Shown here: piece after piece, positions 1 through 64,000 of the stretch
Position numbering within the stretch: position 1 is the stretch's first letter
Layout: each line of letters begins with the position of its first letter
Source: Armatimonas rosea
Lineage (GTDB): Bacteria > Armatimonadota > Armatimonadia > Armatimonadales > Armatimonadaceae
DNA length: 64,000 bases
Direction: 5' to 3'
Assembly: GCF_014202505.1 (NCBI RefSeq)
Contig: NZ_JACHGW010000005.1
Location: forward strand, 186,001 to 250,000
Made by a program: the position numbers and the translations under genes
The notes under the pieces: model-generated
Databases searched by the model: none
What the model was told of the DNA's origin: nothing
The model's input: the letters and a program-made list of their open reading frames with translations, nothing else

Positions 1-110
1 AGGCTCCGCTGCAAAGCCCGTGCCGCCCATCCCCCTTCGCGAAGCCGGAGGGGGTGGCCGAGGAACGAGGCCGGGGGAGGTCCCGCCCCTCCAACGGGCG
101 GGACACCTCG
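1..110. repeat. Intergenic GC-rich palindromic repeat, divergent family member
   Basis: Non-coding DNA downstream of the minus-strand ferredoxin. It contains CCCCCTTCG facing CCGGAGGGGG and the words CGAAGCCGG, GAGGAACGAGG and GGGGAGG, which also occur in the palindromic repeats at 5541, 38444, 55686 and 62546. It may be a truncated or diverged copy of that family, cut by the window edge. Confidence 0.45.
80..104 (-). terminator. Hairpin after ferredoxin gene
   Basis: GTCCCGCCC (80-88) and GGGCGGGAC (96-104) form a perfect 9-bp stem with a 7-base loop just past the ferredoxin stop. No T tract follows, so it may stabilise the 3' end rather than terminate by itself. Confidence 0.4.
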
Positions 111-112
111 CT

Positions 113-373
113 CTAACCCGTCACGTGAAAGAACGCCGCGTTTCGCGCCACGGACGTGCGCCACTTCTCGGGGAGCGTGTCGATGGAAAAGATCGCCTCG
201 ACCGGGCACTCGGGCTCACAGAGGCCGCAGTGGATACACTCATCGGGGTTGATGTAGAGCTGCGGGGAGTCGTCGTCGCCCTGGATGCAGTCCATCGGGC
301 AGACCGCGACACAGGACTTATCTTTCACACCGACACAGGGCTCGGCGATGACATAGAATGGGTTGGTTTGCAT
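113..373 (-). CDS. Ferredoxin, 3Fe-4S/4Fe-4S (7Fe) type
   Basis: Small cytosolic electron carrier of 86 residues. Cysteines lie at 13, 21, 25 and 29 in a CX7CX3CPX2C pattern and at 46, 49, 52 and 56 in a CIHCGLCEPECP block. This is the arrangement of FdxA-like ferredoxins with one 3Fe-4S and one 4Fe-4S cluster. It is closely similar to the second ferredoxin at 8649, so the window holds two paralogues. It is transcribed divergently from the Crp/Fnr-type regulator gene. A perfect palindrome (414-434) lies between them, so regulation by that protein is plausible but inferred. The redox partner cannot be told from the sequence. Confidence 0.93.
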   Translation of the reverse strand: MQTNPFYVIAEPCVGVKDKSCVAVCPMDCIQGDDDSPQLYINPDECIHCGLCEPECPVEAIFSIDTLPEKWRTSVARNAAFFHVTG

Positions 374-413
374 GGCCCCAGCGTACGGCGGGGGCGCTGG
401 TCTCGTCCGTGAC

Positions 414-434
414 TTTTGTCATCGAGTGACAAAA
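414..434. promoter_or_regulatory. Perfect palindrome, probable Crp/Fnr-family operator
   Basis: TTTTGTCA and TGACAAAA form a perfect 8+8 inverted repeat with a 5-base spacer. It sits between the divergent ferredoxin and regulator genes. For the regulator it lies just upstream of a TAGAAT hexamer at 440-445, a position that suits autorepression. For the ferredoxin its centre is about 51 bases before the start codon, a distance compatible with activation. The symmetry and size fit Crp/Fnr dimers, although the half-site is neither classical FNR (TTGAT) nor CRP (TGTGA). Confidence 0.7.
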
Positions 435-452
435 CGCCATAGAATGCAAGCG

Positions 453-1115
453 ATGACCCGAGACGAGGCGCTACGGCGTGTGGTTTTCCTCAAAGACGCC
501 CCCGAGGCCGCGGTGGCCGCACTGCGCCAAGCCGGCGTGGTCCTGACCCTCACCGAAGGCGAGGTGTTGTTTTTGGAGACGGAGCCCTCGCGCGGGCTGC
601 TGGTAGTGCTCGAAGGGGCGCTCAAGGAGAGCAAGACCGACACGCGGGGTAGAGAGCTGATCCTCGCCATTCACAAGCCCGGCGCGAGTGTCGCGGAGCT
701 GCCGCTCTTCGACGGCGGCAACCACCCCACGCAAGCCATCGCGCTGGAGGCTCCCACGCGCATCTTCTGTGTCGCCCGCCCCGCGTTTGAGGCGGTCTTG
801 GAGCGCCACCCGAGCCTGGCACACAGCGCGCTCCGGGCGCTGGCGATCCAGCAGCGCAAGCTCTTGGAGATGCTCAAGGCCCAGGCGCTCCACACCGTCC
901 GCTCCCGGCTGGCGGCCTACCTCCTCGCCCAAGACACCCCGAGCTTCACCCTCCCTGAGACCAACGAGAGCATCGCCGCGCAGGTCGGGACCGTGCGCGA
1001 GGTCATCTCCCGCACCCTCCACCAGCTCGCTGATCTGGGGTATCTCACACTTGACGGCCGCACGGTGACGGTTCTCAGCCGTGCGGCGCTGGAAAAAATC
1101 GCCGCGGGGGAGTGA
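453..1115 (+). CDS. Crp/Fnr family transcriptional regulator
   Basis: About 220 residues: an N-terminal cyclic-nucleotide-binding-type beta barrel (roughly residues 20-110), a long dimerisation helix and a C-terminal winged helix. The recognition segment reads ESIAAQVGTVREVISRTL, typical of the family. There is no N-terminal cysteine cluster, so it is not an oxygen-sensing Fe-S FNR; the effector is unknown. ATG 453 was chosen because TAGAAT (440-445) ends 7 bases upstream, as for leaderless genes elsewhere in the window; ATG 444 is the alternative. The adjacent palindrome suggests autoregulation and control of the divergent ferredoxin. Confidence 0.9.
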   Translation: MTRDEALRRVVFLKDAPEAAVAALRQAGVVLTLTEGEVLFLETEPSRGLLVVLEGALKESKTDTRGRELILAIHKPGASVAELPLFDGGNHPTQAIALEAPTRIFCVARPAFEAVLERHPSLAHSALRALAIQQRKLLEMLKAQALHTVRSRLAAYLLAQDTPSFTLPETNESIAAQVGTVREVISRTLHQLADLGYLTLDGRTVTVLSRAALEKIAAGE

Positions 1116-1131
1116 GCGGGTGCGGGCGAGC

Positions 1132-1797
1132 CTATGCCTTTTTCTTGCTGGAGCGGGTCAGGTCGGTGATGAGGAGGGGGGACTGCGCGGTGAGGGCGTC
1201 TAGGACCTCGGCGACGGTCTTTTTCTTGCCCTTGATAGCATCAAGCTCGCTCTGGGTGAGCCCCACCATCTGGAGAAACTGGACCTTCCCGTGGGGCGTC
1301 TCGATCACGCCCAGCGCCGGGTCAGTGAGGAAGGCCAGGCCGACAATCTCGGTCTTGGTGTCGAGGCGGATGGGGCCATTGGCAGGAATCCAGTGGAAGT
1401 CATCGAAGACACGCTGCGTCTCAAAGACATAGCGCGCCAGGTTCTGGAAGAGATCACAGACCCACGTGGGCGGCTCCTTACCATCTTTTGCGAAGGGGCG
1501 CAGGCGAAAGGTGAGCTCAAACCCAAACGCGCTGTACTCCCCGCCCACCGCCTCTTCGTCGTAGTAGAGGTTCGAGAGGCCGTAGGTGACATAGTGGAAG
1601 TGACTGCCGCCGGGATCGTCGGCCTGGTAGGCGCTGATGCCATCGAGGGGATCGGGGCCGCCCAGGTTCCAGCTCACAATCGTCCCCCAGTGCATCGGCT
1701 CCTGGGTCGGGTAGAGCGTCTTGAGGTGCGACGTGATAGCGTCCCAGCCCACGGGCGACTCGGAGGAGTAGGTTTTTTTATAGGTCTCGAGGTCCAC
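1132..1797 (-). CDS. Suppressor-of-fused (SUFU) domain protein
   Basis: A 221-residue soluble protein starting with GTG. The central part (HFHYVTYGLSNLYY, then GFELTFRLRP and a WVCDLFQNLARYVF helix) matches the bacterial SUFU-like domain. Many bacterial members of that family are proposed immunity or regulatory proteins; a role is not established. It ends in a basic SSKKKA tail. It is divergent from the ECF sigma gene, with only about 60 bases between. No toxin gene is visible nearby, so an immunity role is only a possibility. Confidence 0.8.
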   Translation of the reverse strand: MDLETYKKTYSSESPVGWDAITSHLKTLYPTQEPMHWGTIVSWNLGGPDPLDGISAYQADDPGGSHFHYVTYGLSNLYYDEEAVGGEYSAFGFELTFRLRPFAKDGKEPPTWVCDLFQNLARYVFETQRVFDDFHWIPANGPIRLDTKTEIVGLAFLTDPALGVIETPHGKVQFLQMVGLTQSELDAIKGKKKTVAEVLDALTAQSPLLITDLTRSSKKKA

Positions 1798-1856
1798 AAA
1801 AAATCTTTCTCAGGAAGTGAAGAATCCTGGTGCGAAGCTGCGTTATTCTAACAGCA

Positions 1857-2357
1857 ATGGACGCCCTCAGCACCCTCTCCGACTTCGAAGCCTTTGTCCG
1901 AGCGCACCAAGCTCGGGCGCTGCGAATCGGTGTACGCCTCGCGTTTGGCGATGCAGCGGCGGCGCAAGATGCGGTCCAAGAGGCGTTTCTGCGGCTCTGG
2001 CGCTGCCGCGAGCAGCTGGAGGCAAGCAACCTGGAGGCGTATCTCTACCGCACGGTGCTCTCCTGTGCCCGCGATGCCAACCGCCGTCTGCGCCCCACCG
2101 TCCCGCTCGACGAAAAGCTCGCGCTGAGCCCACGGCATGAGTCGCCCGACACGGGGCTGATGGTCCGCGATGCCCTGGCGCAGCTCCCCGATGACCAGCG
2201 CGAGGTGGTGATTCTCTCGCACTACGAAGGCTGGACCCAGGCCGAGATCGCCGAGCTGCTACAAATCCCGCCTGGAACCGTTGCCAGCCGCCTGCACCAT
2301 GCCCTCCGAAAGCTCCGCGTCCTCCTGACCGACGCCGAGGACCAAACCCATGCGTAA
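1857..2357 (+). CDS. ECF-type RNA polymerase sigma factor
   Basis: About 166 residues with sigma region 2 ([15 protein letters not shown]) and region 4 ([26 protein letters not shown], then [15 protein letters not shown]). It directs RNA polymerase to alternative promoters. ATG 1857 is preferred over the upstream GTG 1830, because homology begins shortly after it. The last eight bases overlap the start of the 687-residue double-sigma gene, so the two are translationally coupled. In the usual layout an anti-sigma gene sits here; the N-terminus of the next protein may be what is left of one. Confidence 0.9.
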
Positions 2358-4413
2358 GCTCAAACAACGCACTGACCAAGCGCTCCAAGAAGCCACCGAC
2401 CTCGGTGAGCTCGTCGCGCTCCTCGATACCTGGCAGCCCGAAGCCCCCGAAACCGATCTCTGGCCGCAGATTGCGGCAGGTCTGAGCAAGGGAGCCAGTG
2501 GGATCAAACTCCCTCCCCAAGTCGCGGAGTTAATAGACCGCCTAATGCGGAGTGCCATGGAGGCTGGTGTGGAGCCACACGCACGACTCGAAACAGCAGG
2601 GGGCGGGGATCGGGATCGTCTGCCTCCACAACCACCGACTGCGCTGGGAACGAGTAGCGGGGACGAATTCGATCCCGTGAAACGCATTCAGGAGCTACAC
2701 GAGCGCAATCTTGAGAGACAGGAGCAACGCACCCATCAGCAAGATGAGGACTTTGATCCCCTGAAGGAGCTCTCTTTCACGGCATTTGTCGCGGATCGTG
2801 GGGGGGCAAATAGTGTGGCACTCTTAACGCCGCGCCAGGAGCGCTGGCTCGCTCGCTGCGTTGAGAGTGGGGGTGAGCAAGCAGAGAAGGCGCGCGGGGT
2901 TCTCGTAAACGCCAACCTGCGCTTGGTGACGAGTATCGCCACGAAGTATCAGAACCGTGGGATCGCTCTGGAGGACCTGATTCAGGAAGGCACTCTGGGG
3001 CTAATCCATGCGGTCGAAAAATACGACTGGCGCCGTGGGTTTCGCTTCTCCACCTACGCCACCCACTGGATTCGTCAGGCACTGGGCCGTGCGGTTGCTG
3101 GGCAGGGGCGGACCATTCGGTTGCCTGAAAGTGCCGTGGCCCACCTAGAGCAGATTCGTCATGCGCGGGAGGCATTTACGGCGACTCACGGACGGCCACC
3201 AACTCCCATCGAGCTTGCGGAAGCGGCGCACCTGCCTCAGGAGCGCGTCGAGCTTCTTCTGGAGGCCGAGGCACCTGAGCCGACGCACTTGGGCGATCTG
3301 CTCCCCGCAGAAGACGCCACCAGCCCGTCGTCACGTATCTTCCGCCGCGCCCTCCGCGACGAGATCAACAAGGCTTTGGAGCACCTCAGCGAGCGAGAAA
3401 AGGAGGTTCTCTCGCTACGGTATGGCCTCTCGGAAGACCAAGAGCAGCTCATGACGCTGGAGCAGGTTGGTAAGCAGCTGCAGCTCACCCGAGAGCAGGC
3501 GCGGCAGGTTGAGGCGGGGGCACTCCAGAAGCTACGACGAAGTGAGCTTGGTGGGCGATTGCGCGATCCAGAACTAGCAGCAATTTTGGAAGATTCATCC
3601 ACGGAAACGTCATCTGAGCAGCAGCGCAGACTCGTGAATTTAATGACGCCTGAACAAGAATTAGAGCTGGTTCGTTGCATGCATGCTGGAGGAGAATCTG
3701 CGGAACAGGCTAGACAATCTTTATTTGCGTTTGGTCTACAGTGTGTCGTGAGCCTCGCGGAAAGGTATGCAGGCGAAGAGGTGACACGGGACGAGTTAAT
3801 CTCGGAAGGAGTGAAGATTCTTCCTGAGCCACTCGCGAACTACGACCCTAATCGTGGGTTGCGTTTTGGCACTTACGTCCTATTTTGGCTACGCCATACC
3901 ATGCTACGTTTGGTTCGTGACCGTGTTCGAGGTGCTCACAGGCTTCCGATAGAGCCAGACTTTTTCACGGACGCGACTCGCAATCCTCTTGCAGATCCTA
4001 CTCGTCAGGCACTGCGGGAAAAGATCGGTCGTTCTGGGGATCAGCTTCATCCGCGCGAAATAGAGATTCTTGCGCTCCGATTTGGGCTTCTCTCCGATGA
4101 GTCGGTCCCTATGTCCTACGAGCAAGTTGTCATGGTGATGCGACTGTCTGCTGAGCGCGTTCATCAGATTGAGGAGCAGGCACTGGCTAAGCTGAGCGCC
4201 CCAGAGCCTAAAGAGCAGAGTGGCGAGAGCAAGGTGCTGTCCGAACTGTCGGGGACGCTCTCCGAGGTCGTGGGCGAGCTGGCGGGGCTTCGTCGGGAAG
4301 TGATCCGGCTTCGGGAGGAAGTGACGGCGCTGCGGCGGGAGCGCTCAGGCGGGGGCTACCCGACCCTCATGCCCTACGCCCGCGCCGACGACAAGCCGCT
4401 GCCGCTGGGGTGA
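2350..4413 (+). CDS. Tandem double sigma-70 protein (two RpoD-like modules)
   Basis: A 687-residue protein with an unusual layout. Residues 1-50 resemble the cytosolic start of ECF-linked anti-sigma proteins. Residues 100-140 are a charged linker with two FDP(V/L)K motifs. Residues 158-260 hold a well-preserved sigma 1.2/2 module ([47 protein letters not shown]), followed by region 3 (265-320) and region 4 (335-400). Residues 431-530 hold a second, eroded region 2 ([30 protein letters not shown]), followed directly by a region 4 (553-615) without a clear region 3. Residues 625-665 form a likely coiled coil. The DNA of the second module is noticeably AT-richer. The gene overlaps the ECF sigma gene by 8 bases. 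Whether both modules bind polymerase or one acts as a decoy is unknown. Confidence 0.85.
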
Positions 4414-4415
4414 GC

Positions 4416-4498
4416 CAGCCCCCTAACCCCCGCTGGGCGGGGGGACAATAAGGAAAAGAAATTCCTCTTATCCCCCCCGCCGGGCGGGGGATGGGGAG
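4416..4498. repeat. GC-rich imperfect inverted repeat between genes
   Basis: The spacer between the double-sigma gene and the PilT-like gene reads as two arms: CCCCCGCTGGGCGGGGGG and CCCCCCGCCGGGCGGGGG. They flank AATAAGGA and TCCTCTTATC, which are also complementary. It could work as a terminator or be a small dispersed repeat; no T tract follows. Confidence 0.45.
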
Positions 4499-4509
4499 TA
4501 GGAAACACC

Positions 4510-5541
4510 ATGAAACTAACAGACTTACTGGAGAAAATGGAGTCGGGGATCTCGGATCTGCACCTGGTCGTGGGGGAGCCGCCGATCTTTCGCAACGGGG
4601 GCAGGCTCGCACGAACGGAGGCCGAGCCTCTGGCCGCGGAGGCACTGGCCACGATGCTTGTCGGGGTGCTCCCCGAGCGGCTTCAGGGCCGCTTTGTTCT
4701 GGACCACCAGAGCGTGCTGACATCGGTCGTGCACGCCGGGCGTCGCTTTCGCCTCAGCGCGTCGTGGGAGCGCGGCCAGCCCTGCGCGGTGCTGCGGGCG
4801 ATTCCCACTCGTGTCCCCCGGCTGAGCGAGCTCCGAATCGCCGAGGGGCCGCTTGGAGTGTTGCAGAGAATGGCAGCGAGCACGCGCGGCCTGATTGTTG
4901 TCAGCGGCGCGGCGGGCTCGGGCAAGACGACCCTGATGGCCTCGCTGGTGGAGGAGATCAACGCGACCCGCTCGGAGCGCATCTACACGCTGGTGGAGAG
5001 CATCGACTACGAGTTCACCAACCAGGAGAGCTTCGTGACCCAGCAAGAGCTCGGCAACGACTTCCACGACTTTCCCCAGGCCCTGCGGGACCTGCTCTAC
5101 GCCGACCCCGATGTCGTGATGCTGGGTGCCCTCACAAGCCTGGAGTCGATCGCGCTGGCATTGAATCTAGCGGAGACGGGGCACCTGGTCTTTGTGCAGG
5201 TCGGACAGTCCAGTGCGGTCGATGCGCTCAAGCGGCTGGTACATGCCTTCCCCGAGAGCAACCGCGCCGAGGTCCAGCGCCAGCTCTCGAACAACCTGGT
5301 TGGTGTGGTCGCTCAGCAGCTTCTTCCTGCGATGGGCGGCGGTCGCGTCCCGGCGCTAGAGCTTCTGCTGGGAGTCCCTGCGGTTCGCGGAAAGCTCCGG
5401 CAGGGCGACTTTGACCTCCAGGCGATAATCGAAGAGAGTACGGGAATCGGGATGCAGACCATGGCGCAAGCCCTCAACGCGCTCGTCGCAAGCGGTACCA
5501 TCACCGACGAAATGGCCCAGAGCCGGATGCCGGTTTTCTAA
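4510..5541 (+). CDS. PilT-like ATPase with degenerate catalytic motifs
   Basis: A 343-residue protein of the length and fold of type IV pilus retraction ATPases (secretion ATPase superfamily). Walker A is intact (GAAGSGKTT, 133-141). The Walker B region reads DPDVVMLGALTS (199-210), where PilT proteins have GEMRD, so the key glutamate is missing. The His box reads TGHLVFVQVGQS (223-234) instead of TGHLVFATLHT, so its histidine is lost. The Asp box is also altered (VESIDYEF, 162-169). It probably binds nucleotide but hydrolyses it poorly, and may have a regulatory or structural role in a pilus motor. A pilin-like gene lies about 2.3 kb downstream, but no other pilus machinery is in the window. 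Confidence 0.85.
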   Translation: MKLTDLLEKMESGISDLHLVVGEPPIFRNGGRLARTEAEPLAAEALATMLVGVLPERLQGRFVLDHQSVLTSVVHAGRRFRLSASWERGQPCAVLRAIPTRVPRLSELRIAEGPLGVLQRMAASTRGLIVVSGAAGSGKTTLMASLVEEINATRSERIYTLVESIDYEFTNQESFVTQQELGNDFHDFPQALRDLLYADPDVVMLGALTSLESIALALNLAETGHLVFVQVGQSSAVDALKRLVHAFPESNRAEVQRQLSNNLVGVVAQQLLPAMGGGRVPALELLLGVPAVRGKLRQGDFDLQAIIEESTGIGMQTMAQALNALVASGTITDEMAQSRMPVF

Positions 5542-5673
5542 CCTCTAGCCCCTCCCTCTCCCGGGCACTCGTTCCTCGTTGGGGAAGAGAGGGGAGCCAG
5601 CGGTACTAAGCCCCTTTCCCAGTGAGGGACGAACGCCCGGGAGAGGGGTGCCGAGGGACGAGGCGGGGAGAGG
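5541..5673. repeat. Palindromic intergenic repeat, copy at 5.5 kb
   Basis: A nearly self-complementary segment. CCCTCTCCCGGGC (5554-5566) pairs with GCCCGGGAGAGGG (5635-5647), ACCTCT pairs with AGAGGT at the ends, and CACTCGTTCCTCGTTGGGGAAGAG faces a similar inverted block, with an inner CCCCTTTCCC arm. It shares modules with the repeats at 38444, 55686 and 62546. It lies between the PilT-like gene and ung. Confidence 0.75.
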
Positions 5674-5702
5674 TCTTTCCGGTTAGGGATCTCTTTGGGT
5701 AG

Positions 5703-5708
5703 TATAAG
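5703..5708 (+). promoter_or_regulatory. -10 hexamer TATAAG for ung
   Basis: TATAAG ends three bases before the ung start codon and no Shine-Dalgarno sequence is visible, consistent with a leaderless or nearly leaderless transcript. Confidence 0.5.
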
Positions 5709-5711
5709 GCC

Positions 5712-6395
5712 ATGAACACCGCTACCCTTCCCGCCGACTGGCAGGCCGCCCTCGTCGCTGAGTTTTCCGCTCCCTACTTCACCGCCCTCATGGAGTTTGT
5801 CGCCGCCGAGCGCGCTACCCATCCGGGCGCGATCTTTCCCGCCGAGGATGAAGTCTTCAATGCCCTGACTCTAACATCGCTGGCCGACGTGAAGGTCTTT
5901 ATTCTGGGCCAGGACCCGTACCCGACCCGCGGTCATGCCCATGGGCTGGCGTTCTCGGTGCAGCCACAGGTCAAGCCCCTGCCCGCATCGCTACGCAATA
6001 TCGTTAAGGAGCTGGAGAGCGACCTGGGCATCGGTAAGCCCAGCTCGGGGAGCCTGATTCCCTGGGCCAAGCAGGGGGTCTTGCTGCTCAACACCGTGCT
6101 CACCGTGCGCGAGGGGGAGGCCAACTCGCACCAGAAAAAGGGCTGGGAGAAGTTCACCGATGCCGTGATCCGCGCCGTCAGCGCGGCGAGTACGGAGCCG
6201 GTGGTCTTTATCCTCTGGGGCAAGCCCGCGCAGAAAAAAGAGGAGCTGATCGATGCCAGCAAGCACACGATTCTCAAGTCTGCGCATCCCTCGCCGCTCT
6301 CCGCCAACACCGGGTTCTTTGGGAGCAAGCCCTTCTCGCAGGCCAATGCCGCACTGAAGGCTGCTGGGCGTACGGAGATCGACTGGTCCCTCTAG
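5712..6395 (+). CDS. ung: Uracil-DNA glycosylase, family 1
   Basis: A 227-residue base-excision repair enzyme that removes uracil from DNA. The water-activating motif GQDPYP is at 66-71 with catalytic Asp68, the uracil-binding segment is present ([17 protein letters not shown]), and the minor-groove loop HPSPLSA lies near residue 192. Its length matches the family. The start at ATG 5712 is supported by the hexamer TATAAG just upstream. It is a single gene between a palindromic repeat and a sulfatase gene. Confidence 0.96.
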
Positions 6396-6426
6396 GCGCA
6401 CTCAGCTCTGAGGGGCATGCTTCAGG

Positions 6427-6432
6427 TAAAAT
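6427..6432 (+). promoter_or_regulatory. -10 hexamer TAAAAT for sulfatase gene
   Basis: TAAAAT ends five bases before ATG 6438, so transcription would begin at or next to the start codon (leaderless). Confidence 0.55.
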
Positions 6433-6437
6433 GAGGG

Positions 6438-7814
6438 ATGCTCCTGAGCTTTATTGCGCTGCCGTTTATCCTAGCCCCCCAGGTACCATCGCCGTTGTCG
6501 TCGCGCTGGAACGTCGTACTCGTAACCGCCGATGACATGAACGCGGACTCGGCGGGCTGGATGGGCAACAAGCTGGGGGCGACTCCGAACTTGGATGCCT
6601 TTGCGGCCACCGCGCACCGGTTTGTCAACCACCATGTCAGTGTGCCTATCTGCCAGCCGAGCCGTGCGGCGCTCCTAACCGGTCGTGTGCCCCATCGCAA
6701 CGGCGCACTCGGCTTCAACCCGATCTCGCCGGGCGTGCCGACTCTCGTCGGCAAGCTCAAGGAGGCAGGCTGGTTTACGGCATCGCTCAATAAGCAAGCC
6801 CATATGAAGCCCGACAGCGCCTTTCCCTGGGATCTGGCACTCACGGGCTCGGGGAAGAACCCAAGTGTCTTTGGGGAGCAGGTTCGCCAGTGTGTCAAGG
6901 CGGCGAGCGTCGCCGGTAAGCCATTTTTTATCAACGCCAATATCACCGACCCCCATCGGCCCTTTTTCGGCGCGGGAAGCTCGCCTGAGGAAAAAGAGGG
7001 CAGTGTCAAGCCCTACACACTGGAAGAGGTCACCGTTCCCTCGTTTCTGGAAGACATTACGCCGGTTCGAAAGGAAGTGGCACAGTACTACAGCAGTGTC
7101 CGGCGGGGGGATCAGAGCTTCGGAGCACTGATGGCGGCGATCAAGAGCACCGGGCACGAGACGGATACCGTGGTCGTGTTCCTCTCGGACCATGGGATGT
7201 CATTTCCGTTCTCAAAGGCGACGGTCTACCGCAATGGCACCTGGTCGCCGGTGCTGCTCCGTTATCCGGGAATGGGCAGTCCCCAAAAGCGTGAGGAGTT
7301 TGTCAGTAGCGTGGACATCCTTCCCACCCTCATGGAGCTACTGAAACAGCCCCCGCTTGAGGGGGTGGACGGGCGCTCGTGGGGGCCGCTGCTCCACGGC
7401 GAGAGACCGACCGACCGAGACTACGTGGTGACCCATGTCAATACGGTCAGTAGCGGCAAGAGCTTTCCCCAGCGCTGTATTCGCACCAAGGACTTTTCCT
7501 ATCAGTTCCATGCCTGGCCCAATGGCACGCCGCAGTTTCGTGTCGAGGCGATGAGTGGGATCACGTTTGCAGCGCTCAAGAAAGGCGCTGAGAGTGACTC
7601 GAAGCTCAAGGCGCGTGTGGATCAGCTCACGATTGGTGTGCCGGAGCAGCTCTTCGACCTACGCTCCGACCCGGATGAACGCACCAACGTGAGCGCCGAT
7701 CCCAAGTACAAAACCGAGCTGACACGTCTTCGGCAACTTCTCCTGGCTCATATGGAAAAAACAAGCGATCCCCAGCTAGGGAACTTTCGCAAACAGCTGG
7801 AGGGAAGGCTGTGA
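6438..7814 (+). CDS. Secreted sulfatase (type I, formylglycine-dependent)
   Basis: A 458-residue arylsulfatase-superfamily enzyme. It has a short hydrophobic N-terminus ([14 protein letters not shown]) that looks like a signal peptide, a metal-binding ADDMN segment at 31-35, and the maturation motif C72-Q-P-S-R76 followed by AALLTGR, where the cysteine would be converted to formylglycine. A second metal-site segment reads LSDHGMSF. The overall layout resembles heparan N-sulfatase and iduronate-sulfatase-like bacterial proteins, so the likely substrate is a sulfated polysaccharide; this is inference. No formylglycine-generating enzyme is encoded in the window. Confidence 0.92.
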
Positions 7815-7866
7815 GGAACCCAGGAGACATACGGTAAGGAACTTTGTTTCGAAGGGCGACGCTCTA

Positions 7867-8592
7867 ATGGTTATGAGTCTCTCTTGTCCAAACGGTGCTC
7901 GTCGTGGTGGCTTCACCTTGATCGAGCTTCTGGTGGTGATCGCGATCATCGCGATTCTGGCTGCCATTCTTTTTCCTGTCTTTGCCCAGGCCCGTGAGAA
8001 AGCGCGCCAGACAACCTGTCTGTCCAACGAACGGCAGATCGGGGTGGCGCTGATGATGTACATGCAAGACAACGATAGCCGCTCGGTCGTCGCCCACCAC
8101 GAGTCGCCTCCGCTCTATCCCTGGTATGGTGGGCTCCAGCCCTATCTGAAGAACGATGGTATCTTTCGCTGTCCCTCGTTAAACGACACGATCACCTCCT
8201 ATGAGCCGCCTCTGACGGCAGCAACCTGGGCGACGACTCGGACGGACTATCTGATCAATGGGCTCCTAGCACATGGAGTGAGCCAGTCTGCCGTCGCGAC
8301 CCCTGCGGAGCAGATCATGGTGGGAGAGCGTCATAAAGGCTGGGCCTGCTTCGACTACGATGCCTGGCTCCCCGAGTTCACGGAGGAGCGTGGCTGGCTC
8401 GATGGCTCCGGGATTGCACCCGATGGCACGGTGGAGCCGGGCAACAAGGGGCGACACTCCGAGGGGGATAACTACCTCTTCACCGATGGTCATGCGAAGT
8501 GGCTACGCTGGAACCAGACGTTGAGTGTCGGCGCTGCGCCCTTTGGGATGCACAACCGTGACGGCCTTGCGGCACCTACCGATAGCATGTAG
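7867..8592 (+). CDS. Type IV pilin-like / pseudopilin protein with N-methylation motif
   Basis: A 241-residue protein with a prepilin leader and hydrophobic helix ([17 protein letters not shown]) followed by [16 protein letters not shown]. The C-terminal [19 protein letters not shown] is the H-x-DG-type element of DUF1559-like and related pilin proteins abundant in Planctomycetes and Armatimonadota. Prepilin peptidase would cut after the glycine and the protein would sit in the inner membrane or a pilus-like fibre. Such proteins exist in dozens of copies per genome and their functions are mostly unknown. It is the best taxonomic marker in this window. Confidence 0.9.
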
Positions 8593-8636
8593 CCGTGATC
8601 GAGTAGCCATGCGTTGCACTGGAGGGCTCCTCGGGG

Positions 8637-8642
8637 TAGAAT
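8637..8642 (+). promoter_or_regulatory. -10 hexamer TAGAAT for second ferredoxin
   Basis: TAGAAT ends exactly six bases before ATG 8649, placing the predicted transcription start at the A of the start codon. Confidence 0.6.
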
Positions 8643-8648
8643 TGGCAC

Positions 8649-8891
8649 ATGCCCTACGTGATTGCCGAGCCCTGCGTCGGCGTGAAAGACAAGTCCTGCG
8701 TTGCGGTCTGCCCGGTGGATTGTATCCACGGCGGCGACGATGACAACCAGCTTTTTATCGACCCCTCTGAGTGTATCGACTGTGGCCTCTGCGAGCCTGA
8801 GTGCCCGGTGGACGCGATCTTTATGGATGACGAAGTGCCTGAGAAATGGTCGAGCTTCATCCAGCTCAACGCCGATTACTATAAAAAATAA
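8649..8891 (+). CDS. Ferredoxin, 3Fe-4S/4Fe-4S (7Fe) type, second copy
   Basis: An 80-residue electron carrier. Cysteines at 9, 17, 21 and 25, then 42, 45, 48 and 52 (CIDCGLCEPECP), match the 7Fe ferredoxin pattern. It shares most of its sequence with the ferredoxin at 113-373 (IAEPCVGVKDKSCVAVCP in both). Its promoter looks leaderless and lacks the palindrome seen at the first copy, so the two paralogues are probably regulated differently. A hairpin terminator follows directly. Confidence 0.94.
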   Translation: MPYVIAEPCVGVKDKSCVAVCPVDCIHGGDDDNQLFIDPSECIDCGLCEPECPVDAIFMDDEVPEKWSSFIQLNADYYKK

Positions 8892-8918
8892 AAGCCTCGA
8901 CGGTAAACGTCAGGCTTT
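8891..8918 (+). terminator. Hairpin terminator after ferredoxin
   Basis: AAAGCCT plus GACG pair with CGTC plus AGGCTTT around a GTAAA loop, with one bulged C. The stem ends in TTT, typical of an intrinsic terminator. Confidence 0.65.
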
Positions 8919-9017
8919 GGGGCGTCGTGCCTCCGCCGCGCTTCGCGATCTCTTGTCCGAGCGTAGCGAGGCGGCCGAAGGCCCTACAGCAGGACGATCT
9001 CCGTCCTTGGGAGTTTC

Positions 9018-9467
9018 ATGTTGCTGACAGCCCGAATCCGGGTGCGAACCTATGAGCTAGACTCGTTCGGGCATGTCAACAATGCGGTCTATCTGCAGTA
9101 CTTCGAGCAGGCCCGTGATGAGTATCTTCGGCTCATGGGGCTCTCCTTTGCGGACTTTGCCCGCACCCAGACCCAGTTTGTGATCACCGAGGCGCGCGTT
9201 CGCTACATCCGCTCCGCACACTACGGCGACGAGCTGCTGATCACGGGCGAGATCCTCGCGCAGGGGCCCGCTAGCACCCTCTTTACCTACAAGGTCACTC
9301 GCGACGATACCCTCATCGCCGAGGGGGAGACTCGCGGTGCCTTTCTCAGCGCCACCACCGGGCGTCCCATCCGGGTCCCTGAGCCCTTCAAGAGCGCCTT
9401 CCAGACACAAAGCAAAACGGACCGAGAACTCGCTCGGCCCGCTGTGGATGAGACAAAAAACGCTTAG
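9018..9467 (+). CDS. Acyl-CoA thioesterase, YbgC/FadM hotdog family
   Basis: A 149-residue single-hotdog-fold protein. The YbgC-like active-site motif is clear: YELDSFGHVNNAVYLQYFEQAR, with the catalytic aspartate in DSFGHVNN. Enzymes of this family hydrolyse short- or long-chain acyl-CoA or acyl-ACP thioesters in the cytosol. The chain-length preference cannot be read from sequence. It converges with the TPR gene and the two stop regions overlap by four bases. The 125-base space before it holds only the ferredoxin terminator and GC-rich, hairpin-prone DNA. Confidence 0.9.
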   Translation: MLLTARIRVRTYELDSFGHVNNAVYLQYFEQARDEYLRLMGLSFADFARTQTQFVITEARVRYIRSAHYGDELLITGEILAQGPASTLFTYKVTRDDTLIAEGETRGAFLSATTGRPIRVPEPFKSAFQTQSKTDRELARPAVDETKNA

Positions 9468-10498
9468 TTCGTGCCGCTCTGAGCCAGCTCCGCTGCACGG
9501 GCGCGCAGGTTGGCAGTGCGTGCCTGCTCCGCGCTAACCCCCTTCAGCGCTGCCACCTGGCGGTACTTGTCGGCGGCTTCGGTAAACTTCTTCTGCGACT
9601 CCAGACACGAGGCCCAGACCAACAGGTTCGCGCCACGGTCGAAACGGTCACCGGTGCTCTCCGAGAGCTGTGCGGCCTTGGCCAGGTGGTGGAGGGCCAC
9701 ATCGTTGCGGTGCAGTCCCAGGGAGGCGACTCCAAGGTCGTGCCAGGCTTGGGGAGAGCTCGGGAAGTTCTTGGCAGAGATCTGGGCCACGGCCTCCGCC
9801 TCCGAGAAGCGGGCCAGGGTGCGCAGGTTGCTGCTGAGCGCATGCAGGGTCCAGGGACTTGCCTCCTGCTTGGCGATCTTGAGGCGATGCTCCAGCGCGA
9901 AGAAGTGCTTTCCCTGCGCCTCTAGTGCATCGGCGTAGCCCTGACGAACCACGGCGGGAGCGTTCTTGGCCTTCTTGAGCAGGCTATTGAAGGCAACCTC
10001 GGCGAGCTCGGGCTTCTCCATCCGCTCCGCAGCTTGCGCAAAGAGCCAGACCACGACCGGGTCGTTGCCCTGGGTGCGGGAGAGCTCGGTCAGCCCTGCA
10101 AAGGCCTCGGTGGCGGTATCGGGATCGCTCAGGTGGAGGAAGTGCTGCGCGGCGAGTGCGGAGGGAGCCGGCTTCTCGGACTTTGCCCCTAGCTCCACCA
10201 CATGGGAGAAGTAGTTGTCTGCCTCACCCTCGGCGCTGTGGCTGGCGACACTAGCGGCCAGGAAGAGGTTCAGCCGGATGTCGCTGGGGAACTTCACGCT
10301 CTGCTCGCGCAGAAACGCCTCCGACTTCTCACCCTCGCCCTTGCTCCAGAGCTTCCAGGCCTCTCCGTAGGCATCCGCTGCCGACTTCACGACGACCGAG
10401 TTGGTCTTGTTGTTGTTGTTTGCGAAGGCAGGCACGCTTGCCATACCACCCACCAGGCTCAGAGCCGCTACAATCACTAATCCCTTGCGAAACTGCAT
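9464..10498 (-). CDS. Secreted TPR-repeat protein
   Basis: A 344-residue protein with a signal peptide (hydrophobic stretch ending SVPAFA) followed by about six to seven TPR-like helical hairpins, e.g. WHDLGVASLGLHRNDVALHHLAKAAQL and ADKYRQVAALKG. It is likely periplasmic and mediates protein contacts; the partner is unknown. ATG 10498 was chosen because a strong GGAGG Shine-Dalgarno sequence lies seven bases upstream, one of the few clear ones in the window. It is downstream of htrA on the same strand, separated by a hairpin, so is probably a separate unit. Confidence 0.8.
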   Translation of the reverse strand: MQFRKGLVIVAALSLVGGMASVPAFANNNNKTNSVVVKSAADAYGEAWKLWSKGEGEKSEAFLREQSVKFPSDIRLNLFLAASVASHSAEGEADNYFSHVVELGAKSEKPAPSALAAQHFLHLSDPDTATEAFAGLTELSRTQGNDPVVVWLFAQAAERMEKPELAEVAFNSLLKKAKNAPAVVRQGYADALEAQGKHFFALEHRLKIAKQEASPWTLHALSSNLRTLARFSEAEAVAQISAKNFPSSPQAWHDLGVASLGLHRNDVALHHLAKAAQLSESTGDRFDRGANLLVWASCLESQKKFTEAADKYRQVAALKGVSAEQARTANLRARAAELAQSGTN

Positions 10499-10572
10499 CA
10501 AAGTTCCTCCGGATTAAATCTTTGGCGGCTCTGGCAGGTGGGGAGACCCCAAAAATTACCAGGTTTCCGAGG

Positions 10573-10604
10573 GGAGAAACCAAAACAACTACCTGGTTTT
10601 CTCC
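10573..10604 (-). terminator. Hairpin at end of htrA
   Basis: On the minus strand GGAGAAAACC pairs with GGTTTCTCC across a loop, starting at the htrA stop codon. It is a probable terminator or 3'-end stabiliser between htrA and the TPR gene. Confidence 0.5.
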
Positions 10605-11647
10605 TAGGGAGCCTCACCGAGCACGGCTTTGACCGTGAGGGCGCGGCTTCCACGCACAACTCCGAAGGTGACACTCTCTCCGGGCTTCTTGTCGCGGAGC
10701 AGGCGGGGGAGGTCCAGCGAGCCGACCAAGGGGGTGTTGTTGAGCCGAACAAGGATATCGCCCGGCCGCATTCCGGCCCGTGCTGCAGGGCCACTGGGGT
10801 CGATGGCCTCGATCATGAGCCCACGGGAGACCGGCAGGTTGTAGGCCCGGGCGATCTTCTCGTCGAAGCCCGTGAACTGAATCCCCAGGTAGGGCTTGCG
10901 GTCGGTCTTGCGCTCCGAGCGGCCGCTGATGAGCTTCTGGGCGATCTGCTGGGCCGTGCGGATGGGAATCGCTAGCCCCAGGCCCTCGGCACCATCGGCG
11001 CGGAGGACCGCGGTGTTGATCCCGATCACCCGGCCTTGCGAGTCGAGCAGGGGACCGCCCGAGTTGCCGGGGTTGATGGCGGCATCGGTCTGGATAAAGC
11101 CCTGCTCGTCCTGGCGGCTCAGGCGCCGGTTGAGCGCGGAGACGACGCCCGTGGTGACGGTCTGGTCCAGCCCTAGCGGGTTTCCAATCGCAATCGTGGT
11201 CTGGCCTACCTCAAGCCGGTCGGAGTCGCCCAGCGGGGCCGCAGGGAGGGGGCGTGCGGTCTTGACCTGAACAACGGCGATATCGATCTCTTTGTCGGTG
11301 CCCAGGACGCGCCCTTCGAGCTGCTGGCCACCCTTGGAGCGCACCAGCACCTGGGAGGCTCCGGCGACCACGTGGGCATTGGTGAGGATCAGCCCCTGCT
11401 TGCTGTCGATGACCACGCCTGTGCCTAGGCCACGACCCTGCTCGATCCGCACCACCGACGGCGAGACGCTCTTGACGACACGGACGATGTTCTGCTCCTC
11501 GGTGCTCTTGGCGGTCGAGGGCTGTGCCTGCACGGCGGGGGAGAGGCTAAAGGTCCCCGTGGTCGCGCCCAGGCCCACACCCAGACCTGTCCCCAGCCCG
11601 ACCGAGCAAACACCAAACGCTGCTAGCTTCTTGACAAACTCTTTCAT
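10604..11647 (-). CDS. htrA: HtrA/DegP-like serine protease with PDZ domain
   Basis: About 347 residues from ATG 11647. It has a glycine-rich signal or anchor segment (9-40), then a trypsin-like protease domain with catalytic His92 (TNAHVVAG), Asp122 (EIDIAVV) and Ser196 (NPGNSGGPL). One C-terminal PDZ domain follows (about 250-340, GPAARAGMRPGDILVRLNN). It degrades or chaperones misfolded envelope proteins. One PDZ domain suggests a DegS- or PDZ1-type member. TATTAA five bases upstream of the chosen start supports leaderless expression; the in-frame ATG 13 codons upstream is less likely. Confidence 0.93.
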   Translation of the reverse strand: MKEFVKKLAAFGVCSVGLGTGLGVGLGATTGTFSLSPAVQAQPSTAKSTEEQNIVRVVKSVSPSVVRIEQGRGLGTGVVIDSKQGLILTNAHVVAGASQVLVRSKGGQQLEGRVLGTDKEIDIAVVQVKTARPLPAAPLGDSDRLEVGQTTIAIGNPLGLDQTVTTGVVSALNRRLSRQDEQGFIQTDAAINPGNSGGPLLDSQGRVIGINTAVLRADGAEGLGLAIPIRTAQQIAQKLISGRSERKTDRKPYLGIQFTGFDEKIARAYNLPVSRGLMIEAIDPSGPAARAGMRPGDILVRLNNTPLVGSLDLPRLLRDKKPGESVTFGVVRGSRALTVKAVLGEAP

Positions 11648-11699
11648 GCGCTTTAATACGCACCAGAGCCCCCGAAAAGTTCGCAAAGTGTGTGTGGTG

Positions 11700-12842
11700 T
11701 TACTTTTTCCCTAGGGCGAAGATCGCATCGGCGAGGTCCTCGGCGGCGCGGGGGGTGGCGAGCTTCTTGGCCTTGCCCCCCAGGGAAGCTCGCCGTGAGG
11801 CATCGTCGAGCAGAGGCAGGATCGCGGCCAGCAGGCTCTCGCCGCTACACTCGGACTGCTTGATCAGCAGCGCGGCACCGGCATCGACCAGGCGCTGGGC
11901 GTTGCGGGTCTGCTCATCACCGCTCGTGGGGACCAGGGGGACAAAGATCGCAGGCTTGCCCAACGCACAGACCTCGGTGACTGTCCCCGCTCCCGAGCGG
12001 CTCACCAAAAGGTTGGCCAGCGCATACGCATCCCCGATCTCATCGGACTGCACAAACGCCCGCACCACCCAGCGGCTCCGCTCCCGGTCGGTGAGGGTCT
12101 TGCGGTAGGCCTCCAGCGCCTCGATATCGCTCTCGCCGCACTGGTGGAGGACGCGCGCCTGGGTCAGGAGCGTCGGGAGGGCGTCTTTGACCGCATTGTT
12201 GAGGATGCGTGAGCCCTGCGCCCCGCCCGTGACATAGATACAGGGCAGGCACTCATCGACGCCATCGAAGCCAAAGCGGCTGGCGGCGCTGTTCTTGCTC
12301 CCGGCGAAGATCACCTCGCGCACCGGGTTGCCCGTGACAAAGGCCTTCTTCTGGAGCGCGGGTGGGAGCTCCTCTTTGGCTCCCTCGAAGCTCAGCGCGA
12401 TCCGCTTGGCGTAGCGCCCATTGATCTTATTGGCCAGCCCCACGGTCACGGTCTGCTCGTGCGTCAGGATCGGGATGCGTAGCGATGCCGCGGCCAGCAC
12501 CGCCGGAACCGAGACATAGCCACCCGTGGCAAAGACCACATCGGGCTTGAAGTCCTTGACAGCCTTGAGCGCCTGGAAAAATCCCTGGGGCACCCGAAAG
12601 GCATCGCGCAGGTTGGCTCCCGTGAGCAGGCCCAGCGGCCCCTTCGATGAGCGCCGGAGCTTGCCGCTGGCGACTCCCACAAACTCTAGCCCTGCCTCAC
12701 GTGCCAGCTTCGCCTCGACCCCTGTGGCGCTTCCCACGTAGCGGATCACGATTCCGGGCTCCCGTTTTTGCAGTGCCTGGATCACGGCCAGGGCGGGGGA
12801 GACATGGCCCCCGGTTCCGCCGCCGGTTACAAGTACTCTCAA
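11700..12842 (-). CDS. murG: MurG, lipid II synthase (UDP-GlcNAc transferase)
   Basis: A 380-residue GT28-family enzyme that adds GlcNAc to lipid I on the inner face of the cytoplasmic membrane, completing lipid II. The N-terminal nucleotide-fold loop GGGTGGHVSPA is at 7-17. The C-terminal donor-binding part contains GGAQGSRILN and LLVSRSGAGTVTEVCALGKPAIFVPLV. Its start overlaps the stop of the upstream duplicated-domain gene by four bases, so the two are coupled. murJ, the lipid II flippase gene, is 13 kb away in the same window. Confidence 0.96.
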   Translation of the reverse strand: MRVLVTGGGTGGHVSPALAVIQALQKREPGIVIRYVGSATGVEAKLAREAGLEFVGVASGKLRRSSKGPLGLLTGANLRDAFRVPQGFFQALKAVKDFKPDVVFATGGYVSVPAVLAAASLRIPILTHEQTVTVGLANKINGRYAKRIALSFEGAKEELPPALQKKAFVTGNPVREVIFAGSKNSAASRFGFDGVDECLPCIYVTGGAQGSRILNNAVKDALPTLLTQARVLHQCGESDIEALEAYRKTLTDRERSRWVVRAFVQSDEIGDAYALANLLVSRSGAGTVTEVCALGKPAIFVPLVPTSGDEQTRNAQRLVDAGAALLIKQSECSGESLLAAILPLLDDASRRASLGGKAKKLATPRAAEDLADAIFALGKK

Positions 12843-13441
12843 GAAGGTCTCTCTCCACGCGTCAGGTTCAGGTGCCGCTCGGGCATCCCCGCGTGCTTGT
12901 CGTTGCCCTCGCTCTCCACCTCGATCGGGTCGAAGAAGCTGCTCTCTAGAAACAGGACGAAGGCAGTGCGCTCGCTGTCGTAGAAGGCATCCATCACCTG
13001 GGTATCGGGAGGGAGGGGGGGAAGGTTGTAGGTCTCACCGCTGGCGAGGGCCTGGAGGAGCTGGATAATGCGCTCCGGGGGAATCAAGTAGGCCTCCCAG
13101 CGGATTCGGTCGGGGAGGATCGTCGGGCGGAGCGGCTCAGGGGCCTCGTCCTCCAGCGCGAAGAGGATCTCCTCCCAGCCGCCGCTCCAGCGCCCTCGAA
13201 AGAGCCGTGTTTGGACAGGCGCGTAGAAGGCACTCTCCAGCACGAGGACACACTGCTCTGCCTGCTGGTCGTAGAAGGCATCGACAACGCGAACATCGGG
13301 GGGGAGGTGCTCCGCCTTCAGGCCCACATCGTGGCGCGCCATGAGCTGGAGTAAGCTGAGTAAATCACCGGGGCGCGTTCGCAAGAGAGTCCAGCGCTTC
13401 TCATAGACTCCATCCGGTTCCTGACCGATCACGCCTGCCAT
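12839..13441 (-). CDS. Hypothetical protein with internal duplication, coupled to murG
   Basis: A 200-residue soluble protein I do not recognise. Two similar halves are visible: LLSLLQLMARHD...LPPDVRVVDAFYDQQAEQCVLVLESAFY (about 28-88) and IIQLLQALASGE...LPPDTQVMDAFYDSERTAFVLFLESSFF (about 120-175). Each has a helix, then VxDAFYD, then a hydrophobic strand and an ES(A/S)F motif. There is no signal peptide or membrane segment. The stop overlaps the murG start as ATGA, hinting at a link to murG expression only through the operon. It is divergent from the HAD phosphatase gene. Confidence 0.75.
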   Translation of the reverse strand: MAGVIGQEPDGVYEKRWTLLRTRPGDLLSLLQLMARHDVGLKAEHLPPDVRVVDAFYDQQAEQCVLVLESAFYAPVQTRLFRGRWSGGWEEILFALEDEAPEPLRPTILPDRIRWEAYLIPPERIIQLLQALASGETYNLPPLPPDTQVMDAFYDSERTAFVLFLESSFFDPIEVESEGNDKHAGMPERHLNLTRGERPS

Positions 13442-13461
13442 GATACCATGAGTGTATCCCC

Positions 13462-14088
13462 ATGCCTCTCTCCGCGCTCCTCTTCGACCTCGACGGCACC
13501 CTCACCGACTCTATTGGGCTGATTGTGCACTGCTACCAAGCCACCCTCACCCACTTCGCGGGCCGCACGCCAAGCTCGGAGGAGATCGTCCCCAAGATCG
13601 GCCGCGCGCTCCCGACCCTCTTCGCGGAAGAAAATGTCGGGGATGTCGAGGCGATGCTGGCGTTCTACCGCGCCCTCTATGCCCAAGAGCACGACGACTG
13701 GGTGCGCCTCTACGACGGCGTGGAAGAGCTTCTCGATGGCCTCTACGGCAAGCTTCCCCTCGCCATCGTGACCTCAAAGTCGCTGCAGTCCGCGCGCCCT
13801 GCCCTGGAGCGCTTTGGGATCGGGGCGAAGATGCAGGCGGTTGTCACCAGCGACGATACCCAAAAGCACAAGCCCGACCCGGAGCCGCTGCTCCTCGCCG
13901 CCGCCCGTCTCGGCGTTCTCCCCGAGCACTGTGCCTACCTGGGCGACTCGGTCCACGACCTGCACGCCGCCCGCGCCGCCGGGATGCAGGCCCTCGCCGC
14001 CCTCTGGGGACCATCGCCCCCCGAGACCCTGCGCCCCCTGGCAGACCAGAGCTTTGACTCCCCTCAGGCACTTCTAGCGTTTGGCTAG
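13462..14088 (+). CDS. HAD-superfamily phosphatase (phosphoglycolate phosphatase-like)
   Basis: A 208-residue haloacid-dehalogenase-type hydrolase. Motif I FDLDGTLTDS (nucleophile Asp9, acid/base Asp11), motif II VTSKS, a conserved lysine region HKPDPEP and motif IV GDSVHDLHAARAAGM are all present. An alpha-helical cap sits after motif I (subclass I, PGP/Gph-like). The natural substrate could be 2-phosphoglycolate, pyrophosphate or another small phosphate ester; sequence alone does not decide. Its 3' end overlaps the convergent gene by 15 bases. Confidence 0.88.
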   Translation: MPLSALLFDLDGTLTDSIGLIVHCYQATLTHFAGRTPSSEEIVPKIGRALPTLFAEENVGDVEAMLAFYRALYAQEHDDWVRLYDGVEELLDGLYGKLPLAIVTSKSLQSARPALERFGIGAKMQAVVTSDDTQKHKPDPEPLLLAAARLGVLPEHCAYLGDSVHDLHAARAAGMQALAALWGPSPPETLRPLADQSFDSPQALLAFG

Positions 14089-15657
14089 CTCTTGGCGTGT
14101 GGCGATGGGGACGTAGCCGATCTCCAGCCCCTTGGGCGGCTTGACCAGCTGTGCGGGGTCGAGGTCGGCGAGCTTGCCGGTCTTGGGCGGGGGCAGGTAC
14201 TCGCGGTCCTTGGTCCAAGAGCGGTGGAGCTTCTCGACGCGTGCCTGCAGCTTCTCCCGCTCCGCATCGGTGAGGTCGGCGTTGAGGAGCGCGGGCTGGT
14301 CGGCGAACCGGTACCAGTAGTAGGTGACCACACTCCCATCCCCGAGAAATGCCTTGAACGGCCCCGCGGCCGGGCCGGGTTTCTTCCAGCTACTCTGGGG
14401 CGCTTCTGGGGTGTCGTAGGCGGGCTGAGGACGCTCTTTGGGGGTCTCCCAGGTCAGCGCGTGCAGGCCGGTCTCTGCGGGAACCCTCTCCGCAGCAACC
14501 GGCACCCAGCGCGCTTTTTTCTCATCGTCGCCGTTTTCGAGCATAAAGTACTCGGGGAGGGTGACGAGCTTGCCTTGGTTTTTCGTGGTCTCTGCGCTCC
14601 ACTGGTAGCCGTAGGTGTGCGGGTCGGGTGTGGTCGGGGTCGCAAAGGCCGTCCAGGCGATATTGACCTTCTTTTCTTCCTTACCCCCTGACTTGGAGTG
14701 AATCTGCCAGGTGGCACGGCCGCCACTGCGGAAGGTACGCACAAACGCCCCTTGCGCGCTCACCCTACCGCTACTGGGCGCACCACCGGAAAACCACGCC
14801 GCCACGGAGTCGTGGAGGGCGGTGCTGTTGTAGACCGTGTCCTGGTGCACCAGGGTCGAGTGGCTGTCGGTGCTGCGCGGAAACGATGTCGGGGCGATGC
14901 GGGCGTAGGACTGGCCCTTGGAGTCGGTGCCCATGCGGCAGGGAATGTACTGGGTCTCCATCTGCACCTGCCGGTTGGGATCGACCGGGCGCGTGTCGAG
15001 CAGCAGGCCCGCCAGCTTGGGGTCTTTCTCGGCGGAGTGCGACCAGAAGTAGGGCGAGAAAAACGCGACTGGCCCCTTGAAGTTATTGGAGTTAAAGAAT
15101 AATGTCCAGCACTGATTCCCGGTCGGCACCGGCTTGCCCTTGGTGGTCGGCTTGGGATCGGTCAAGGGGAGGTTGAAGTAGCCGTAGCCAAAGAGCTCGC
15201 CGCACGTCCCCTGCTTGAGGTTGATCCCGTCGATAGGAAACAAGAGCCAAGGGCTGAGCTGCGCCACCCCGTAGAGCCCGCGCGGGTTCTCCCAGGTCCC
15301 CCAGCCGTGCGCCGGCCCGTTGGCGATCTCGGAGAAGTTGGGCGCGACCCCGCCCATGATGAACTTGGGGGTCGTGGTGGGGAAGCGCGTGTCCCGCCAC
15401 CAGCCGAGGCCGCCCTCCACATCGGAGTACATGTCCTTGGGCGCGGGACCGTCCCACTGCGCAAACATCCAGGTCCCCGGCAGGCCCGTCTGAAACTGAT
15501 GCCCCGGGTAGTTGGAGAGCAGTGGCCAGGCCGCGATATACATCGAGAACCCCGCGTTGTAGCTCCGGTCGACTTTCTCAATGGGTAAGATCAGGTAGCC
15601 CGCGAGGTACTCGTTCTGCCCGCTCACCAGCCCCTGCGGCTTCATCGTTTTCTTCAT
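14074..15657 (-). CDS. Hypothetical 527-residue protein
   Basis: A large protein I do not recognise. From ATG 15657 it begins MKKTMKPQGLVSGQNEYL and has no signal peptide. It is rich in aromatic residues and in short loops, for example GYQWSAETTKN and PVAFFSPYFWSH, with a lysine/glutamate-rich segment near the C-terminus (LTDAEREKLQARVEKLHRSW). The style resembles beta-rich secreted or surface proteins but no domain is evident. The start was chosen because TACAAT ends six bases upstream; a 46-codon upstream extension would run across the divergent gene's leader. It converges on the HAD gene with a 15-base overlap. Confidence 0.75.
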   Translation of the reverse strand: MKKTMKPQGLVSGQNEYLAGYLILPIEKVDRSYNAGFSMYIAAWPLLSNYPGHQFQTGLPGTWMFAQWDGPAPKDMYSDVEGGLGWWRDTRFPTTTPKFIMGGVAPNFSEIANGPAHGWGTWENPRGLYGVAQLSPWLLFPIDGINLKQGTCGELFGYGYFNLPLTDPKPTTKGKPVPTGNQCWTLFFNSNNFKGPVAFFSPYFWSHSAEKDPKLAGLLLDTRPVDPNRQVQMETQYIPCRMGTDSKGQSYARIAPTSFPRSTDSHSTLVHQDTVYNSTALHDSVAAWFSGGAPSSGRVSAQGAFVRTFRSGGRATWQIHSKSGGKEEKKVNIAWTAFATPTTPDPHTYGYQWSAETTKNQGKLVTLPEYFMLENGDDEKKARWVPVAAERVPAETGLHALTWETPKERPQPAYDTPEAPQSSWKKPGPAAGPFKAFLGDGSVVTYYWYRFADQPALLNADLTDAEREKLQARVEKLHRSWTKDREYLPPPKTGKLADLDPAQLVKPPKGLEIGYVPIATRQELAKR

Positions 15658-15663
15658 GGCCCG

Positions 15664-15669
15664 ATTGTA
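15664..15669 (-). promoter_or_regulatory. -10 hexamer TACAAT (minus strand)
   Basis: On the minus strand TACAAT is followed by exactly six bases and ATG 15657; this predicts a leaderless mRNA for the 527-residue protein. Confidence 0.6.
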
Positions 15670-15781
15670 CACCAGTTTTGAAAGCCCGAGGAACGAGTCC
15701 CCGGTCTTAAAAGGGCGACGGCGACCTTCGTCGCCAAAGTCCGGATTCCGTCTGATTGCTTGGTTTTTGAGTGCCAAGGAC

Positions 15782-16093
15782 ATGTCTGCATACAAGCTTT
15801 TCTTTCAAGATGTCTATTTGGGTGAAGTGACGATGGGCGAAGCGGAGTTTCCTCGGCACGTGGGGGAGTTCGTGCCCACAACGACTCCCTGTGAATCGGC
15901 GCTCTGCCGACGGCTCCACGCCTATCTCGCGCTGACCCGTCAGGAAGCGGTGGACGAAGACCCAAATGTAGACTACTCCGAGTACGAAGACCTGATCGAC
16001 TCTGAGGACTGGGTTCTCGCCGATACCGAAGGCCGACGGCTCCCCATTTCGTCCCCTGCCTATGGCCTCGACGGCGAGCTTATCTGGTGCTAG
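15782..16093 (+). CDS. Small acidic hypothetical protein
   Basis: A 103-residue protein beginning MSAYKLFFQDVYLGEV, rich in Asp and Glu (DEDPNVDYSEYEDLIDSEDW). No domain is recognised. ATG 15782 is preferred to in-frame starts further upstream, which would overlap the promoter of the divergent gene. The compact acidic composition would suit an immunity-like or adaptor protein, but there is no direct evidence. It is followed by the convergent DUF4058 gene. Confidence 0.65.
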   Translation: MSAYKLFFQDVYLGEVTMGEAEFPRHVGEFVPTTTPCESALCRRLHAYLALTRQEAVDEDPNVDYSEYEDLIDSEDWVLADTEGRRLPISSPAYGLDGELIWC

Positions 16094-16102
16094 CCCCTCG
16101 GC

Positions 16103-16888
16103 CTAGCGCAAGCCCCGTGCTTTTAGGAGAGCATCGGCCCACGCAGTGTCTTCTTCGTTGAGCGGAGGAAAGGGCTGGTCACGGTAGGCGAGAGTCTTGC
16201 GGAAGGGGCCATGATCCCAGACATGGTCAAGGAGCGCTTGAACGTCCAGGCGTACATCCGGGACTTCGGCGGTGAGGGGAATGGGGACGGTGGGAAGGAC
16301 TTGGCGCAGGGTGCGTGCCCAAGCATCGCACTCCGCACCTTCTCCGGCGCGGTGGAGACTTACGACGTAATCCCAGTGTCCGAAGATCGCCTCTAAGTCC
16401 TCTTTGGTAGCCGCGACCGTATGCCGACCGGCGCGCAGTAGATCAATCTCTAGCAGGTGGGTCGAGCTTCTCAGGAGCCGCTGTTGCTTGCGCACGTACT
16501 CCTCACGCCCATCTCCTGGGGTTTTGTTGCTGAGGCTCAGAAACTCAATGGCGGTGATAATCTCCTCGGGCTCCGAAAGTGAGACGATCTCAATGAAGCG
16601 CTGAGGCACCTCCAACAGGCTCGCCCGAACGCGTGCAGGAGCATCACCAATCACCGCTACGGTTTTGGGGACGGCTGGCATCGGCGCGACGCGGTGGACG
16701 GAGACATCCGGTAAGATGCTACGCTCAGGCGTGAGAATAGTCAGGCGCTCCTCAATCCGGGCGATAAAGCCATCGGGCAGGAGTGCGTTTAGGGTCTCAT
16801 AGCAGGCGACAATCAGCGCCGCATGCACCCCACGCCAGTGCGCCGGGTCTTCCAGATACGGGTCCATTCCAGGAAACGGAGAGGGCAT
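16103..16888 (-). CDS. DUF4058 family protein
   Basis: A 261-residue protein with the hallmark start MPSPFPGMDPYLEDPAHWRGVH, followed by LPDGFIARIEERL and a C-terminal PPLNEEDTAWADALLKARGL. DUF4058 proteins are common and multicopy in cyanobacteria and Armatimonadota. Some relatives are described as resembling Uma2-type nuclease-fold proteins, but no activity is established. TAAAAT lies nine bases upstream of the start. It is divergent from the 161-residue gene at 16929. Confidence 0.88.
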   Translation of the reverse strand: MPSPFPGMDPYLEDPAHWRGVHAALIVACYETLNALLPDGFIARIEERLTILTPERSILPDVSVHRVAPMPAVPKTVAVIGDAPARVRASLLEVPQRFIEIVSLSEPEEIITAIEFLSLSNKTPGDGREEYVRKQQRLLRSSTHLLEIDLLRAGRHTVAATKEDLEAIFGHWDYVVSLHRAGEGAECDAWARTLRQVLPTVPIPLTAEVPDVRLDVQALLDHVWDHGPFRKTLAYRDQPFPPLNEEDTAWADALLKARGLR

Positions 16889-16928
16889 AGTGCTCTCATT
16901 TTATCGCGCTCGGTATACTGGAGGCACC

Positions 16929-17414
16929 ATGCGTCCTCTCCTCGAATCCCCGCCGTTTGATGCCGAGCTACTCGCCAAAGTCGAAGCCCTCACCGACGAG
17001 CTCTATGCGCTCCACCAGCACGGAAAACCCAAGAACGAGGCGATTGCGCGGCTGAACGACCTGATTCGAGAACCGGTCGATGAAGGCGCTGTCTGGGGGG
17101 CATTTGGTTCGGTAGACTCGGAGGTTTGGGCACGATTTCTTGTCTTTGACTACAGCCTTATCCCCGACGATCTTTCTCGCGAGGAGATGTTGGAGCTGAT
17201 CCAACACGTTCGTGGAGAGGAAACAAATGAGTTTCTCCTTGACTTTTGGATTGAGTGCTTGAAGAAAAACACAGGAAATTCACACTTTGGCGACCTTCTC
17301 TACTGGCCCAATGTGTACTTTGGCGACGAGGAAAAGCTACATATTGAGCTGACACCGGAGGGGATTCTGGAGACGGCATTGACGACGAAAGCGGTGGAGA
17401 GGGTAGGCGAATGA
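16929..17414 (+). CDS. Hypothetical 161-residue protein in operon with ggt
   Basis: A soluble, mostly helical acidic protein (MRPLLESPPFDAELLAKVEALTD...) without recognised domains. Mid-protein helices read LSREEMLELIQHVRGEETNEFLLDFWIECL. ATG 16929 is preceded by a GGAGG sequence (16920-16924) and TATACT (16914-16919). The stop overlaps the start of gamma-glutamyltransferase by four bases (ATGA). The composition and size are like those of small immunity-type proteins, which is only a suggestion. Confidence 0.7.
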   Translation: MRPLLESPPFDAELLAKVEALTDELYALHQHGKPKNEAIARLNDLIREPVDEGAVWGAFGSVDSEVWARFLVFDYSLIPDDLSREEMLELIQHVRGEETNEFLLDFWIECLKKNTGNSHFGDLLYWPNVYFGDEEKLHIELTPEGILETALTTKAVERVGE

Positions 17415-18991
17415 GAGCAATGGTGGCGAGTGCGGAGCCGCTGGCGTCGCAGGTGGGTGTGGACGTGATGCGGCGGGGTGGGAATGCGGTGGATGCGGCG
17501 GTGGCGGTCGGGTTTGCGCTGGCGGTGACCTATCCGCAGGCGGGGAATCTCGGCGGCGGTGGGTTTCTGCTGTGGCGGCGCAAGGACGGCCAGACCGCGG
17601 CGGTGGACTACCGCGAGATGGCGCCCGCTGCGGCGTTTCGGGAGGTCTACGCCGGGAAGACCGACGAGGGCGGGCCGACGGTCGGGTGGCGGGCATCGGG
17701 GACGCCGGGGACGGTGGCGGGGCTGGCGTTGGCGCACAAAAAATACGGCTCGGGCAAGCTCTCGTTTGCGGCGCTGATCGAGCCCGCACGGGCGCTGGCG
17801 GCGGAGGGTTTCGTCGCGCCGGCGTCGCTGAGCCGTTCGCTGGCCAGCTACACGGCGCTGCTCTCGCGCTATGAGGCATCCAAGGCTGTGTTTGTGGGGA
17901 TCGGTGAAGGGCAGAAATTCCGTCAGCCGGAGCTGGCCGAGACCCTGGCGCGGATTCAGAAAAACGGCCCACGCGAGTTCTACGAGGGCGAGACCGCGCG
18001 GCGCATTGCGGCGGCGATGCGGCCCCACGGCTGGATCAGCGAGCGCGACCTAAAAGGCTACGACGTCAAGGAGCGCGGGGTAGTCACGGGGCGCTACCGA
18101 GGGCACGGGATTGTCTCCATGCCCCCGCCGTCGTCGGGCGGGGCGGTACTAATCGAGATTCTCAATATCCTAGAGGGCTTCGAGCTCGGCAAGCTGGGCT
18201 GGGAGAGCCCGCTACGCTGGCACTTGGTTATCGAGGCGATAAAGCGGGCCTTTGCCGACCGTGCGGAGTTCTTCGGCGACCCGGACTTTGTCCGTGTTCC
18301 TGTCGCCAAGCTCACCGACCCCGCCTACGCCGCCCGCTGGCGCGCCAGTATTGATTTACACCACGCCACCCCGAGTAGCGCGATCCGTGCGGGGCAGGCG
18401 AGCCACGAGCCGCTCCACACGACCCACTTCTCCATTCTCGACAGCGACGGCAACGCGGTCTCGAACACCTACACGCTCAATGGCCCGTATGGCTCCGGCG
18501 TGACCATTCCCGGCACGGGGATTCTGATGAACAACGAGATGGACGACTTCGCGGCCAACCCCGGCAAGCCCAACCGCTACGGCCTGATCCAGGGCGAGAG
18601 CAACGCCGTGAGGGCTAAAAAGCGCCCCCTCTCCTCCATGACCCCGACCTTTGTGACCAACCCCGACGGCACGCTACGGCTCATTATCGGCTCTCCTGGC
18701 GGCCCGACCATCATCAACACCGTCCTCCACGTGATCCTCAATGTCCTCGACCATGGCCAAGGTATCGCCGACGCGATCGCGGCACCGCGCGCACACCACC
18801 AGTGGCTCCCCGATGAGATCGGTGCCGACAAGCACCTCCCGGAGAGCGTCAAAGGGGGCCTGGAGCGCCTCGGGCACACGTTTGGCAAGCCCCGCTCGCT
18901 GGGGGACGCCCAAGGAATCCTACTCGCCCCCGATGGCACGGTAGCCGGCGCAAGCGACCCCCGCGGCTCAGGAAGGACAATCGGCGGATAA
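17411..18991 (+). CDS. Gamma-glutamyltransferase
   Basis: A 526-residue N-terminal-nucleophile hydrolase that cleaves gamma-glutamyl bonds such as those of glutathione. The large-subunit start contains RRGGNAVDAAVAVGFAL. The autoprocessing site is HTTHFSILD, where the second threonine would become the small-subunit nucleophile. The substrate-binding segments NNEMDDF and SSMTPTFV, and the oxyanion loop GSPGG, are present. No signal peptide is visible: it starts MRAMVASAEPLAS directly at the catalytic domain, unlike periplasmic family members. It is coupled to the upstream small gene and its tail overlaps the convergent gene by 24 bases. Confidence 0.94.
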   Translation: MRAMVASAEPLASQVGVDVMRRGGNAVDAAVAVGFALAVTYPQAGNLGGGGFLLWRRKDGQTAAVDYREMAPAAAFREVYAGKTDEGGPTVGWRASGTPGTVAGLALAHKKYGSGKLSFAALIEPARALAAEGFVAPASLSRSLASYTALLSRYEASKAVFVGIGEGQKFRQPELAETLARIQKNGPREFYEGETARRIAAAMRPHGWISERDLKGYDVKERGVVTGRYRGHGIVSMPPPSSGGAVLIEILNILEGFELGKLGWESPLRWHLVIEAIKRAFADRAEFFGDPDFVRVPVAKLTDPAYAARWRASIDLHHATPSSAIRAGQASHEPLHTTHFSILDSDGNAVSNTYTLNGPYGSGVTIPGTGILMNNEMDDFAANPGKPNRYGLIQGESNAVRAKKRPLSSMTPTFVTNPDGTLRLIIGSPGGPTIINTVLHVILNVLDHGQGIADAIAAPRAHHQWLPDEIGADKHLPESVKGGLERLGHTFGKPRSLGDAQGILLAPDGTVAGASDPRGSGRTIGG

Positions 18992-19639
18992 AAATCGCCG
19001 CTTGAGCTGCTCCAGTGCCTGTCGGTCTGGGGGCGTGAGCGGCTCGCGGCGCAGCGCGGGCGCAAGTGCGGGGAAGTGCGCGGCCAGTGCTTCTTTGGTG
19101 TAGAGCTCGACCCCCTCGGAGAGGGCCACGGCTTGCCCGAGCTGAAAGGCGATGCTCTTGGCGATATCCTCGGGCGTCCCGTTCTTGCCGAAGTCCACGG
19201 GCTCGGCGAGGTCCAGTACTTCTAGCATCGCGCATCTCTGGACAAAGTCACCGCTCAGGGCGCGCTTCACGGCCTCACGCTGCGGGGTGCGGGAGTAGAG
19301 GGAGAGGACAATGCGCGCGGCCCGCTGGCGCTTGGCGTCTAGGTCGCGCGGGACGGGGCGAGCGATAGCGAGCGGGTGGGGCTGGGGGTGAAAGCCGTAG
19401 GTCGCAAGAGCGGCGTTGTTGGTCTCGTCGGGGAGGCCCTTGAGCGTTTCCGTAATCACTCCCTCGTGCAGGACGGCGAAGTTGACGTTGAGTTTCTTGT
19501 CCGTACCGAGCTGCGCCGCAAGCTCCGGCGCGAGCTGCGCGGCGAGTGCCTTGCTGTCTTCCAGTGTGGGCAGAGCATCGACAAAGACGACGATGTCACA
19601 GTCAACCGAAGAGGGCGAGCCGAAGACATGAAAGACCAT
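18968..19639 (-). CDS. Nucleotidyltransferase-fold protein, uncharacterised
   Basis: A 223-residue soluble protein. Its start MVFHVFGSPSSVDCDIVVFVD fits the GS-x(n)-DxD signature of the polymerase-beta nucleotidyltransferase fold (Gly-Ser followed by Asp-x-Asp metal ligands). The rest is helical (LDAKRQRAARIVLSLYSRTPQREAVKRAL) with no further recognisable domain. The role may be a tRNA or small-molecule nucleotidyltransferase or a MNT-like antitoxin relative; no partner gene is adjacent. It converges with ggt. Confidence 0.65.
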   Translation of the reverse strand: MVFHVFGSPSSVDCDIVVFVDALPTLEDSKALAAQLAPELAAQLGTDKKLNVNFAVLHEGVITETLKGLPDETNNAALATYGFHPQPHPLAIARPVPRDLDAKRQRAARIVLSLYSRTPQREAVKRALSGDFVQRCAMLEVLDLAEPVDFGKNGTPEDIAKSIAFQLGQAVALSEGVELYTKEALAAHFPALAPALRREPLTPPDRQALEQLKRRFLSADCPS

Positions 19640-19674
19640 GGTTCTCTATCGGCTCGCCCGGTGGGTTTGTTAAG

Positions 19675-21222
19675 CTAGCGCGTTTTCTCGAGTACCTCGA
19701 TGTTCTTGCGGTAGATATTGCTAAAGGACGTGCCTTGTGGCAGGCGGTCCGCCGCTTCGGTGGCCTTGCGGTACCAGTAGAGTGCGCGTTGTCGTCGCTC
19801 TGGCGAGGGAGTGCCGTGGTTGGGTAGGTTGCCTAAGACCCCCTGGAAGTACAGCGCACGCGCCTCGGCTTTCTCTGTCGCAAAGTCCTTGTGCGGGCCG
19901 ACATGGTGGGTGAAGTTGGCCGGATCGTCCCAGCTCAAGCTCCCTTCTGTCTGGGGCAGCGGGATCGTCAGCTCCAAGTTCTCTCTCACCAGCGCGACCG
20001 TGCGTCCTCCTGTGCCAATGCGCTCGTAGACCTCGAGGCTGACTGACACGGTTAGCCGGAGGCTAGTCGGGCGCGAGTCGGTAACGAGATAGGGCTCCTC
20101 GGGGCAGAGATAGAGCGTGTCGGCGCTCCCCGTGCCGGGCCAGAGGAGGCTGATGTACTGGCGGCCCAGGTTGTCCGTGGCCTGCACGCTACTTGCCGAG
20201 AGCGAGAAAGGGACTGTACCCGAGCCGAGCGCAAGGTGCGTGTTCCCGACCCAGTGCTCCAGGTGGACCTTGAGGCAGCCCTCATTGTCACGGATCGGCA
20301 CGGAACCCACGACGGTTAGCCCTTTGTTGCGGGCGGCACTCTCGCCCTGTGCCTCCGGGGCCGTGCAGGGCGTGGTCATATCGAAGCGAGGGAGCTGAGC
20401 TGCTTGAGGCACCTGGGTAACTCCCTCGGGGAGCGTGACATCGTAGTGGGCCTCCAGTTCGGCTTGTGGGGTCTCTCGCCCCGTGAGTTTTTCTTGGGCG
20501 TCTCGTGCCTGGCGCTGGATGCTATAGCGGCTGGGGAGGCTGGTCTTGGTGTCTATCTCCAGGCGAGCGGTGTCCTGCACATAGGCCTTTGGCATCGCCC
20601 TGTCCTCTTTGATATCCACATCGCTGAGGTAGGTCGCGTCGGCCTCCAAGGTGCGCCGTGTGCCGTCTGTCCGGTCGCGAGTCCAGTCTGCAGGGTCGCC
20701 GCTGAGCCCGGCGAGGAAGCCAGCGCGGGGATCGGCGAGGGTCTTGGGATTGGCTCCCACGGACTTCTGGACCAGAACAAAGCCGGGGCGTGGCCCTAGG
20801 AAACCCTCTGGCCCCGCGGGTGCTTGGAAGAAGAGCCGCCGCTTGCCATCGTCGAGTAGCACGTTGTCGCCGATCTGCTCGCGGTAGAAGAACGGGGCAC
20901 GGCGGCCCCAGATCTCCCAGCGCACTCTCTTGCCGTACTGGATGCGCCAGCCGGAGAAGTGCCAGGTGAGGGTCTTGCCGATAGCGGCCTCGATACCCGC
21001 GGCGGAGGCGGGGCTGAGGAAGAGGCGCGGGGCGGCGACCAGACCGATTCCGGTAACAGCGAGGGCCGCTAGCGCGGCACGTCGGGTAAGAGCCATGGGA
21101 GTTTTCGCTTTCTTGAGGTCGGGGAGGCTTGCGAGGGTGCGGTCACGCAGTCCCTCGGGGAGGGCAGGGTCTTGGGTACGAAGCTGCTGTGAGCGCTTGC
21201 GTAGGTTCTTATCAAAGGACAT
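19675..21222 (-). CDS. Anti-sigma-like membrane protein with large extracytoplasmic domain
   Basis: A 515-residue protein with a short basic cytosolic start (MSFDKNLRKRSQQLRTQDP), one membrane segment (about 45-75, RRAALAALAVTGIGLVAAPRLFL) and a long outer domain with beta-rich repeats and a DUF-like tail. It overlaps the upstream ECF sigma gene by 11 bases. This layout is that of a sigma/anti-sigma pair where the outer domain senses envelope stress, in the style of MucB/RseB-containing regulators. The anti-sigma contact region is not a recognisable zinc-containing ASD, so the regulatory role is inferred from context. Confidence 0.72.
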   Translation of the reverse strand: MSFDKNLRKRSQQLRTQDPALPEGLRDRTLASLPDLKKAKTPMALTRRAALAALAVTGIGLVAAPRLFLSPASAAGIEAAIGKTLTWHFSGWRIQYGKRVRWEIWGRRAPFFYREQIGDNVLLDDGKRRLFFQAPAGPEGFLGPRPGFVLVQKSVGANPKTLADPRAGFLAGLSGDPADWTRDRTDGTRRTLEADATYLSDVDIKEDRAMPKAYVQDTARLEIDTKTSLPSRYSIQRQARDAQEKLTGRETPQAELEAHYDVTLPEGVTQVPQAAQLPRFDMTTPCTAPEAQGESAARNKGLTVVGSVPIRDNEGCLKVHLEHWVGNTHLALGSGTVPFSLSASSVQATDNLGRQYISLLWPGTGSADTLYLCPEEPYLVTDSRPTSLRLTVSVSLEVYERIGTGGRTVALVRENLELTIPLPQTEGSLSWDDPANFTHHVGPHKDFATEKAEARALYFQGVLGNLPNHGTPSPERRQRALYWYRKATEAADRLPQGTSFSNIYRKNIEVLEKTR

Positions 21223-21790
21223 GACAGGTCTCCTTTTCGGTATCGGAGTCGGGGGAAAAGTGGGCGGTGAGGGCGGTTTTGAGGAGCCGGGTGGCGCGGT
21301 GGAGCCGGGACTGAACCGTTCCCAAGGGGAGCTCTAGAAGCTGGGCGACCTCCTGGTAGGAGAGCTCCTCGATCCGCACGAGCACAAAGACCTCGCGGTA
21401 GCTCTCGGGGAGCGCTGCGACAGCCTGTTCCAGCGCCTTGAGGGACTCTGCCTGGGTGCAGTGTGCCAGGGGATCGGCCTGAGAGTCGCTCTCGACCAGG
21501 GCTTCGTCGAGGGGGACCGACTCGTGTGCTTGCCGATGGTGGGTGCGCCAGTGGTTGACGGCGATCCCGCAGAGCCAGGTCGAGAGTGCTCCCCGGCCGC
21601 GCCAGCGCTCCAGGCTCTGCCAGGCGGTGAGAAAGGTCTCTTGGGTGAGGTCCTCCGCCAGGCTGGGGTTGTCGCTCAGGCGGCGCAGCAAGTGGAAGAC
21701 ACGGCGGCTGTGTCGGTCAAAGAGCTTGCCGAACGCCGCTTTGTCGCCGTGGCGTGCTCGCTGCACGAGCCAGAGATCGGGGAGTAGCAT
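21212..21790 (-). CDS. ECF-type RNA polymerase sigma factor
   Basis: A 192-residue sigma factor with region 2 (AEDLTQETFLTAWQSLERWRGRGALSTWLCGIAVNHWR) and region 4 (LPESYREVFVLVRIEELSYQEVAQLLELPLGTVQSRLHRATRLLK). CACAAT on the minus strand ends five bases before the ATG. The gene overlaps the membrane anti-sigma-like gene, so the pair form one unit. The leader sequence shared with the divergent rnz gene is short, so their promoters lie back to back. Confidence 0.93.
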   Translation of the reverse strand: MLLPDLWLVQRARHGDKAAFGKLFDRHSRRVFHLLRRLSDNPSLAEDLTQETFLTAWQSLERWRGRGALSTWLCGIAVNHWRTHHRQAHESVPLDEALVESDSQADPLAHCTQAESLKALEQAVAALPESYREVFVLVRIEELSYQEVAQLLELPLGTVQSRLHRATRLLKTALTAHFSPDSDTEKETCHVL

Positions 21791-21878
21791 GGTCTATTGT
21801 GTTCCTTCGGCGTTGAGTGACACAAACCCTGGCTATTGTTCCCAAAGGCCAAGAAATATCGTGCATTAAGAGATGCGA

Positions 21879-21884
21879 TACAAT
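21879..21884 (+). promoter_or_regulatory. -10 hexamer TACAAT for rnz
   Basis: TACAAT ends seven bases before the GTG start at 21892, consistent with leaderless transcription and supporting the GTG over ATG 21817. Confidence 0.55.
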
Positions 21885-21891
21885 AGCCGCC

Positions 21892-22836
21892 GTGGAAATT
21901 ACGTTTCTGGGGACCGGCTCGGGTGCGCCCTCGCGAGCACGCAACGTCTCGGCGACGGCCCTACACCTGCCCCAGCGCGGCGAGTGGTGGCTGATCGACT
22001 GCGGCGAGGGGACACAGCACCAGATTCTCCGCGCCTCCCATATCCGGCTCTCCCAGCTGACGCGTATCTTCCTGACCCACCTCCACGGCGACCATCTCTT
22101 TGGCCTGCCGGGGCTGCTCGCCTCGCGGGCGCTCGCGCAAGGCGGGGTAGGGCCGATCACGATCTACGGCCCCGACGGTGTCGAGGCGTGGCTCAAGGCG
22201 ACCCTGCGTGTCTCCGGGATGCGCTTTGGCTTCCCCGTGACCTTTGTGACCGTCAAGCCCGGCGAGGTCTGCACCGATGGCGAGTTCACGGTCACGGCGG
22301 CACCCGTGCGACACCGGATCGAGGCCTATGCCTTTGCGGTGCGGGAGGCCGAGCAGGCGGGGCGCTTCGATGTCGCGGCGGCGGCGGCGCTGGGAATCCC
22401 CCCGGGACCGCTCTACGGCCAGCTCAAGGCGGGCAAGACCGTCACCCTCGACGATGGCCGGGTGATCGAGGGGAGTGCGCTGGTCGGCCCGACACGGCCC
22501 GGGCGCTGCGTGGTCTTCTCGGGCGACACGGGGCCGGCACCGGAGCTGGCTCCGCTGGCCAAGGGGGCAGACCTGCTGATCCATGAGGCAACCTACTCCG
22601 AGCTAGACCGGGGCCTCGCCGACCGTGCCGCCCACGCCACCGCGACTGTCGCCGCCGAGGTGGCCCGTGAGGCGGGGGTGCACTCTCTCCTCCTGACCCA
22701 CTTCTCGGCGCGCTACGAAGGCGGCGAGAGCGAGGTCAACCTAGAGACCCTCCTCAGCGAGGCCCGGGCGATCTTCCCGGAGACCCGCCTCGCCTATGAC
22801 CAGCTCCGGGTTAGCGTCCCTCGACGAGAGCAATAA
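21892..22836 (+). CDS. rnz: Ribonuclease Z (tRNA 3' endonuclease)
   Basis: About 314 residues from GTG 21892, a start chosen because the family begins at MEITFLGTGSG and a -10 hexamer sits just upstream. This metallo-beta-lactamase-fold nuclease removes the 3' trailer of tRNA precursors that lack encoded CCA. The zinc motif HLHGDH is at 63-68, with later ligands in VRHR, FSGDTGP and LLLTHFSARY. An insertion typical of the exosite arm is present around residues 150-190. The tRNA-like units at 25.2 kb lack encoded CCA and would need such an enzyme, but the two loci need not be linked. Confidence 0.93.
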   Translation: MEITFLGTGSGAPSRARNVSATALHLPQRGEWWLIDCGEGTQHQILRASHIRLSQLTRIFLTHLHGDHLFGLPGLLASRALAQGGVGPITIYGPDGVEAWLKATLRVSGMRFGFPVTFVTVKPGEVCTDGEFTVTAAPVRHRIEAYAFAVREAEQAGRFDVAAAAALGIPPGPLYGQLKAGKTVTLDDGRVIEGSALVGPTRPGRCVVFSGDTGPAPELAPLAKGADLLIHEATYSELDRGLADRAAHATATVAAEVAREAGVHSLLLTHFSARYEGGESEVNLETLLSEARAIFPETRLAYDQLRVSVPRREQ

Positions 22837-23170
22837 CGGCCTCGGGGGGGCGTCCGATCACCGCGCGCTCTCCAAACACCGCAATCGGGCGCTGGAGGAG
22901 CCTGGGATGGGCGGCAAGCGCGGCCAGAAGCTCGGTGTCGGTGAGAGCGGGGTTGTCCAGTCCAAGAGTGGTGTACTCGGGCTCGTCGGTGCGGAGGAGC
23001 GTCCGGGCGGGCTGTCCCAGCTTTTGCAGGACCGCCTCAAGCTGCTCCACACTCGGGGGCGTCTCCAGGTAGAGAACCAGCTCCGGCGCGATTCCATGCT
23101 CCTGAAGCAGGGCCAGGGCGGCTCGTGACTTGGAGCAGGCGGGGTTGTGGTAGAGGGTGACGTGGCTCAT
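22811..23170 (-). CDS. ArsC/Spx-family reductase-like protein
   Basis: A 119-residue thioredoxin-fold protein. The active-site motif NPACSKSRAAL gives the Cys of the ArsC family (CSKS rather than a CxxC). It continues with LVLYLETPPSVEQLEAVLQKLG, TLGLDNP and RPIAVFGERAVIGRPPE, as in arsenate-reductase/YfgD-like proteins. It may use glutaredoxin or glutathione; the substrate is unproven. It starts within the stop of the amidase gene (ATGA overlap) and its tail overlaps the rnz tail by 26 bases. Confidence 0.88.
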   Translation of the reverse strand: MSHVTLYHNPACSKSRAALALLQEHGIAPELVLYLETPPSVEQLEAVLQKLGQPARTLLRTDEPEYTTLGLDNPALTDTELLAALAAHPRLLQRPIAVFGERAVIGRPPEAVIALVEGR

Positions 23171-24021
23171 TGGTGCTTTAGCGTACCCGCAAGTGCCTCC
23201 CGAATGAGCCGTGCTACTTTCCAGCGCCAGGCGGGGCTGCGTGCCGCTTGAAGGTCTTTGGGGTTGGAGATGGTCGCCAGCTCGATCAAGACGCTCTGCG
23301 GGACGGGGTTGTGGAGGGGATTGAGAACACCCAGCTCGCGTGGCTTTGGCTCGCCTCCACGCCGGTGTCCACTGAGCCCACTTTTTTTCCACCGCACCGC
23401 CAGCTCCCGTGCGAGCTGGGGGGGGCGGCTCAAGCGGGCATCGTAGCAGATCAGGCCACCCCGCCACTTGCTCGCACTGAGGGCATCGTAGTGGAGGGAG
23501 AGAAAGAAGATCGGACGCCGCGTCTGTTGCTGTTGCCAGAGCTGGGCGGCGAGCTGGGCACGTCGGTAGAGGTCCTCGGGGCTCTCGCCGTGCCGAATCC
23601 CCACAAACTTATTGTCGCTGAGAAAGCGGGCATCGCGGGGGGCCTGCAGGGGCGGCTCGGGCTGGCCCTCTTTGGGGAGGGGCGTGAGGGTGCTGCTGTG
23701 GACCGTAAAGATCACCTCCGCGCCCGCTTGCTGGAGGGAGGACGCGAGGGTGGCGGCCATGCGGTAGGTGAGCTGCGCCTCGCTCATCCCGCCGCGCTGC
23801 GCCCCCGAGTCTGCGCCGCCGTGGCCGGGGTCCAGCACGACCAGGACTCCCTTGAGAAACGGGTGCTTGTCGGACGCGGGGGGGAGAGTGGGGTGGGGTG
23901 GGGTGGGGCGTCTGCGGCACTGTCCCACCAGCCCGATCACCAAGAAAAACGCCAGGACAAGAGGGAGGTCCCCTAGTCGCTCTCGGCGTGCTCGGCGCTT
24001 GGTCGGGCGGGGAGGCGTCAC
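23167..24021 (-). CDS. N-acetylmuramoyl-L-alanine amidase (Amidase_3)
   Basis: A 284-residue zinc amidase with a basic start (TPPRPTKRRARRERL), one membrane or signal segment (LVLAFFLVIGLVGQC) ending in a cysteine, a proline-rich linker, and a catalytic domain. It carries the zinc-site motif LDPGHGGADSGA, SLHYDA in the position of the usual SxHxN, and ELATISNP with the catalytic glutamate. It cuts the amide bond between muramic acid and the stem peptide in the periplasm. The GTG start has TATGAT exactly six bases upstream. The gene overlaps the ArsC-like gene. Confidence 0.9.
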   Translation of the reverse strand: MTPPRPTKRRARRERLGDLPLVLAFFLVIGLVGQCRRRPTPPHPTLPPASDKHPFLKGVLVVLDPGHGGADSGAQRGGMSEAQLTYRMAATLASSLQQAGAEVIFTVHSSTLTPLPKEGQPEPPLQAPRDARFLSDNKFVGIRHGESPEDLYRRAQLAAQLWQQQQTRRPIFFLSLHYDALSASKWRGGLICYDARLSRPPQLARELAVRWKKSGLSGHRRGGEPKPRELGVLNPLHNPVPQSVLIELATISNPKDLQAARSPAWRWKVARLIREALAGTLKHQ

Positions 24022-24027
24022 GGCAAC

Positions 24028-24033
24028 ATCATA
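24028..24033 (-). promoter_or_regulatory. -10 hexamer TATGAT (minus strand) for amidase
   Basis: On the minus strand TATGAT is followed by six bases and GTG 24021, the same leaderless spacing found at several other genes. Confidence 0.6.
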
Positions 24034-24097
24034 CCGTAGCTTTTCCCGATGCTGTAGGTTTTACATTTGCTATGTTTCGGGCGATACTGTAGCAACT

Positions 24098-24829
24098 ATG
24101 ACAAAACTTAACCAGATCATCGCGGTCGAAAAAGGGGTCAAGACCGCCGCGTTTCAGAAACTCACCGATGTCTACCAGCTCTTGCAGAAGAATGCGCTGC
24201 TCTCCGGTATCTCGCGCACCTACCGCCCCCGTGACGAAGAAGGCGAGTCGCTCCCGCCCGAGTCCACGCGGGTTCAGCTCCGCACCGAGGAAGTGATCAA
24301 GGAAGTCACCGAGGAGCTGACCCGGCTCTTCGATGTCACCGCGACCAAGGAGTGGGCCAACTGCCAGGCTAAGGCCGATGTTCTGGTCGAGGGCACGGTT
24401 CTTCTGAAGGATGTCCCCGCGACCTACTTACTCTTTCTGGAAAAGCAGCTCGTGGACCTCCATACGTTTATTAAGAAGCTCCCTACCTTGGATGCCTCCG
24501 AGAGCTGGGAGTTCGATGCATCGGCCAACTGCTACGCCACCGAGCCCGTACAGACCGTCAAGACCCGCAAGATTCCCCGCAACCATGTCAAGGCGGAGGC
24601 CACCGAGCACCACCCGGCTCAGGTCGAGGTCTACTACGAAGACGTCGCGATTGGCTACTGGCGCACGGTCAAGTTCTCGGGCGCTCTGCCGGCCAAGCGT
24701 ATCCACGAGCTGACGGAGCGTGTCGAGCGGCTCCAGCAGGCCGTGAAGTTTGCCCGCGAGGAAGCAAATAGCCTGGAGGTCACCGACCAAAAGCTGGGCG
24801 CAAAAGTCTTTCAGTATCTGTTTGGATAG
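24098..24829 (+). CDS. Conserved hypothetical protein (243 residues)
   Basis: A soluble protein starting MTKLNQIIAVEKGVKTAAFQKLTD. The segments LFDVTATKEWANCQAKADV, DVPATYLLFLEKQLVDLHTFIKKLP and GALPAKRIHELTERVERLQQAVKFAREEAN are those of a well-conserved uncharacterised family found in Actinobacteria and other phyla. It is probably globular with a C-terminal helical pair; no catalytic motif is evident. ATG 24098 was chosen since GATACT (24083-24088) lies nine bases upstream. A small zinc-ribbon protein gene follows after three bases, so the two likely form an operon. Confidence 0.85.
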   Translation: MTKLNQIIAVEKGVKTAAFQKLTDVYQLLQKNALLSGISRTYRPRDEEGESLPPESTRVQLRTEEVIKEVTEELTRLFDVTATKEWANCQAKADVLVEGTVLLKDVPATYLLFLEKQLVDLHTFIKKLPTLDASESWEFDASANCYATEPVQTVKTRKIPRNHVKAEATEHHPAQVEVYYEDVAIGYWRTVKFSGALPAKRIHELTERVERLQQAVKFAREEANSLEVTDQKLGAKVFQYLFG

Positions 24830-24832
24830 GCT

Positions 24833-25141
24833 ATGAAACTTCTCTTTTGTGGTTACTGCCACGACATTGTCCGCCTGTTCCCTGAACGTCGCACCTGCCA
24901 CTGTGGACGTTCTTGGGGACAGTACCTAGAAGACAATTCCACCACGATCCAGACGGCAAATACCCTCTCATTGGGTATTGCCAATCCTGATTTCTGGAGG
25001 GCAGTTGAGGTTTATCAAGAGTCCCCCGAGCACTTCTCGCCCGAGCTCTCGATGCGTGCTTGGATCAATCCTCTGACGGAAGAAGATGTCCGCTATATCC
25101 GCCCTGAAGACACCTCCCTGGAGAACGCGAAGTCTCTTTAG
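24833..25141 (+). CDS. Small zinc-ribbon-like conserved hypothetical protein
   Basis: A 102-residue protein with CGYC near residues 6-9 and CHC at 22-24 (MKLLFCGYCHDIVRLFPERRTCHCGRSWGQYL), likely a metal-binding knuckle. Beyond it, TANTLSLGIANPDF matches an uncharacterised family of short proteins with the same start. There is no signal peptide or membrane segment. It follows the preceding gene by three bases and is the last gene before the tRNA-like region. Confidence 0.75.
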   Translation: MKLLFCGYCHDIVRLFPERRTCHCGRSWGQYLEDNSTTIQTANTLSLGIANPDFWRAVEVYQESPEHFSPELSMRAWINPLTEEDVRYIRPEDTSLENAKSL

Positions 25142-25160
25142 CGGAGTACAAAGTATCGGC

Positions 25161-25166
25161 TATACT
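25161..25166 (+). promoter_or_regulatory. Possible -10 hexamer TATACT for the tRNA-like transcript
   Basis: TATACT occurs 20 bases after the preceding stop codon and 62 bases before the first T arm. It would start a transcript across both permuted units. There is no clear -35, as for other promoters in the window. Confidence 0.4.
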
Positions 25167-25227
25167 GTGCTTGGAGCAATCCAGACTTAGCTTTAGCAGT
25201 AGCGTGACGGGGAGCTGTGTCCTACGT

Positions 25228-25289
25228 GCAGGTTCGAGTCCTGCCCCCTGCATCTGATCCTTGCAGGGGTAGCCCAACTTGGTAGAGGC
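25228..25289 (+). tRNA. Permuted tRNA-like unit A (T arm + 3' acceptor before 5' acceptor + D arm)
   Basis: In order: T stem GCAGG, loop TTCGAGT, CCTGC (25228-25244); acceptor 3' strand CCCCTGC (25245-25251); discriminator A (25252), no CCA; a 10-base linker; acceptor 5' strand GCAGGGG (25263-25269); TA at positions 8-9; D arm GCCC AACTTGGTAGA GGC (25272-25289). The acceptor strands pair perfectly over 7 bp, but only in this permuted order. No GCAGGGG exists upstream of the T arm. Upstream, GTAG and CTAC could form a long variable arm (25199-25224). Downstream, CTTAG may be an anticodon loop (UAG, Leu), but the anticodon stem is unresolved. The word CAGACTTAG occurs on both sides (25182 and 25307), as a circular permutation born from tandem duplication would leave. 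Confidence 0.7.
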
Positions 25290-25385
25290 GGCAGAGTTTC
25301 CCAAAACAGACTTAGACTCTTGCTCTAGACTAAGCATTTCTTCGTGGATCGCCGGGTCGAGCGAGTCGCGCCGAGAACGCCTGAA

Positions 25386-25440
25386 AGAGGTTCGATTCCT
25401 CTCTGGCCCATCGTGAGGGCCGGTAGTTTATCGGAAAAAC
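25386..25440 (+). tRNA. Permuted tRNA-like unit B
   Basis: In order: T stem AGAGG, loop TTCGATT, CCTCT (25386-25402); acceptor 3' strand CTGGCCC (25403-25409); discriminator A (25410), no CCA; a 6-base linker; acceptor 5' strand GGGCCGG (25417-25423); TA; D arm GTTT ATCGGAA AAAC (25426-25440). The acceptor strands pair over 7 bp with one G-U, again only in permuted order. The anticodon arm is not resolved. CTCTTAA at 25466-25472 looks like a Lys(CUU) loop and its flank TGCGA could pair with TCGCG at 25366-25370 upstream of the T arm, but spacing is abnormal. Two neighbouring units with the same permutation argue against simple decay of one gene. Confidence 0.68.
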
Positions 25441-25503
25441 CAGATGTTATAACGAGTGAGTGCGACTCTTAAACGTGACGGCGTGCTAAGTGCACGATAC
25501 CCC

Positions 25504-25534
25504 GAGGCCGGGAGCTGGTCATGCTCTCGGCCTC
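25504..25534 (+). terminator. Strong hairpin after the tRNA-like region
   Basis: GAGGCCGGGAG and CTCTCGGCCTC form an 11-bp stem (one G-U) around a 9-base loop, followed by TCTCGTTTG. It probably ends the tRNA-like transcript just before murJ. Confidence 0.65.
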
Positions 25535-25561
25535 TCTCGTTTGTGGTAGGATAAGGCTTAT

Positions 25562-27277
25562 ATGACACGTTCGGCGGGCAAGAATACCCTGCTTGTAATG
25601 GCCTTCGTCCTCCTCTCCCGCGTCCTTGGCGTCGTGAGAGACATGGTGATCAACCAGGTTTTTGGCCAGAACCACGTCACTGATATCTACACCGCCGCCT
25701 TCCGAATCCCCGATATTCTGCAGTACCTGGTCGCCGGGGGCGCGCTCGCCACGGTCTTTGTTCCGGTCTTCACCGAGTACTGGAACGCGGGCAAGCAGCG
25801 CGATGCCTGGAAGGTCTTTGGCACCGTGATGAGTGTCGTGGCCTGTATCGCTCTGGTCCTCGTGCTGATCATGGAGCTGGCCGCGGCTCCCCTGGGGCGC
25901 TTCATGAACCCCGGGCTTGGGCTGCAAAAGCAAGTCACCGTGAGCTTCTGGGACGGCTGGCGGGTCTTGCTACACCCCGATGATGCCCCGCAGGAGCAGC
26001 GCGATGCCTGGGAGCAAGTGGCGCGGCTCTCGCGGATTCTCTTGCCGGCGCAGTGGTGCTTCTTTGTCGGGGGGCTCATGATGGGCACCCTCAATGCGCG
26101 CCACCGGTTTCTTATCCCCGCGATTGGCCCTATCGCCTACAATGGGCTGATCATTGTTGGCGGGCTCACCCAGCTCTTTGTCCCCGAGAACCAGCGGAGC
26201 ATCACGGCGATGTGCTGGGGTGCGCTCTTTGGAGCCGTGGCGGGGAATTTTTTCCTTCCGATCTGGGAGCTCAAGCGCACGGGGGGGAAGTTCTGGCTAA
26301 GCTTTGAGGTCGGGCATCCGGGGGTGCGCAAGGTGGGCAAGCTCATGCTTCCCGCGCTCTTGGGGCTCTCGCTCTCGCAGCTCGGTTTCTGGATCACCGG
26401 CTCGTTTGCCTCCGGGGAGGGCTCGCTCTCAGCGCTTCGTAATGCCTACAACCTCACCCAGGCCCCGATTGGGATCTTCGCGCAGGCATCGGCGATCGTG
26501 ATCTTCCCCACCATCTCTGGGCTCGCGGCGGAGAAGAACTGGAAGGAGTTTCGCAAGGAGATCCACTACGGCATCCGGCGGATTCTCTTCCTGACAATGC
26601 CCGCCTCGCTGCTGATGGCGACCCTGGCCGAGCCGATTATCGCCGCGATCTACTTCAAGGGAAAGTTCACCCAGGATGCCAGCGGGGCGTTTACGGTCGC
26701 AAACTTGCTCGCTTCGGCGATGGCGCTACGGCTCTACTCGCTGGGGACCTTTGCCTGGAGCGCGCAGGCCGTGCTGGCGCGTGGGTTCTACGCCATGCAG
26801 AACAGCAAGACCCCCGTGGTGATCACGACCTGCATGGTGTTCTTCTTCACCGGGCTCTGTGCCTTTCTTCCCCGCGTTCCGGGGCTGGCCAACTACGGCC
26901 TCGCGCTGGCGCTCTCGCTGGCGGGGACGGTGAACATGCTGATCTTCTTCCGAACCCTCCAGAAGCACGTGGGGGGGCTGAACCTGCGCGGGCTGGTGGT
27001 CGCGGCGCTGAAGATCACGCTGGCCGCGCTGGCCGCCAGTGGCACGGCGTTTTTGTTTCTGCGCCTCTTCTGGCACCTGCCGACCGTGGAGCACCAGGGC
27101 AGTGCCCGCTTCCAGGGGATCGCGGTCTCGGTGCTGGCGAGCGCCGCGTCGCTGGCAGTCTATGGGATTGTCTGTGCGCTACTGCGGGTCCCGGAGCTCT
27201 GGAGCATCCGGGACATGTTCAAGAAAAAGCCCAAGGACTCTGCGGCTAGCCCTTCCGTGCCGCAAAGTCCTGAATAA
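25562..27277 (+). CDS. murJ: MurJ/MviN, lipid II flippase
   Basis: A 571-residue polytopic membrane protein of the MVF/MATE-like superfamily with about 14 membrane helices. The N-terminal signature LSRVLGVVRDMVINQVFGQNH matches MurJ, with conserved arginines lining the cavity. It flips lipid II from cytosol to periplasm. MurG, which makes lipid II, is also encoded in the window. The C-terminal tail is basic (KKKPKDSAAS). The 3' end overlaps that of the convergent serC gene by 32 bases. Confidence 0.95.
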   Translation: MTRSAGKNTLLVMAFVLLSRVLGVVRDMVINQVFGQNHVTDIYTAAFRIPDILQYLVAGGALATVFVPVFTEYWNAGKQRDAWKVFGTVMSVVACIALVLVLIMELAAAPLGRFMNPGLGLQKQVTVSFWDGWRVLLHPDDAPQEQRDAWEQVARLSRILLPAQWCFFVGGLMMGTLNARHRFLIPAIGPIAYNGLIIVGGLTQLFVPENQRSITAMCWGALFGAVAGNFFLPIWELKRTGGKFWLSFEVGHPGVRKVGKLMLPALLGLSLSQLGFWITGSFASGEGSLSALRNAYNLTQAPIGIFAQASAIVIFPTISGLAAEKNWKEFRKEIHYGIRRILFLTMPASLLMATLAEPIIAAIYFKGKFTQDASGAFTVANLLASAMALRLYSLGTFAWSAQAVLARGFYAMQNSKTPVVITTCMVFFFTGLCAFLPRVPGLANYGLALALSLAGTVNMLIFFRTLQKHVGGLNLRGLVVAALKITLAALAASGTAFLFLRLFWHLPTVEHQGSARFQGIAVSVLASAASLAVYGIVCALLRVPELWSIRDMFKKKPKDSAASPSVPQSPE

Positions 27278-28328
27278 GCGCGGCGAGCGCCTGGCAGCCC
27301 TCGACGGGGAAGGCGTTGTAGATACTGGCGCGGAGGCCGCCCACATTGCGGTGGCCCGGGAGACCGTCCATGCCCAGTGCCTGTGCCTCGGTGAGGAAGG
27401 CCTTCTCTAGCTCCGGGGTGGCGAGCTTAAAGGTGAGGTTCATCCACGAGCGGTGCTCCTTGACCGCGACACAGGGTGTAAAGACACTCGGCGCGGCATC
27501 CAGGGCATCGTAGATCAGCGCTGCTTTCTGCTGGTTGCGCGCCGCGACCGCCTTGACCCCACCCTCCGCGGCGATCCACTTGAGGGTCAGGCCCAGGACA
27601 TAGATCGGGAAGACCGGCGGCGTGTTGTAGAGCGACTGCTTGTCGCACTGGACCTGGTAGGAGAACATCGGGGGGAGGTTCTTCTGCGCGACCGCCAGAA
27701 GCGACTTGCGGAGGATCACAAAGGTGACACCCGCAGGGCCGGCGTTCTTCTGTGCCCCGGCGTAGATCAGGTCGAGCTGGCTGTAGTCGCGGTCCACCCC
27801 AAAGATATCGGAGCTGGCATCGGCGAAGAGGGGAGCGCCCTGGGTCTCGGGGAGCGTGAAGACCTGGGTTCCCTCGATCGTGTTGTTGGTGGTCAGGTGG
27901 AGGTAGCTCGCCTCGCCGGAGGGGATGATCTCGGGCAGGCGGTCGTAGTTGGTCGCCTTCGACGAGCCCGCGATATGGACACGCCCGACGCGCCTTGCCT
28001 CGGCGATTGCCTTGGCACCCCACTCACCCGCATCGACATAGTCCGCGGTCTCGCCATCGCCCAGGAAGTTCATCGGCAGGAGCGCAAACTGCGTGCTCGC
28101 CCCGCCGCCCATCAGCGCGACCGTGTACTCGCTCGCCGAGAGCCCGAGGGTGGAGAGGAGCAGCTCCTGTGCCTCGGCGTGGACGGGGTCGTACCACTTG
28201 CCGCGGTGGGAGAGCTCGAGGATGGACATGCCCGAGCCCTGGAACTCAAGGACGGCCTGGCTGGCTTCTTCTAAAACAGAGACGGGAAGGATGCCGGGAC
28301 CGGCAGAGAAGTTGTAGATTCGATTCAT
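27246..28328 (-). CDS. serC: Phosphoserine aminotransferase
   Basis: A 360-residue PLP-dependent class V aminotransferase that converts 3-phosphohydroxypyruvate to phosphoserine in serine synthesis. It begins MNRIYNFSAGPGILPVSVLEEA, has ALMGGGASTQFALLPMNFL, the PLP lysine in YAGAQKNAGPAGVT, and ends with MDGLPGHRNVGGLRASIYNAFP, all typical of SerC. Its start overlaps the stop of the polysaccharide deacetylase gene (ATGA), an odd operon partner for an amino-acid enzyme. Its tail overlaps murJ. Confidence 0.96.
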   Translation of the reverse strand: MNRIYNFSAGPGILPVSVLEEASQAVLEFQGSGMSILELSHRGKWYDPVHAEAQELLLSTLGLSASEYTVALMGGGASTQFALLPMNFLGDGETADYVDAGEWGAKAIAEARRVGRVHIAGSSKATNYDRLPEIIPSGEASYLHLTTNNTIEGTQVFTLPETQGAPLFADASSDIFGVDRDYSQLDLIYAGAQKNAGPAGVTFVILRKSLLAVAQKNLPPMFSYQVQCDKQSLYNTPPVFPIYVLGLTLKWIAAEGGVKAVAARNQQKAALIYDALDAAPSVFTPCVAVKEHRSWMNLTFKLATPELEKAFLTEAQALGMDGLPGHRNVGGLRASIYNAFPVEGCQALAALIQDFAARKG

Positions 28329-30133
28329 AGCTTTGTGGGAGTGGCCGCCTTGCTGCGGTGGACCAGCTCGGTCATGGTGACAAACTCGTAGCCCTGGGCG
28401 CGCAGGCTCTTGACGATCTCCGGGAGGGCAAGGATGGTATTGTCCGGGGCGTTGTGCAGGAGGAGGATGGTTCCTGGCTTGACTTTCTTCAGGACAAAGT
28501 CGGTCAGGTCTTCCGGGCGGAACGGGGCGTACTCGAACTTAAAGCCATCGACTGTCCAGTAGGCTCCGTGCATGCCCAGCGCCGACGCCGCATCGGCGAT
28601 CGCGCCATTGAAGTTGCCGCCGGGGGGGCGGTAGAACCGCGGGCGCTTGCCGGTGATATCCCGCACGACAACACTGGTTCGGCAGAGCTCCTTGCGCACC
28701 GCATCCGGGGTGAGGTAGGTCAGGTTTGGGTGGGTGTAGCTATGGTTGGCGATCTCATGGCCCTCGTCGTCCATGCGGCGGATCAGGTCCGGGTTGGCCT
28801 CTGCTCGTGCGCCCACCACAAAGAAAGTCACCTTGACATTGAGGTTGCGGAGCATGTCCAGCATGGCCGGTGTCCGGTACTTTAAAGGGTTCGGGCCATC
28901 GTCGAGGGTGAGCGCGATCAGCTTCTCGGGGGTCTGGCCGCGCCAGTAGCCATTGCCGATCCCGACATACTTCTTGTTGTACTCTTTGAGCGACGCGTAG
29001 GCGGAGCGAAACTGCGGGTCGATCGCCACGACCGACTCGATATGGGCGAGCGCGGCGGCGCTATCTTTCTGCCGGACTGCGGCCTCGGCGAGGGCGTAGT
29101 GCGCGGCTTTCCGGCTGGGCTGTGGCGTCAGGAGGGCACGCAGGCGCGGCTCCAGCGCGGCACGGAGCTCCGGGCTGACCCTGGCTTCATGGGCCGGGCT
29201 CGGGTTTCCATTGGCGATTCGGACGAGCCGGCGGGTCTCGTTGAGTGGCTCGCCCTGGCTGTTGCAGGCAGTGACAATCAGGGTATAGAGGCCGTTGGCG
29301 AGCCGGGTGGTGTTCCAGCTCGTGACATAGGGGGCGCTATTGACAGTCGCGGAGTAGTTGCCTGGCACGCGGTAGGTGACAAGGGCCGTCCCAGGGGGGA
29401 CCGTCCCTGCGGTCAGGGTCGCCTGTCCGCGCAGGGTGGGGGTGTTGGCCGGGGCCTCCGGGAGAGAGAGGGGCTCGACTGCGGCGGCACCGCCCTCTGC
29501 CATGCGTCGCTCGACAAAGGGCAGGGTCAGGGCGCGGGATTCTTCACATGCACGCCACTCCGGGCGCGCGAGCAGCGCCGTGAGGAGCGCGACGCCTCGG
29601 GGATCGTCGCCGGCTCGGAGTGCGGACATGCCCGCGAGCTGGAGGCGCAGGGGGTCGGGCTCTTTCTCGGTGACGCTGCCCAGCTCGGTGGCCACCTGCT
29701 TGTCCCCCGCGAGAAGCCGAACGTACAGCGCCAGGTTGGGGTCGCTGCTGGCGAAGCCCGCTGCACCCTGCCGGTCGTTGAGGAGCAGGCGGGCCTGGGC
29801 CAGCCCTAGCGCGGTCAGCGGGTTCTCGGGTTCCTGCTCGCGTGCTTGCCGAAGGGCGGACTCGGCGCGGCGGGCATCCCCGGTGTGGAGCGCAAGGGCC
29901 GCGACTGCCAGGAGCCCGCAGATCTCGTTGCGATCGACTGCCAGCGCCCGTGCGAGTGCGGCACGGGCCAGCGGGTGCTCTCCCGACTCAAGCCGACCGA
30001 CTGCCTCGCTGAGGGCATCGCTGTAGCTTCCATTGGTATCTTGTGCCTGTGCCGACGCGCAAAAAAACGCCGCCACGCCAAGCGCTGCGACGACGCAATC
30101 CGGGGCGGCAAGGGGGGATTTCTCTCTTGCCAT
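28325..30133 (-). CDS. TPR-containing polysaccharide deacetylase
   Basis: A 602-residue protein: signal peptide (CVVAALGVAAFFCASAQA), a TPR-like helical region (about 40-240), an Ig-like segment with GTALVTYRVPGNYSATV (about 245-310), another helical part, and a C-terminal NodB-type deacetylase domain (about 400-590). The deacetylase motifs are LTLDDGPN (metal Asp), HSYTHPNL (HxxxH), RFYRPPGGN and LLLHN. It removes acetyl groups from a cell-wall or surface polysaccharide. The TPR region may recruit other envelope proteins. TATAAT lies 12 bases upstream of the start. Confidence 0.9.
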   Translation of the reverse strand: MAREKSPLAAPDCVVAALGVAAFFCASAQAQDTNGSYSDALSEAVGRLESGEHPLARAALARALAVDRNEICGLLAVAALALHTGDARRAESALRQAREQEPENPLTALGLAQARLLLNDRQGAAGFASSDPNLALYVRLLAGDKQVATELGSVTEKEPDPLRLQLAGMSALRAGDDPRGVALLTALLARPEWRACEESRALTLPFVERRMAEGGAAAVEPLSLPEAPANTPTLRGQATLTAGTVPPGTALVTYRVPGNYSATVNSAPYVTSWNTTRLANGLYTLIVTACNSQGEPLNETRRLVRIANGNPSPAHEARVSPELRAALEPRLRALLTPQPSRKAAHYALAEAAVRQKDSAAALAHIESVVAIDPQFRSAYASLKEYNKKYVGIGNGYWRGQTPEKLIALTLDDGPNPLKYRTPAMLDMLRNLNVKVTFFVVGARAEANPDLIRRMDDEGHEIANHSYTHPNLTYLTPDAVRKELCRTSVVVRDITGKRPRFYRPPGGNFNGAIADAASALGMHGAYWTVDGFKFEYAPFRPEDLTDFVLKKVKPGTILLLHNAPDNTILALPEIVKSLRAQGYEFVTMTELVHRSKAATPTKL

Positions 30134-30250
30134 GGTTCGGAGAGAATTATACCATCCGCTTTAGTTTGGAGCGTTTCTTGCCAATGATAGATAAGGCGCA
30201 CTCTTGCGCGGGGACGCGTCTCCGTACGCGAACCAAAAGGAAAAGGAACG

Positions 30251-30808
30251 ATGCATCTCAATAAATTCTTCCTGGTAGCGGCCATCGGACTCGCATCACT
30301 CGTTGCTCTACCAGCCCATGCGGAGGAGTCGGGCAAGTCCAGCCGCTTTCTCTTTGGGCCACAGCTAGGCTTCTTCACACCCGCCTCGCGCGTGGTGCGT
30401 GACCGCTTTGGGGGCTCGTGGACCAACCTAGGCCTAGGACTCGGCGATGTGGCAGCGCCGACCTCCAAGGGCGAGCTCAACTTCGATGTCAACCTAATCT
30501 CCTCCCGTGCCAAAGAGGCCGAGGCGCTCCTGGCACCCATCGGGCTTGTCTACCGCCGAGGGACCTCCGAGGAGAAAAAGACCCGACCCTACTTTGGGGC
30601 ATCGGTCAACCTCCTGGTGACCAACTTCCGCTCCAACTACATCCTCGACAGCATCCCCAGCGGGATTCGGACGGGTGCCGGCGGGAGTGTCTTTGGGGGT
30701 GTCTCCATGGGAAACCGCTTCTATGTCGAGGGGCGCTACTATGCCTTCAGCAAGATCCGTAACTTTGACTTCTCAGGCCTGAACATCGGTGTCGGCTGGC
30801 GTCTGTAG
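30251..30808 (+). CDS. Secreted beta-barrel-like hypothetical protein
   Basis: A 185-residue protein with a clear signal peptide (NKFFLVAAIGLASLVALPAHAEE). The mature part alternates glycine/aromatic strands (FLFGPQLGFFTP, YFGASVNLLVTNF, FVEGRYYAFSK-like) and ends DFSGLNIGVGWRL, with a C-terminal aromatic/leucine tail of outer-membrane proteins. It is probably a small outer-membrane beta barrel; no specific family is recognised. The start ATG is preceded by an AAAGGAAAAGGAACG leader. Confidence 0.75.
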   Translation: MHLNKFFLVAAIGLASLVALPAHAEESGKSSRFLFGPQLGFFTPASRVVRDRFGGSWTNLGLGLGDVAAPTSKGELNFDVNLISSRAKEAEALLAPIGLVYRRGTSEEKKTRPYFGASVNLLVTNFRSNYILDSIPSGIRTGAGGSVFGGVSMGNRFYVEGRYYAFSKIRNFDFSGLNIGVGWRL

Positions 30809-30835
30809 CGCTTTTTTTAAGAAAACCGAAACCTG

Positions 30836-30877
30836 CGTCCCCCGTTTTTCGTATAGATAAAGTAGAAGCGGGGGACG
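30836..30877 (+). terminator. Hairpin between beta-barrel gene and zinc-ribbon gene
   Basis: CGTCCCCCG (30836-30844) pairs with CGGGGGACG (30869-30877) with a 24-base loop. It lies 28 bases after the upstream stop codon. A separate TATACT at about 30902 could serve the next gene. Confidence 0.45.
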
Positions 30878-30957
30878 TGGTATTTTCCAACGTTTAGAGA
30901 TATACTACCGGACTACTTGGAGATGGTTGGAACACCCTGTCGGGAGCAACTTAAGGC

Positions 30958-31968
30958 ATGAAGTACAAGCGCTGCTGTGCGTGTGATTACTTTGTGACGA
31001 CGACGGATCGTCGCTGTCCTAACTGTGGCATTGCGGACCCCCGCAATGAGCGTCCGGATCGGGGCATCCCGGAGATCGTGGCGCAGGGGGATACCCTCAC
31101 CATGGAGACCCCGATGACCGATGGCGTCCGCGCGGCTTTTGGCGGATTTATCGGAGCCGTGATCGGAGGCTTCCTGATGGCGGGAATGGGAGTCGCGGTG
31201 GGGCTTGCGGTGGGAATCAGCCTCGGCGTGCTCCTCGGGGCCGACAAAGAGTGGTCGCCGCCCGAGCTAACCAACCTTGCCAAGCGCATGATCGAGTGTC
31301 TCCGCAACGACGAAGAGACGATTCGCCAGCGCCTCAATGACATTGCCCAGCGCGAGAAGCACCTGGAAGAGACCCGGCAGCAGGTCGCGGTCTCGGGGGG
31401 GGACGCCGCCACGCAGGAGCGCTGGAATAAAGTTCGCCAGACCATCGACTCCGCCGCCGGGGTTCTCGCCAAGCAGCGCGATCGCTACCATGCCAAGCTC
31501 TGGGAGATCGCCCTCGTGCGCTGGCAGAACGCTCTGGAGCCGCTCGCCTCGGACTGGGAGTCTCTCACGCACGAGGCCTGTAACCAGCGCCTGCGCCAGC
31601 TAGAGCGCCTGCGCGACCAGGGCAAGCAGTACCTCGATGACTGGGAAGGCGTGGACCTCACCGACCTCCCTGAGGCCCGCCGCTGCCTGGAGCGCCTCCG
31701 CAACGCCCTGGAGAGCTGCGACCAGCTTCGTGAGGCCCTGATTGTGGAGCAGGCTCGCCTCGCGGTCGTGGGTATCGCCCCGGTTGACGAAGCCCTCTCG
31801 ACCTCGATGAGCACGAGCTCCACGGCACTCCACGCGCTGGATGTCTTCAATGCCCGCGCCGCCCTAGGGGAGTTTGAGAGCGCCTTCGACGACCTGGAGG
31901 CCGAGTACAACCGCCTCAGAAGTGAGGACGAGCTTGCGCAGCAGGTTACTCTGGTTCAGCGCCGCTAG
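30958..31968 (+). CDS. Zinc-ribbon, glycine-zipper and coiled-coil membrane protein
   Basis: A 336-residue protein. The N-terminus has two CxxC-type knuckles (CCACDYF, CPNCGIADP), i.e. a zinc ribbon. Residues 55-90 form a glycine-rich membrane segment (AFGGFIGAVIGGFLMAGMGVAVGLAVGISLGVLLG). The rest is a long helical/coiled-coil region (EKHLEETRQQVAV, RQLERLRDQGKQYLDDWEGV). No family is recognised. The 3' end overlaps the start of the lipoprotein gene by 47 bases, so the two probably act together in the envelope. Confidence 0.75.
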   Translation: MKYKRCCACDYFVTTTDRRCPNCGIADPRNERPDRGIPEIVAQGDTLTMETPMTDGVRAAFGGFIGAVIGGFLMAGMGVAVGLAVGISLGVLLGADKEWSPPELTNLAKRMIECLRNDEETIRQRLNDIAQREKHLEETRQQVAVSGGDAATQERWNKVRQTIDSAAGVLAKQRDRYHAKLWEIALVRWQNALEPLASDWESLTHEACNQRLRQLERLRDQGKQYLDDWEGVDLTDLPEARRCLERLRNALESCDQLREALIVEQARLAVVGIAPVDEALSTSMSTSSTALHALDVFNARAALGEFESAFDDLEAEYNRLRSEDELAQQVTLVQRR

Positions 31969-32908
31969 CCTGCTGATCGCTCTCAGCGGCTGCGCCAAGG
32001 TTGGAACCACGACCGATATCAAGGCCGATGGCTCGTTCACGCGCACGGTGGTCTACCGTGGAAGCGCCCCCAGCACCGATGGCTTCACGATGGGACCGAC
32101 CCTCGACGACATTGTCGCGCCGCCTCGCACCCCGGGCTGGCAGGTGACTCGCGCGAAGGACCCCAAGAACGACAGTGAGCTGGTGCTGACCGCGACAAAG
32201 GCCTTCGCGCCGGGCGAGACGCTCACCGATGACCTGGCACTCAAGGCGCCGCCGAAAAAAGACGCGCCGACAAGTACCCCCCCGACATTTGTCCTAGGCA
32301 ACACCGTGGCGGTCACCAAGCTTCCCAACGGTACCATCGCCTACCGCGAGACAATCCGCTGGCGCGGCCCACGCCCCAGCGAGCTCGCCACCCCCGATCC
32401 TACGTTTCTGGCCGCGCTCTCGTCGGCTGTGCCCGCCCTCGACAAAGCGGGGCAGGTCGCGGTGGAAAAACGAGTCCACCAGAGTGTCTGGCAAGCGCTC
32501 TTTGGCCCCGGCGAGCCCCTGATCGGCCTGCTCATGACCCACCCGGAGCTCGGGGAGTTTCGTCTCAAGCGGCGCCTCAGCGACTCGCTCCTTGCTGCAC
32601 TGCAAGACGCTCTCGGCAACAAGCTCACCGAGGCCGAGCGCCGCGCCGCGGTTCAGAAGCTAGTCACCTCCCTCACCGACGACGTGAAGGACAAGACTAA
32701 AAAGCAGGTGAACGCCGGGCCTAGTGGAAGTGGCAGCAGCGACGATACCCTAGTGGCGCTTCTGATCAAGGCGCGCTTCCCCGGTAAGGTGCTCCAGACA
32801 AACGGCGAGCTCGACCCCGCCACCGGCGAGGTGATCTGGGGCCTCTTCTCCCAGGCTGCCGCCGCCGGCGACGTTGTCCTGACCGCCGTCTGCGAGCCCG
32901 AGAAGTGA
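31922..32908 (+). CDS. Lipoprotein of unknown function
   Basis: About 329 residues from GTG 31922, chosen because it gives a normal signal peptide (RTSLRSRLLWFSAASLLIALSGC) with the lipobox LSGC. The mature part begins KVGTTTDIKADGSFTRTVVYRG and contains a middle region with many Ala/Pro and a helical C-terminal half ending VVLTAVCEPEK. It would be anchored in the outer or inner membrane. It overlaps the preceding zinc-ribbon protein gene in another frame. Confidence 0.75.
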   Translation: MRTSLRSRLLWFSAASLLIALSGCAKVGTTTDIKADGSFTRTVVYRGSAPSTDGFTMGPTLDDIVAPPRTPGWQVTRAKDPKNDSELVLTATKAFAPGETLTDDLALKAPPKKDAPTSTPPTFVLGNTVAVTKLPNGTIAYRETIRWRGPRPSELATPDPTFLAALSSAVPALDKAGQVAVEKRVHQSVWQALFGPGEPLIGLLMTHPELGEFRLKRRLSDSLLAALQDALGNKLTEAERRAAVQKLVTSLTDDVKDKTKKQVNAGPSGSGSSDDTLVALLIKARFPGKVLQTNGELDPATGEVIWGLFSQAAAAGDVVLTAVCEPEK

Positions 32909-32909
32909 G

Positions 32910-33785
32910 CTAGCTGAAGTGCTCCTTGAGCTTTTTGCGGACAAAGTCGACGGACTTTTCTAGGTCTCCCATGCCGTTCATGCCGTCTTCGATACTTACC
33001 CAGCGCGGCGTGCTGCCGGCGGCCTTGAGGGTGGTGAAGATCGCATCGTAGTCGTTGAGGCCCTCGCCGATGACGCCGTGGGCGAGGCGCGACGCGTAGC
33101 CGAGACTGTCTTCCTCTTTGCGGAGATCGTCGATGGTGCCCGAGAGCAGGTAGCGGTCCGACGCGTGCATGGTCACGACACGGTGCTTGACGAGCTCCAG
33201 AACATCCAGCGGGTCCTCGCCGGCAAGAAAGGCGTTGGAGGGATCGTAGTTGACCCCAAAGTGCGGCGAGTCGAGGGCACTCACGATCTCACAGAAAACA
33301 TCGGACTTCTGCGCAAACTCGGGGTGGGTCCAGTAGTTGTCCTTGTAGTGATTCTCGATGATGAGAGTCACGCCGTGCGCGGCGGCGAAGGGCAAGAGGC
33401 TCGCGATCGCCCCGACCACCCGCTTGACACCGTCTTCGCGGGAGAGATCGGGGCGGCGCTGGCCGGAGAGGACGCGGCAGTAGCTTCCTCCCAGGGCGGC
33501 CGTGAGCTTGATCCAGCCACGCTCCTTCTCCAGCTCAGCGTCCAGGTTATCCGCCGTAAAATCGGGGGAGCAACAGAGCATGGGCATGGCGAGGTTCTTG
33601 GCCGCCAGCGCCGCGCGCACGGACTCTAGCCACGCCGGATCGTCCTCACAGAAGCCCGTGTAGAACTCCAGGCCGTCGATATCCAGCGTTGATGCCAGCT
33701 CGATCCAGTCGAAAACCGTCATGGTCTTGTGGACGCAGAGCTCGTCCATGAATGCCTTGGGAAAGGCGGCAAGTTTGGGTGTCAT
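32910..33785 (-). CDS. Sugar phosphate isomerase/epimerase-like TIM-barrel protein
   Basis: A 291-residue protein of the xylose-isomerase-like TIM-barrel (AP_endonuc_2) family. Segments IDGLEFYTGF, LIIENHYKDNYWTHPEF (metal-binding glutamate), FGVNYDPSNA, VTMHASDRYL and WVSIEDGMNGMG carry the usual metal ligands. Such enzymes isomerise or epimerise keto-sugars. The gene is coupled to the upstream cytochrome/monooxygenase-like gene by an ATGA overlap but also has its own TAGAAT six bases before its start. Substrate unknown. Confidence 0.88.
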   Translation of the reverse strand: MTPKLAAFPKAFMDELCVHKTMTVFDWIELASTLDIDGLEFYTGFCEDDPAWLESVRAALAAKNLAMPMLCCSPDFTADNLDAELEKERGWIKLTAALGGSYCRVLSGQRRPDLSREDGVKRVVGAIASLLPFAAAHGVTLIIENHYKDNYWTHPEFAQKSDVFCEIVSALDSPHFGVNYDPSNAFLAGEDPLDVLELVKHRVVTMHASDRYLLSGTIDDLRKEEDSLGYASRLAHGVIGEGLNDYDAIFTTLKAAGSTPRWVSIEDGMNGMGDLEKSVDFVRKKLKEHFS

Positions 33786-35098
33786 CCGGGTATTCTACCC
33801 GCCGATGTACTGCGCCGCTGGGCAAGGCCGCCAAGAAAGTTTTGGAGACGGATTTGTTGGGTTTTATTCCCCTCAGCAACGACATCGATGAAGCCAATCA
33901 TCATCTCCTCAAAGGTCTGCTCACCCCATGTGACCGTCTTCGTCGGATCAGGGTTAAAGGGGTTCTTGGACGAGTTGTCGTACCAGGCCTCGATAAGAAT
34001 CTTGCTTCCCGCAGGGACTTTCTTGGGCTCTTTGAGCAAGTAGCGCGTCTGCCAGTTAAAGTCGTACTTCGGTACAGAGAGTAGAGTCTCTTGCTTGCCA
34101 TCGGGGTAGGTCGCGCTCATGCGAAACGCCTTGCCGCGTACATGCATGTGTGGCGTGTAGGCATAGATCGTGGCGTTAACGGGAACCGTCAAGCTTCGTG
34201 ACGACTTGTAGCTCTCCGCGCCGGGGGGAATGCGCAGGTTCAGCCCAAGAATCCCGATTGTGTCGGCGATCTCTTTGGGAGGCTCTTTTGCAAAGATAAA
34301 ACCGAGCTCAGAAAGGTCGGTCTGCTCGACTCCAGTAGGGGTGTAGTGGACCTGAAACATCAGGTCTGCTCCCTTGGGCACACGCTTGGCGACCCCTGCG
34401 GGGAAGACCATCGGGCTCTCACCAGGGGCATACTCCGCCACAAAACCGTCTAGTCCATTGGGCTGACTCAAGCCGCCCTTCTTATCGTCGATGAAGACTA
34501 AGATATGGTGCACGGCGCTTCGTGCGCCGGGCTTGACCTCAGCGGCCTGAATCCACTTGTCTTCGGTGAAGTTGGTGGGGACACGGAACCACTGATAGGG
34601 CAACACTCCCGTTGCAGCGATCTTGTAGGGCTTGTCCATCTTCAGTACCACATCCGGCTTGCCGATATTCCAGCCCTCCACAAAGCTTTTAGGAGCGGGG
34701 AGTTTCTTGGAATCCCCCTCAGGCATGCCCTGCTTGACCCAGGCAAGCACTGTCGCTTTCTCTTTGGCGGTCAGGCTACGGTCGTTGGCGAAGTCGCCGT
34801 GGCGTGGGTCGGCGTGCCAAGGGGGCATACGGTTATTACTGATGGTCTCGGAGATCATCGCGCTCCAGCGCTTGGCGTGGGCGTAGGTCTGGAGCGGGAA
34901 GGGCCCTACCTGACTAGGGCGATGGCAGCTCTCACACTTGTCTTGAAGGATCGGTGCGACATGCTCGGTAAAGCTGACACTTCCCACAGCGGGTAGCGGC
35001 GGCTCCGGCGCGACAGGCGGCGTCGCTTGTGGAGTCTGGGCAAAGGCGGTGAGCACAAGCAACGATGAGGTACTCAAGGCAAGGGGAAGAGATTTCAT
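33782..35098 (-). CDS. Secreted c-type cytochrome / copper type II monooxygenase-like protein
   Basis: A 438-residue protein with a signal peptide (SLPLALSTSSLLVLTAFAQ). A haem c motif CESCH lies near residues 54-58 (LQDKCESCHRPSQVGPF), with a possible Met ligand in MPPWH. The C-terminal region resembles the copper type II ascorbate-dependent (peptidylglycine) monooxygenase fold, with histidine clusters AVHHILVF, FQVHYTP and TPHMHVRGKAF and a tail strand ILIEAWYDNSSKNPFNP. This architecture occurs in Planctomycetes, Acidobacteria and Armatimonadota; the reaction is unknown. Coupled to the downstream isomerase gene. Confidence 0.87.
   Translation of the reverse strand: MKSLPLALSTSSLLVLTAFAQTPQATPPVAPEPPLPAVGSVSFTEHVAPILQDKCESCHRPSQVGPFPLQTYAHAKRWSAMISETISNNRMPPWHADPRHGDFANDRSLTAKEKATVLAWVKQGMPEGDSKKLPAPKSFVEGWNIGKPDVVLKMDKPYKIAATGVLPYQWFRVPTNFTEDKWIQAAEVKPGARSAVHHILVFIDDKKGGLSQPNGLDGFVAEYAPGESPMVFPAGVAKRVPKGADLMFQVHYTPTGVEQTDLSELGFIFAKEPPKEIADTIGILGLNLRIPPGAESYKSSRSLTVPVNATIYAYTPHMHVRGKAFRMSATYPDGKQETLLSVPKYDFNWQTRYLLKEPKKVPAGSKILIEAWYDNSSKNPFNPDPTKTVTWGEQTFEEMMIGFIDVVAEGNKTQQIRLQNFLGGLAQRRSTSAGRIPG
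33792..33797 (-). promoter_or_regulatory. -10 hexamer TAGAAT (minus strand), internal promoter
   Basis: TAGAAT on the minus strand is followed by six bases and ATG 33785, inside the end of the upstream coding region. It could give the isomerase gene its own leaderless transcript. Confidence 0.5.
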
Positions 35099-35211
35099 GA
35101 CATTCTGACTTTCTCGATGGCTGTGATAGATCGTACCTGATACAGACGACTGAGAGGATTCAAATCCGCGAAAATGCGACGCGTAGGTAGGCAGGGGAAG
35201 CTGTCACCGGC

Positions 35212-35217
35212 TATACT
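35212..35217 (+). promoter_or_regulatory. -10 hexamer TATACT for PhyH gene
   Basis: TATACT ends exactly six bases before ATG 35224. There is no Shine-Dalgarno sequence, so a leaderless mRNA is predicted. Confidence 0.6.
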
Positions 35218-35223
35218 AAGGCT

Positions 35224-36117
35224 ATGCTCACAGACGACCAAGTGGAGTTTTACCGCGAGCGAGGCTATGTCCTTGTCAAGGGGCTCTTCAACAAAGACGA
35301 GATGGCGCGGCACCGGCAGGCGCTGCACGACCTGGCACACCGGCTCTATGTCGAGACCAACCGCGGCTCGGACGCTACCTGGGGCGCGGCGCGCGACTAC
35401 GTGGAGGGGGGCAAGACCTCGTCGCTCCAGCACTGCCACGATGTCCAGTTCTACGATGCGGGGCTCGCCCGGCTGATCGTGGACGAGCGCCTCACCGGGA
35501 TTGCGGCGCAGATTATCGGTCCCAATGTCCAGCTCCACCACACCAAGATGTTCATCAAGCCCTCGGAGAAGGGGAGCCCGTTCCCGATGCACCAGGACGC
35601 GCCGTTCTTCCCACACGAGAACCACTCGATGATCGCCGCGATCGTCCACTTCGACGATGCGCCGCTGGAGAAGGGGTGTGTTCGCGTCGTGCCAGGGAGC
35701 CACAAGCTCGGCCTGCTACCCCATGACTCATCGGGCGGGTGGCATGTCGATCCCGAGCTCTACAAGGTCGAGGACGCCACCCCATGCCCGGCGGAGGCAG
35801 GCGATGTGCTCTTCTTCTCGTACCTGACGATCCACGGAAGCGGGATCAACTCCAGCCCCGAGGCCCGCACGACCCTCCTCATCCAGATGCGCGACCCGCT
35901 CGATCCCCCGAGCATCCGCACCCACGAGAGCCGCGGTCAGGGAATGATGTTGGCCGGCGTTGACCCGTCGTGCTGTACCACCAAGCCGATCTCCGACGAC
36001 CACAGCGACAACCCGGTGCACAAGGTCAATGGCACGGCGGGCAGCTGCGGTGAGGTGACCATGGGCGGTGAGGTCAAGATGGGCGGTGGCATGGCTCCTC
36101 CCACTATGGGGGGATAG
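35224..36117 (+). CDS. Phytanoyl-CoA dioxygenase (PhyH) family oxygenase
   Basis: A 297-residue Fe(II)/2-oxoglutarate-dependent dioxygenase. The metal triad is visible as H-x-D in MHQDAPFF and a distal His in LTIHGSGINSS, with the 2-oxoglutarate-binding arginine in SPEARTTLLIQ. It begins LTDDQVEFYRERGYVLVKGLF, as usual for the family. The C-terminal tail is repetitive Gly/Met-rich (EVTMGGEVKMGGGMAPPTMGG). The family hydroxylates diverse small molecules; the substrate is unknown. The stop codon touches a 123-bp inverted-repeat element. Confidence 0.92.
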   Translation: MLTDDQVEFYRERGYVLVKGLFNKDEMARHRQALHDLAHRLYVETNRGSDATWGAARDYVEGGKTSSLQHCHDVQFYDAGLARLIVDERLTGIAAQIIGPNVQLHHTKMFIKPSEKGSPFPMHQDAPFFPHENHSMIAAIVHFDDAPLEKGCVRVVPGSHKLGLLPHDSSGGWHVDPELYKVEDATPCPAEAGDVLFFSYLTIHGSGINSSPEARTTLLIQMRDPLDPPSIRTHESRGQGMMLAGVDPSCCTTKPISDDHSDNPVHKVNGTAGSCGEVTMGGEVKMGGGMAPPTMGG

Positions 36118-36239
36118 GGCCTGAAAGTCCCTGGCTAGGCCGCACTGCGTGCGAAGCGGGCCGAGCCCGCACCGAATCTTTCTCCGCGGCCTCGGGCCGC
36201 TTGACGCGAAGCGTCGCCTAGGCGGGGACTTTCAGGCCC
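36117..36239. repeat. MITE-like element with 15-bp perfect terminal inverted repeats
   Basis: GGGCCTGAAAGTCCC (36117-36131) and its exact inverse (36225-36239) bound a 123-bp non-coding segment containing further GC-rich arms (GGCTAGGC facing GCCTAGGC). It has no reading frame of note. It may be a small non-autonomous element or a structured 3' region of the PhyH transcript. Confidence 0.6.
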
Positions 36240-36264
36240 CGACGAACAACGTCCAAAACGCGCT

Positions 36265-36300
36265 GCGGCCCGGCGGAATCTTGCGAATCCGCCGGGCCGC
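36265..36300. terminator. Strong GC-rich hairpin
   Basis: GCGGCCCGGCGGA pairs with TCCGCCGGGCCGC. It lacks a T tract. The following stretch to 36500 shows only a small hairpin (CGGGCT/AGCCCG near 36355-36375) and no gene I can support. Confidence 0.45.
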
Positions 36301-36500
36301 TCACGTCGGGGGAGCCTCGCCTCTGGGAGTCATCATGACCCATGAGACTGGCTCACGGGCTAAAATCAGCCCGCGAGACCCCCCCGGAGACTATGACTAT
36401 TGTGCATGCCACCACCTCCTTCGTTTTGAGATGCCTGCATTTTAGGCCACTCCGAGGCAGGTAGCAAGGGATTTTTCCACCCTATGGCGAACTACACCCC

Positions 36501-37520
36501 ATGAGCAAGACATACAAGCTGGGCGTCGCTAAACTCGTCCACGACCACGTTTGGGGAGAGCTGAGCCACTGGAGCGCCACGGGACGCGTCGAGGTGGTCG
36601 CTGTCGGTGAGGCCAATGAGCGCCTGCGCCAGCGCTTCGCCGAAAAATTCCCCGCCGCACGCCTCTACGACTCCTGGGAAGCCATGCTCGCCGCCGAGAG
36701 CGCGCTTGATATCGTCCAGATCGCCGCCGAGAACTCGGTCCACGCCGAGATCACTGAGGCCGCGGCGGCAAAGGGCTGCCACGTCATCTCCGAGAAGCCC
36801 ATGGCGGCAACTCTAGAGCAAGCGAATCGTATGGTCGCGGCGTGCGAGAAGGCCGGTGTCCAGCTCATGGTCAACTGGCCCACGGCGTGGATGCCCGCGT
36901 TTCAGGAGCTGGAGCGGCTGATTCTCTCCGGCGCGATCGGGGAGCTACGCTACTTCAAGTACCGCTCGGCGCACAACGGCCCCAAGGAGATCGGCTGCGA
37001 CGAGACCTTCTGGAGCTGGCTCTACGACGAAGAGAAAAACGGGGCGGGGGCCTTTATGGACTACTGCTGCTACGGCTCGGCGATGATGGCGCGCTTCCTG
37101 GGGCTCCCCGAAAAGGTGATCGGGATGCGCGCGGTCTTGGCCAAGGACTACCCGATCCCCGATGACAACGCTTTAATCGATGCCTGGTACAAGGGCGCGC
37201 ACTGCGTCGCCGAGGCGAGCTGGACCCAGGTGACCGGCTATGTCACGGGCAACCCCTACGCCTACGGCTCCGAGGGCGCGCTCTGCCTGCAAGGCGGGAA
37301 AGTGCACTTGATGAAGCCGGGTAAACCGCTGGAGATTCTGGACCCGACCCCGCTGGAGGCACCCAAGCGCAACGCTCCCGAGTACCTGCTCCACTGTATC
37401 GAGACCGGCGAGGCGCTGGAGGGAGTCTGTAGCGCCAAGGTCTCCCGCGATGCCCAGGAGATCCTGGAGGCCGGAAAGCGCGCAGCGGACAGCGGGCACG
37501 TGCAGGTGCTGCCACTGTGA
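36501..37520 (+). CDS. Gfo/Idh/MocA family oxidoreductase
   Basis: A 339-residue NAD(P)-dependent dehydrogenase. The N-terminal Rossmann part starts KTYKLGVAKLVHDHVWGEL, atypically lacking the usual GxGxxG, followed by the family motif VISEKPMAATLEQANRMV (EKP). The C-terminal alpha/beta domain contains GAGAFMDYCCYGSAMM. It probably oxidises a sugar or cyclitol. The altered nucleotide loop may mean relaxed cofactor binding. Its stop overlaps the start of the MoxR gene as GTGA. Confidence 0.9.
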   Translation: MSKTYKLGVAKLVHDHVWGELSHWSATGRVEVVAVGEANERLRQRFAEKFPAARLYDSWEAMLAAESALDIVQIAAENSVHAEITEAAAAKGCHVISEKPMAATLEQANRMVAACEKAGVQLMVNWPTAWMPAFQELERLILSGAIGELRYFKYRSAHNGPKEIGCDETFWSWLYDEEKNGAGAFMDYCCYGSAMMARFLGLPEKVIGMRAVLAKDYPIPDDNALIDAWYKGAHCVAEASWTQVTGYVTGNPYAYGSEGALCLQGGKVHLMKPGKPLEILDPTPLEAPKRNAPEYLLHCIETGEALEGVCSAKVSRDAQEILEAGKRAADSGHVQVLPL

Positions 37521-38434
37521 TTCAGAAGCTAGAAGACAACCTCAGTAGCGTAATTCGGGGAAAGGACGAGGCGATCCGCTTGGTGGTGATCGCCTTGCTC
37601 GCGGGGGGACACGTGCTCCTGGAGGATGTCCCCGGCACGGGAAAGACGACGCTGGCCAAGGCGCTCGCACGCTCCATCGACGGCACCTTTCGGCGCATTC
37701 AGTTCACCCCCGACCTCCTGCCCGCCGATATCATTGGCTCCAGCTTCTACCGCCCCGCTGAGGGGACCTTTGAGTTCCGGGAGGGGCCGGTCTTCTCGCA
37801 TATCCTGCTCGCCGATGAGATCAACCGGACATCGCCGCGGACACAGTCCGCACTTCTTGAGGTGATGAGCGAGGGCCAGGTGACAATTGAGGGGCTCCGG
37901 CGCGTGTTGCCGCAGCCGTTCTTTGTGATCGCGACCCAGAACCCGGTGGAGTACCATGGTACCTACCCGCTCCCCGAGGCGCAGCTCGACCGGTTCGCGC
38001 TCCAGCTTGCGCTGGGCTACCCGACCCACGACGATGAGCTGGCGATTCTCTTTGCCCAGAACGACGGCCACCCGCTCGACTCGCTGAAGGCGGTGCTCAC
38101 CACCGACGATGTCCTGACACTGCAGGCGTCGGTGCGCCGGGTGCGGGTGGAGAAGGCGGTGGCGCAGTATCTCCTCAACTTGGTCGAGGCGATCCGAAAA
38201 GACGCGCGGCTACGGCTGGGGCTCTCCCCCCGCGCCTCGCTGGCGCTCTACCGCACGGCACAGGCCCGCGCCCTCACCGAAAAGCGGGAGTTCACCCTCC
38301 CCGAGGACATCCGCGCCCTCGCCGTGCCCGTGCTCTCGCACCGCATCCAGCTCGACACCAAGGCCAAGTACGGCGGTCTGCTGCCCTCCCAGATTATCGA
38401 ACAAGCGCTGACGAGCGTCCCGGTACCCCGGTAA
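37517..38434 (+). CDS. MoxR-type AAA ATPase
   Basis: A 305-residue AAA+ ATPase with Walker A (EDVPGTGKTTLAKALA), Walker B (ILLADEINRTSPRTQSALLEVM), sensor 1 (FVIATQNPVEYHGTYPLPEAQLDRF) and the C-terminal lid. MoxR proteins act as chaperones for metal or cofactor insertion and usually neighbour DUF58 and von Willebrand domain genes. Here they are absent and the partner upstream is an oxidoreductase, with which it shares a GTGA overlap. It starts with GTG. Confidence 0.93.
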   Translation: MIQKLEDNLSSVIRGKDEAIRLVVIALLAGGHVLLEDVPGTGKTTLAKALARSIDGTFRRIQFTPDLLPADIIGSSFYRPAEGTFEFREGPVFSHILLADEINRTSPRTQSALLEVMSEGQVTIEGLRRVLPQPFFVIATQNPVEYHGTYPLPEAQLDRFALQLALGYPTHDDELAILFAQNDGHPLDSLKAVLTTDDVLTLQASVRRVRVEKAVAQYLLNLVEAIRKDARLRLGLSPRASLALYRTAQARALTEKREFTLPEDIRALAVPVLSHRIQLDTKAKYGGLLPSQIIEQALTSVPVPR

Positions 38435-38443
38435 CGTGGTTTA

Positions 38444-38603
38444 GCCATCTCCCCGCGCCTTAGAGCGCCTCCCCTCTTCCCCTTGTGCTCCTTCGTCGCG
38501 GGAAGAGGGGCTTGCCTCACCTGCCTAAAGCCCCTCTTCCCAACGAGGAACGAGTGCCAAGGGGAAGAGGGGTGGCTGAGTTCCACGAAGCCGGGGAGAT
38601 GGC
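38444..38603. repeat. Palindromic intergenic repeat, best copy (38.4 kb)
   Basis: Outer arms GCCATCTCCCCG (38444-38455) and CGGGGAGATGGC (38592-38603) are exact inverses. Inside, CCCCTCTTCCCCTT faces AAGGGGAAGAGGGG, and GGGAAGAGGGGCTT faces AAGCCCCTCTTCCC. The 160-bp unit could fold into one long stem with side arms. It shares TTCCACGAAGCCGGGGAGATGG, in pieces, with the copy at 55686. Confidence 0.8.
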
Positions 38604-38612
38604 CAAACTCTG

Positions 38613-39320
38613 CTACGGGGCCGCCGGAACCACGTCCTCAGGCTCCCACCCAAGGTGCTCACGGGCGGGGGCGAGGCTGAGGAGCTCAAAGTCGGTCTTG
38701 GAGGTGGCGTGGACAATGGCGTAGCCGATGTTCTCCGCCGTGACGCAGCGGGCGAGGAAGCTGGCGGCATCGCGGGGGGAGAGCCAGATCGCGTTGGCGC
38801 GGCCCTCTTTGAGCCACTCGTGCTCGTAGTCTAAGAACCACCCGATCCGCACGGCGATAAACTCCAGCCCGTGCTTGTCGTGGTAGTAGCGGCCCATGGT
38901 CTCGCCCATCGCCTTGGTCACGCCATAGAGGCTCACCGAGCGCGGCAGGTCGGTGTTCTGGACCGTGTGGCCGTGGGGGTAGTAGCTCACCGCTTGGACC
39001 GTCGAGGCAAAGACAACACGCTTGACCCCCGCCGCACGCGCCGCCTCAAACACATTGTACAGCCCGACCACGTTGTTGGGAACCAGCTCCTCCACAAACG
39101 GGGCCTCGTCGCTGGTGGCCGCCAGGTGCACCACCGTGTCGCAGCCCGCCATCGCCGCGGTCAGGGTCTCGATACTCGAAAGATCGGCGACAATGGTCTC
39201 GGGCTCGCCCTCGATAGGCCGCCGGTCGAGGATCTTTAGGTCGAACTGCGCATGAAAAGTGGGCAGGATATGGGGGCCGATACGCCCGCCGGGGCCGGTA
39301 AGAAGGACGCGGTGTTTCAC
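38613..39320 (-). CDS. NAD-dependent epimerase/dehydratase family protein
   Basis: A 235-residue extended short-chain dehydrogenase. The nucleotide loop is TGPGGRIGPH near the start, followed by VVHLAATSDEAP, then the YGVTKAMGE active-site segment with Tyr and Lys and FASTVQAVSYYP. It resembles uronate dehydrogenase or UDP-sugar epimerase-like enzymes but is shorter. Its start overlaps the stop of the DUF423 gene by four bases, forming an operon. Confidence 0.9.
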   Translation of the reverse strand: MKHRVLLTGPGGRIGPHILPTFHAQFDLKILDRRPIEGEPETIVADLSSIETLTAAMAGCDTVVHLAATSDEAPFVEELVPNNVVGLYNVFEAARAAGVKRVVFASTVQAVSYYPHGHTVQNTDLPRSVSLYGVTKAMGETMGRYYHDKHGLEFIAVRIGWFLDYEHEWLKEGRANAIWLSPRDAASFLARCVTAENIGYAIVHATSKTDFELLSLAPAREHLGWEPEDVVPAAP

Positions 39321-39685
39321 GCCTTGAGTTTACCCGCGGAGAGGGCAAGATAGCCCCAGCCCAGCAGAAAACAAACTCCCCCGAGCGGCGTGATCGCGCC
39401 CAGCCACTTGATGCCGGTCACCGCAAGCAAGTACAGGCTCCCCGCAAAGATAACCTGCCCGGCCAGAAAGAGCTTCCCGACCGTCTGCGTCACCTTGAGC
39501 TCCACCTGGCCCGCCAGGGCCGCCACGAGAAGGAGGGCCAGTGCGTGCGCCAAGTGGTAGTGCGCCCCGGTCTTCCAGACCTCCAGCCCTGCCGCATCGA
39601 CTTTATCCTTCAGCCCATGCGCCCCAAACGCCCCCGCCGCCACAGCAAGCCCTGCGCTCATCGCCCCGATTCGAATGAGATTCAT
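39317..39685 (-). CDS. DUF423 (YgdD-like) small membrane protein
   Basis: A 122-residue inner-membrane protein with about four hydrophobic helices. The motif GAFGAHGLKDKV, then YHLAHALALLLVA and GSLYLLAVTG, with LGAITPLGGVCFLLGWGYLAL at the end, is diagnostic of the DUF423 family. Function unknown. It is the first gene of a two-gene operon with the epimerase. Confidence 0.93.
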   Translation of the reverse strand: MNLIRIGAMSAGLAVAAGAFGAHGLKDKVDAAGLEVWKTGAHYHLAHALALLLVAALAGQVELKVTQTVGKLFLAGQVIFAGSLYLLAVTGIKWLGAITPLGGVCFLLGWGYLALSAGKLKA

Positions 39686-39753
39686 TTTTTATTTTTATCA
39701 TGGATATTGTCGAGAATCCTTGCCTGAGGTAGGATGGGGGATTATCAAAAAAG

Positions 39754-39759
39754 TATAAT
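39754..39759 (+). promoter_or_regulatory. -10 hexamer TATAAT for tandem paralogue gene 1
   Basis: A consensus TATAAT lies 23 bases before ATG 39783, in AT-rich DNA. An AAAGG element lies close to the start, so this gene is probably not leaderless. Confidence 0.5.
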
Positions 39760-39782
39760 TATTCGGAATAAAGGTCTTAAGA

Positions 39783-40400
39783 ATGAACCGTCTTTTTTCT
39801 AGGAGCTCTGCGCCTGCACAAACAATTGTCGTGCCCAATAATTTTGCGAATACGGAGACGGAGTATATGTTGGGAACAGCTCCCTTTAATAATCCGAGTC
39901 GCTACCAGCAGATTTTTGATGCCAACCAATTTCCTGCCTCGCCTGGAGGTATTTTGATCTCGAAGATCGCCTTTCGTCCCGGATTTGCACAGGAATCTTT
40001 CCGACGGAAAATCACCAGTATTCAGTTTAATCTGTCTACAACAAAACAGTCTCTGAATGGCTTAGATGCAGCTTTTTCTCGGAATATAGGAGGGAATGAA
40101 GCTGTTGTCTACCGGGGAAGTATTACCTTTAGAGCCTCCGTGACAAATCGTAAAGGTGCTTTTAATTACGATATTCTAGTCACATTGGAAAAACCGTTTC
40201 TCTATAATCCTGCAGACGGGAATCTTCTGCTGGATATTCGGGATTTTACAGGAGATGGTATCGCGTTTTTTGTTGCGTCTACGGTCGATGCCACCACGCG
40301 GCTTGTCTATGCGGATACCAATCCAACTCTTGCCCAGGCAGGGCGTGTGCAACCAGGCGGCATGATTACGCAATTCACCTACACCCCCGTGACCAAGTAG
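39783..40400 (+). CDS. Hypothetical 205-residue protein, AT-rich paralogue
   Basis: It begins with a signal-less start (MNRLFSRSSAPAQTIVVPNNFANT), then contains PSRYQQIFDANQFP, ISKIAFRPGF, ITSIQFNLSTTKQSLNGLDAAFSRNIGGNEAVVYRG and FLYNPADGNLLLDIRDFTG. The same motifs occur at the same positions in the next gene, which has the same length of 205 residues. The fold looks beta-rich, as in secreted proteins of Planctomycetes and relatives, but no family is recognised. Codon use is distinctly AT-richer than in its GC-rich twin, which suggests different origins or a recent transfer. Confidence 0.75.
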   Translation: MNRLFSRSSAPAQTIVVPNNFANTETEYMLGTAPFNNPSRYQQIFDANQFPASPGGILISKIAFRPGFAQESFRRKITSIQFNLSTTKQSLNGLDAAFSRNIGGNEAVVYRGSITFRASVTNRKGAFNYDILVTLEKPFLYNPADGNLLLDIRDFTGDGIAFFVASTVDATTRLVYADTNPTLAQAGRVQPGGMITQFTYTPVTK

Positions 40401-40419
40401 CTCCTAAGGAATTTCCACA

Positions 40420-41037
40420 ATGCGCTTTGTATTTCTTTCCCCGGCTGATCCCCAGCCCCTGCTTGTCCCGCAGACCGCGGCCACGTTCCAGACCGACGGC
40501 AAAATGCAGACAGCCCCGTTTAATGTCCCCAGCCGCTACCAGCAGGTCTACGATAAGAGCGAGTTTGCGGCCCTCAAGACCCCCGTGCGTATCACGGAGC
40601 TCGCGTTTCGGCCCGTTGAGGATCAGCAGGCCCAAGGGCACAAGATCGAGCGCATTCAATTCCGCCTCTCAACCTTCAAGCAAAGTCCCGCGGAGCTCTC
40701 GACGATCTTTGATAAAAACGTGGGTCGGGACGAAGTCGTTGTCTTTGAGGGGCCACTGACCCTGCGGACCCGGATGCGGCGTAGCCGTGGCAGTACGCTG
40801 CAGTGCGATATCGCCGTTCCCCTCAGCAAGCCGTTTGTTTATAACCCGGCGGAGGGAAGCCTACTCCTGGAGATTCGGAACTTTGGCGGTGCCAATGCGA
40901 CTTTCTACGTGAACGGCTGCGATGCCCCCACGACCCGTATTGTCTATGCCGATGCTATTCCCAACAGAGTAGGGGCGGGGATCATCCAAAACGGCGGAAT
41001 GGTCACCCAGCTCACGTTTGCCTCTGTGGCTAAGTAG
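40420..41037 (+). CDS. Hypothetical 205-residue protein, GC-rich paralogue
   Basis: Paralogue of the preceding gene: PSRYQQVYDKSEFA, ITELAFRPVED, IERIQFRLSTFKQSPAELSTIFDKNVGRDEVVVFEG and FVYNPAEGSLLLEIRNFGG align across the full 205 residues. It ends GGMVTQLTFASVAK against GGMITQFTYTPVTK in the twin. Base composition is that of the surrounding genome. The 19-base spacing suggests co-transcription. No function is known. Confidence 0.75.
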   Translation: MRFVFLSPADPQPLLVPQTAATFQTDGKMQTAPFNVPSRYQQVYDKSEFAALKTPVRITELAFRPVEDQQAQGHKIERIQFRLSTFKQSPAELSTIFDKNVGRDEVVVFEGPLTLRTRMRRSRGSTLQCDIAVPLSKPFVYNPAEGSLLLEIRNFGGANATFYVNGCDAPTTRIVYADAIPNRVGAGIIQNGGMVTQLTFASVAK

Positions 41038-41046
41038 GCGCTTCCG

Positions 41047-41352
41047 CTACTGAGGCAGGGAGTAGCTCTGAAGGAGAACTCTCAGTTTCTTTGCGATTCC
41101 CCACACCCAGTAGGCTTGCCCAAGAAACACGGCAGACATGAAGACCCCAATCACAATCGTCGCGGTCTCCATTCCGTCTGGAGCGCTGCGGTAGACCCGT
41201 AGCCACTGGAGCGGGTTGGCGATCAGGGCGATACTGAGGAGAGCACCCGCTCCGGCCATGGTTAGCCGGTAGCCGAAGCGGGTCATGCGGTAGTTGCGGC
41301 GACGTTGCTCGGGAGTGAGCTCGGTGGGGGCTGGTTGCTCCTGTCGCTGCAC
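41047..41352 (-). CDS. Small two-helix membrane protein
   Basis: A 101-residue protein with a charged N-terminus (MQRQEQPAPTELTPEQRRRNYRMTRF) and two membrane segments (RLTMAGAGALLSIALIANPL, IVIGVFMSAVFLGQAYWVWGIA). No family is recognised. It follows the ABC transporter operon on the same strand by seven bases and may be its last gene. Confidence 0.6.
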   Translation of the reverse strand: MQRQEQPAPTELTPEQRRRNYRMTRFGYRLTMAGAGALLSIALIANPLQWLRVYRSAPDGMETATIVIGVFMSAVFLGQAYWVWGIAKKLRVLLQSYSLPQ

Positions 41353-41358
41353 GGTTTC

Positions 41359-42177
41359 TCAGCCCTTCACGGCGCCGCTGGTGAGGCCGGAGATGAACTC
41401 TTTCTGGAGCACTAGGAACAGCGCGACCACGGGGAAGATCATCACGACCGTCCCTGCCATCATCATGCCGTATTTCTGGCTGTAGAGCCCCACTAGGCTG
41501 GAGAGGGCGATGGGGAGCGTGTGGTGCGCGGGGCTCTGGAGCATCATCGACGGCCACAAGAGGCTGTTCCAGCTTCCCATGAAGGTCAGCAGGCAGAACG
41601 CACCTGTCATGGGGCGGATGATGGGCAGGATGATGTTCCAGTAGATCCCAAACTCCGTGCAGCCATCGATACGTGCCGCGTTGAGCAGCTCATCGGGGAC
41701 TCCGAGCATGGCCTGGCGGAAGAGAAAGATCCCAAACACGTTCCCCGCCGAGCCGATCAGCATTCCCGCATAGGTATCGACCAGCCCGAGCTGGTACATG
41801 AGCTGGTAGCCAGGGCCAAGGGTCACCGCGCCGGGGATAAAGACCGTCAGTAGCTGCACCGCCATCAGGGCCTTCTTCCCCTTGAACTCGTACTTGGCCA
41901 GGGCGTAGCCCGCCAGTGAGCAGAAGAAGAGCTGGAGAATCACGCCCGCGCAGGCCAAAAAGACCGAGTTCACGAGCGCCCGGATGTAGTTGGGGCTCTG
42001 GAGTTCCCAGAGGTCGGCGTAGTTCTGGAGAGTTGGGTGCGATGCCGTGAAGATCTCCGAGAACACCTGGTCCGTGGGGCGGATCGAGGCCAGCAGGAGC
42101 CAGACCACCGGAATCAGTGCCCCCAGTACCGAGAGGCTCAGGATGAGGTAGGTGACGATTTTTCCAAGAAGCTTCAT
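41359..42177 (-). CDS. Carbohydrate ABC transporter permease (MalG type)
   Basis: A 272-residue inner-membrane protein with about six helices. The EAA loop, which contacts the ATPase, reads ELLNAARIDGCTEFGIYWNIILPIIRP. It begins with a hydrophobic helix (TYLILSLSVLGALIPVVWLLLASI). It forms the channel together with the permease upstream, three bases away, and the solute-binding protein. No ATPase gene is in the operon, so a shared MsmK/UgpC-type ATPase encoded elsewhere is likely. Confidence 0.94.
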   Translation of the reverse strand: MKLLGKIVTYLILSLSVLGALIPVVWLLLASIRPTDQVFSEIFTASHPTLQNYADLWELQSPNYIRALVNSVFLACAGVILQLFFCSLAGYALAKYEFKGKKALMAVQLLTVFIPGAVTLGPGYQLMYQLGLVDTYAGMLIGSAGNVFGIFLFRQAMLGVPDELLNAARIDGCTEFGIYWNIILPIIRPMTGAFCLLTFMGSWNSLLWPSMMLQSPAHHTLPIALSSLVGLYSQKYGMMMAGTVVMIFPVVALFLVLQKEFISGLTSGAVKG

Positions 42178-42180
42178 GGC

Positions 42181-43086
42181 TTAGGCGTCCTTCTTTGCTG
42201 CCCCGGAGAGCCAGAGCTGGATGGCGGAGATCGCGGCGAGCATCAGCGCCAGGGTCCAGCCGACCGCGGCGGCGTAGCCTAGGTTCCCCGGGTTGAGGCC
42301 ATTGTTAAAGAGATACATGATGATCGTCAAGCCGCGGTTGTCCGGCCCTCCACCGCCCAGCAAGAGGCGCGGCAGCTCGTAGAGCTGGAAGCTTCCCACG
42401 GTCATGGTCACCAAGACGAACATCAGCACGGGGGTGATCGCCGGCAGGGTCACGGCCCGGAAGCGCTGCCAGCCATTGGCACCGTCCACCATCGCCGCCT
42501 CGATCAGCTCCTGGTCGACATTCTGGAGGGCGGCCAGGAAGTAGATCATGTTGTAGCCGATACTGATCCACGCCTGCACCAGCACCAGCGCGGGCAGGAC
42601 ATTCTGCGGGTCGGAGAGCCACTTCTTGTCCAGCATCGCCTCGCCCAGCACCTTGGAGAGACCGATATTGACCAGGCCAAACTTGGGCTGAAGGAGCACG
42701 GAGAACAAGACACCCACCGCCACTTGCCCCAGCAGGTTCGGCAGAAAGACCGCGAGGCGCCACACCTTGACCCCCTTGAGCCACTTCTGGGAGAGCAGCA
42801 TCGCCAGCCCCAGCGAGAGCGGGAGCTGGATCGCCACCGAGAGCAGTGCAAAGAGCGCCGTGTTGGCGACCGCCTGGTGGAAGTCCGGGTCCGAGAAGAG
42901 GAAGGTGTAGTTGCTCAGCCCCACAAACTTGGCGTCTTTGGGACCGCTGGTGGCGTAGAGCGAGTAGCTCAGGCTCTTGAGGTACGGGTAGGCCGAGAAG
43001 ACCAGAAAGGTCACCACAAACGGCAAGACAAACCAGTACGGCGCGAGCTTTTGCTGCTTCTTAAAAAAGGATGAACTCTCTCTCAA
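42181..43086 (-). CDS. Sugar ABC transporter permease (MalF type)
   Basis: A 301-residue inner-membrane protein with about six helices and the EAA loop ELIEAAMVDGANGWQRFRAVTLPAITPV. The start region SFFKKQQKLAPYWFVLPFVVTFLVFSAYPYLKSLSYSLYA is typical of MalF-like permeases. It is the middle gene of the binding protein-permease-permease operon; it overlaps the binding-protein gene by four bases. Confidence 0.94.
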   Translation of the reverse strand: MRESSSFFKKQQKLAPYWFVLPFVVTFLVFSAYPYLKSLSYSLYATSGPKDAKFVGLSNYTFLFSDPDFHQAVANTALFALLSVAIQLPLSLGLAMLLSQKWLKGVKVWRLAVFLPNLLGQVAVGVLFSVLLQPKFGLVNIGLSKVLGEAMLDKKWLSDPQNVLPALVLVQAWISIGYNMIYFLAALQNVDQELIEAAMVDGANGWQRFRAVTLPAITPVLMFVLVTMTVGSFQLYELPRLLLGGGGPDNRGLTIIMYLFNNGLNPGNLGYAAAVGWTLALMLAAISAIQLWLSGAAKKDA

Positions 43087-44429
43087 AACGGATCTCTTCC
43101 CATCTGCTTGCGAACCTCATCGGCGCGGGCGGTGAGGGTGGTGCGGACAAAGCTATCCCAGCCGGCGTCCTCACCGTGGGTGTTGTAGTACTCGACACAC
43201 TGGATCAGCGCCTGCCCAAGCTTGGCCTTGCCGAGCTCGACAAACGGGCTGGCGTACTGCGGCGGCACCTGGGGCGCGAGGGCGGCGTAGTCGCGTCCTA
43301 TCTTCTGGCCGGCGTAGTAGTCGTAGGACTTATCGAAGGCGGGCTGGTTCCAGGCGGAGGGCACGGGCGGCAGGATATTGGTGTCGGCGTAGCGCTCCGC
43401 GAGGTCCTTCTCATTCAGATAGAGGAACTTGGCGAAGTCCCAGGCAAGGTCCTTGTTCTCACAGGCCTTCGTGATCCCGAGCATCGTCCCGCCCCAGGTG
43501 CTCGTGCGGCGGCCACCGGGCACGGCGGCGGGAAGGGGCATCAGGCCCATCTTCCCCGCGAGCTTGCCGACATCTTTCTCGTGGTTCTTGCTGCGCCAGT
43601 CTGGGGTCACCACACTCAGGAAGTAGCCGCTCTCCAGCGCCTGGGTCATGACTTGGCCAAACGAGCTGGAGAGGGCGTTGCCCATCTGGCGCTTGCTGTT
43701 TTTGGCCACCAGCGGGACATACCACTTCATGGTCTCGATTCCAATGGCGTTGTCGAAAATCACCTTGCCGTCGGCATCGAAGTACCCGCCGTCGCGCTGG
43801 AAGAGGCACAGCTCCAGCTGGGAGCCGCTGGAGTCAGACATCTCTAGGAGGTACTGCTTGCCCGGCTGCTTGACCCGCACGCCAGCCTCGATAAATTTAT
43901 CCCAGGTGTCGAGCTGAGTCGGATCGAGCCCGAGCTCTTTGAACTTCTCGCGGTTGTAGGCCAGCATCACGGGGTGGACATCGTGGGGGAGGCCGAAGAT
44001 ACTCCCGCGGTTGGTGTAGGGCGCAAAGCGGCTCGCAACTATTTTCTTATCGAGGCCGTCGTTTTTCAGCCGGTCGGTGATATCCAGGAAGCCGACATGC
44101 TCCTTGGGCCCCCGGAAGAACGACCCGGCGGCACTGATCTCGATCTCCACCATGTCGGGGACATCCAGGTCCGCTTGAAACGCCGCCCGAAGCCGCTGGT
44201 TGAGCCCCTGTCCATCGACCAGCTGCAGGTCCACACTCACCCCCGGGTGCGCCTCCAAGAACTTGGGGAGCGCCTTCTGGTAGGCCTCGTAGTGCGGACG
44301 CGCAAACGTCCAGTAGGTCAGGGTTGCCTTCTTCGGTTTTTTGGCCTGATCTTTGGCCAGGAAGAGCCCGGAAACAACGGCGAGACAGAGGATGGCAAGC
44401 GGTGCCGGGCCGTAAGGAAATACGCGCAT
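43083..44429 (-). CDS. Extracellular solute-binding protein, family 1
   Basis: A 448-residue periplasmic binding protein with an N-terminal hydrophobic signal (APLAILCLAVVSGLFL). The mature part starts ATLTYWTFARPHYEAYQKALPKF, a usual opening for sugar-binding proteins of the MalE/UgpB class. There is no lipobox cysteine. It delivers an oligosaccharide or glycerol-phosphate-like ligand to the adjacent permeases. TATAAT lies eight bases before the start, and the divergent kynureninase gene is transcribed from the same short spacer. Confidence 0.93.
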   Translation of the reverse strand: MRVFPYGPAPLAILCLAVVSGLFLAKDQAKKPKKATLTYWTFARPHYEAYQKALPKFLEAHPGVSVDLQLVDGQGLNQRLRAAFQADLDVPDMVEIEISAAGSFFRGPKEHVGFLDITDRLKNDGLDKKIVASRFAPYTNRGSIFGLPHDVHPVMLAYNREKFKELGLDPTQLDTWDKFIEAGVRVKQPGKQYLLEMSDSSGSQLELCLFQRDGGYFDADGKVIFDNAIGIETMKWYVPLVAKNSKRQMGNALSSSFGQVMTQALESGYFLSVVTPDWRSKNHEKDVGKLAGKMGLMPLPAAVPGGRRTSTWGGTMLGITKACENKDLAWDFAKFLYLNEKDLAERYADTNILPPVPSAWNQPAFDKSYDYYAGQKIGRDYAALAPQVPPQYASPFVELGKAKLGQALIQCVEYYNTHGEDAGWDSFVRTTLTARADEVRKQMGRDPF

Positions 44430-44437
44430 CGTCCGAT

Positions 44438-44443
44438 ATTATA
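44438..44443 (-). promoter_or_regulatory. -10 hexamer TATAAT (minus strand) for the ABC operon
   Basis: Consensus TATAAT is followed by eight bases and ATG 44429, with no Shine-Dalgarno sequence in between. Confidence 0.55.
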
Positions 44444-44488
44444 CACAATTTCTGTGATTCTAAACGATTAGATAAAATTGGCGCTAGG

Positions 44489-44494
44489 TACAAT
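44489..44494 (+). promoter_or_regulatory. -10 hexamer TACAAT for kynU
   Basis: TACAAT ends exactly six bases before ATG 44501, which supports that start and predicts a leaderless mRNA. Confidence 0.6.
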
Positions 44495-44500
44495 CCGGGC

Positions 44501-45634
44501 ATGATCTATCTCGATGGCAACTCGCTGGGCTTGCTCACCGACGAGGCAGAGGCGGCGGTGCTACGGACGCTGGCGGAGTGGCGGGAGCTGGCCATTCATG
44601 GCTGGACCGAGGGGACACACCCCTGGCTCTTTCTGGCGGAGCGCACCGGGGCGCAGCTGGCGCGGCTGGTCGGGGCGGAGGCGGCAAGCGTTATTGCGAC
44701 CGGCTCGATCACGGTGAACCTGCACCAGCTCCTCGCCACCCTCTACGACGGCAAGAGGAAAGTGCTGATCGACGAAGGGGCGTTCCCGACCGACCGCTAC
44801 GCCCTCCAGAGCCATCTCGCGTTGCGCGGCGTTCCGGGGGCGCTGGAAGCGGTCGCCCCCGACGAAGCGGCGGTCGAGGCGGCCTTTGCGACGGGAGAGT
44901 TCTCCTGCGCGGTCTTGCCGTCGGTGGTGTACACGACAGGGCGGCTCCTCGATATCGCGCGGCTGGCGGCGAGTGCCCGTGCCCAGGGCGTGGTGCTTCT
45001 CTGGGACCTGGCGCACTCGATTGGAATCGTCCCGCACCAGCTCGATGCGTGGGGCTGCGATGCGGCGTTCTGGTGCGGCTACAAGTGGCTCGCGGCGGGG
45101 CCGGGGAGCGTGGGAGGACTCTATCTCAACCGGCGGCACCACGAAAAAACGCCGGGGCTCCAGGGCTGGTTTGGGAGCCGAAAAGAGGCGCTGTTTGCCA
45201 ACGATGACACGCTCCAGCCGGCCGACGGCGCGGCGCGGCTCCAGCTAGGGACATCGCACGTGCTCTCGCTCGCGCCGCTGGAGGTCACGGCAAAGGCCCT
45301 TGCGGACTACGGGATCGAGCGCCTGCGTACCGAGTCGCTGGCCCTCACGAGCCTACTCCGGGCCGAGGCCGAGAAGGCAGGCTTTACGGTAGCGACGCCG
45401 CGCGAAGACTCGCAGCGGGGGGGGCACCTCGCGATCCTACACCCGCAAGCGGCGGCGCTCTGTCGCGGCCTGCGCCGCCACGAGATAATTCCAGATCATC
45501 GCCCACCCGATCTCATCCGCTTCGCCCCACACCCGCTCTACACGAGCCCAGAGGACTGCCGGGCGGCAATCGCGCGGCTTGCCCAGCTTGTCGCTGAGGG
45601 CGTACACGCCGAGGGGGGGGGGCTGGTGCCGTAG
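44501..45634 (+). CDS. kynU: Kynureninase
   Basis: About 377 residues from ATG 44501; the family begins with IYLDGNSLG, seen here at residues 2-10. This PLP enzyme cleaves kynurenine or 3-hydroxykynurenine to anthranilate or 3-hydroxyanthranilate plus alanine. The segments GWTEGTHPW, ASVIATGSITVNLHQLLATLY, LWDLAHSIG (cofactor Asp), WCGYKWLAAGPGSVGGLY (PLP lysine) and GWFG are typical. No other kynurenine pathway gene is in the window. It is divergent from the sugar ABC operon. Confidence 0.94.
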   Translation: MIYLDGNSLGLLTDEAEAAVLRTLAEWRELAIHGWTEGTHPWLFLAERTGAQLARLVGAEAASVIATGSITVNLHQLLATLYDGKRKVLIDEGAFPTDRYALQSHLALRGVPGALEAVAPDEAAVEAAFATGEFSCAVLPSVVYTTGRLLDIARLAASARAQGVVLLWDLAHSIGIVPHQLDAWGCDAAFWCGYKWLAAGPGSVGGLYLNRRHHEKTPGLQGWFGSRKEALFANDDTLQPADGAARLQLGTSHVLSLAPLEVTAKALADYGIERLRTESLALTSLLRAEAEKAGFTVATPREDSQRGGHLAILHPQAAALCRGLRRHEIIPDHRPPDLIRFAPHPLYTSPEDCRAAIARLAQLVAEGVHAEGGGLVP

Positions 45635-45730
45635 AGCGATTTTTTACCAGTAATTCGCCAACCCAGGCCATTGAAGGTTAGGGCGCGAAAGTATTAAAAT
45701 CAACCAATAACCAAAGGGGTTTTATCACCT

Positions 45731-47719
45731 ATGTCGCTACGTTTCCGTCAGGTTCACCTCGACTTTCACACCTCGCCCGATATTCCTGGAATCGGGGCCG
45801 AGTTCGATGCCGCAGAGTTTGCCAGCACGCTGGAGAGGGCCAGCGTGGACTCCATCACCTGCTTTGCCCGGTGCCACCACGGCTGGCTCTACTACGACAG
45901 CAAGGCCCACCCGGAGCGCGTCCATCCCCACCTCCGCAACCGCAACCTCCTGCCTGAGCAGATCGCGGCGTGCCATGCCAAAAATATCCGAGTACCGATC
46001 TATGTAACGGTCCAGTGGGACGACTACACGGCGGAGCGGCACCCCGAGTGGCTGGTGATCGACGAAGACGGCAGGCAAGTGGGGACAAAGCCCTTTGAGC
46101 CCGGCTTCTACCGCGTGCTGGATGTCTTTCACTCGGGCTACCGGCAGTTTCTCTTCGACCACATCAAGGACTTGTTTGCCTGTGTCCCCGAGGTCGATGG
46201 CCTCTTCTTTGACATTGTCCAGCCGCGCGCGTCGCTGGCGACCCACTGGATCGCGGCGATGGACGCGGTGGAGCTCAACCCCCAGGATGCCGGCGACCGC
46301 CAGCGCTTCGCAACCCAGGTGATCCAGGACTGGGAGGCGGAGATGACCGCGTTTGTGCGCACGCTCAGCCCGGACTGCACGATCTTCTACAACTCCGGCC
46401 ATGTCGGAACCCGCCACCGCGGCGAGGCGGAGAGCTACACGCACTGGGAGCTGGAGTCGCTGCCGTCGGGGGGCTGGGGGTATCTGCACTTCCCGCAGGC
46501 ACAGCGCTACGCCCGCACCCTGGGGCTGCCCTGCCTCGGCATGACCGGCAAGTTCCACACGTCGTGGGGGGATTTCCACTCCTTTAAGAACCCGGCGGCG
46601 CTGGAGTTTGAGTGCTTCCACATGCTCGCTCTCACCGCGCAGTGCTCGATCGGGGACCAGCTGCATCCCTCGGGCAAGATCGACGCCGCCACCTACGACC
46701 TGATCGGCGGGGTGTATAGTCAGGTGAAGGCAAAAGAGCCCTGGTGTGTCGGGGCGACCCCAGTGACCGATGTGGCCCTGATGACCAGCGAGGAGTTCAC
46801 GGAGTACCACCCGCACGGGGGCCGCAACCTCGCGCATATCCATGGCGCGATTCGCATGCTCCAGGAGCTCGGTGTTCAGTTTGACATTGTCGATAGCCAG
46901 TCGGACTGGATGCGCTACAAGCTGCTGATCCTCCCCGACGAGATCCCCTTCAACACGCGCCTCTCTAGCAAGCTCGATGCCTTTGTCTACAACGGCGGCA
47001 CCGTGATCGCGTCGTACAAGTCCGGCCTCGGCGACGACGGCCAGTTTGTGACGGGCGAGCTGGGTGTTAAGGCCGTGGGCGATGCGCCGTTCTCGCCAGA
47101 TTTTATCGTCCCTGGCAATGGGATCGGGGAGGGGCTCCCGAAAACGGGCCACGTGATGTACCAAAAAGCGCTGGAGGTCGAGCCTGCCAATGGGGGGAGC
47201 GTGCTCTGCTGGACCGAGGTTCCCTACTTCAACCGCACCTGGCGCCACTTCTGCTCCCACCGCCACACGCCGTCGTCGGGGGAGCGCAAGTACCCCGCGG
47301 TGGTCGCCAGCGGGGCTGGGGTCTACTTCGCCCACCCGATCTTCCGCCAGTACCAGGAGAGCGCTCCGCTCTGGGTGAAGACCATGCTCAAGGACGCTAT
47401 CGCGATGCTCCTGCCCAAGCCCGTGCTCACGGTCAAGGGGCCATCGTCGCTGCTGTCGTCGCTCAACAAGCAAGAGGCCGAGGGGCGGCATATTGTCCAT
47501 CTACTCCACTACATCCCCGAGCGGCGTGGGCAGGCCTTCGATGTGATCGAGGACGTGATTCCCGTGCACAACATCGAGGTCGTCGTGCGCCTCAGCCAGC
47601 CTGTCAGTAGCGTCACCCTCGTCCCCGGCGGAGACTCTCTGCCCTTCACTACTGAGGGCGGTGCGGTAAAGTTCATCGTCCCGACCGTCAACGGCCACGC
47701 CATGATCGAGGTTCGGTAG
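45731..47719 (+). CDS. Glycoside-hydrolase-like TIM-barrel protein with beta-galactosidase trimerisation-type domain
   Basis: A 662-residue protein without a signal peptide. The N-terminal part reads VHLDFHTSPDIPGIGAEFDA, SITCFARCHHGWLYYDSK, VPIYVTVQWDDYTAERHPEW and DGLFFDIVQP, as in alpha-amylase/alpha-L-fucosidase-like TIM barrels annotated as 'alpha-amylase family' in Planctomycetes and Armatimonadota. The middle part (LGVQFDIVDSQSDWMRYKLLILPDEI...GGTVIASY) resembles the trimerisation domain of GH42 beta-galactosidases. The C-terminus is beta-rich. Substrate unknown. It follows kynU by 96 bases. Confidence 0.83.
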   Translation: MSLRFRQVHLDFHTSPDIPGIGAEFDAAEFASTLERASVDSITCFARCHHGWLYYDSKAHPERVHPHLRNRNLLPEQIAACHAKNIRVPIYVTVQWDDYTAERHPEWLVIDEDGRQVGTKPFEPGFYRVLDVFHSGYRQFLFDHIKDLFACVPEVDGLFFDIVQPRASLATHWIAAMDAVELNPQDAGDRQRFATQVIQDWEAEMTAFVRTLSPDCTIFYNSGHVGTRHRGEAESYTHWELESLPSGGWGYLHFPQAQRYARTLGLPCLGMTGKFHTSWGDFHSFKNPAALEFECFHMLALTAQCSIGDQLHPSGKIDAATYDLIGGVYSQVKAKEPWCVGATPVTDVALMTSEEFTEYHPHGGRNLAHIHGAIRMLQELGVQFDIVDSQSDWMRYKLLILPDEIPFNTRLSSKLDAFVYNGGTVIASYKSGLGDDGQFVTGELGVKAVGDAPFSPDFIVPGNGIGEGLPKTGHVMYQKALEVEPANGGSVLCWTEVPYFNRTWRHFCSHRHTPSSGERKYPAVVASGAGVYFAHPIFRQYQESAPLWVKTMLKDAIAMLLPKPVLTVKGPSSLLSSLNKQEAEGRHIVHLLHYIPERRGQAFDVIEDVIPVHNIEVVVRLSQPVSSVTLVPGGDSLPFTTEGGAVKFIVPTVNGHAMIEVR

Positions 47720-47732
47720 CCGCGGAAAGTGA

Positions 47733-47738
47733 TACAAT
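47733..47738 (+). promoter_or_regulatory. -10 hexamer TACAAT for HNH module 1
   Basis: TACAAT, preceded by TGA (an extended -10 form), ends exactly six bases before ATG 47745, predicting a leaderless two-gene mRNA. Confidence 0.6.
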
Positions 47739-47744
47739 TTTCCC

Positions 47745-48047
47745 ATGGAAGATGCTCAGTTTCGCGCTTGTGCAGGTGACATTCAGGGCTTTGGACGGAC
47801 ACCGTTCGAGGCCCTGGAGGCACTCCTGAGTCGGTTGCCGCAGGAGCTACCCTCGCCGATTACAATCTGGCCCTTCAACCGCGGTGACAACTTCTTCAGT
47901 GCCGAGCAACAGGCTCGCCTACAAGAGCTGAAAGCGCGCCAAATGAGCCTGACCAGTGACGAGCAGAGTGAGCTGGAGACCTTGGTCGCTCGCTCGTTTG
48001 AAGCGACAATTACACGGGCACAGTCCCTCCAGCATGTCAAGGCATGA
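47745..48047 (+). CDS. Small partner protein of HNH nuclease (module 1)
   Basis: A 100-residue acidic, mostly helical protein: MEDAQFRACAGDIQGFGRTPFEALEALLSRLP, then a helical tail with QQARLQELKARQMSLTSDEQSELETLVARSF. No family is recognised. It overlaps the HNH gene as ATGA. A gene of similar size and with a comparable EL(E/R)LL/V tail stands in the same position before the second HNH gene at 58033, so it is probably a dedicated partner, perhaps an antitoxin or DNA-binding subunit. The name of its role is inference. Confidence 0.7.
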   Translation: MEDAQFRACAGDIQGFGRTPFEALEALLSRLPQELPSPITIWPFNRGDNFFSAEQQARLQELKARQMSLTSDEQSELETLVARSFEATITRAQSLQHVKA

Positions 48048-48445
48048 ATGCGTTCTATCCTCGTGTGGCTGAGCGAGCCGGTCATCGGTGTGAGTACTGC
48101 CGCGCCCCTGAGAGAGTCTTCAACTTTGCTTTTCAGGTGGAGCATATCTACCCCGTTCACCTGGGCGGTTTGGATGTGCTCACTAACCTCGCGCTGTCGT
48201 GTGAGTCGTGCAACCTCTACAAAGGCGGTGCGATCACAGGCTGGGATGAGCTCAGCCAGCAAGAGGTTTCCTTATTTCACCCACGCCTGCAGGTATGGGA
48301 AGAGCATTTTGAGTGGGACACAACTCTAGGACATCTGGAAGGCAAGACTGCAACAGGGAGAGCTACCGTCCATCGGCTTCGCTTGAATTCGGATTTTCAG
48401 TGTCGCGCACGTCGGATATGGGCACCCATGGGACTTTTTCCGTGA
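48044..48445 (+). CDS. HNH endonuclease (module 1)
   Basis: A 133-residue nuclease. It starts AERAGHRCEYCRAP (first zinc CxxC), has the catalytic FQVEHIYPVHLGG (His of HNH) and CESCNLYKG (second CxxC). It then continues to LFHPRLQVWEEHFEWD and ATGRATVHRLRLN. These are the features of a large family of small HNH proteins found, usually behind a small partner gene, in cyanobacteria and Armatimonadota. It cleaves DNA by a beta-beta-alpha metal active site. Whether it acts as a toxin, a restriction factor or a mobile element remnant is unknown. Confidence 0.9.
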   Translation: MNAFYPRVAERAGHRCEYCRAPERVFNFAFQVEHIYPVHLGGLDVLTNLALSCESCNLYKGGAITGWDELSQQEVSLFHPRLQVWEEHFEWDTTLGHLEGKTATGRATVHRLRLNSDFQCRARRIWAPMGLFP

Positions 48446-48470
48446 ACTCACCCGGATAAAATTGCGTTTA

Positions 48471-48476
48471 TATAAA
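48471..48476 (+). promoter_or_regulatory. -10 hexamer TATAAA before the DUF1592 gene
   Basis: TATAAA, inside the palindrome GTTTATATAAAC, ends five bases before ATG 48482. Confidence 0.5.
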
Positions 48477-48481
48477 CAGCT

Positions 48482-50761
48482 ATGCTCTCTAAACGACTGC
48501 TTCTCGGAACCAGCCTGACCTTGGCGCTCACGGGCCTGGGGGTGGCACAGACCAAGCAAAAAGCTAAACCTAAGTCCTCGGCGATGGCGGCAAAACCGAC
48601 GGGCGCGCAGCTTTTTGCGGCCCAGTGTGCGCCGTGTCACGGGGCGAAGGGGGAGGGGGGCGCGGGCTACCCCAAGGCGCTTGCCGGGACCCAGACCACG
48701 CAGGAGCTGGCGAGCTTTGTGAGTAAGACCATGCCGCCGGGGGCAAAGCATATCGCGGTAGCCGATGCGAGCCTTGTGGCGGCGTTTATGCAGGATGCGT
48801 TCTACTCCCCGATTGCCCAGGAGCGCAATCGCCCCGCACGCGTGAGCCTCTCGCGCTTGACGGCGCGGCAGTTCAAGAGCGCGGTGGCAGACCTTGTGGG
48901 GAGCTTTCGGGGCAGTGCGACTGTCGGGGCGGAGCGGGGACTGAAGGCGCAGTACTTCAAGGCCAAGCGCTTCGACCAGAAAGAGCGGGTCCTGGAGCGC
49001 ACCGACCCGCAGGTGGCCTTTGACTTTGGGATAGTTGGCCCGGTCCCCGATCAGTTTGAGCCGCACCAGTTCTCGATACGCTGGGAAGGGAGCCTGGTCG
49101 CGCCCGATACCGGGGAGTACGAGCTGGTGGTGAGGAGCGACCACGCCGTGCAGCTCTGGATCAACGATAACAAGAAATCCCTGATCGATGCCTGGATCAA
49201 GTCCGGCAAAGACACGGAGTTTCGCGCCCCGATCTACCTCCTGGGCGGGCGGGCGTATCCTATCCGGCTGGAGTTCTCAAAATCGACGGTCGGGGTGGAC
49301 GATACGGAGAAGAAGAAGGGCAAGCCCGCGCCGCCTGCCTTTGTGACCCTGGCCTGGAAGCGTCCGCACCTCACCGATGAGCCCATCCCGAGCCGCTGCC
49401 TGGTGCCGCGCTCGGTGCCGGAGACGTTTTTGGTGAACACGCCGTTCCCGCCCGAGGACCGGAGCATGGGCTACGAGCGCAGTAGCATGGTCTCGAAGGC
49501 CTGGGACGAAGCGGTGACCAGCGCGGCTTTGGAGACCGCGCAGTTCGTGGCGAGCCGCAAGTGGGGGATGGACGACAAGGTCTTCGCCCGGACTTTTGTG
49601 GAGCGTGCCTTCCGCCGCAAGCTCACCGAGCCCGAGGTGGAGCGCTACGTGACGCGGCATTTTTCGCAAGCACCCGACACCGAGACCGCGCTCAAGCGTG
49701 TGGTCTTACTAGCGCTCAAGTCCCCGTTTTTCCTCTACCGCGAGAACAACACGGCATCGAAGCTCGCGCTAACCCTCTGGGACTCGCTGCCCGATGAGGC
49801 GCTGCTCAAGACCGAGCTAGCGACTCCCGAGGCGGTTCGGGCGCAGGCGGAGAAGATGCTGGCCGACCCGCGCGCCTGGAGCAAGGTGCGCGAGTTCCTG
49901 CTGACGTGGCTCAAAGTGGACCAGTACCCCGACCTCGCCAAGGACAAGAAGCGCTTCCCAGAGTTCGATGACGCCGCGGCGTCGGACCTGCGGACATCGC
50001 TGGAGCTCTTCCTCGAAAATACCGCCTGGGGCGAGAATTCCGACTTCCGTGAGCTGCTCCTGAGCGACAAGGTCTACCTCAACGGGCGGCTGGCCAAGGT
50101 CTACGGCGCGTCGTTGCCGTCGGACGCGCCGTTTCAGGCGGTGAGCCTGGACGGCAGCAATCGTGCGGGGGTCTTGACCCAGCCGTATATGCTGGCGAGC
50201 CTGGCCTACTTTGCCACCAGCGACCCCATCCACCGGGGCGTGCTCATCACCCGCAACTTCTTAGGCCGCGTCCTCGCCCCGCCGCCTATCGCGGTGACTC
50301 CCACGCCCCCGGACCTGCAACCCAAGCTGACCACTCGCCAGCGGGTCGCGCTCCAGACCAAGCCTGCCGCCTGCAATACGTGCCATAGCATGATCAACCC
50401 GCTGGGCTACCCGCTGGAGCGCTTCGATGCCATTGGGAAGCTGCGCGACAAGGAAAACGACCAGCCCATCGACGCCACGGGGAGCTACCAGACCCGCAAG
50501 GGGACCCTCGCCAAGTTCAACGGCCCCCGCGAGCTCGCCCAGTTCCTCGCCGACAGCGACGAAGTCCACGCCACGTTCGTCGAGCGGCTCTTTCAATTTG
50601 TCACCAAGCAGCCCATCCGCGCCTACGGCCCCAAGACATCGCTGGAGCTTCAGAAGCGCTTTGTGGAGAGCGGGTTCAATATCAAAAAACTCCTCGTCGA
50701 GATCGCCGTGGTGGCGTCGTCCCCCGCACCGACGGGGAACTCGGGTTCGGGCGGCGGATAA
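48482..50761 (+). CDS. DUF1592-family secreted protein with cytochrome c and PA14 domains
   Basis: A 759-residue exported protein. Domains in order: signal peptide (LLLGTSLTLALTGLGVAQ), a haem c site (CAPCHGAKGEGG), DUF1587 (SLSRLTARQFKSAVADL), a PA14-type carbohydrate-binding domain (LKAQYFKAKRFDQKERV, SIRWEGSLVAPDTGEYEL), DUF1595 (FARTFVERAFRRKL), DUF1592 (ALKSPFFLYRENN...), DUF1588 (HRGVLITRNFLGRVLAPPP with CNTCHSMINPLGYPLE) and DUF1585 at the end. This is the classic planctomycete-type domain chain, of unknown function. Its partner DUF1552 gene follows, but only after an inserted 0.6-kb cassette. The stop codon lies within the cassette's left inverted repeat. Confidence 0.93.
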   Translation: MLSKRLLLGTSLTLALTGLGVAQTKQKAKPKSSAMAAKPTGAQLFAAQCAPCHGAKGEGGAGYPKALAGTQTTQELASFVSKTMPPGAKHIAVADASLVAAFMQDAFYSPIAQERNRPARVSLSRLTARQFKSAVADLVGSFRGSATVGAERGLKAQYFKAKRFDQKERVLERTDPQVAFDFGIVGPVPDQFEPHQFSIRWEGSLVAPDTGEYELVVRSDHAVQLWINDNKKSLIDAWIKSGKDTEFRAPIYLLGGRAYPIRLEFSKSTVGVDDTEKKKGKPAPPAFVTLAWKRPHLTDEPIPSRCLVPRSVPETFLVNTPFPPEDRSMGYERSSMVSKAWDEAVTSAALETAQFVASRKWGMDDKVFARTFVERAFRRKLTEPEVERYVTRHFSQAPDTETALKRVVLLALKSPFFLYRENNTASKLALTLWDSLPDEALLKTELATPEAVRAQAEKMLADPRAWSKVREFLLTWLKVDQYPDLAKDKKRFPEFDDAAASDLRTSLELFLENTAWGENSDFRELLLSDKVYLNGRLAKVYGASLPSDAPFQAVSLDGSNRAGVLTQPYMLASLAYFATSDPIHRGVLITRNFLGRVLAPPPIAVTPTPPDLQPKLTTRQRVALQTKPAACNTCHSMINPLGYPLERFDAIGKLRDKENDQPIDATGSYQTRKGTLAKFNGPRELAQFLADSDEVHATFVERLFQFVTKQPIRAYGPKTSLELQKRFVESGFNIKKLLVEIAVVASSPAPTGNSGSGGG

Positions 50762-50813
50762 ATACGGGCGCATAAATGGGCCCGCTGTTGCGGCAAGACC
50801 CATAAATGGGCCT
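50748..50813 (+). repeat. Left 66-bp terminal inverted repeat
   Basis: It starts CGGGCGGCGGATAA (covering the DUF1592 gene's stop codon) and holds two direct copies of CATAAATGGGCC, 30 bases apart, with GCTGTTGCGGCAAGACC between them. Confidence 0.85.
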
Positions 50814-50827
50814 GAAGAGGAGATTTG

Positions 50828-51265
50828 ATGAATCCTGAGGATGTATTGAAGGAGTTTATTATTGCGATGAACGCTTGGGAGACATCAACGTGGCAAGCAT
50901 ACCAAGAAGCAAAAGATAATGGAGATCAGATTGCCTATGCAATATTTGAAGATTCTAAAGAGCCTCTCAAGACTATATTTGAAAAATATTGCACGCGGCG
51001 AGATAGACCTTATGGGCGATATTCTGAAAACTCATTGCCTAGTTTCTCACACCCTTCGGATTATGATCCTGAGAATGAGCACATTGTAGAAGTGATTTAT
51101 GCATCTCCTCGAAGAGTTATTATCTCAACTCATAAACCCAATAAAGCGTTACCGTCAGCCCGCACCGTCACCGAATATGTTCTTCTTAAGAAGGCAGGCG
51201 AATGGCGAGTAGACAACAAAAAAATCTTATACGATGATGGCACCAAACTCCCCTACTTTCTTTAG
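50828..51265 (+). CDS. NTF2-fold immunity-like protein (orphan)
   Basis: About 145 residues from ATG 50828, which has a GAGGAG Shine-Dalgarno sequence six bases upstream; its mRNA is thus not leaderless. It has an N-terminal helix (EDVLKEFIIAMNAWE), then LKTIFEKYCT, and a beta-rich end (HIVEVIYASPRRVIISTHK, TVTEYVLLKKAGEWRVDNKKILYDDGTK). This end matches the NTF2-fold immunity protein family of polymorphic toxin systems. Those proteins bind and inactivate a cognate toxin. No toxin gene is nearby. The gene is AT-rich and bounded by 66-bp inverted repeats, so it was probably acquired. Confidence 0.75.
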   Translation: MNPEDVLKEFIIAMNAWETSTWQAYQEAKDNGDQIAYAIFEDSKEPLKTIFEKYCTRRDRPYGRYSENSLPSFSHPSDYDPENEHIVEVIYASPRRVIISTHKPNKALPSARTVTEYVLLKKAGEWRVDNKKILYDDGTKLPYFL

Positions 51266-51272
51266 GTATTTG

Positions 51273-51338
51273 AGGCCCATTCATGGGTCTTGCCGCAACA
51301 GCGGGCCCATTTATGCGCCCGTATTTATCCGCCGCCCG
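51273..51338 (-). repeat. Right 66-bp terminal inverted repeat
   Basis: Inverse copy of the left repeat with one difference (CATTCATGGG against CATTTATGGG). It ends seven bases after the immunity-like gene's stop begins. Confidence 0.85.
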
Positions 51339-51412
51339 TTCTCGTCCGCACGAACGCGAAACGCCGCCCGTCCGAAACACACCGCCCGTGAAATGCGGCA
51401 ATAGGAACAAGG

Positions 51413-51418
51413 TACAAT
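51413..51418 (+). promoter_or_regulatory. -10 hexamer TACAAT for DUF1552 gene
   Basis: TACAAT ends eight bases before ATG 51427, giving the DUF1552 gene its own promoter after the cassette. Confidence 0.5.
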
Positions 51419-51426
51419 AAAACACC

Positions 51427-52743
51427 ATGCAAAACACACGACGAGACTTTCTGCGCGAGCTAGGGCTCAGTGCCGCCGCGCTTCCATTTCTGGCCAACCT
51501 GCCGTCGCTGGCGCACGCGCAGACCGTGGGCAAGCGCAAGCAGCGCCTGGTCGTGCTGTTCTCGCCCGATGGCATTGTTCCCAGCACGTTCTGGCCCGAT
51601 GAGGTGGGGGAGAGCTTCACCCTCAAAGAGAGCCTGACGCCGCTGGAGCCATTTAAGAAGCAGACCCTGATCCTCAACGGGGTCTGCGATAGAGTGCGCG
51701 GCGATGGCGACAGCCACATGCGTGGGATCGGGTGCTTGCTGACGGGAGTCGAGCTCTTTCCCGGCAATGTCCAGGGCGGCTCGGACACCCCGGCGGGCTG
51801 GTCGAGCGGCATCTCCATCGACCAGGAGATCAAGAATTATTTGCAGGCCAGCCCGGCTACCCGGACGCGCTTTGGCTCGCTGGAACTGGGTGTCATGGTG
51901 CCCGAGCGCGCCGATACCTGGACCCGCATGAGCTACGCCGGGGCCAACAAGCCGGTCGCGCCCATCGACGACCCCTACCAGCTCTTTGGCAAGCTCTACG
52001 GGCGCTTGAAGGACCAGCAGAGCCTCAAGAGCGTCTTGGACGACCTCAAGGCCGACCTCGACACGCTCCGCAAGAGTGTCTCGGCGCAGGACCGGCAGAT
52101 TCTGGAGGAGCACACGGCGCTGGTGCGCGATCTGGAAAAAGAGCTCCAGGCCGCCAGTGCCGCAAGCGATGTGGGCCACGCCGTGCCACAGCTAGAGCCC
52201 GGTGTCCGCCGCGACAACGATGCCATGCCGCAGCTCAGCAAGCTCCAGATCGACCTCTTGGTGCGTAGCTTCTCCGCCGACTTTGCGCGGGTTGCGACCT
52301 TTCAGTACACCAACTCGGTGGGGCAGGCGCGCATGCGGTGGCTCGGGATTCAGGAAGGCCAGCACGATCTGTCGCACGAGCCGGATACCAACAAAGACGC
52401 GCAAGAGAAACTCACCAAGATCAACAAGTGGTACTGTGAGCAGCTCGCCTACCTTGCCAAGCGCCTCGCCGAGACCCCGGAGCCAGGTGGGACGGGGAGC
52501 CTGCTGGACAACACGCTGATTGTCTGGACCAACGAGCTGGGCAAGGGGAACTCGCACACGCTGGACAATATTCCCTTTGTCTGTGTGGGGAACATGCCTG
52601 GCCTGACCATGGGCCGCTCGCACAAGTTCATGCGCGTCCCCCACAACCGCCTGCTCCTCTCGCTCGCGCATGGCTTTGGGCACCGCATCACCAAGTTCGG
52701 CAACCCGGACTTCTGCGGCGACGGGCCCTTAAATTTGGCCTAG
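51427..52743 (+). CDS. DUF1552 family secreted protein (Tat substrate)
   Basis: A 438-residue protein with a twin-arginine signal ([20 protein letters not shown], cut near LAHAQ). Motifs [44 protein letters not shown] and [30 protein letters not shown] are typical of DUF1552, which belongs to the alkaline-phosphatase/sulfatase-like superfamily. It is exported folded. It is the usual partner of DUF1592 proteins; here the pair is interrupted by the inverted-repeat cassette, and a separate promoter hexamer lies upstream. Confidence 0.93.
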
Positions 52744-52896
52744 GCTGTTTAGCAGACCAGTGCCTTCTGGCGATAGAGAAGTATCTTCAGACGAAAGGAG
52801 GCGCAAACTTTGAACGATTTGTTCACGTCCGCCTCCGGGGTCGGACGCAACTAGCCTGCTTTAGTCGAGTGGGTGGGGTGCAAAAAACTCCGGACA
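52744..52896 (+). ncRNA. Possible structured RNA region, unassigned
   Basis: Non-coding DNA after the DUF1552 gene with GGAGGCG (52797-52803) facing CGCCTCC (52830-52836), and CCGGGG facing CTCCGG. It is followed by a strong terminator-like hairpin. It may be a small RNA or the 3' end of the DUF1552 mRNA; no known RNA family is recognised. Confidence 0.3.
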
Positions 52897-52932
52897 GAGG
52901 GGCACGAGAGGCTTTGGTCTCCCGTGCCCCTC
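52897..52932 (+). terminator. Strong hairpin, probable terminator
   Basis: GAGGGGCACG and CGTGCCCCTC form a perfect 10-bp stem, extended inside by AGA/TCT. It is followed by GCTATTTG with a weak T run. Confidence 0.65.
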
Positions 52933-53056
52933 GCTATTTGTCGTAGAAAATATTTTTTGAAAATTTTAAGTGTAACCCGAAGTGTAAGGGGAGTGTTATT
53001 TCGAGGGTCTATAGTGTCTTCAAGTTCCTTGCAGTTCCCCCCACTTAGGAACGAAT

Positions 53057-53153
53057 ATTAAGCTTCCGCAGACCACAGACCTGTTGCGGGGTGGCAATCC
53101 AACGTTGTTCACCGCCACCCCAGACCTCTAGCGTGTGTCTTCGGAAGCTTAAT
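53057..53153. repeat. 97-bp cruciform with 12-bp perfect outer stem
   Basis: ATTAAGCTTCCG (53057-53068) and CGGAAGCTTAAT (53142-53153) are exact inverses; inside, GGGGTGGC (53088-53095) pairs with GCCACCCC (53114-53121). It lies just past the stop of the minus-strand dehydrogenase gene, so it may be a terminator or a structured RNA. The interval 52935-53056 is AT-rich and shows no gene. Confidence 0.6.
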
Positions 53154-53167
53154 GTGCGTTTAAGGGC

Positions 53168-55645
<2,478 letters not shown>

Positions 55646-55654
55646 AGCGCCTCT

Positions 55655-55660
55655 ATTGTA
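55655..55660 (-). promoter_or_regulatory. -10 hexamer TACAAT (minus strand) for fused E1 gene
   Basis: TACAAT is followed by nine bases and ATG 55645, supporting the internal start rather than the longer reading frame. Confidence 0.5.
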
Positions 55661-55685
55661 CCGCTTCGCGCCCTCTCCCCGCGTA

Positions 55686-55840
55686 CCATCTCTCCGCCTT
55701 CGCACCGCTCAGGCACCTCTCTTCCCCGGTTTGCTCGTACCTCGCGGGAAGAGAGGCTTTTCGGTAGTCCCTCTTCCCAACGAGGAACGAGTGGCTGGGG
55801 GAAGAGGGGGGGGCTGAGTTCCACGAAGCCGGGGAGATGG
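55686..55840. repeat. Palindromic intergenic repeat, copy at 55.7 kb
   Basis: CCATCTCTCCGCCTTCG (55686 on) faces CGAAGCCGGGGAGATGG (ending 55840). Inside are CTCTCTTCCCC and GGGGGAAGAGGGG arms with CAACGAGGAACGAGTGGC. Its left arm is nearly the inverse of the right arm of the copy at 62546, and its right arm matches the right arm of the copy at 38444. Confidence 0.8.
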
Positions 55841-55842
55841 CC

Positions 55843-56889
55843 TTACACTGTCAGGAGAGTCTTGGTGGTGCTGGGGCGCTGCGTGGGAATCGTGGGGAGC
55901 GAGCGCAGGCGGGGATAGAGGGCTTGCTCGGCGATCTCGGCCTTGGTCTCGATCTTATCGGCGAGCGCATCGGCCTCGTGGCTGGGGAGTCCGGCGGTCT
56001 TGAGCATCGTACGGCTGATCTGGAGGTCCTCTAGCACGGGCTTACGGATCTTGGCCAGGTACATCTTGGGGCCGTAGATCCCCGATGCCTCGATCTCCGC
56101 GCCGCGCCGCTCCCACTCGGGGATGAGGGCGTGGGCGGGCATGGCGAAGTGGTCAAAGACATACTTCAGGTCCGCGACCGTGCCCTCGGGATCGAGCGCC
56201 AGATAGGTCTTGACCCCCTTGCGGAAGAAGTTGTAGTGCGCGCTCTCGTCCGACGAGAGCCAGCGCAGGGCCTTGTCGAGACAGGGGTCGCCCTCGCCGG
56301 TCTCGTGGACCAAGCGGCGCAGGTTGATGTAGTTGAGGCCCGTGGCGAGCTCTTGGACCATGGTGTAGCAGATCATCTGGCGCGGCGTCTCAAAGGGGAG
56401 CTTCCACTCGGCCCCGAGTAGCGAGCGCTCGAAGTCCTCCATCTCGTCCTCGGTGCGCTTGCCCGACGCGATCAGCCAGCCCTCCAGCGCGAGGGAGTGC
56501 TTACTCTCTTCGTAGCCCCAGTTGGCCTGAAAGAGTGCCCGGCCTCGTGAGCGACGGATGAGCGCCATGATCTTGCTGGTGTAGTCCGGCAAGAACGACT
56601 CCACGGCGCAGAACGACTCAATAATCGAGACAACCAGCTCCGACGCATTGCCGCGCGCCTCCGCCCACGGGATATCGTCCACGACACTCCAGCGGCGCTT
56701 GGCCTCCGCGTTCTGGAAGTAGCGCAGGTAGTGCTCGTAGAACGTGTCCTCGATCTGCGACTGAACACTGGCGGTCTTCAGGGCGACCACGGGCTCATCG
56801 GGCCAGTGGGTGCGGCCTTTCTCGCAGTACGCGGCGATCTGCTGCTCTTCGCTCAGGGGGGCGGAATCGTGGGGGGTGGCTTCGCTCAT
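55843..56889 (-). CDS. Acyl-ACP desaturase (fatty acid desaturase type 2)
   Basis: A 348-residue di-iron enzyme of the plant-type stearoyl-ACP desaturase/DesA family. The iron ligands are in FQANWGYEESKHSLALEGWL (EExxH) and LRWLSSDESAHYNFF (DExxH). It puts a double bond into acyl chains, using electrons from ferredoxin; two ferredoxins are encoded in the window, but the link is inference. The helical core is complete (ETPRQMICYTMVQELATGLNYINLRRL). It converges with no gene; a palindromic repeat follows its stop. Confidence 0.93.
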   Translation of the reverse strand: MSEATPHDSAPLSEEQQIAAYCEKGRTHWPDEPVVALKTASVQSQIEDTFYEHYLRYFQNAEAKRRWSVVDDIPWAEARGNASELVVSIIESFCAVESFLPDYTSKIMALIRRSRGRALFQANWGYEESKHSLALEGWLIASGKRTEDEMEDFERSLLGAEWKLPFETPRQMICYTMVQELATGLNYINLRRLVHETGEGDPCLDKALRWLSSDESAHYNFFRKGVKTYLALDPEGTVADLKYVFDHFAMPAHALIPEWERRGAEIEASGIYGPKMYLAKIRKPVLEDLQISRTMLKTAGLPSHEADALADKIETKAEIAEQALYPRLRSLPTIPTQRPSTTKTLLTV

Positions 56890-57092
56890 GGTGGTTCTCT
56901 GAGCCTATCCTACCCCTGGCCCCATGGCAAGGCATGGGACAAAAGTCCCTAATTTATTCAGAGCCGCTCACCAGCCGTGGAACCCGAAAGGTGCTTGCTG
57001 GCCTGATCCTGCTGTACCATACTTTTCTCTGTGTTAAAAATTTTCACAGTGGGGCCAACCTCTTTGATTTGTTCAATAACACTCCCCACTAG

Positions 57093-57099
57093 GTTAGGC
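57093..57099 (+). other. GTTAGGC core, possible integron cassette boundary
   Basis: GTTAGGC is the canonical integron recombination core. It stands six bases before ATG 57105, in the context ATAACACTCCCC ACTAG GTTAGGCACACC. A similar context (ATAACACTCCCC ... ACTAGTTATGC TTTAGGCACAC) stands before ATG 58651. No integrase gene is nearby. Confidence 0.4.
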
Positions 57100-57104
57100 A
57101 CACC

Positions 57105-57449
57105 ATGACACAAGGGCTGTTGGTTCTTACTTTGGTTGTGTGTTGTGTTCCGGCTATCCTCACCCTAGCCTGGACCGTGCATCGCGCTTTGGGACGCCTT
57201 TGTGAGCGACATGCCAAGCGGTTTTGTCAGCGAAGCGGTTTGGAGGTTTCCCGAACCCGATGGCAGCCGCAGCTTGAGCCAACGGGCGTCAAGACAGAGT
57301 TTACGCTGGTGCAGCTCGATTGCTTCGATTCACAGAAGCACCGCCGCCTTATTTTGTTGTCCGTCTGGCCTTTTGGAGTCCGTAAGCTACTAAGTGATGA
57401 AGAGTATCAGCGTGGCTACGATGAACAATGGCCCGTGCAGGGCGCCTAA
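57105..57449 (+). CDS. Small membrane-anchored hypothetical protein, possible gene cassette
   Basis: A 114-residue protein with an N-terminal membrane segment (GLLVLTLVVCCVPAILTLAWTV), then a soluble domain (RTRWQPQLEPTGVKTEFTLVQLDC, RRLILLSVWPFGVRKLLSDEEYQRGY). No family is recognised. Its stop codon lies inside GCCTAAC (57444-57450), which is the form of an attC inner core, and TGCAGGGCG/CGCCCTGCA hairpin arms flank it; a matching 3' core is not found. It may therefore be a decayed integron cassette. The 57450-57628 interval holds no other gene. Confidence 0.65.
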   Translation: MTQGLLVLTLVVCCVPAILTLAWTVHRALGRLCERHAKRFCQRSGLEVSRTRWQPQLEPTGVKTEFTLVQLDCFDSQKHRRLILLSVWPFGVRKLLSDEEYQRGYDEQWPVQGA

Positions 57450-57628
57450 CTCGCCCTGCATCTGATGCCATCTTGTTCGGTTCTCGCCCGGCTTCGCAAG
57501 GCTTTCCGGGTACAAAGGTGGTCAGGGCGAGACATGCGTAAACTCGCCGAGTTGGCGCATGGCTGGGGAGAAGCCCGGGACGATCTGATCTTTGCGGATT
57601 CCTGCTGCCACACGTTCGTCGTTTGGGA

Positions 57629-58033
57629 TCAAGGGTGAAGATCAAAGGCAGCCAGAATACGGCGTAGATTGACCGAAGGCGTTCGGTTCATTTGCAGTCG
57701 CTGGACTGAAGCACGCCCTGTTGGGGTGATTCCCTCGACGGAGAAACCATCTTGGCTCCAGCGAAAGTGCTCCGCCCAGCTATCCTGTCGCGGATGAAAA
57801 AGTGGAACCAATAAACCGGAGTCAGGATCGGGGGCCTGTGTAGCAGCCGCTTTGTGATCGTTGCAGGAAGGACAGGCCCAAGCAAGGTTGAGGAGGTGGT
57901 CACTCCCCTGCGCCACCCGTGGAAGGATATGGTCTACCTCAAAAGCTGCGGACGAGTAGTCGGCAGGTAGGCCACAGTACTCACAACGCCCCCTCGCTCT
58001 TGCGGCGACTGCGGCGCGCAGGGTCTCATTCAC
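57629..58033 (-). CDS. HNH endonuclease (module 2)
   Basis: About 134 residues from GTG 58033. It has RARGRCEYCGLP (CxxC), FEVDHILPRVAQGSD (catalytic His), CPSCNDHKAAAT (CxxC), then LFHPRQDSWAEHFRWSQDG and GRASVQRLQMN. These align along the whole length with the HNH protein at 48044. The GTG start overlaps the stop of the partner gene as GTGA. It is a metal-dependent DNA nuclease by family; the biological role is unknown. It lies, on the opposite strand, between two possible integron cassettes. Confidence 0.9.
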   Translation of the reverse strand: MNETLRAAVAARARGRCEYCGLPADYSSAAFEVDHILPRVAQGSDHLLNLAWACPSCNDHKAAATQAPDPDSGLLVPLFHPRQDSWAEHFRWSQDGFSVEGITPTGRASVQRLQMNRTPSVNLRRILAAFDLHP

Positions 58034-58419
58034 CCCGCAACCTCCAAAGGACGCACCCCGAAGCGCTCCATGCAACTTCGTAGCGTCACCCCCTGGCGTT
58101 TCGCAAGCTCCGCGACAGCTTCCATGCGCCGGACGTGGTGGGAGTCGAGATGCTCCAGCAGGCGTAAAAGCTCGTCGCGCTCCGGTTCGGAGAGGGGCGT
58201 CTCACGCTGCCGCGCTGCCAGCTCTTGGTAGGCACTTCGTAGATGCTGTGCAGGCTCCTGTCGCGCGATACGCTCCAGCTCCGCGTCACTAGGGGGATTC
58301 GGTGCGGTGGCGAAGTGTGCCGCAACCACTCGTTGAAGAACCTCTCCGACAGGTATCCCCGTGCGTGCTGCCTCGGAGAGAAGGAGCTGTTCGGCTTCGG
58401 GAGAGACGGTCAGAGTCAT
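58030..58419 (-). CDS. Small partner protein of HNH nuclease (module 2)
   Basis: A 129-residue helical protein: MTLTVSPEAEQLLLSEAARTGIPVGEVLQRVVAAHF, a start that resembles CopG/ribbon-helix-helix-like antitoxin openings, followed by a long acidic helix (LSEPERDELLRLLEHLDSHHVRRMEAVAELAKRQGV). It is coupled to the HNH gene by a GTGA overlap. It is in the same position and has a similar tail to the protein at 47745, so the pair forms a repeated module. An antitoxin or accessory role is inference. Confidence 0.72.
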   Translation of the reverse strand: MTLTVSPEAEQLLLSEAARTGIPVGEVLQRVVAAHFATAPNPPSDAELERIARQEPAQHLRSAYQELAARQRETPLSEPERDELLRLLEHLDSHHVRRMEAVAELAKRQGVTLRSCMERFGVRPLEVAG

Positions 58420-58583
58420 GTCGCTATTTTACCGCCTGACACCTTCTCTGGTACCCCACCGGGGCAGGACAGTTTGAATATTTTGCCGCCACGTGGCATA
58501 ATCCGAAGGGATGAAGATACCTATAGGAAACTCATCAGCTGCCTACGGCATAACACCCCAAAATCGTCATTATGACCGCTGCG

Positions 58584-58639
58584 GCATAACACTCCCCATG
58601 AGGGAGCAAACACCTCTGCGGCAGAAACACTAGTTATGC
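58584..58639 (+). other. Possible short attC-like site upstream of cassette gene
   Basis: GCATAAC (58584-58590) and its exact inverse GTTATGC (58633-58639) bound 56 bp containing CTCCC/GGGAG arms. The cores are right for an attC site, but the inner L boxes do not match well. Two further CGGCATAACAC(C/T)CC words occur at 58545-58560 and 58582-58595. Confidence 0.35.
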
Positions 58640-58650
58640 TTTAGGCACAC

Positions 58651-59226
58651 ATGCCGAAACAAGAGATGCTCGAAATACTGAAGCGCGACCGCGAAGTGCG
58701 CGATATTCTTTCGTGGCCTTTTGATTTCGACCTATCAGTATCCGCACGAGATGCCGATTGGTTCCAGGTGAAGCCCGAAGCCGACACGAATATCCTCGCC
58801 TGCGACGGGACCGGCGGCATCTTCCTTCTTTATAGTCCGGACCAGAGATTGATTCACCTGACGTCAGAAGGCCAGGCCGGCGTGATCGCAAGCGATCTCG
58901 AAGAAGGCATCCGACTGATGGTGGCGTATCCGTATTGGCGCGATCTCCTGAAGTTCTCTGGAGGAGGCAAGCTCAAAGAGATGCGAAGGGTCGCTCCGTA
59001 TCTTGAACGTGAATTGCACGGGGATCAGCCTGACATTGACAAACAGCGGTCAACACTTAAGAAAAGGCTGTCGCTTCTGGAAGCTGTCGACGCGATTGCA
59101 TCATTGCATGCCGCGGTTTCAACGCTCGGGAAGGGAATTGTTGTCACCGCGCCCGATGGAACCGAATTCGAGAGTCTGTTCAACACGTTCACGGTCGAAA
59201 GCAACCCAGCGTGGAAGCAGGCATAA
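58651..59226 (+). CDS. Cassette-borne hypothetical protein, SMI1/KNR4 (SUKH)-like
   Basis: A 191-residue soluble protein with lower GC than the neighbouring genes. The core NILACDGTGGIFLLYSPDQRLIHLTSEGQAGVIASDLEEGIRLMVAYPYW resembles the SUKH/SMI1-KNR4 fold found in many immunity and regulatory proteins. The C-terminal half is helical (QRSTLKKRLSLLEAVDAIASLHAAVS). Its stop codon lies inside the GCATAAC core of the attC site that follows, the normal arrangement for an integron gene cassette. Similarity to the SUKH fold is my reading and not certain. Confidence 0.7.
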   Translation: MPKQEMLEILKRDREVRDILSWPFDFDLSVSARDADWFQVKPEADTNILACDGTGGIFLLYSPDQRLIHLTSEGQAGVIASDLEEGIRLMVAYPYWRDLLKFSGGGKLKEMRRVAPYLERELHGDQPDIDKQRSTLKKRLSLLEAVDAIASLHAAVSTLGKGIVVTAPDGTEFESLFNTFTVESNPAWKQA

Positions 59227-59319
59227 CAAACGGATGAAGCTGACCGGGGCCGCCATCTTGGTTTCGCGCGGCATGAAGGTTTTGCACGCGGCCCCGGCAG
59301 CTTATCCGTATCGTTAGAT
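59221..59319 (+). other. attC recombination site (integron cassette)
   Basis: A 99-bp imperfect palindrome. It is bounded by GCATAAC (59221-59227) and GTTAGAT (59313-59319), the expected R'' and R' cores. ACGGAT pairs with ATCCGT. AAGCTG-A-CCGGGGCCGC pairs with GCGGCCCCGGCAGCTT, leaving the single extra A unpaired, which is the extrahelical base used for strand choice by integron integrases. The R' core overlaps the stop codon of the convergent gene at 59314. Confidence 0.8.
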
Positions 59320-62300
59320 ATTTATCAGGTTTATAGTACGGCCCCTCGCTCCCAGCTCAATCACAACCGCGCCGCGCTCGGTGGGGAGCTTGGGGGTGGG
59401 TTTGTGCTGGCCTTCGATCCGTAGCCGGGCGACGGGGGCGTGCTCGGTCTTGGGGGGGAAGGTGAGGGTGACGGCCTTGGTCTTGGTGTCCAGCGTGACG
59501 CGCTCGAACTGACCGGCGTCCAGCACCAGCCAGAGCTTGAGGGGGGCGATAAAGACGCGCTGGCGGAGGCTGTCTTGCGGGGTGACGGTGATGGTGGTCC
59601 CACGTTGCGTGAGTGCGCCGCCGAAGGCTTGCCAGCCGAGCTCGGGGTCGTTGACGATATAGCAGCCGGTGTTGAGGGCGTGGCCGAGGAAGCCGGGGCC
59701 GTAGTCGCCGGAGTAGTAGTCCCAGCGGAGCGTGTCTGGGTTGGAGTGGAACGCCGCCGATGCGAAGCCCCCTTGGTCGATATTGCTCAGGGGCGCCATC
59801 ATCCCGCCGTAGCCGATACGGAGCAAGTACGTGTCGTCGGGGTGGGAGCGGAACTCTGCGAGCACGGGGAGCGCGTTCATCCCCGAGCCGTAGTGGTGGA
59901 GCTGGCGCTCGATGCGCGGGAGCTTGCCGCCGTAGAGAAAGTCCCAGTAGCGCCGGGCGTTGCTGTTGTAGCCCCAGTGCGGGATCGGCTGCATGTAGCC
60001 CAGGATCGAGTTCACCGAGACCGTCGCTTTATCGTCGTAGCCGAAGTGCTTGGTCCAGGCGTAGACCTCCTCCTGCCCGGTCGAGTCCCAGGCCATCTCG
60101 GAGCCAAACGGGTAGGCCTCTTGACGCCACTTATCCGCCCGCTTCTTCGTCAGGGCTTCGAGCTCGCTGGCCTGCGCGGTCCAGCCCTCGGCCTGTAGGT
60201 CCTTGAGCAGGCGCAGGAAGACCGTCCCTTCCATGAGGCCTAGTTCGGCGTAGCCCACGCGACCGGAGAAGAGGAACTTCGTGGTCTGGAACGCCTGTTC
60301 GAGGTACCACTTCCAGTCGTGGCGCTTGGTCATCCCCGGCGTGTTGCGCGCGATCCGGTAGAGACTCCAGTAGGCCGCGACCACGTGCGGGTAGTTGAAG
60401 CCCCGCCCCACGTCGTCGCTGGTGCGCTTGTTCCAGCTCGTCCACGAGCCCCAGTTGATGTCCTTGCGGTAGGGAAAGTCCGGGAGCACCTTTGGGTCGT
60501 AGAAGAAGGTCGTCTTGCGCACGCCGTACTTATTGGGCCCGCTAGAGAACTGCAGATTGCCCCAGAGCACGCCGTCCACAAAGCGCTCGAACTTTGCGAC
60601 TTGCGCGGGGTCGGGCTGCAAGAAGAGCTTCATCGCCGCGGTCAGCCACGACGAGCCGCCTTCGTCGCCGAGACCCGCGATCCAGGCGCGGCTGTCCTGC
60701 TCGACAATCTGGTTGAGCTCCCTATCGTAGCTCATCACCGACGGGCTCCGTCCAAAGGGGTCGTTGGGCTTCTCGTACCACTGCTTGGTGAAGAGAAACT
60801 CGCCTAGGCTCGCGACTGCCTGTGCGGCGGGCTTGGTGAGCCAGTAGTGGACGGTTTGGGTCAGGCCATCGGCGTAGGTCAGGGTCAGGCGTGCGCGGCC
60901 CCAGCCCGTGGCCTTCACCGCGTAGGTCGCCCCGCCGGCGGGGGTCTTCCCGGCGGGCGTGAGGGCCAGCGCTCCCGCGGGCTCTACTGTCATGCTCTTG
61001 ACGGGCTTGCTGTAGTTGAGGATCAGCTTGGCATCGGAGCTTTGGGGGACAATGTAGCCAGGGACCCCCACGGCCACGGGGCGTCCCGCCGCTGCGATTG
61101 CCTTCTCCAGCCCCCGGATGCTCTCCGCGAGGACAAAGCGCAGGCCGTAGGTGCGGGACTCGCCGGGCGCGAGGGTGGCCTTGGTGGGGACGTTCCAGGG
61201 AGTCGCCTTGCCCCAGTCTTTCTCGGCGTAGGCCGCACTGTGCGCCAGCCAGGCATAGGCACCCTCAAAGGTCTGGCTCGGGCCGATCGGCTCGCGCAGG
61301 GGCTGGTAGGCCTCAAACGGGGTCTTGCCATCGGGGATCACGGCGAGCGCGGGGCCCGCGCCGGAGAGCCGCGTGACACGAAGATAACCGGCGTCCTGGC
61401 CGATATAGGGATCGAAGAAGACACACTTCTCGTGGGCTTGTGGCAGGTCCCGGTCCGAGATGATGTTGTTGAAGATCACCGGGAAGCCCACCGCGCCCAG
61501 CTCAACCGCGCTACTCCCCGTGTTGGTCACGGTGGCGCGCAAGACCAGCTGCCCGCGCTCGGCGAGCCACTGTGTCTTGGTCTCGACGGGCCCACTGGCG
61601 CGCACCAGAACATCGCCCAGGTGGTGGAAGCCGTCGCCAAGACGCGTGAGGAGCCGATCGGTGGGAAGGAAATCAAAGCCCGTGGCATCGGCGACCAGGC
61701 CGAGCGGCTTGTTCTCGCTCTTCGAGACCGTCAGGGTCAGCCCGCCCGCCGAAACCTTCGTGACACCGCCCTCGCGCAGGCTTGCCAGTGTGAGTGGCGC
61801 GACCGCCTTGAAGCGCTCCTGGTCGGCCTTAAACGCTGCCTGCACCTCGGTCTCGGTCAGGGCAGAGTCATGGAGCCGAAGCAGCGCGATCCCCACGGGG
61901 CCGGACATCGCGGAGCCGTTGTACTCGTTCTTGAAGGCGGGGGTGCCGTTGGCGGCGTTCTGCACCGCGAGGCGAATGGGGAAGCTCTGGGGGGTCACCA
62001 GCCGGATATCCATGCTGGCCTTCTCCGCCCCGTTGTCGTAGAGGCGCGCGGTCTTGCCGTCGTAGGTGTAGACCAGGTGGTGCCACTGTCCCGCGCGCGG
62101 CGTTCCGTGCCAGCCCATGTCCGCCGCCCAGTGGGTCGCGCCGCCGTAGGCCCCGTTGTTGCCCCAGTTCAGCGCCAGATTGCTCGCAGTTGGCCCACCG
62201 CGTCGGCCCCAAGCTACTAGCGTCTCTTCGTCGCCGCGGACCGATTCCTTAAATGCCCAGACCTCGATGGTTCTGGCGTGTGCGCCGCACAGCGCCGCGG

Positions 62301-62454
62301 GCGCGGCGTGCTCGTAGGTATCGCCCTTGCCATCGAAGAAGACCGCGTACTGGCCGCCCATCAGCCGGAGGGTGGGGCTACCGACGCGGCGAAAACCGCT
62401 CCAGAGCTCTCCCCCCGCATCGGGAGAGCGTGCATCGAGTTCAAAGAGCTTCAT
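59314..62454 (-). CDS. Large LamG- and DUF5695-type carbohydrate-related protein
   Basis: A 1046-residue protein with no clear signal peptide, starting MKLFELDARSPDAGGELWSGF. Residues about 35-215 form a LamG/concanavalin-like domain (DGKGDTYEHAAPAAL, HHLVYTYDGKTARLYDNG). Then follows a beta-sandwich region (about 230-560) and a helical barrel (about 560-930; for example WNKRTSDDVGRGFNYPHVVAAYWSLYRIARN, WAWDSTGQEEVYAWTKHFGY). This resembles DUF5695 proteins, which look like glycoside-hydrolase or lyase barrels. The last codons overlap the R' core of the attC site, so the C-terminal tail (NLINI) may have been changed by cassette integration. Confidence 0.8.
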   Translation of the reverse strand: MKLFELDARSPDAGGELWSGFRRVGSPTLRLMGGQYAVFFDGKGDTYEHAAPAALCGAHARTIEVWAFKESVRGDEETLVAWGRRGGPTASNLALNWGNNGAYGGATHWAADMGWHGTPRAGQWHHLVYTYDGKTARLYDNGAEKASMDIRLVTPQSFPIRLAVQNAANGTPAFKNEYNGSAMSGPVGIALLRLHDSALTETEVQAAFKADQERFKAVAPLTLASLREGGVTKVSAGGLTLTVSKSENKPLGLVADATGFDFLPTDRLLTRLGDGFHHLGDVLVRASGPVETKTQWLAERGQLVLRATVTNTGSSAVELGAVGFPVIFNNIISDRDLPQAHEKCVFFDPYIGQDAGYLRVTRLSGAGPALAVIPDGKTPFEAYQPLREPIGPSQTFEGAYAWLAHSAAYAEKDWGKATPWNVPTKATLAPGESRTYGLRFVLAESIRGLEKAIAAAGRPVAVGVPGYIVPQSSDAKLILNYSKPVKSMTVEPAGALALTPAGKTPAGGATYAVKATGWGRARLTLTYADGLTQTVHYWLTKPAAQAVASLGEFLFTKQWYEKPNDPFGRSPSVMSYDRELNQIVEQDSRAWIAGLGDEGGSSWLTAAMKLFLQPDPAQVAKFERFVDGVLWGNLQFSSGPNKYGVRKTTFFYDPKVLPDFPYRKDINWGSWTSWNKRTSDDVGRGFNYPHVVAAYWSLYRIARNTPGMTKRHDWKWYLEQAFQTTKFLFSGRVGYAELGLMEGTVFLRLLKDLQAEGWTAQASELEALTKKRADKWRQEAYPFGSEMAWDSTGQEEVYAWTKHFGYDDKATVSVNSILGYMQPIPHWGYNSNARRYWDFLYGGKLPRIERQLHHYGSGMNALPVLAEFRSHPDDTYLLRIGYGGMMAPLSNIDQGGFASAAFHSNPDTLRWDYYSGDYGPGFLGHALNTGCYIVNDPELGWQAFGGALTQRGTTITVTPQDSLRQRVFIAPLKLWLVLDAGQFERVTLDTKTKAVTLTFPPKTEHAPVARLRIEGQHKPTPKLPTERGAVVIELGARGRTINLINI

Positions 62455-62545
62455 GGCTCACAGAATAGCACTTAGAGCCCTATCCGGCCATGCGTCAAAC
62501 GCAGGAAAATCTTCGTGAGAGCGCCGGAGGCCCTCTACTTAGTGG

Positions 62546-62698
62546 CCATCTCCCCCGGCCTCGTGCCTCGGCCACCCCCTCTTCCCCTCATGGCTCGTCC
62601 CTCGCCGGGAAGAGGGGCTACCGGAGAGCCTCTCTTCCCGCGACGAAGGAGCAAAAGGGGAAGAGAGGTGCCTGAGCCGTACGAAGGCGGAGAGATGG
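62546..62698. repeat. Palindromic intergenic repeat, copy at 62.6 kb
   Basis: CCATCTCCCCC (62546 on) faces GGAGAGATGG (to 62698). Inside, CCCCTCTTCCCC faces GGGGAAGAGAGG and CCGGGAAGAGGGGCT faces GCCTCTCTTCCCG. It contains GGCTCGTCCCTCGC and GCGACGAAGGAGC, the same side modules as in the copies at 5541, 38444 and 55686. Confidence 0.8.
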
Positions 62699-62716
62699 TA
62701 CACAAGCCGCCCCTCT

Positions 62717-64000
62717 CTACTTCTTCACCACACGCGCCCCATAGAGCCCGCCTGCCCACTTGCCAGGGTGTGCCTGGAGCCGCACCGTGATGGTCTTCTT
62801 CCCCTTGAGAAGCTCCGCGGGAAGGGGATAAGCTTGGTCGAAAAAGACCTCGGGCTTGTTGTTTTCGAGGGTCTGTGTTGCGAGCTTAGTGCCATCGACC
62901 AGAATATCAAAGACCCGGTTGCCGCGATCGCTGCCCCAGTAGGTGAGGATTAGGTCTTGTGGGCCATCGCCGGCGGTCTTGAGCACGAACGAGAACCAGC
63001 CGCCGTCGGTGGCGTGGCGCCACTTACGGGAGTTGAAGTCGCCCGACTCGGTCCTCTCGCCCTTGAGCTGATGATCCCGCTCGGGCTGCATCTCCCCGAT
63101 GGCGAGGTAGTCTGCGGTGCGTGCGGCCAGGGCCTTGGCCTCCGCCTCCTCCGCCCGGTAGCGTGCCTCCTGCGCCGCCCACTCGTCCTTGGTGAACAGG
63201 TCGAAGTAGACACTGTAGCGCTTGTCGTGAATCGCGTAGAACGGGGAGAAGGTCAGGGGGGCAGGTCGCACCGTGCCCTGCTTGGTCTCAAATGTCAGGC
63301 GCTTCGTGGCGGGCTTGAGGGCGCTCTCTAGCGGCTTGCCCTCGGTGAGGAAGACGGGGATTCGGGTGGGGGTGGGAGCGCTGGCTGCCCCGAGCTCTCC
63401 GGCAAGGACAATCGGGCCGTAGAGCGCCGCGACCCGCTTGGGGTTGTCGGGCATGGGCTCGGTGGTGAGGGCGAGGGGGAGCTTGAGCGAGAGCGTGTCG
63501 CCGGTCTTCCAGGTGCGCTTGACGGCGACGTAGCCATCGGCCTCGGGCGTGAGCGCCTCGGTCTTCCCGTTGACCTTGACCACTAGCTTGCCCGAGACCC
63601 ACCAGGGCTTACGTAGCCGCAGAGTCAGGGCTGTGGGTTGGTGGCAAGTAAGAGTCAAGCGCGTGCTCTGCTCCTCGGGGAAGCGCGTCTCCTGGCGCAG
63701 TGTTACTCCCTTCTCGCGCCAGTGCACCTCCGAGGCCACGTAGAGGTTCACCCAGAGCTGGCTGTCATCGTGGTAGTAGAGCCCGGCGCCGTAGCGGGCG
63801 TGGTTCTCCATCCCCGTGCCGACACAACACGTAAAGTCATGGTCGAGGCTCTGGAAGGCCTTGGTGCCACCGGGGGCCAGCGAGACAAAGTAGCAGACAC
63901 TCCCATTTACCGGACTCTGGCTGGCGAGGATATGGTTCCACTGCGCCCGCTCCATAAAATCCGCGTACTCGGCCTTGGGCTCCCAGGCGAAGAGGTGCGT
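62717..64000 (-). CDS. Glycoside hydrolase family 127-like protein (5' end beyond window)
   Basis: The reading frame is open to the window edge. The visible 427 residues begin THLFAWEPKAEYADFMERAQWNHILASQ, the interior motif of GH127 beta-L-arabinofuranosidases, followed by FTCCVGTGMENHARYG, which holds the cysteines of the zinc site (one would be the nucleophile). A beta-sandwich follows, then a C-terminal malectin/F5-8-like module (FVLKTAGDGPQDLILTYWG...GARVVKK). It probably releases L-arabinose from plant polymers. The N-terminal half, including the catalytic glutamate, is not seen. Confidence 0.9.
   Translation of the reverse strand, partial: THLFAWEPKAEYADFMERAQWNHILASQSPVNGSVCYFVSLAPGGTKAFQSLDHDFTCCVGTGMENHARYGAGLYYHDDSQLWVNLYVASEVHWREKGVTLRQETRFPEEQSTRLTLTCHQPTALTLRLRKPWWVSGKLVVKVNGKTEALTPEADGYVAVKRTWKTGDTLSLKLPLALTTEPMPDNPKRVAALYGPIVLAGELGAASAPTPTRIPVFLTEGKPLESALKPATKRLTFETKQGTVRPAPLTFSPFYAIHDKRYSVYFDLFTKDEWAAQEARYRAEEAEAKALAARTADYLAIGEMQPERDHQLKGERTESGDFNSRKWRHATDGGWFSFVLKTAGDGPQDLILTYWGSDRGNRVFDILVDGTKLATQTLENNKPEVFFDQAYPLPAELLKGKKTITVRLQAHPGKWAGGLYGARVVKK

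What the first reader, a model, noticed from the sequence alone, without database searches (positions are those of the whole stretch)
25141..25540. Two consecutive tRNA-like genes in circularly permuted order
Seen: two textbook T arms (GCAGG-TTCGAGT-CCTGC and AGAGG-TTCGATT-CCTCT), each followed by a 7-base acceptor 3' strand and A. After only 10 and 6 bases come 5' strands that pair exactly with those acceptors (GCAGGGG/CCCCTGC; GGGCCGG/CTGGCCC with one G-U), then TA and a D arm. No linear partner for either half exists nearby. Known: permuted tRNA genes with this 3'-half/linker/5'-half layout are described in red and green algae and some archaea, where they are spliced via a circular intermediate; bacteria are known for permuted two-piece tmRNA, not, to my knowledge, for such tRNAs. 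Inferred: these could be permuted or two-piece tRNAs. The anticodon arms remain unresolved: candidates are Leu(UAG) in A and Lys(CUU) in B, both with unusual insertions between D arm and anticodon stem. The CAGACTTAG repeat on both sides of unit A suggests origin by tandem duplication. A likely promoter and a strong terminator enclose the pair.
Basis: partly seen in the sequence, partly recalled or inferred. Interest (0 to 1): 0.87.

Follow-up and report, generated by a model that had tools for sequence, protein, structure and literature searches.

The report
Twin tRNA-mimic RNA with DUF7873 partner
The two "back-to-front tRNAs" are not tRNA genes but one conserved, unannotated non-coding RNA carrying two tRNA-shaped modules; it occurs in many bacterial phyla and in phages together with one uncharacterised protein (DUF7873), so it looks like a new RNA-protein system that imitates tRNA.

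Summary
The units are two tandem modules (T arm, acceptor 3' strand, short linker, acceptor 5' strand, D arm) of one roughly 370-nt RNA with its own promoter and 3' hairpin. Acceptor and T stems covary (99.1% of cells paired). The gene directly upstream encodes DUF7873. Related RNAs lie just downstream of most DUF7873 genes examined, in six or more bacterial phyla and in phages; where not adjacent they are elsewhere in the genome, 1.8 Mb away in Herpetosiphon. Among 201 genomes of the phylum, strong matches occur in six of seven DUF7873 genomes and none of 194 others; the seventh has a weaker one beside DUF7873. No anticodon is conserved. The nearest known family is YrlA, the bacterial Y RNA tRNA mimic, but both units score far below Rfam's cut-off and about half of DUF7873 genomes lack its protein Rsr. 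Unexpectedly, the unit-B discriminator base is complementary to a 3'-hairpin loop base (HGGN') in 77 of 80 elements. Function is inferred.

The parts
24098..24829 (+). DUF7873 (PF25283) gene, 243 aa: co-occurring partner protein
   Evidence: Pfam 387.8 bits, E 3e-116; co-occurrence; AF2 pLDDT 90 without PDB or viral fold match
25161..25166 (+). -10 box TATACT of the RNA's own promoter
   Evidence: sequence; TATACT-like in L002, L005, L006 by eye
25173..25179 (+). RNA 5' end GGAGCAA, outer-stem 5' strand of unit A; pairs with 25320-25326 TTGCTCT
   Evidence: two variable positions Watson-Crick in 89/100 across 50 elements, 0/20000 permutations
25182..25208 (+). 5' segment with degenerate hexamers (RRCTNA; CAGACTTAG...), conserved, role unknown
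25209..25221 (+). helix extending unit A where an anticodon arm would be; pairs with 25290-25302
   Evidence: 12 of 13 pairs by eye; aligned with the YrlA stem
25228..25252 (+). unit A 3' half: T arm, acceptor 3' strand CCCCTGC, discriminator A25252
25253..25262 (+). linker A, presumed removed by RNase Z and RNase P
   Evidence: predicted; NCCA at this place in 16/57 cellular and 11/21 viral unit A
25263..25289 (+). unit A 5' half: acceptor GCAGGGG, TA, D arm
25320..25326 (+). outer-stem 3' strand of unit A (TTGCTCT)
25327..25385 (+). segment between units and 5' strand of the unit B stem; resembles YrlA basal stem
25386..25410 (+). unit B 3' half: T arm, acceptor 3' strand CTGGCCC, discriminator A25410
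25411..25416 (+). linker B; T25411 and C25412 can pair with loop bases G25518 and G25517
   Evidence: bases 74-75 are pyrimidines in 51/53 cellular and 33/35 viral unit B
25417..25440 (+). unit B 5' half: acceptor GGGCCGG, TA, D arm GTTT/AAAC
25468..25490 (+). conserved CTTAAACGTG-CGGCG, 3' strand of the unit B stem
25504..25534 (+). 3' hairpin (12-bp stem); apical loop TGGTCAT 25516-25522 = HGGN'; T25519 complements A25410
   Evidence: N73-N' complementary in 77/80 elements, 0/20000 permutations, maximum 54

Best explanation
The element is the gene of one conserved non-coding RNA (about 370 nt) made of two tandem tRNA-like modules in permuted order. It acts in trans with the product of the DUF7873 gene, most likely as an RNA-protein particle. 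Shown: permuted modules with covarying acceptor and T stems, further covarying helices where anticodon arms would be, very tight co-occurrence with DUF7873, and complementarity of the unit-B discriminator base to the apical loop (HGGN') of the 3' hairpin. Inferred: the modules are cut by RNase P and RNase Z and given CCA ends, leaving three pieces held together by the acceptor/T/D domains as in two-piece tmRNA; the middle piece's NCC(A) end then docks on HGGN'. Inferred with less certainty: the particle works as a tRNA mimic (YrlA-like), presenting tRNA elbows and acceptor ends to an enzyme or toxin that recognises tRNA. Its place inside phage tRNA arrays suggests a role in tRNA protection, decoy or surveillance.
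For: Covariation: 99.1% paired, 11 of 16 pairs changed on both sides, 0/500 shuffles; unit B acceptor and T stems, the helix below unit B, and N73 with the loop base, z 10.5; unit A outer stem. N73-HGGN': (77/80). Partnership: DUF7873 in 7/201 genomes; full-length R1 matches of at least 79 bits in 6 of these and in 0 of 194 others (best there 44 bits, partial); the seventh (G060) has 40.9 bits just downstream of DUF7873. 18/18 examined DUF7873 genomes have the RNA, including Herpetosiphon aurantiacus with the genes 1.8 Mb apart and G014 11 kb apart, so adjacency does not explain it. Breadth. Processing hints: linkers begin NCCA in 32/55 viral and 25/110 cellular units against about 1/64 by chance; base -1 is T in 38/55 viral units. 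Phage tRNA arrays. No Rfam match at gathering cut-offs.
Against: No transcript, processing or binding data. Unit-B linker bases 74-75 are encoded pyrimidines even where CCA is not encoded, so the N73-loop pairing could be a kissing interaction of the uncut precursor rather than CCA docking. Element CCA does not track CCA-encoding of tRNAs in the same phage loci. Acceptor sequences vary so much that a fixed aminoacyl identity is unlikely. DUF7873 has no recognisable fold, so RNA binding is not shown. Permutation tests ignore phylogeny. No conserved neighbour gene other than DUF7873 was found in cellular genomes.
Confidence: 0.6

Rival explanations
1. A divergent bacterial Y RNA (YrlA class) with two tRNA-like modules that binds Rsr (TROVE protein) and tethers it to PNPase; DUF7873 is an accessory. 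The acceptor stems are closed by the linker loops and are not cut.
For: Both units match RF02553 in the correct permuted register: 32.4 and 24.1 bits in the window, 23-38 bits in relatives, with unit B aligned over the full model. Rsr is encoded in the window's genome and in 26 of 50 DUF7873 genomes.
Against: All scores are far below the 69-bit cut-off, and similar scores arise from tRNA arrays. Rsr was not found in 24 of 50 DUF7873 genomes nor in the single-contig genome G014. Nine of 14 TROVE-bearing genomes among the relatives do not carry the element. The RNA follows DUF7873, not Rsr. NCCA at linkers fits an open end better than a closed loop.
Confidence: 0.22
2. Circularly permuted tRNA genes: the halves are spliced through a circular intermediate into decoding tRNAs.
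For: Layout 3' half, linker, 5' half is that of algal and archaeal permuted tRNAs (PMC3978253); rotated modules pass ARAGORN's tRNA body tests.
Against: No conserved anticodon arm or anticodon; helices lead out of the anticodon position and covary; linear tRNAs for the proposed anticodons are present; tight link to DUF7873.
Confidence: 0.02
3. A tmRNA-like RNA: modules are aminoacylated and the 5' segment is a reading frame (it reads as K/R-L-K/R-L in many lineages).
For: Permuted layout and cleavage logic resemble two-piece tmRNA (PMC3985003); base composition by position fits K/R and L codons.
Against: The genome has a normal tmRNA; no G3-U70 pair; acceptors vary widely; no conserved start or stop codon seen; the middle segment has a similar hexamer style while pairing with the 5' end.
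Confidence: 0.06
4. Remnants of a degraded tRNA array.
For: tRNA-like pieces out of order; phage copies sit within tRNA arrays.
Against: Same two-unit architecture in at least six phyla and in phages, with strong covariation and co-occurrence.
Confidence: 0.01

Closest known systems
YrlA, bacterial Y RNA (Rfam RF02553)
   Same: Permuted tRNA-like module (T arm, acceptor, loop, acceptor, D arm) on a long basal stem; lacks an ordinary anticodon arm; similar basal stem in unit B
   Different: Two modules in one RNA; below Rfam cut-off; follows DUF7873 not Rsr, and Rsr was not found in about half the carriers; linkers often begin NCCA; N73-HGGN' complementarity with a 3' hairpin
Two-piece (permuted) tmRNA
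   Same: Gene order acceptor piece, intervening segment, 5' piece; expected RNase P and RNase Z processing; pieces held by a tRNA-like domain
   Different: Two tRNA-like domains, D stem present, no Ala identity pair, no conserved tag frame, separate normal tmRNA in the genome
Circularly permuted tRNA genes of algae and archaea
   Same: 3' half, linker, 5' half
   Different: No anticodon arm, no sign of splicing, RNA continues beyond both ends of each module
T-box riboswitch UGGN bulge; RNase P L15 GGU motif (own knowledge)
   Same: Loop complementary to the NCC(A) end with the discriminator base covarying
   Different: Here the end is encoded in the same RNA and the loop is an apical hairpin loop at its 3' end

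Membership tests
YrlA (RF02553) | Score at or above Rfam gathering cut-off (69 bits) | tested here: not met
   23-38 bits in window and relatives
YrlA (RF02553) | Permuted tRNA-like module with D, T and acceptor arms | tested here: met
YrlA (RF02553) | Rsr (TROVE) encoded in the same genome | tested here: not met
   found in 26 of 50 carriers; present in the window's genome
YrlA (RF02553) | Basal stem that binds Rsr | tested here: inconclusive
   unit B basal stem aligns over the whole model at low score; binding not testable
Circularly permuted tRNA gene | 3' half upstream of 5' half, joined by a short linker | tested here: met
Circularly permuted tRNA gene | Complete anticodon arm with a consistent anticodon after rotation | tested here: not met
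   unrelated anticodons and introns among 108 modules
Circularly permuted tRNA gene | Circular intermediate or splice junction | not testable with these tools
   needs RNA sequencing
Permuted tmRNA | tmRNA covariance model match and Ala identity G3-U70 | tested here: not met
   only a 23.6-bit local match to cyano_tmRNA; third pairs are A-U and G-C; tmRNA lies elsewhere
Permuted tmRNA | RNase P and RNase Z cleavage into pieces | not testable with these tools
   only indirect: NCCA and U(-1) enrichment
Decoding tRNA | Recognised as linear tRNA | tested here: not met
   0 genes by ARAGORN, 0 Rfam matches

The most novel reading that the evidence does not exclude
A new class of assembled RNA: a single transcript is cut by tRNA-processing enzymes at two built-in tRNA-like domains into three pieces with two CCA ends. 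The pieces stay together, the middle CCA end docks in a cis-encoded HGGN' hairpin loop, and the whole forms a DUF7873 particle that senses or shields tRNA ends in bacteria and is carried by phages next to their tRNA arrays.
Probability: 0.3. Interest if true: 0.93.

Novelty: new variant of a known kind. Interest (0 to 1): 0.82.

Why it matters
It points to a widespread RNA family not matched by Rfam 15 at its cut-offs and ties it to a protein family of unknown function, which gives that family a first testable role. It suggests that tRNA mimicry by permuted modules is not limited to the Ro/Rsr Y RNAs. The discriminator-loop covariation makes CCA-end docking in cis, or a precursor kissing contact, directly testable. 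Carriage inside phage tRNA arrays links it to the question of how phages protect or police tRNA.

Tried and rejected
Permuted tRNAs, tmRNA, tRNA-array debris: see rivals. Missing housekeeping RNA in disguise: rejected because tmRNA and RNase P RNA are present in the genome. Sub-threshold YrlA matches genome-wide: too unspecific, tRNA arrays give them (L047), so not used as proof. Rsr as obligate partner: not supported. Translated 5' segment: period-6 K/R-L pattern noted but no conserved start or stop seen, not pursued. Conserved neighbour genes besides DUF7873: none in 80 loci. DUF7873 function by sequence or fold: no convincing hit in PDB or BFVD. Literature: no paper on DUF7873; the primary YrlA papers are not held. 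A second HGGN' loop for unit A was looked for by eye and not found. A pseudoknot between the 5' and middle segments was suspected by eye and not established.

Full report
1. The observation. ARAGORN and Rfam find no tRNA or known RNA in the window at standard cut-offs.

2. Relatives. A BLASTN search of 60 related genomes found diverged copies in five other genomes of different genera. All carry both units, with compensated acceptor stems, for example GCAGGGG/CCCCTGC in the window, GGTGGGG/CCCCACC in L003 and GCGGAGG/CCTCCGC in L004. In these the same gene lies upstream, except G014 where it is 11 kb away. That gene is DUF7873, PF25283. A scan of public genomes with DUF7873 gave more than 550 relatives, of which 80 loci were kept: Armatimonadota, Chloroflexi, Actinomycetota, Cyanobacteria, Deltaproteobacteria, Acidobacteria. 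A strict motif scan found 111 permuted modules, all on the coding strand and downstream of DUF7873, usually a pair near +100 and +250, and none after shuffling. Phages carry related modules: Gordonia, Arthrobacter, Klebsiella and Rhizobium phages and 50 IMG/VR contigs were examined, most with at least one recognisable module; several lie inside tRNA arrays.

3. Structure. In 33 aligned unit-A sequences the T stem, acceptor stem and D stem are paired in 99.1% of cells; all seven acceptor pairs and four of five T-stem pairs show changes on both sides; no shuffle reaches this and slid versions fall to 45-60%. The D stem itself does not vary and so says nothing. Mutual information over 47 full elements recovers, without prior structure, both acceptor and T stems and a long helix below unit B. 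The 5' GGAGCAA pairs with TTGCTCT in the middle segment; its two variable positions are Watson-Crick in 89 of 100 cells. There is no ordinary anticodon arm: each module opens into these helices. The same analysis produced an unexpected pair: the unit-B discriminator base with the base after GG in the apical loop of the 3' hairpin. A separate extraction confirmed it: T-A 47, G-C 26, A-T 4, three exceptions in 80 elements, permutation maximum 54. In the window these are A25410 and T25519. The loop HGGN' is complementary to N73-C74-C75.

4. Partnership. In 201 genomes of the phylum, DUF7873 occurs in seven. The unit-A covariance model scores at least 79 bits in six of those and in no other genome; the seventh (G060) has a 40.9-bit match just downstream of its DUF7873, while the best score elsewhere is 44 bits, a partial match. 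All 18 tested DUF7873 genomes, including those without an adjacent copy, have a match (40.9 to 102 bits). In Herpetosiphon aurantiacus (CP000875) it stands alone 1.8 Mb from DUF7873. Co-occurrence without linkage argues for action in trans. These counts are not corrected for shared ancestry.

5. What it is not. It is not a set of tRNAs: rotated modules give unrelated anticodons, and the genome has linear Leu(UAG) and Lys(CUU). It is not tmRNA or RNase P RNA, which are elsewhere.

6. Nearest family. YrlA, the bacterial Y RNA, has the same permuted module; it is described as a large basal stem plus a tRNA-like domain resembling the D, T and acceptor arms, tethering Rsr to PNPase (PMC8394870; PMC7790460). 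Both units match RF02553 in the right register at 23-38 bits, about half or less of the 69-bit cut-off. Rsr was not found in 24 of 50 carriers. I therefore do not file it as YrlA, while holding that it probably works like YrlA as a tRNA mimic.

7. Mechanism. Supported indirectly: linkers begin NCCA in 32/55 viral and 25/110 cellular units, and base -1 is T in 38/55 viral units, as expected of 3'-processing and RNase P sites. Against a firm conclusion: bases 74-75 of unit-B linkers are encoded pyrimidines in nearly all genomes, so the loop could instead pair with the uncut linker. Two-piece tmRNA is the precedent for cutting such a layout and keeping the pieces together (PMC3985003). DUF7873 is predicted with high confidence (pLDDT 90) but resembles no known fold. 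The phage tRNA-array context suggests tRNA protection or surveillance; this is inference.

8. Verdict. A real, conserved, apparently unannotated RNA with a dedicated protein partner. My estimates: about 0.95 that it is a functional structured RNA of this architecture, about 0.9 that it functions with DUF7873, and about 0.4 for cleavage into pieces with CCA docking.

Noticed in passing
G000 C8:146457-146588 (locus L050/L268): About 450 nt upstream of the TROVE (Rsr) gene lies a linear tRNA-like sequence (GGAGCG...CGCTCC) with a long insertion whose CCGAAGGTGACGGTTATC part recalls the Ro-binding stem of Y RNAs; possibly this genome's true Y RNA.
   Followed up: partly
L049 (G014 C1:1457500-1462000) and L048 (G018 C591): Permuted tRNA-like modules, some with the acceptor stem capped by a GAAA tetraloop, interspersed with uncharacterised ~230-260 aa proteins; no Pfam TROVE hit in these genomes.
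   Followed up: partly
L052 (G007), L053 (G060), L054 (G030): Permuted tRNA-like (YrlA-like) modules about 0.5-1 kb from TROVE genes: likely ordinary Y RNAs of this phylum, below the Rfam cut-off.
   Followed up: partly
G036 C30:5909-6250 (L215): Run of four weak matches to the unit-A model in a genome without DUF7873; may be a Y RNA cluster or tRNA array.
   Followed up: no
window 25182-25208 and 25305-25325, and the same segments in relatives: Degenerate hexamer (RRRYTN) pattern that reads as K/R-L codons in many lineages (e.g. KLKLKPKL); coding, protein-binding or pairing role unresolved.
   Followed up: partly
L142 1384-1912 (Gordonia phage GodonK): A tmRNA match (90 bits) with the record's 'tRNA-His' annotated inside its span; that annotation is probably wrong.
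   Followed up: no
window 24833-25141: Small protein (102 aa) with two CxxC-like motifs between DUF7873 and the RNA; no Pfam family.
   Followed up: no
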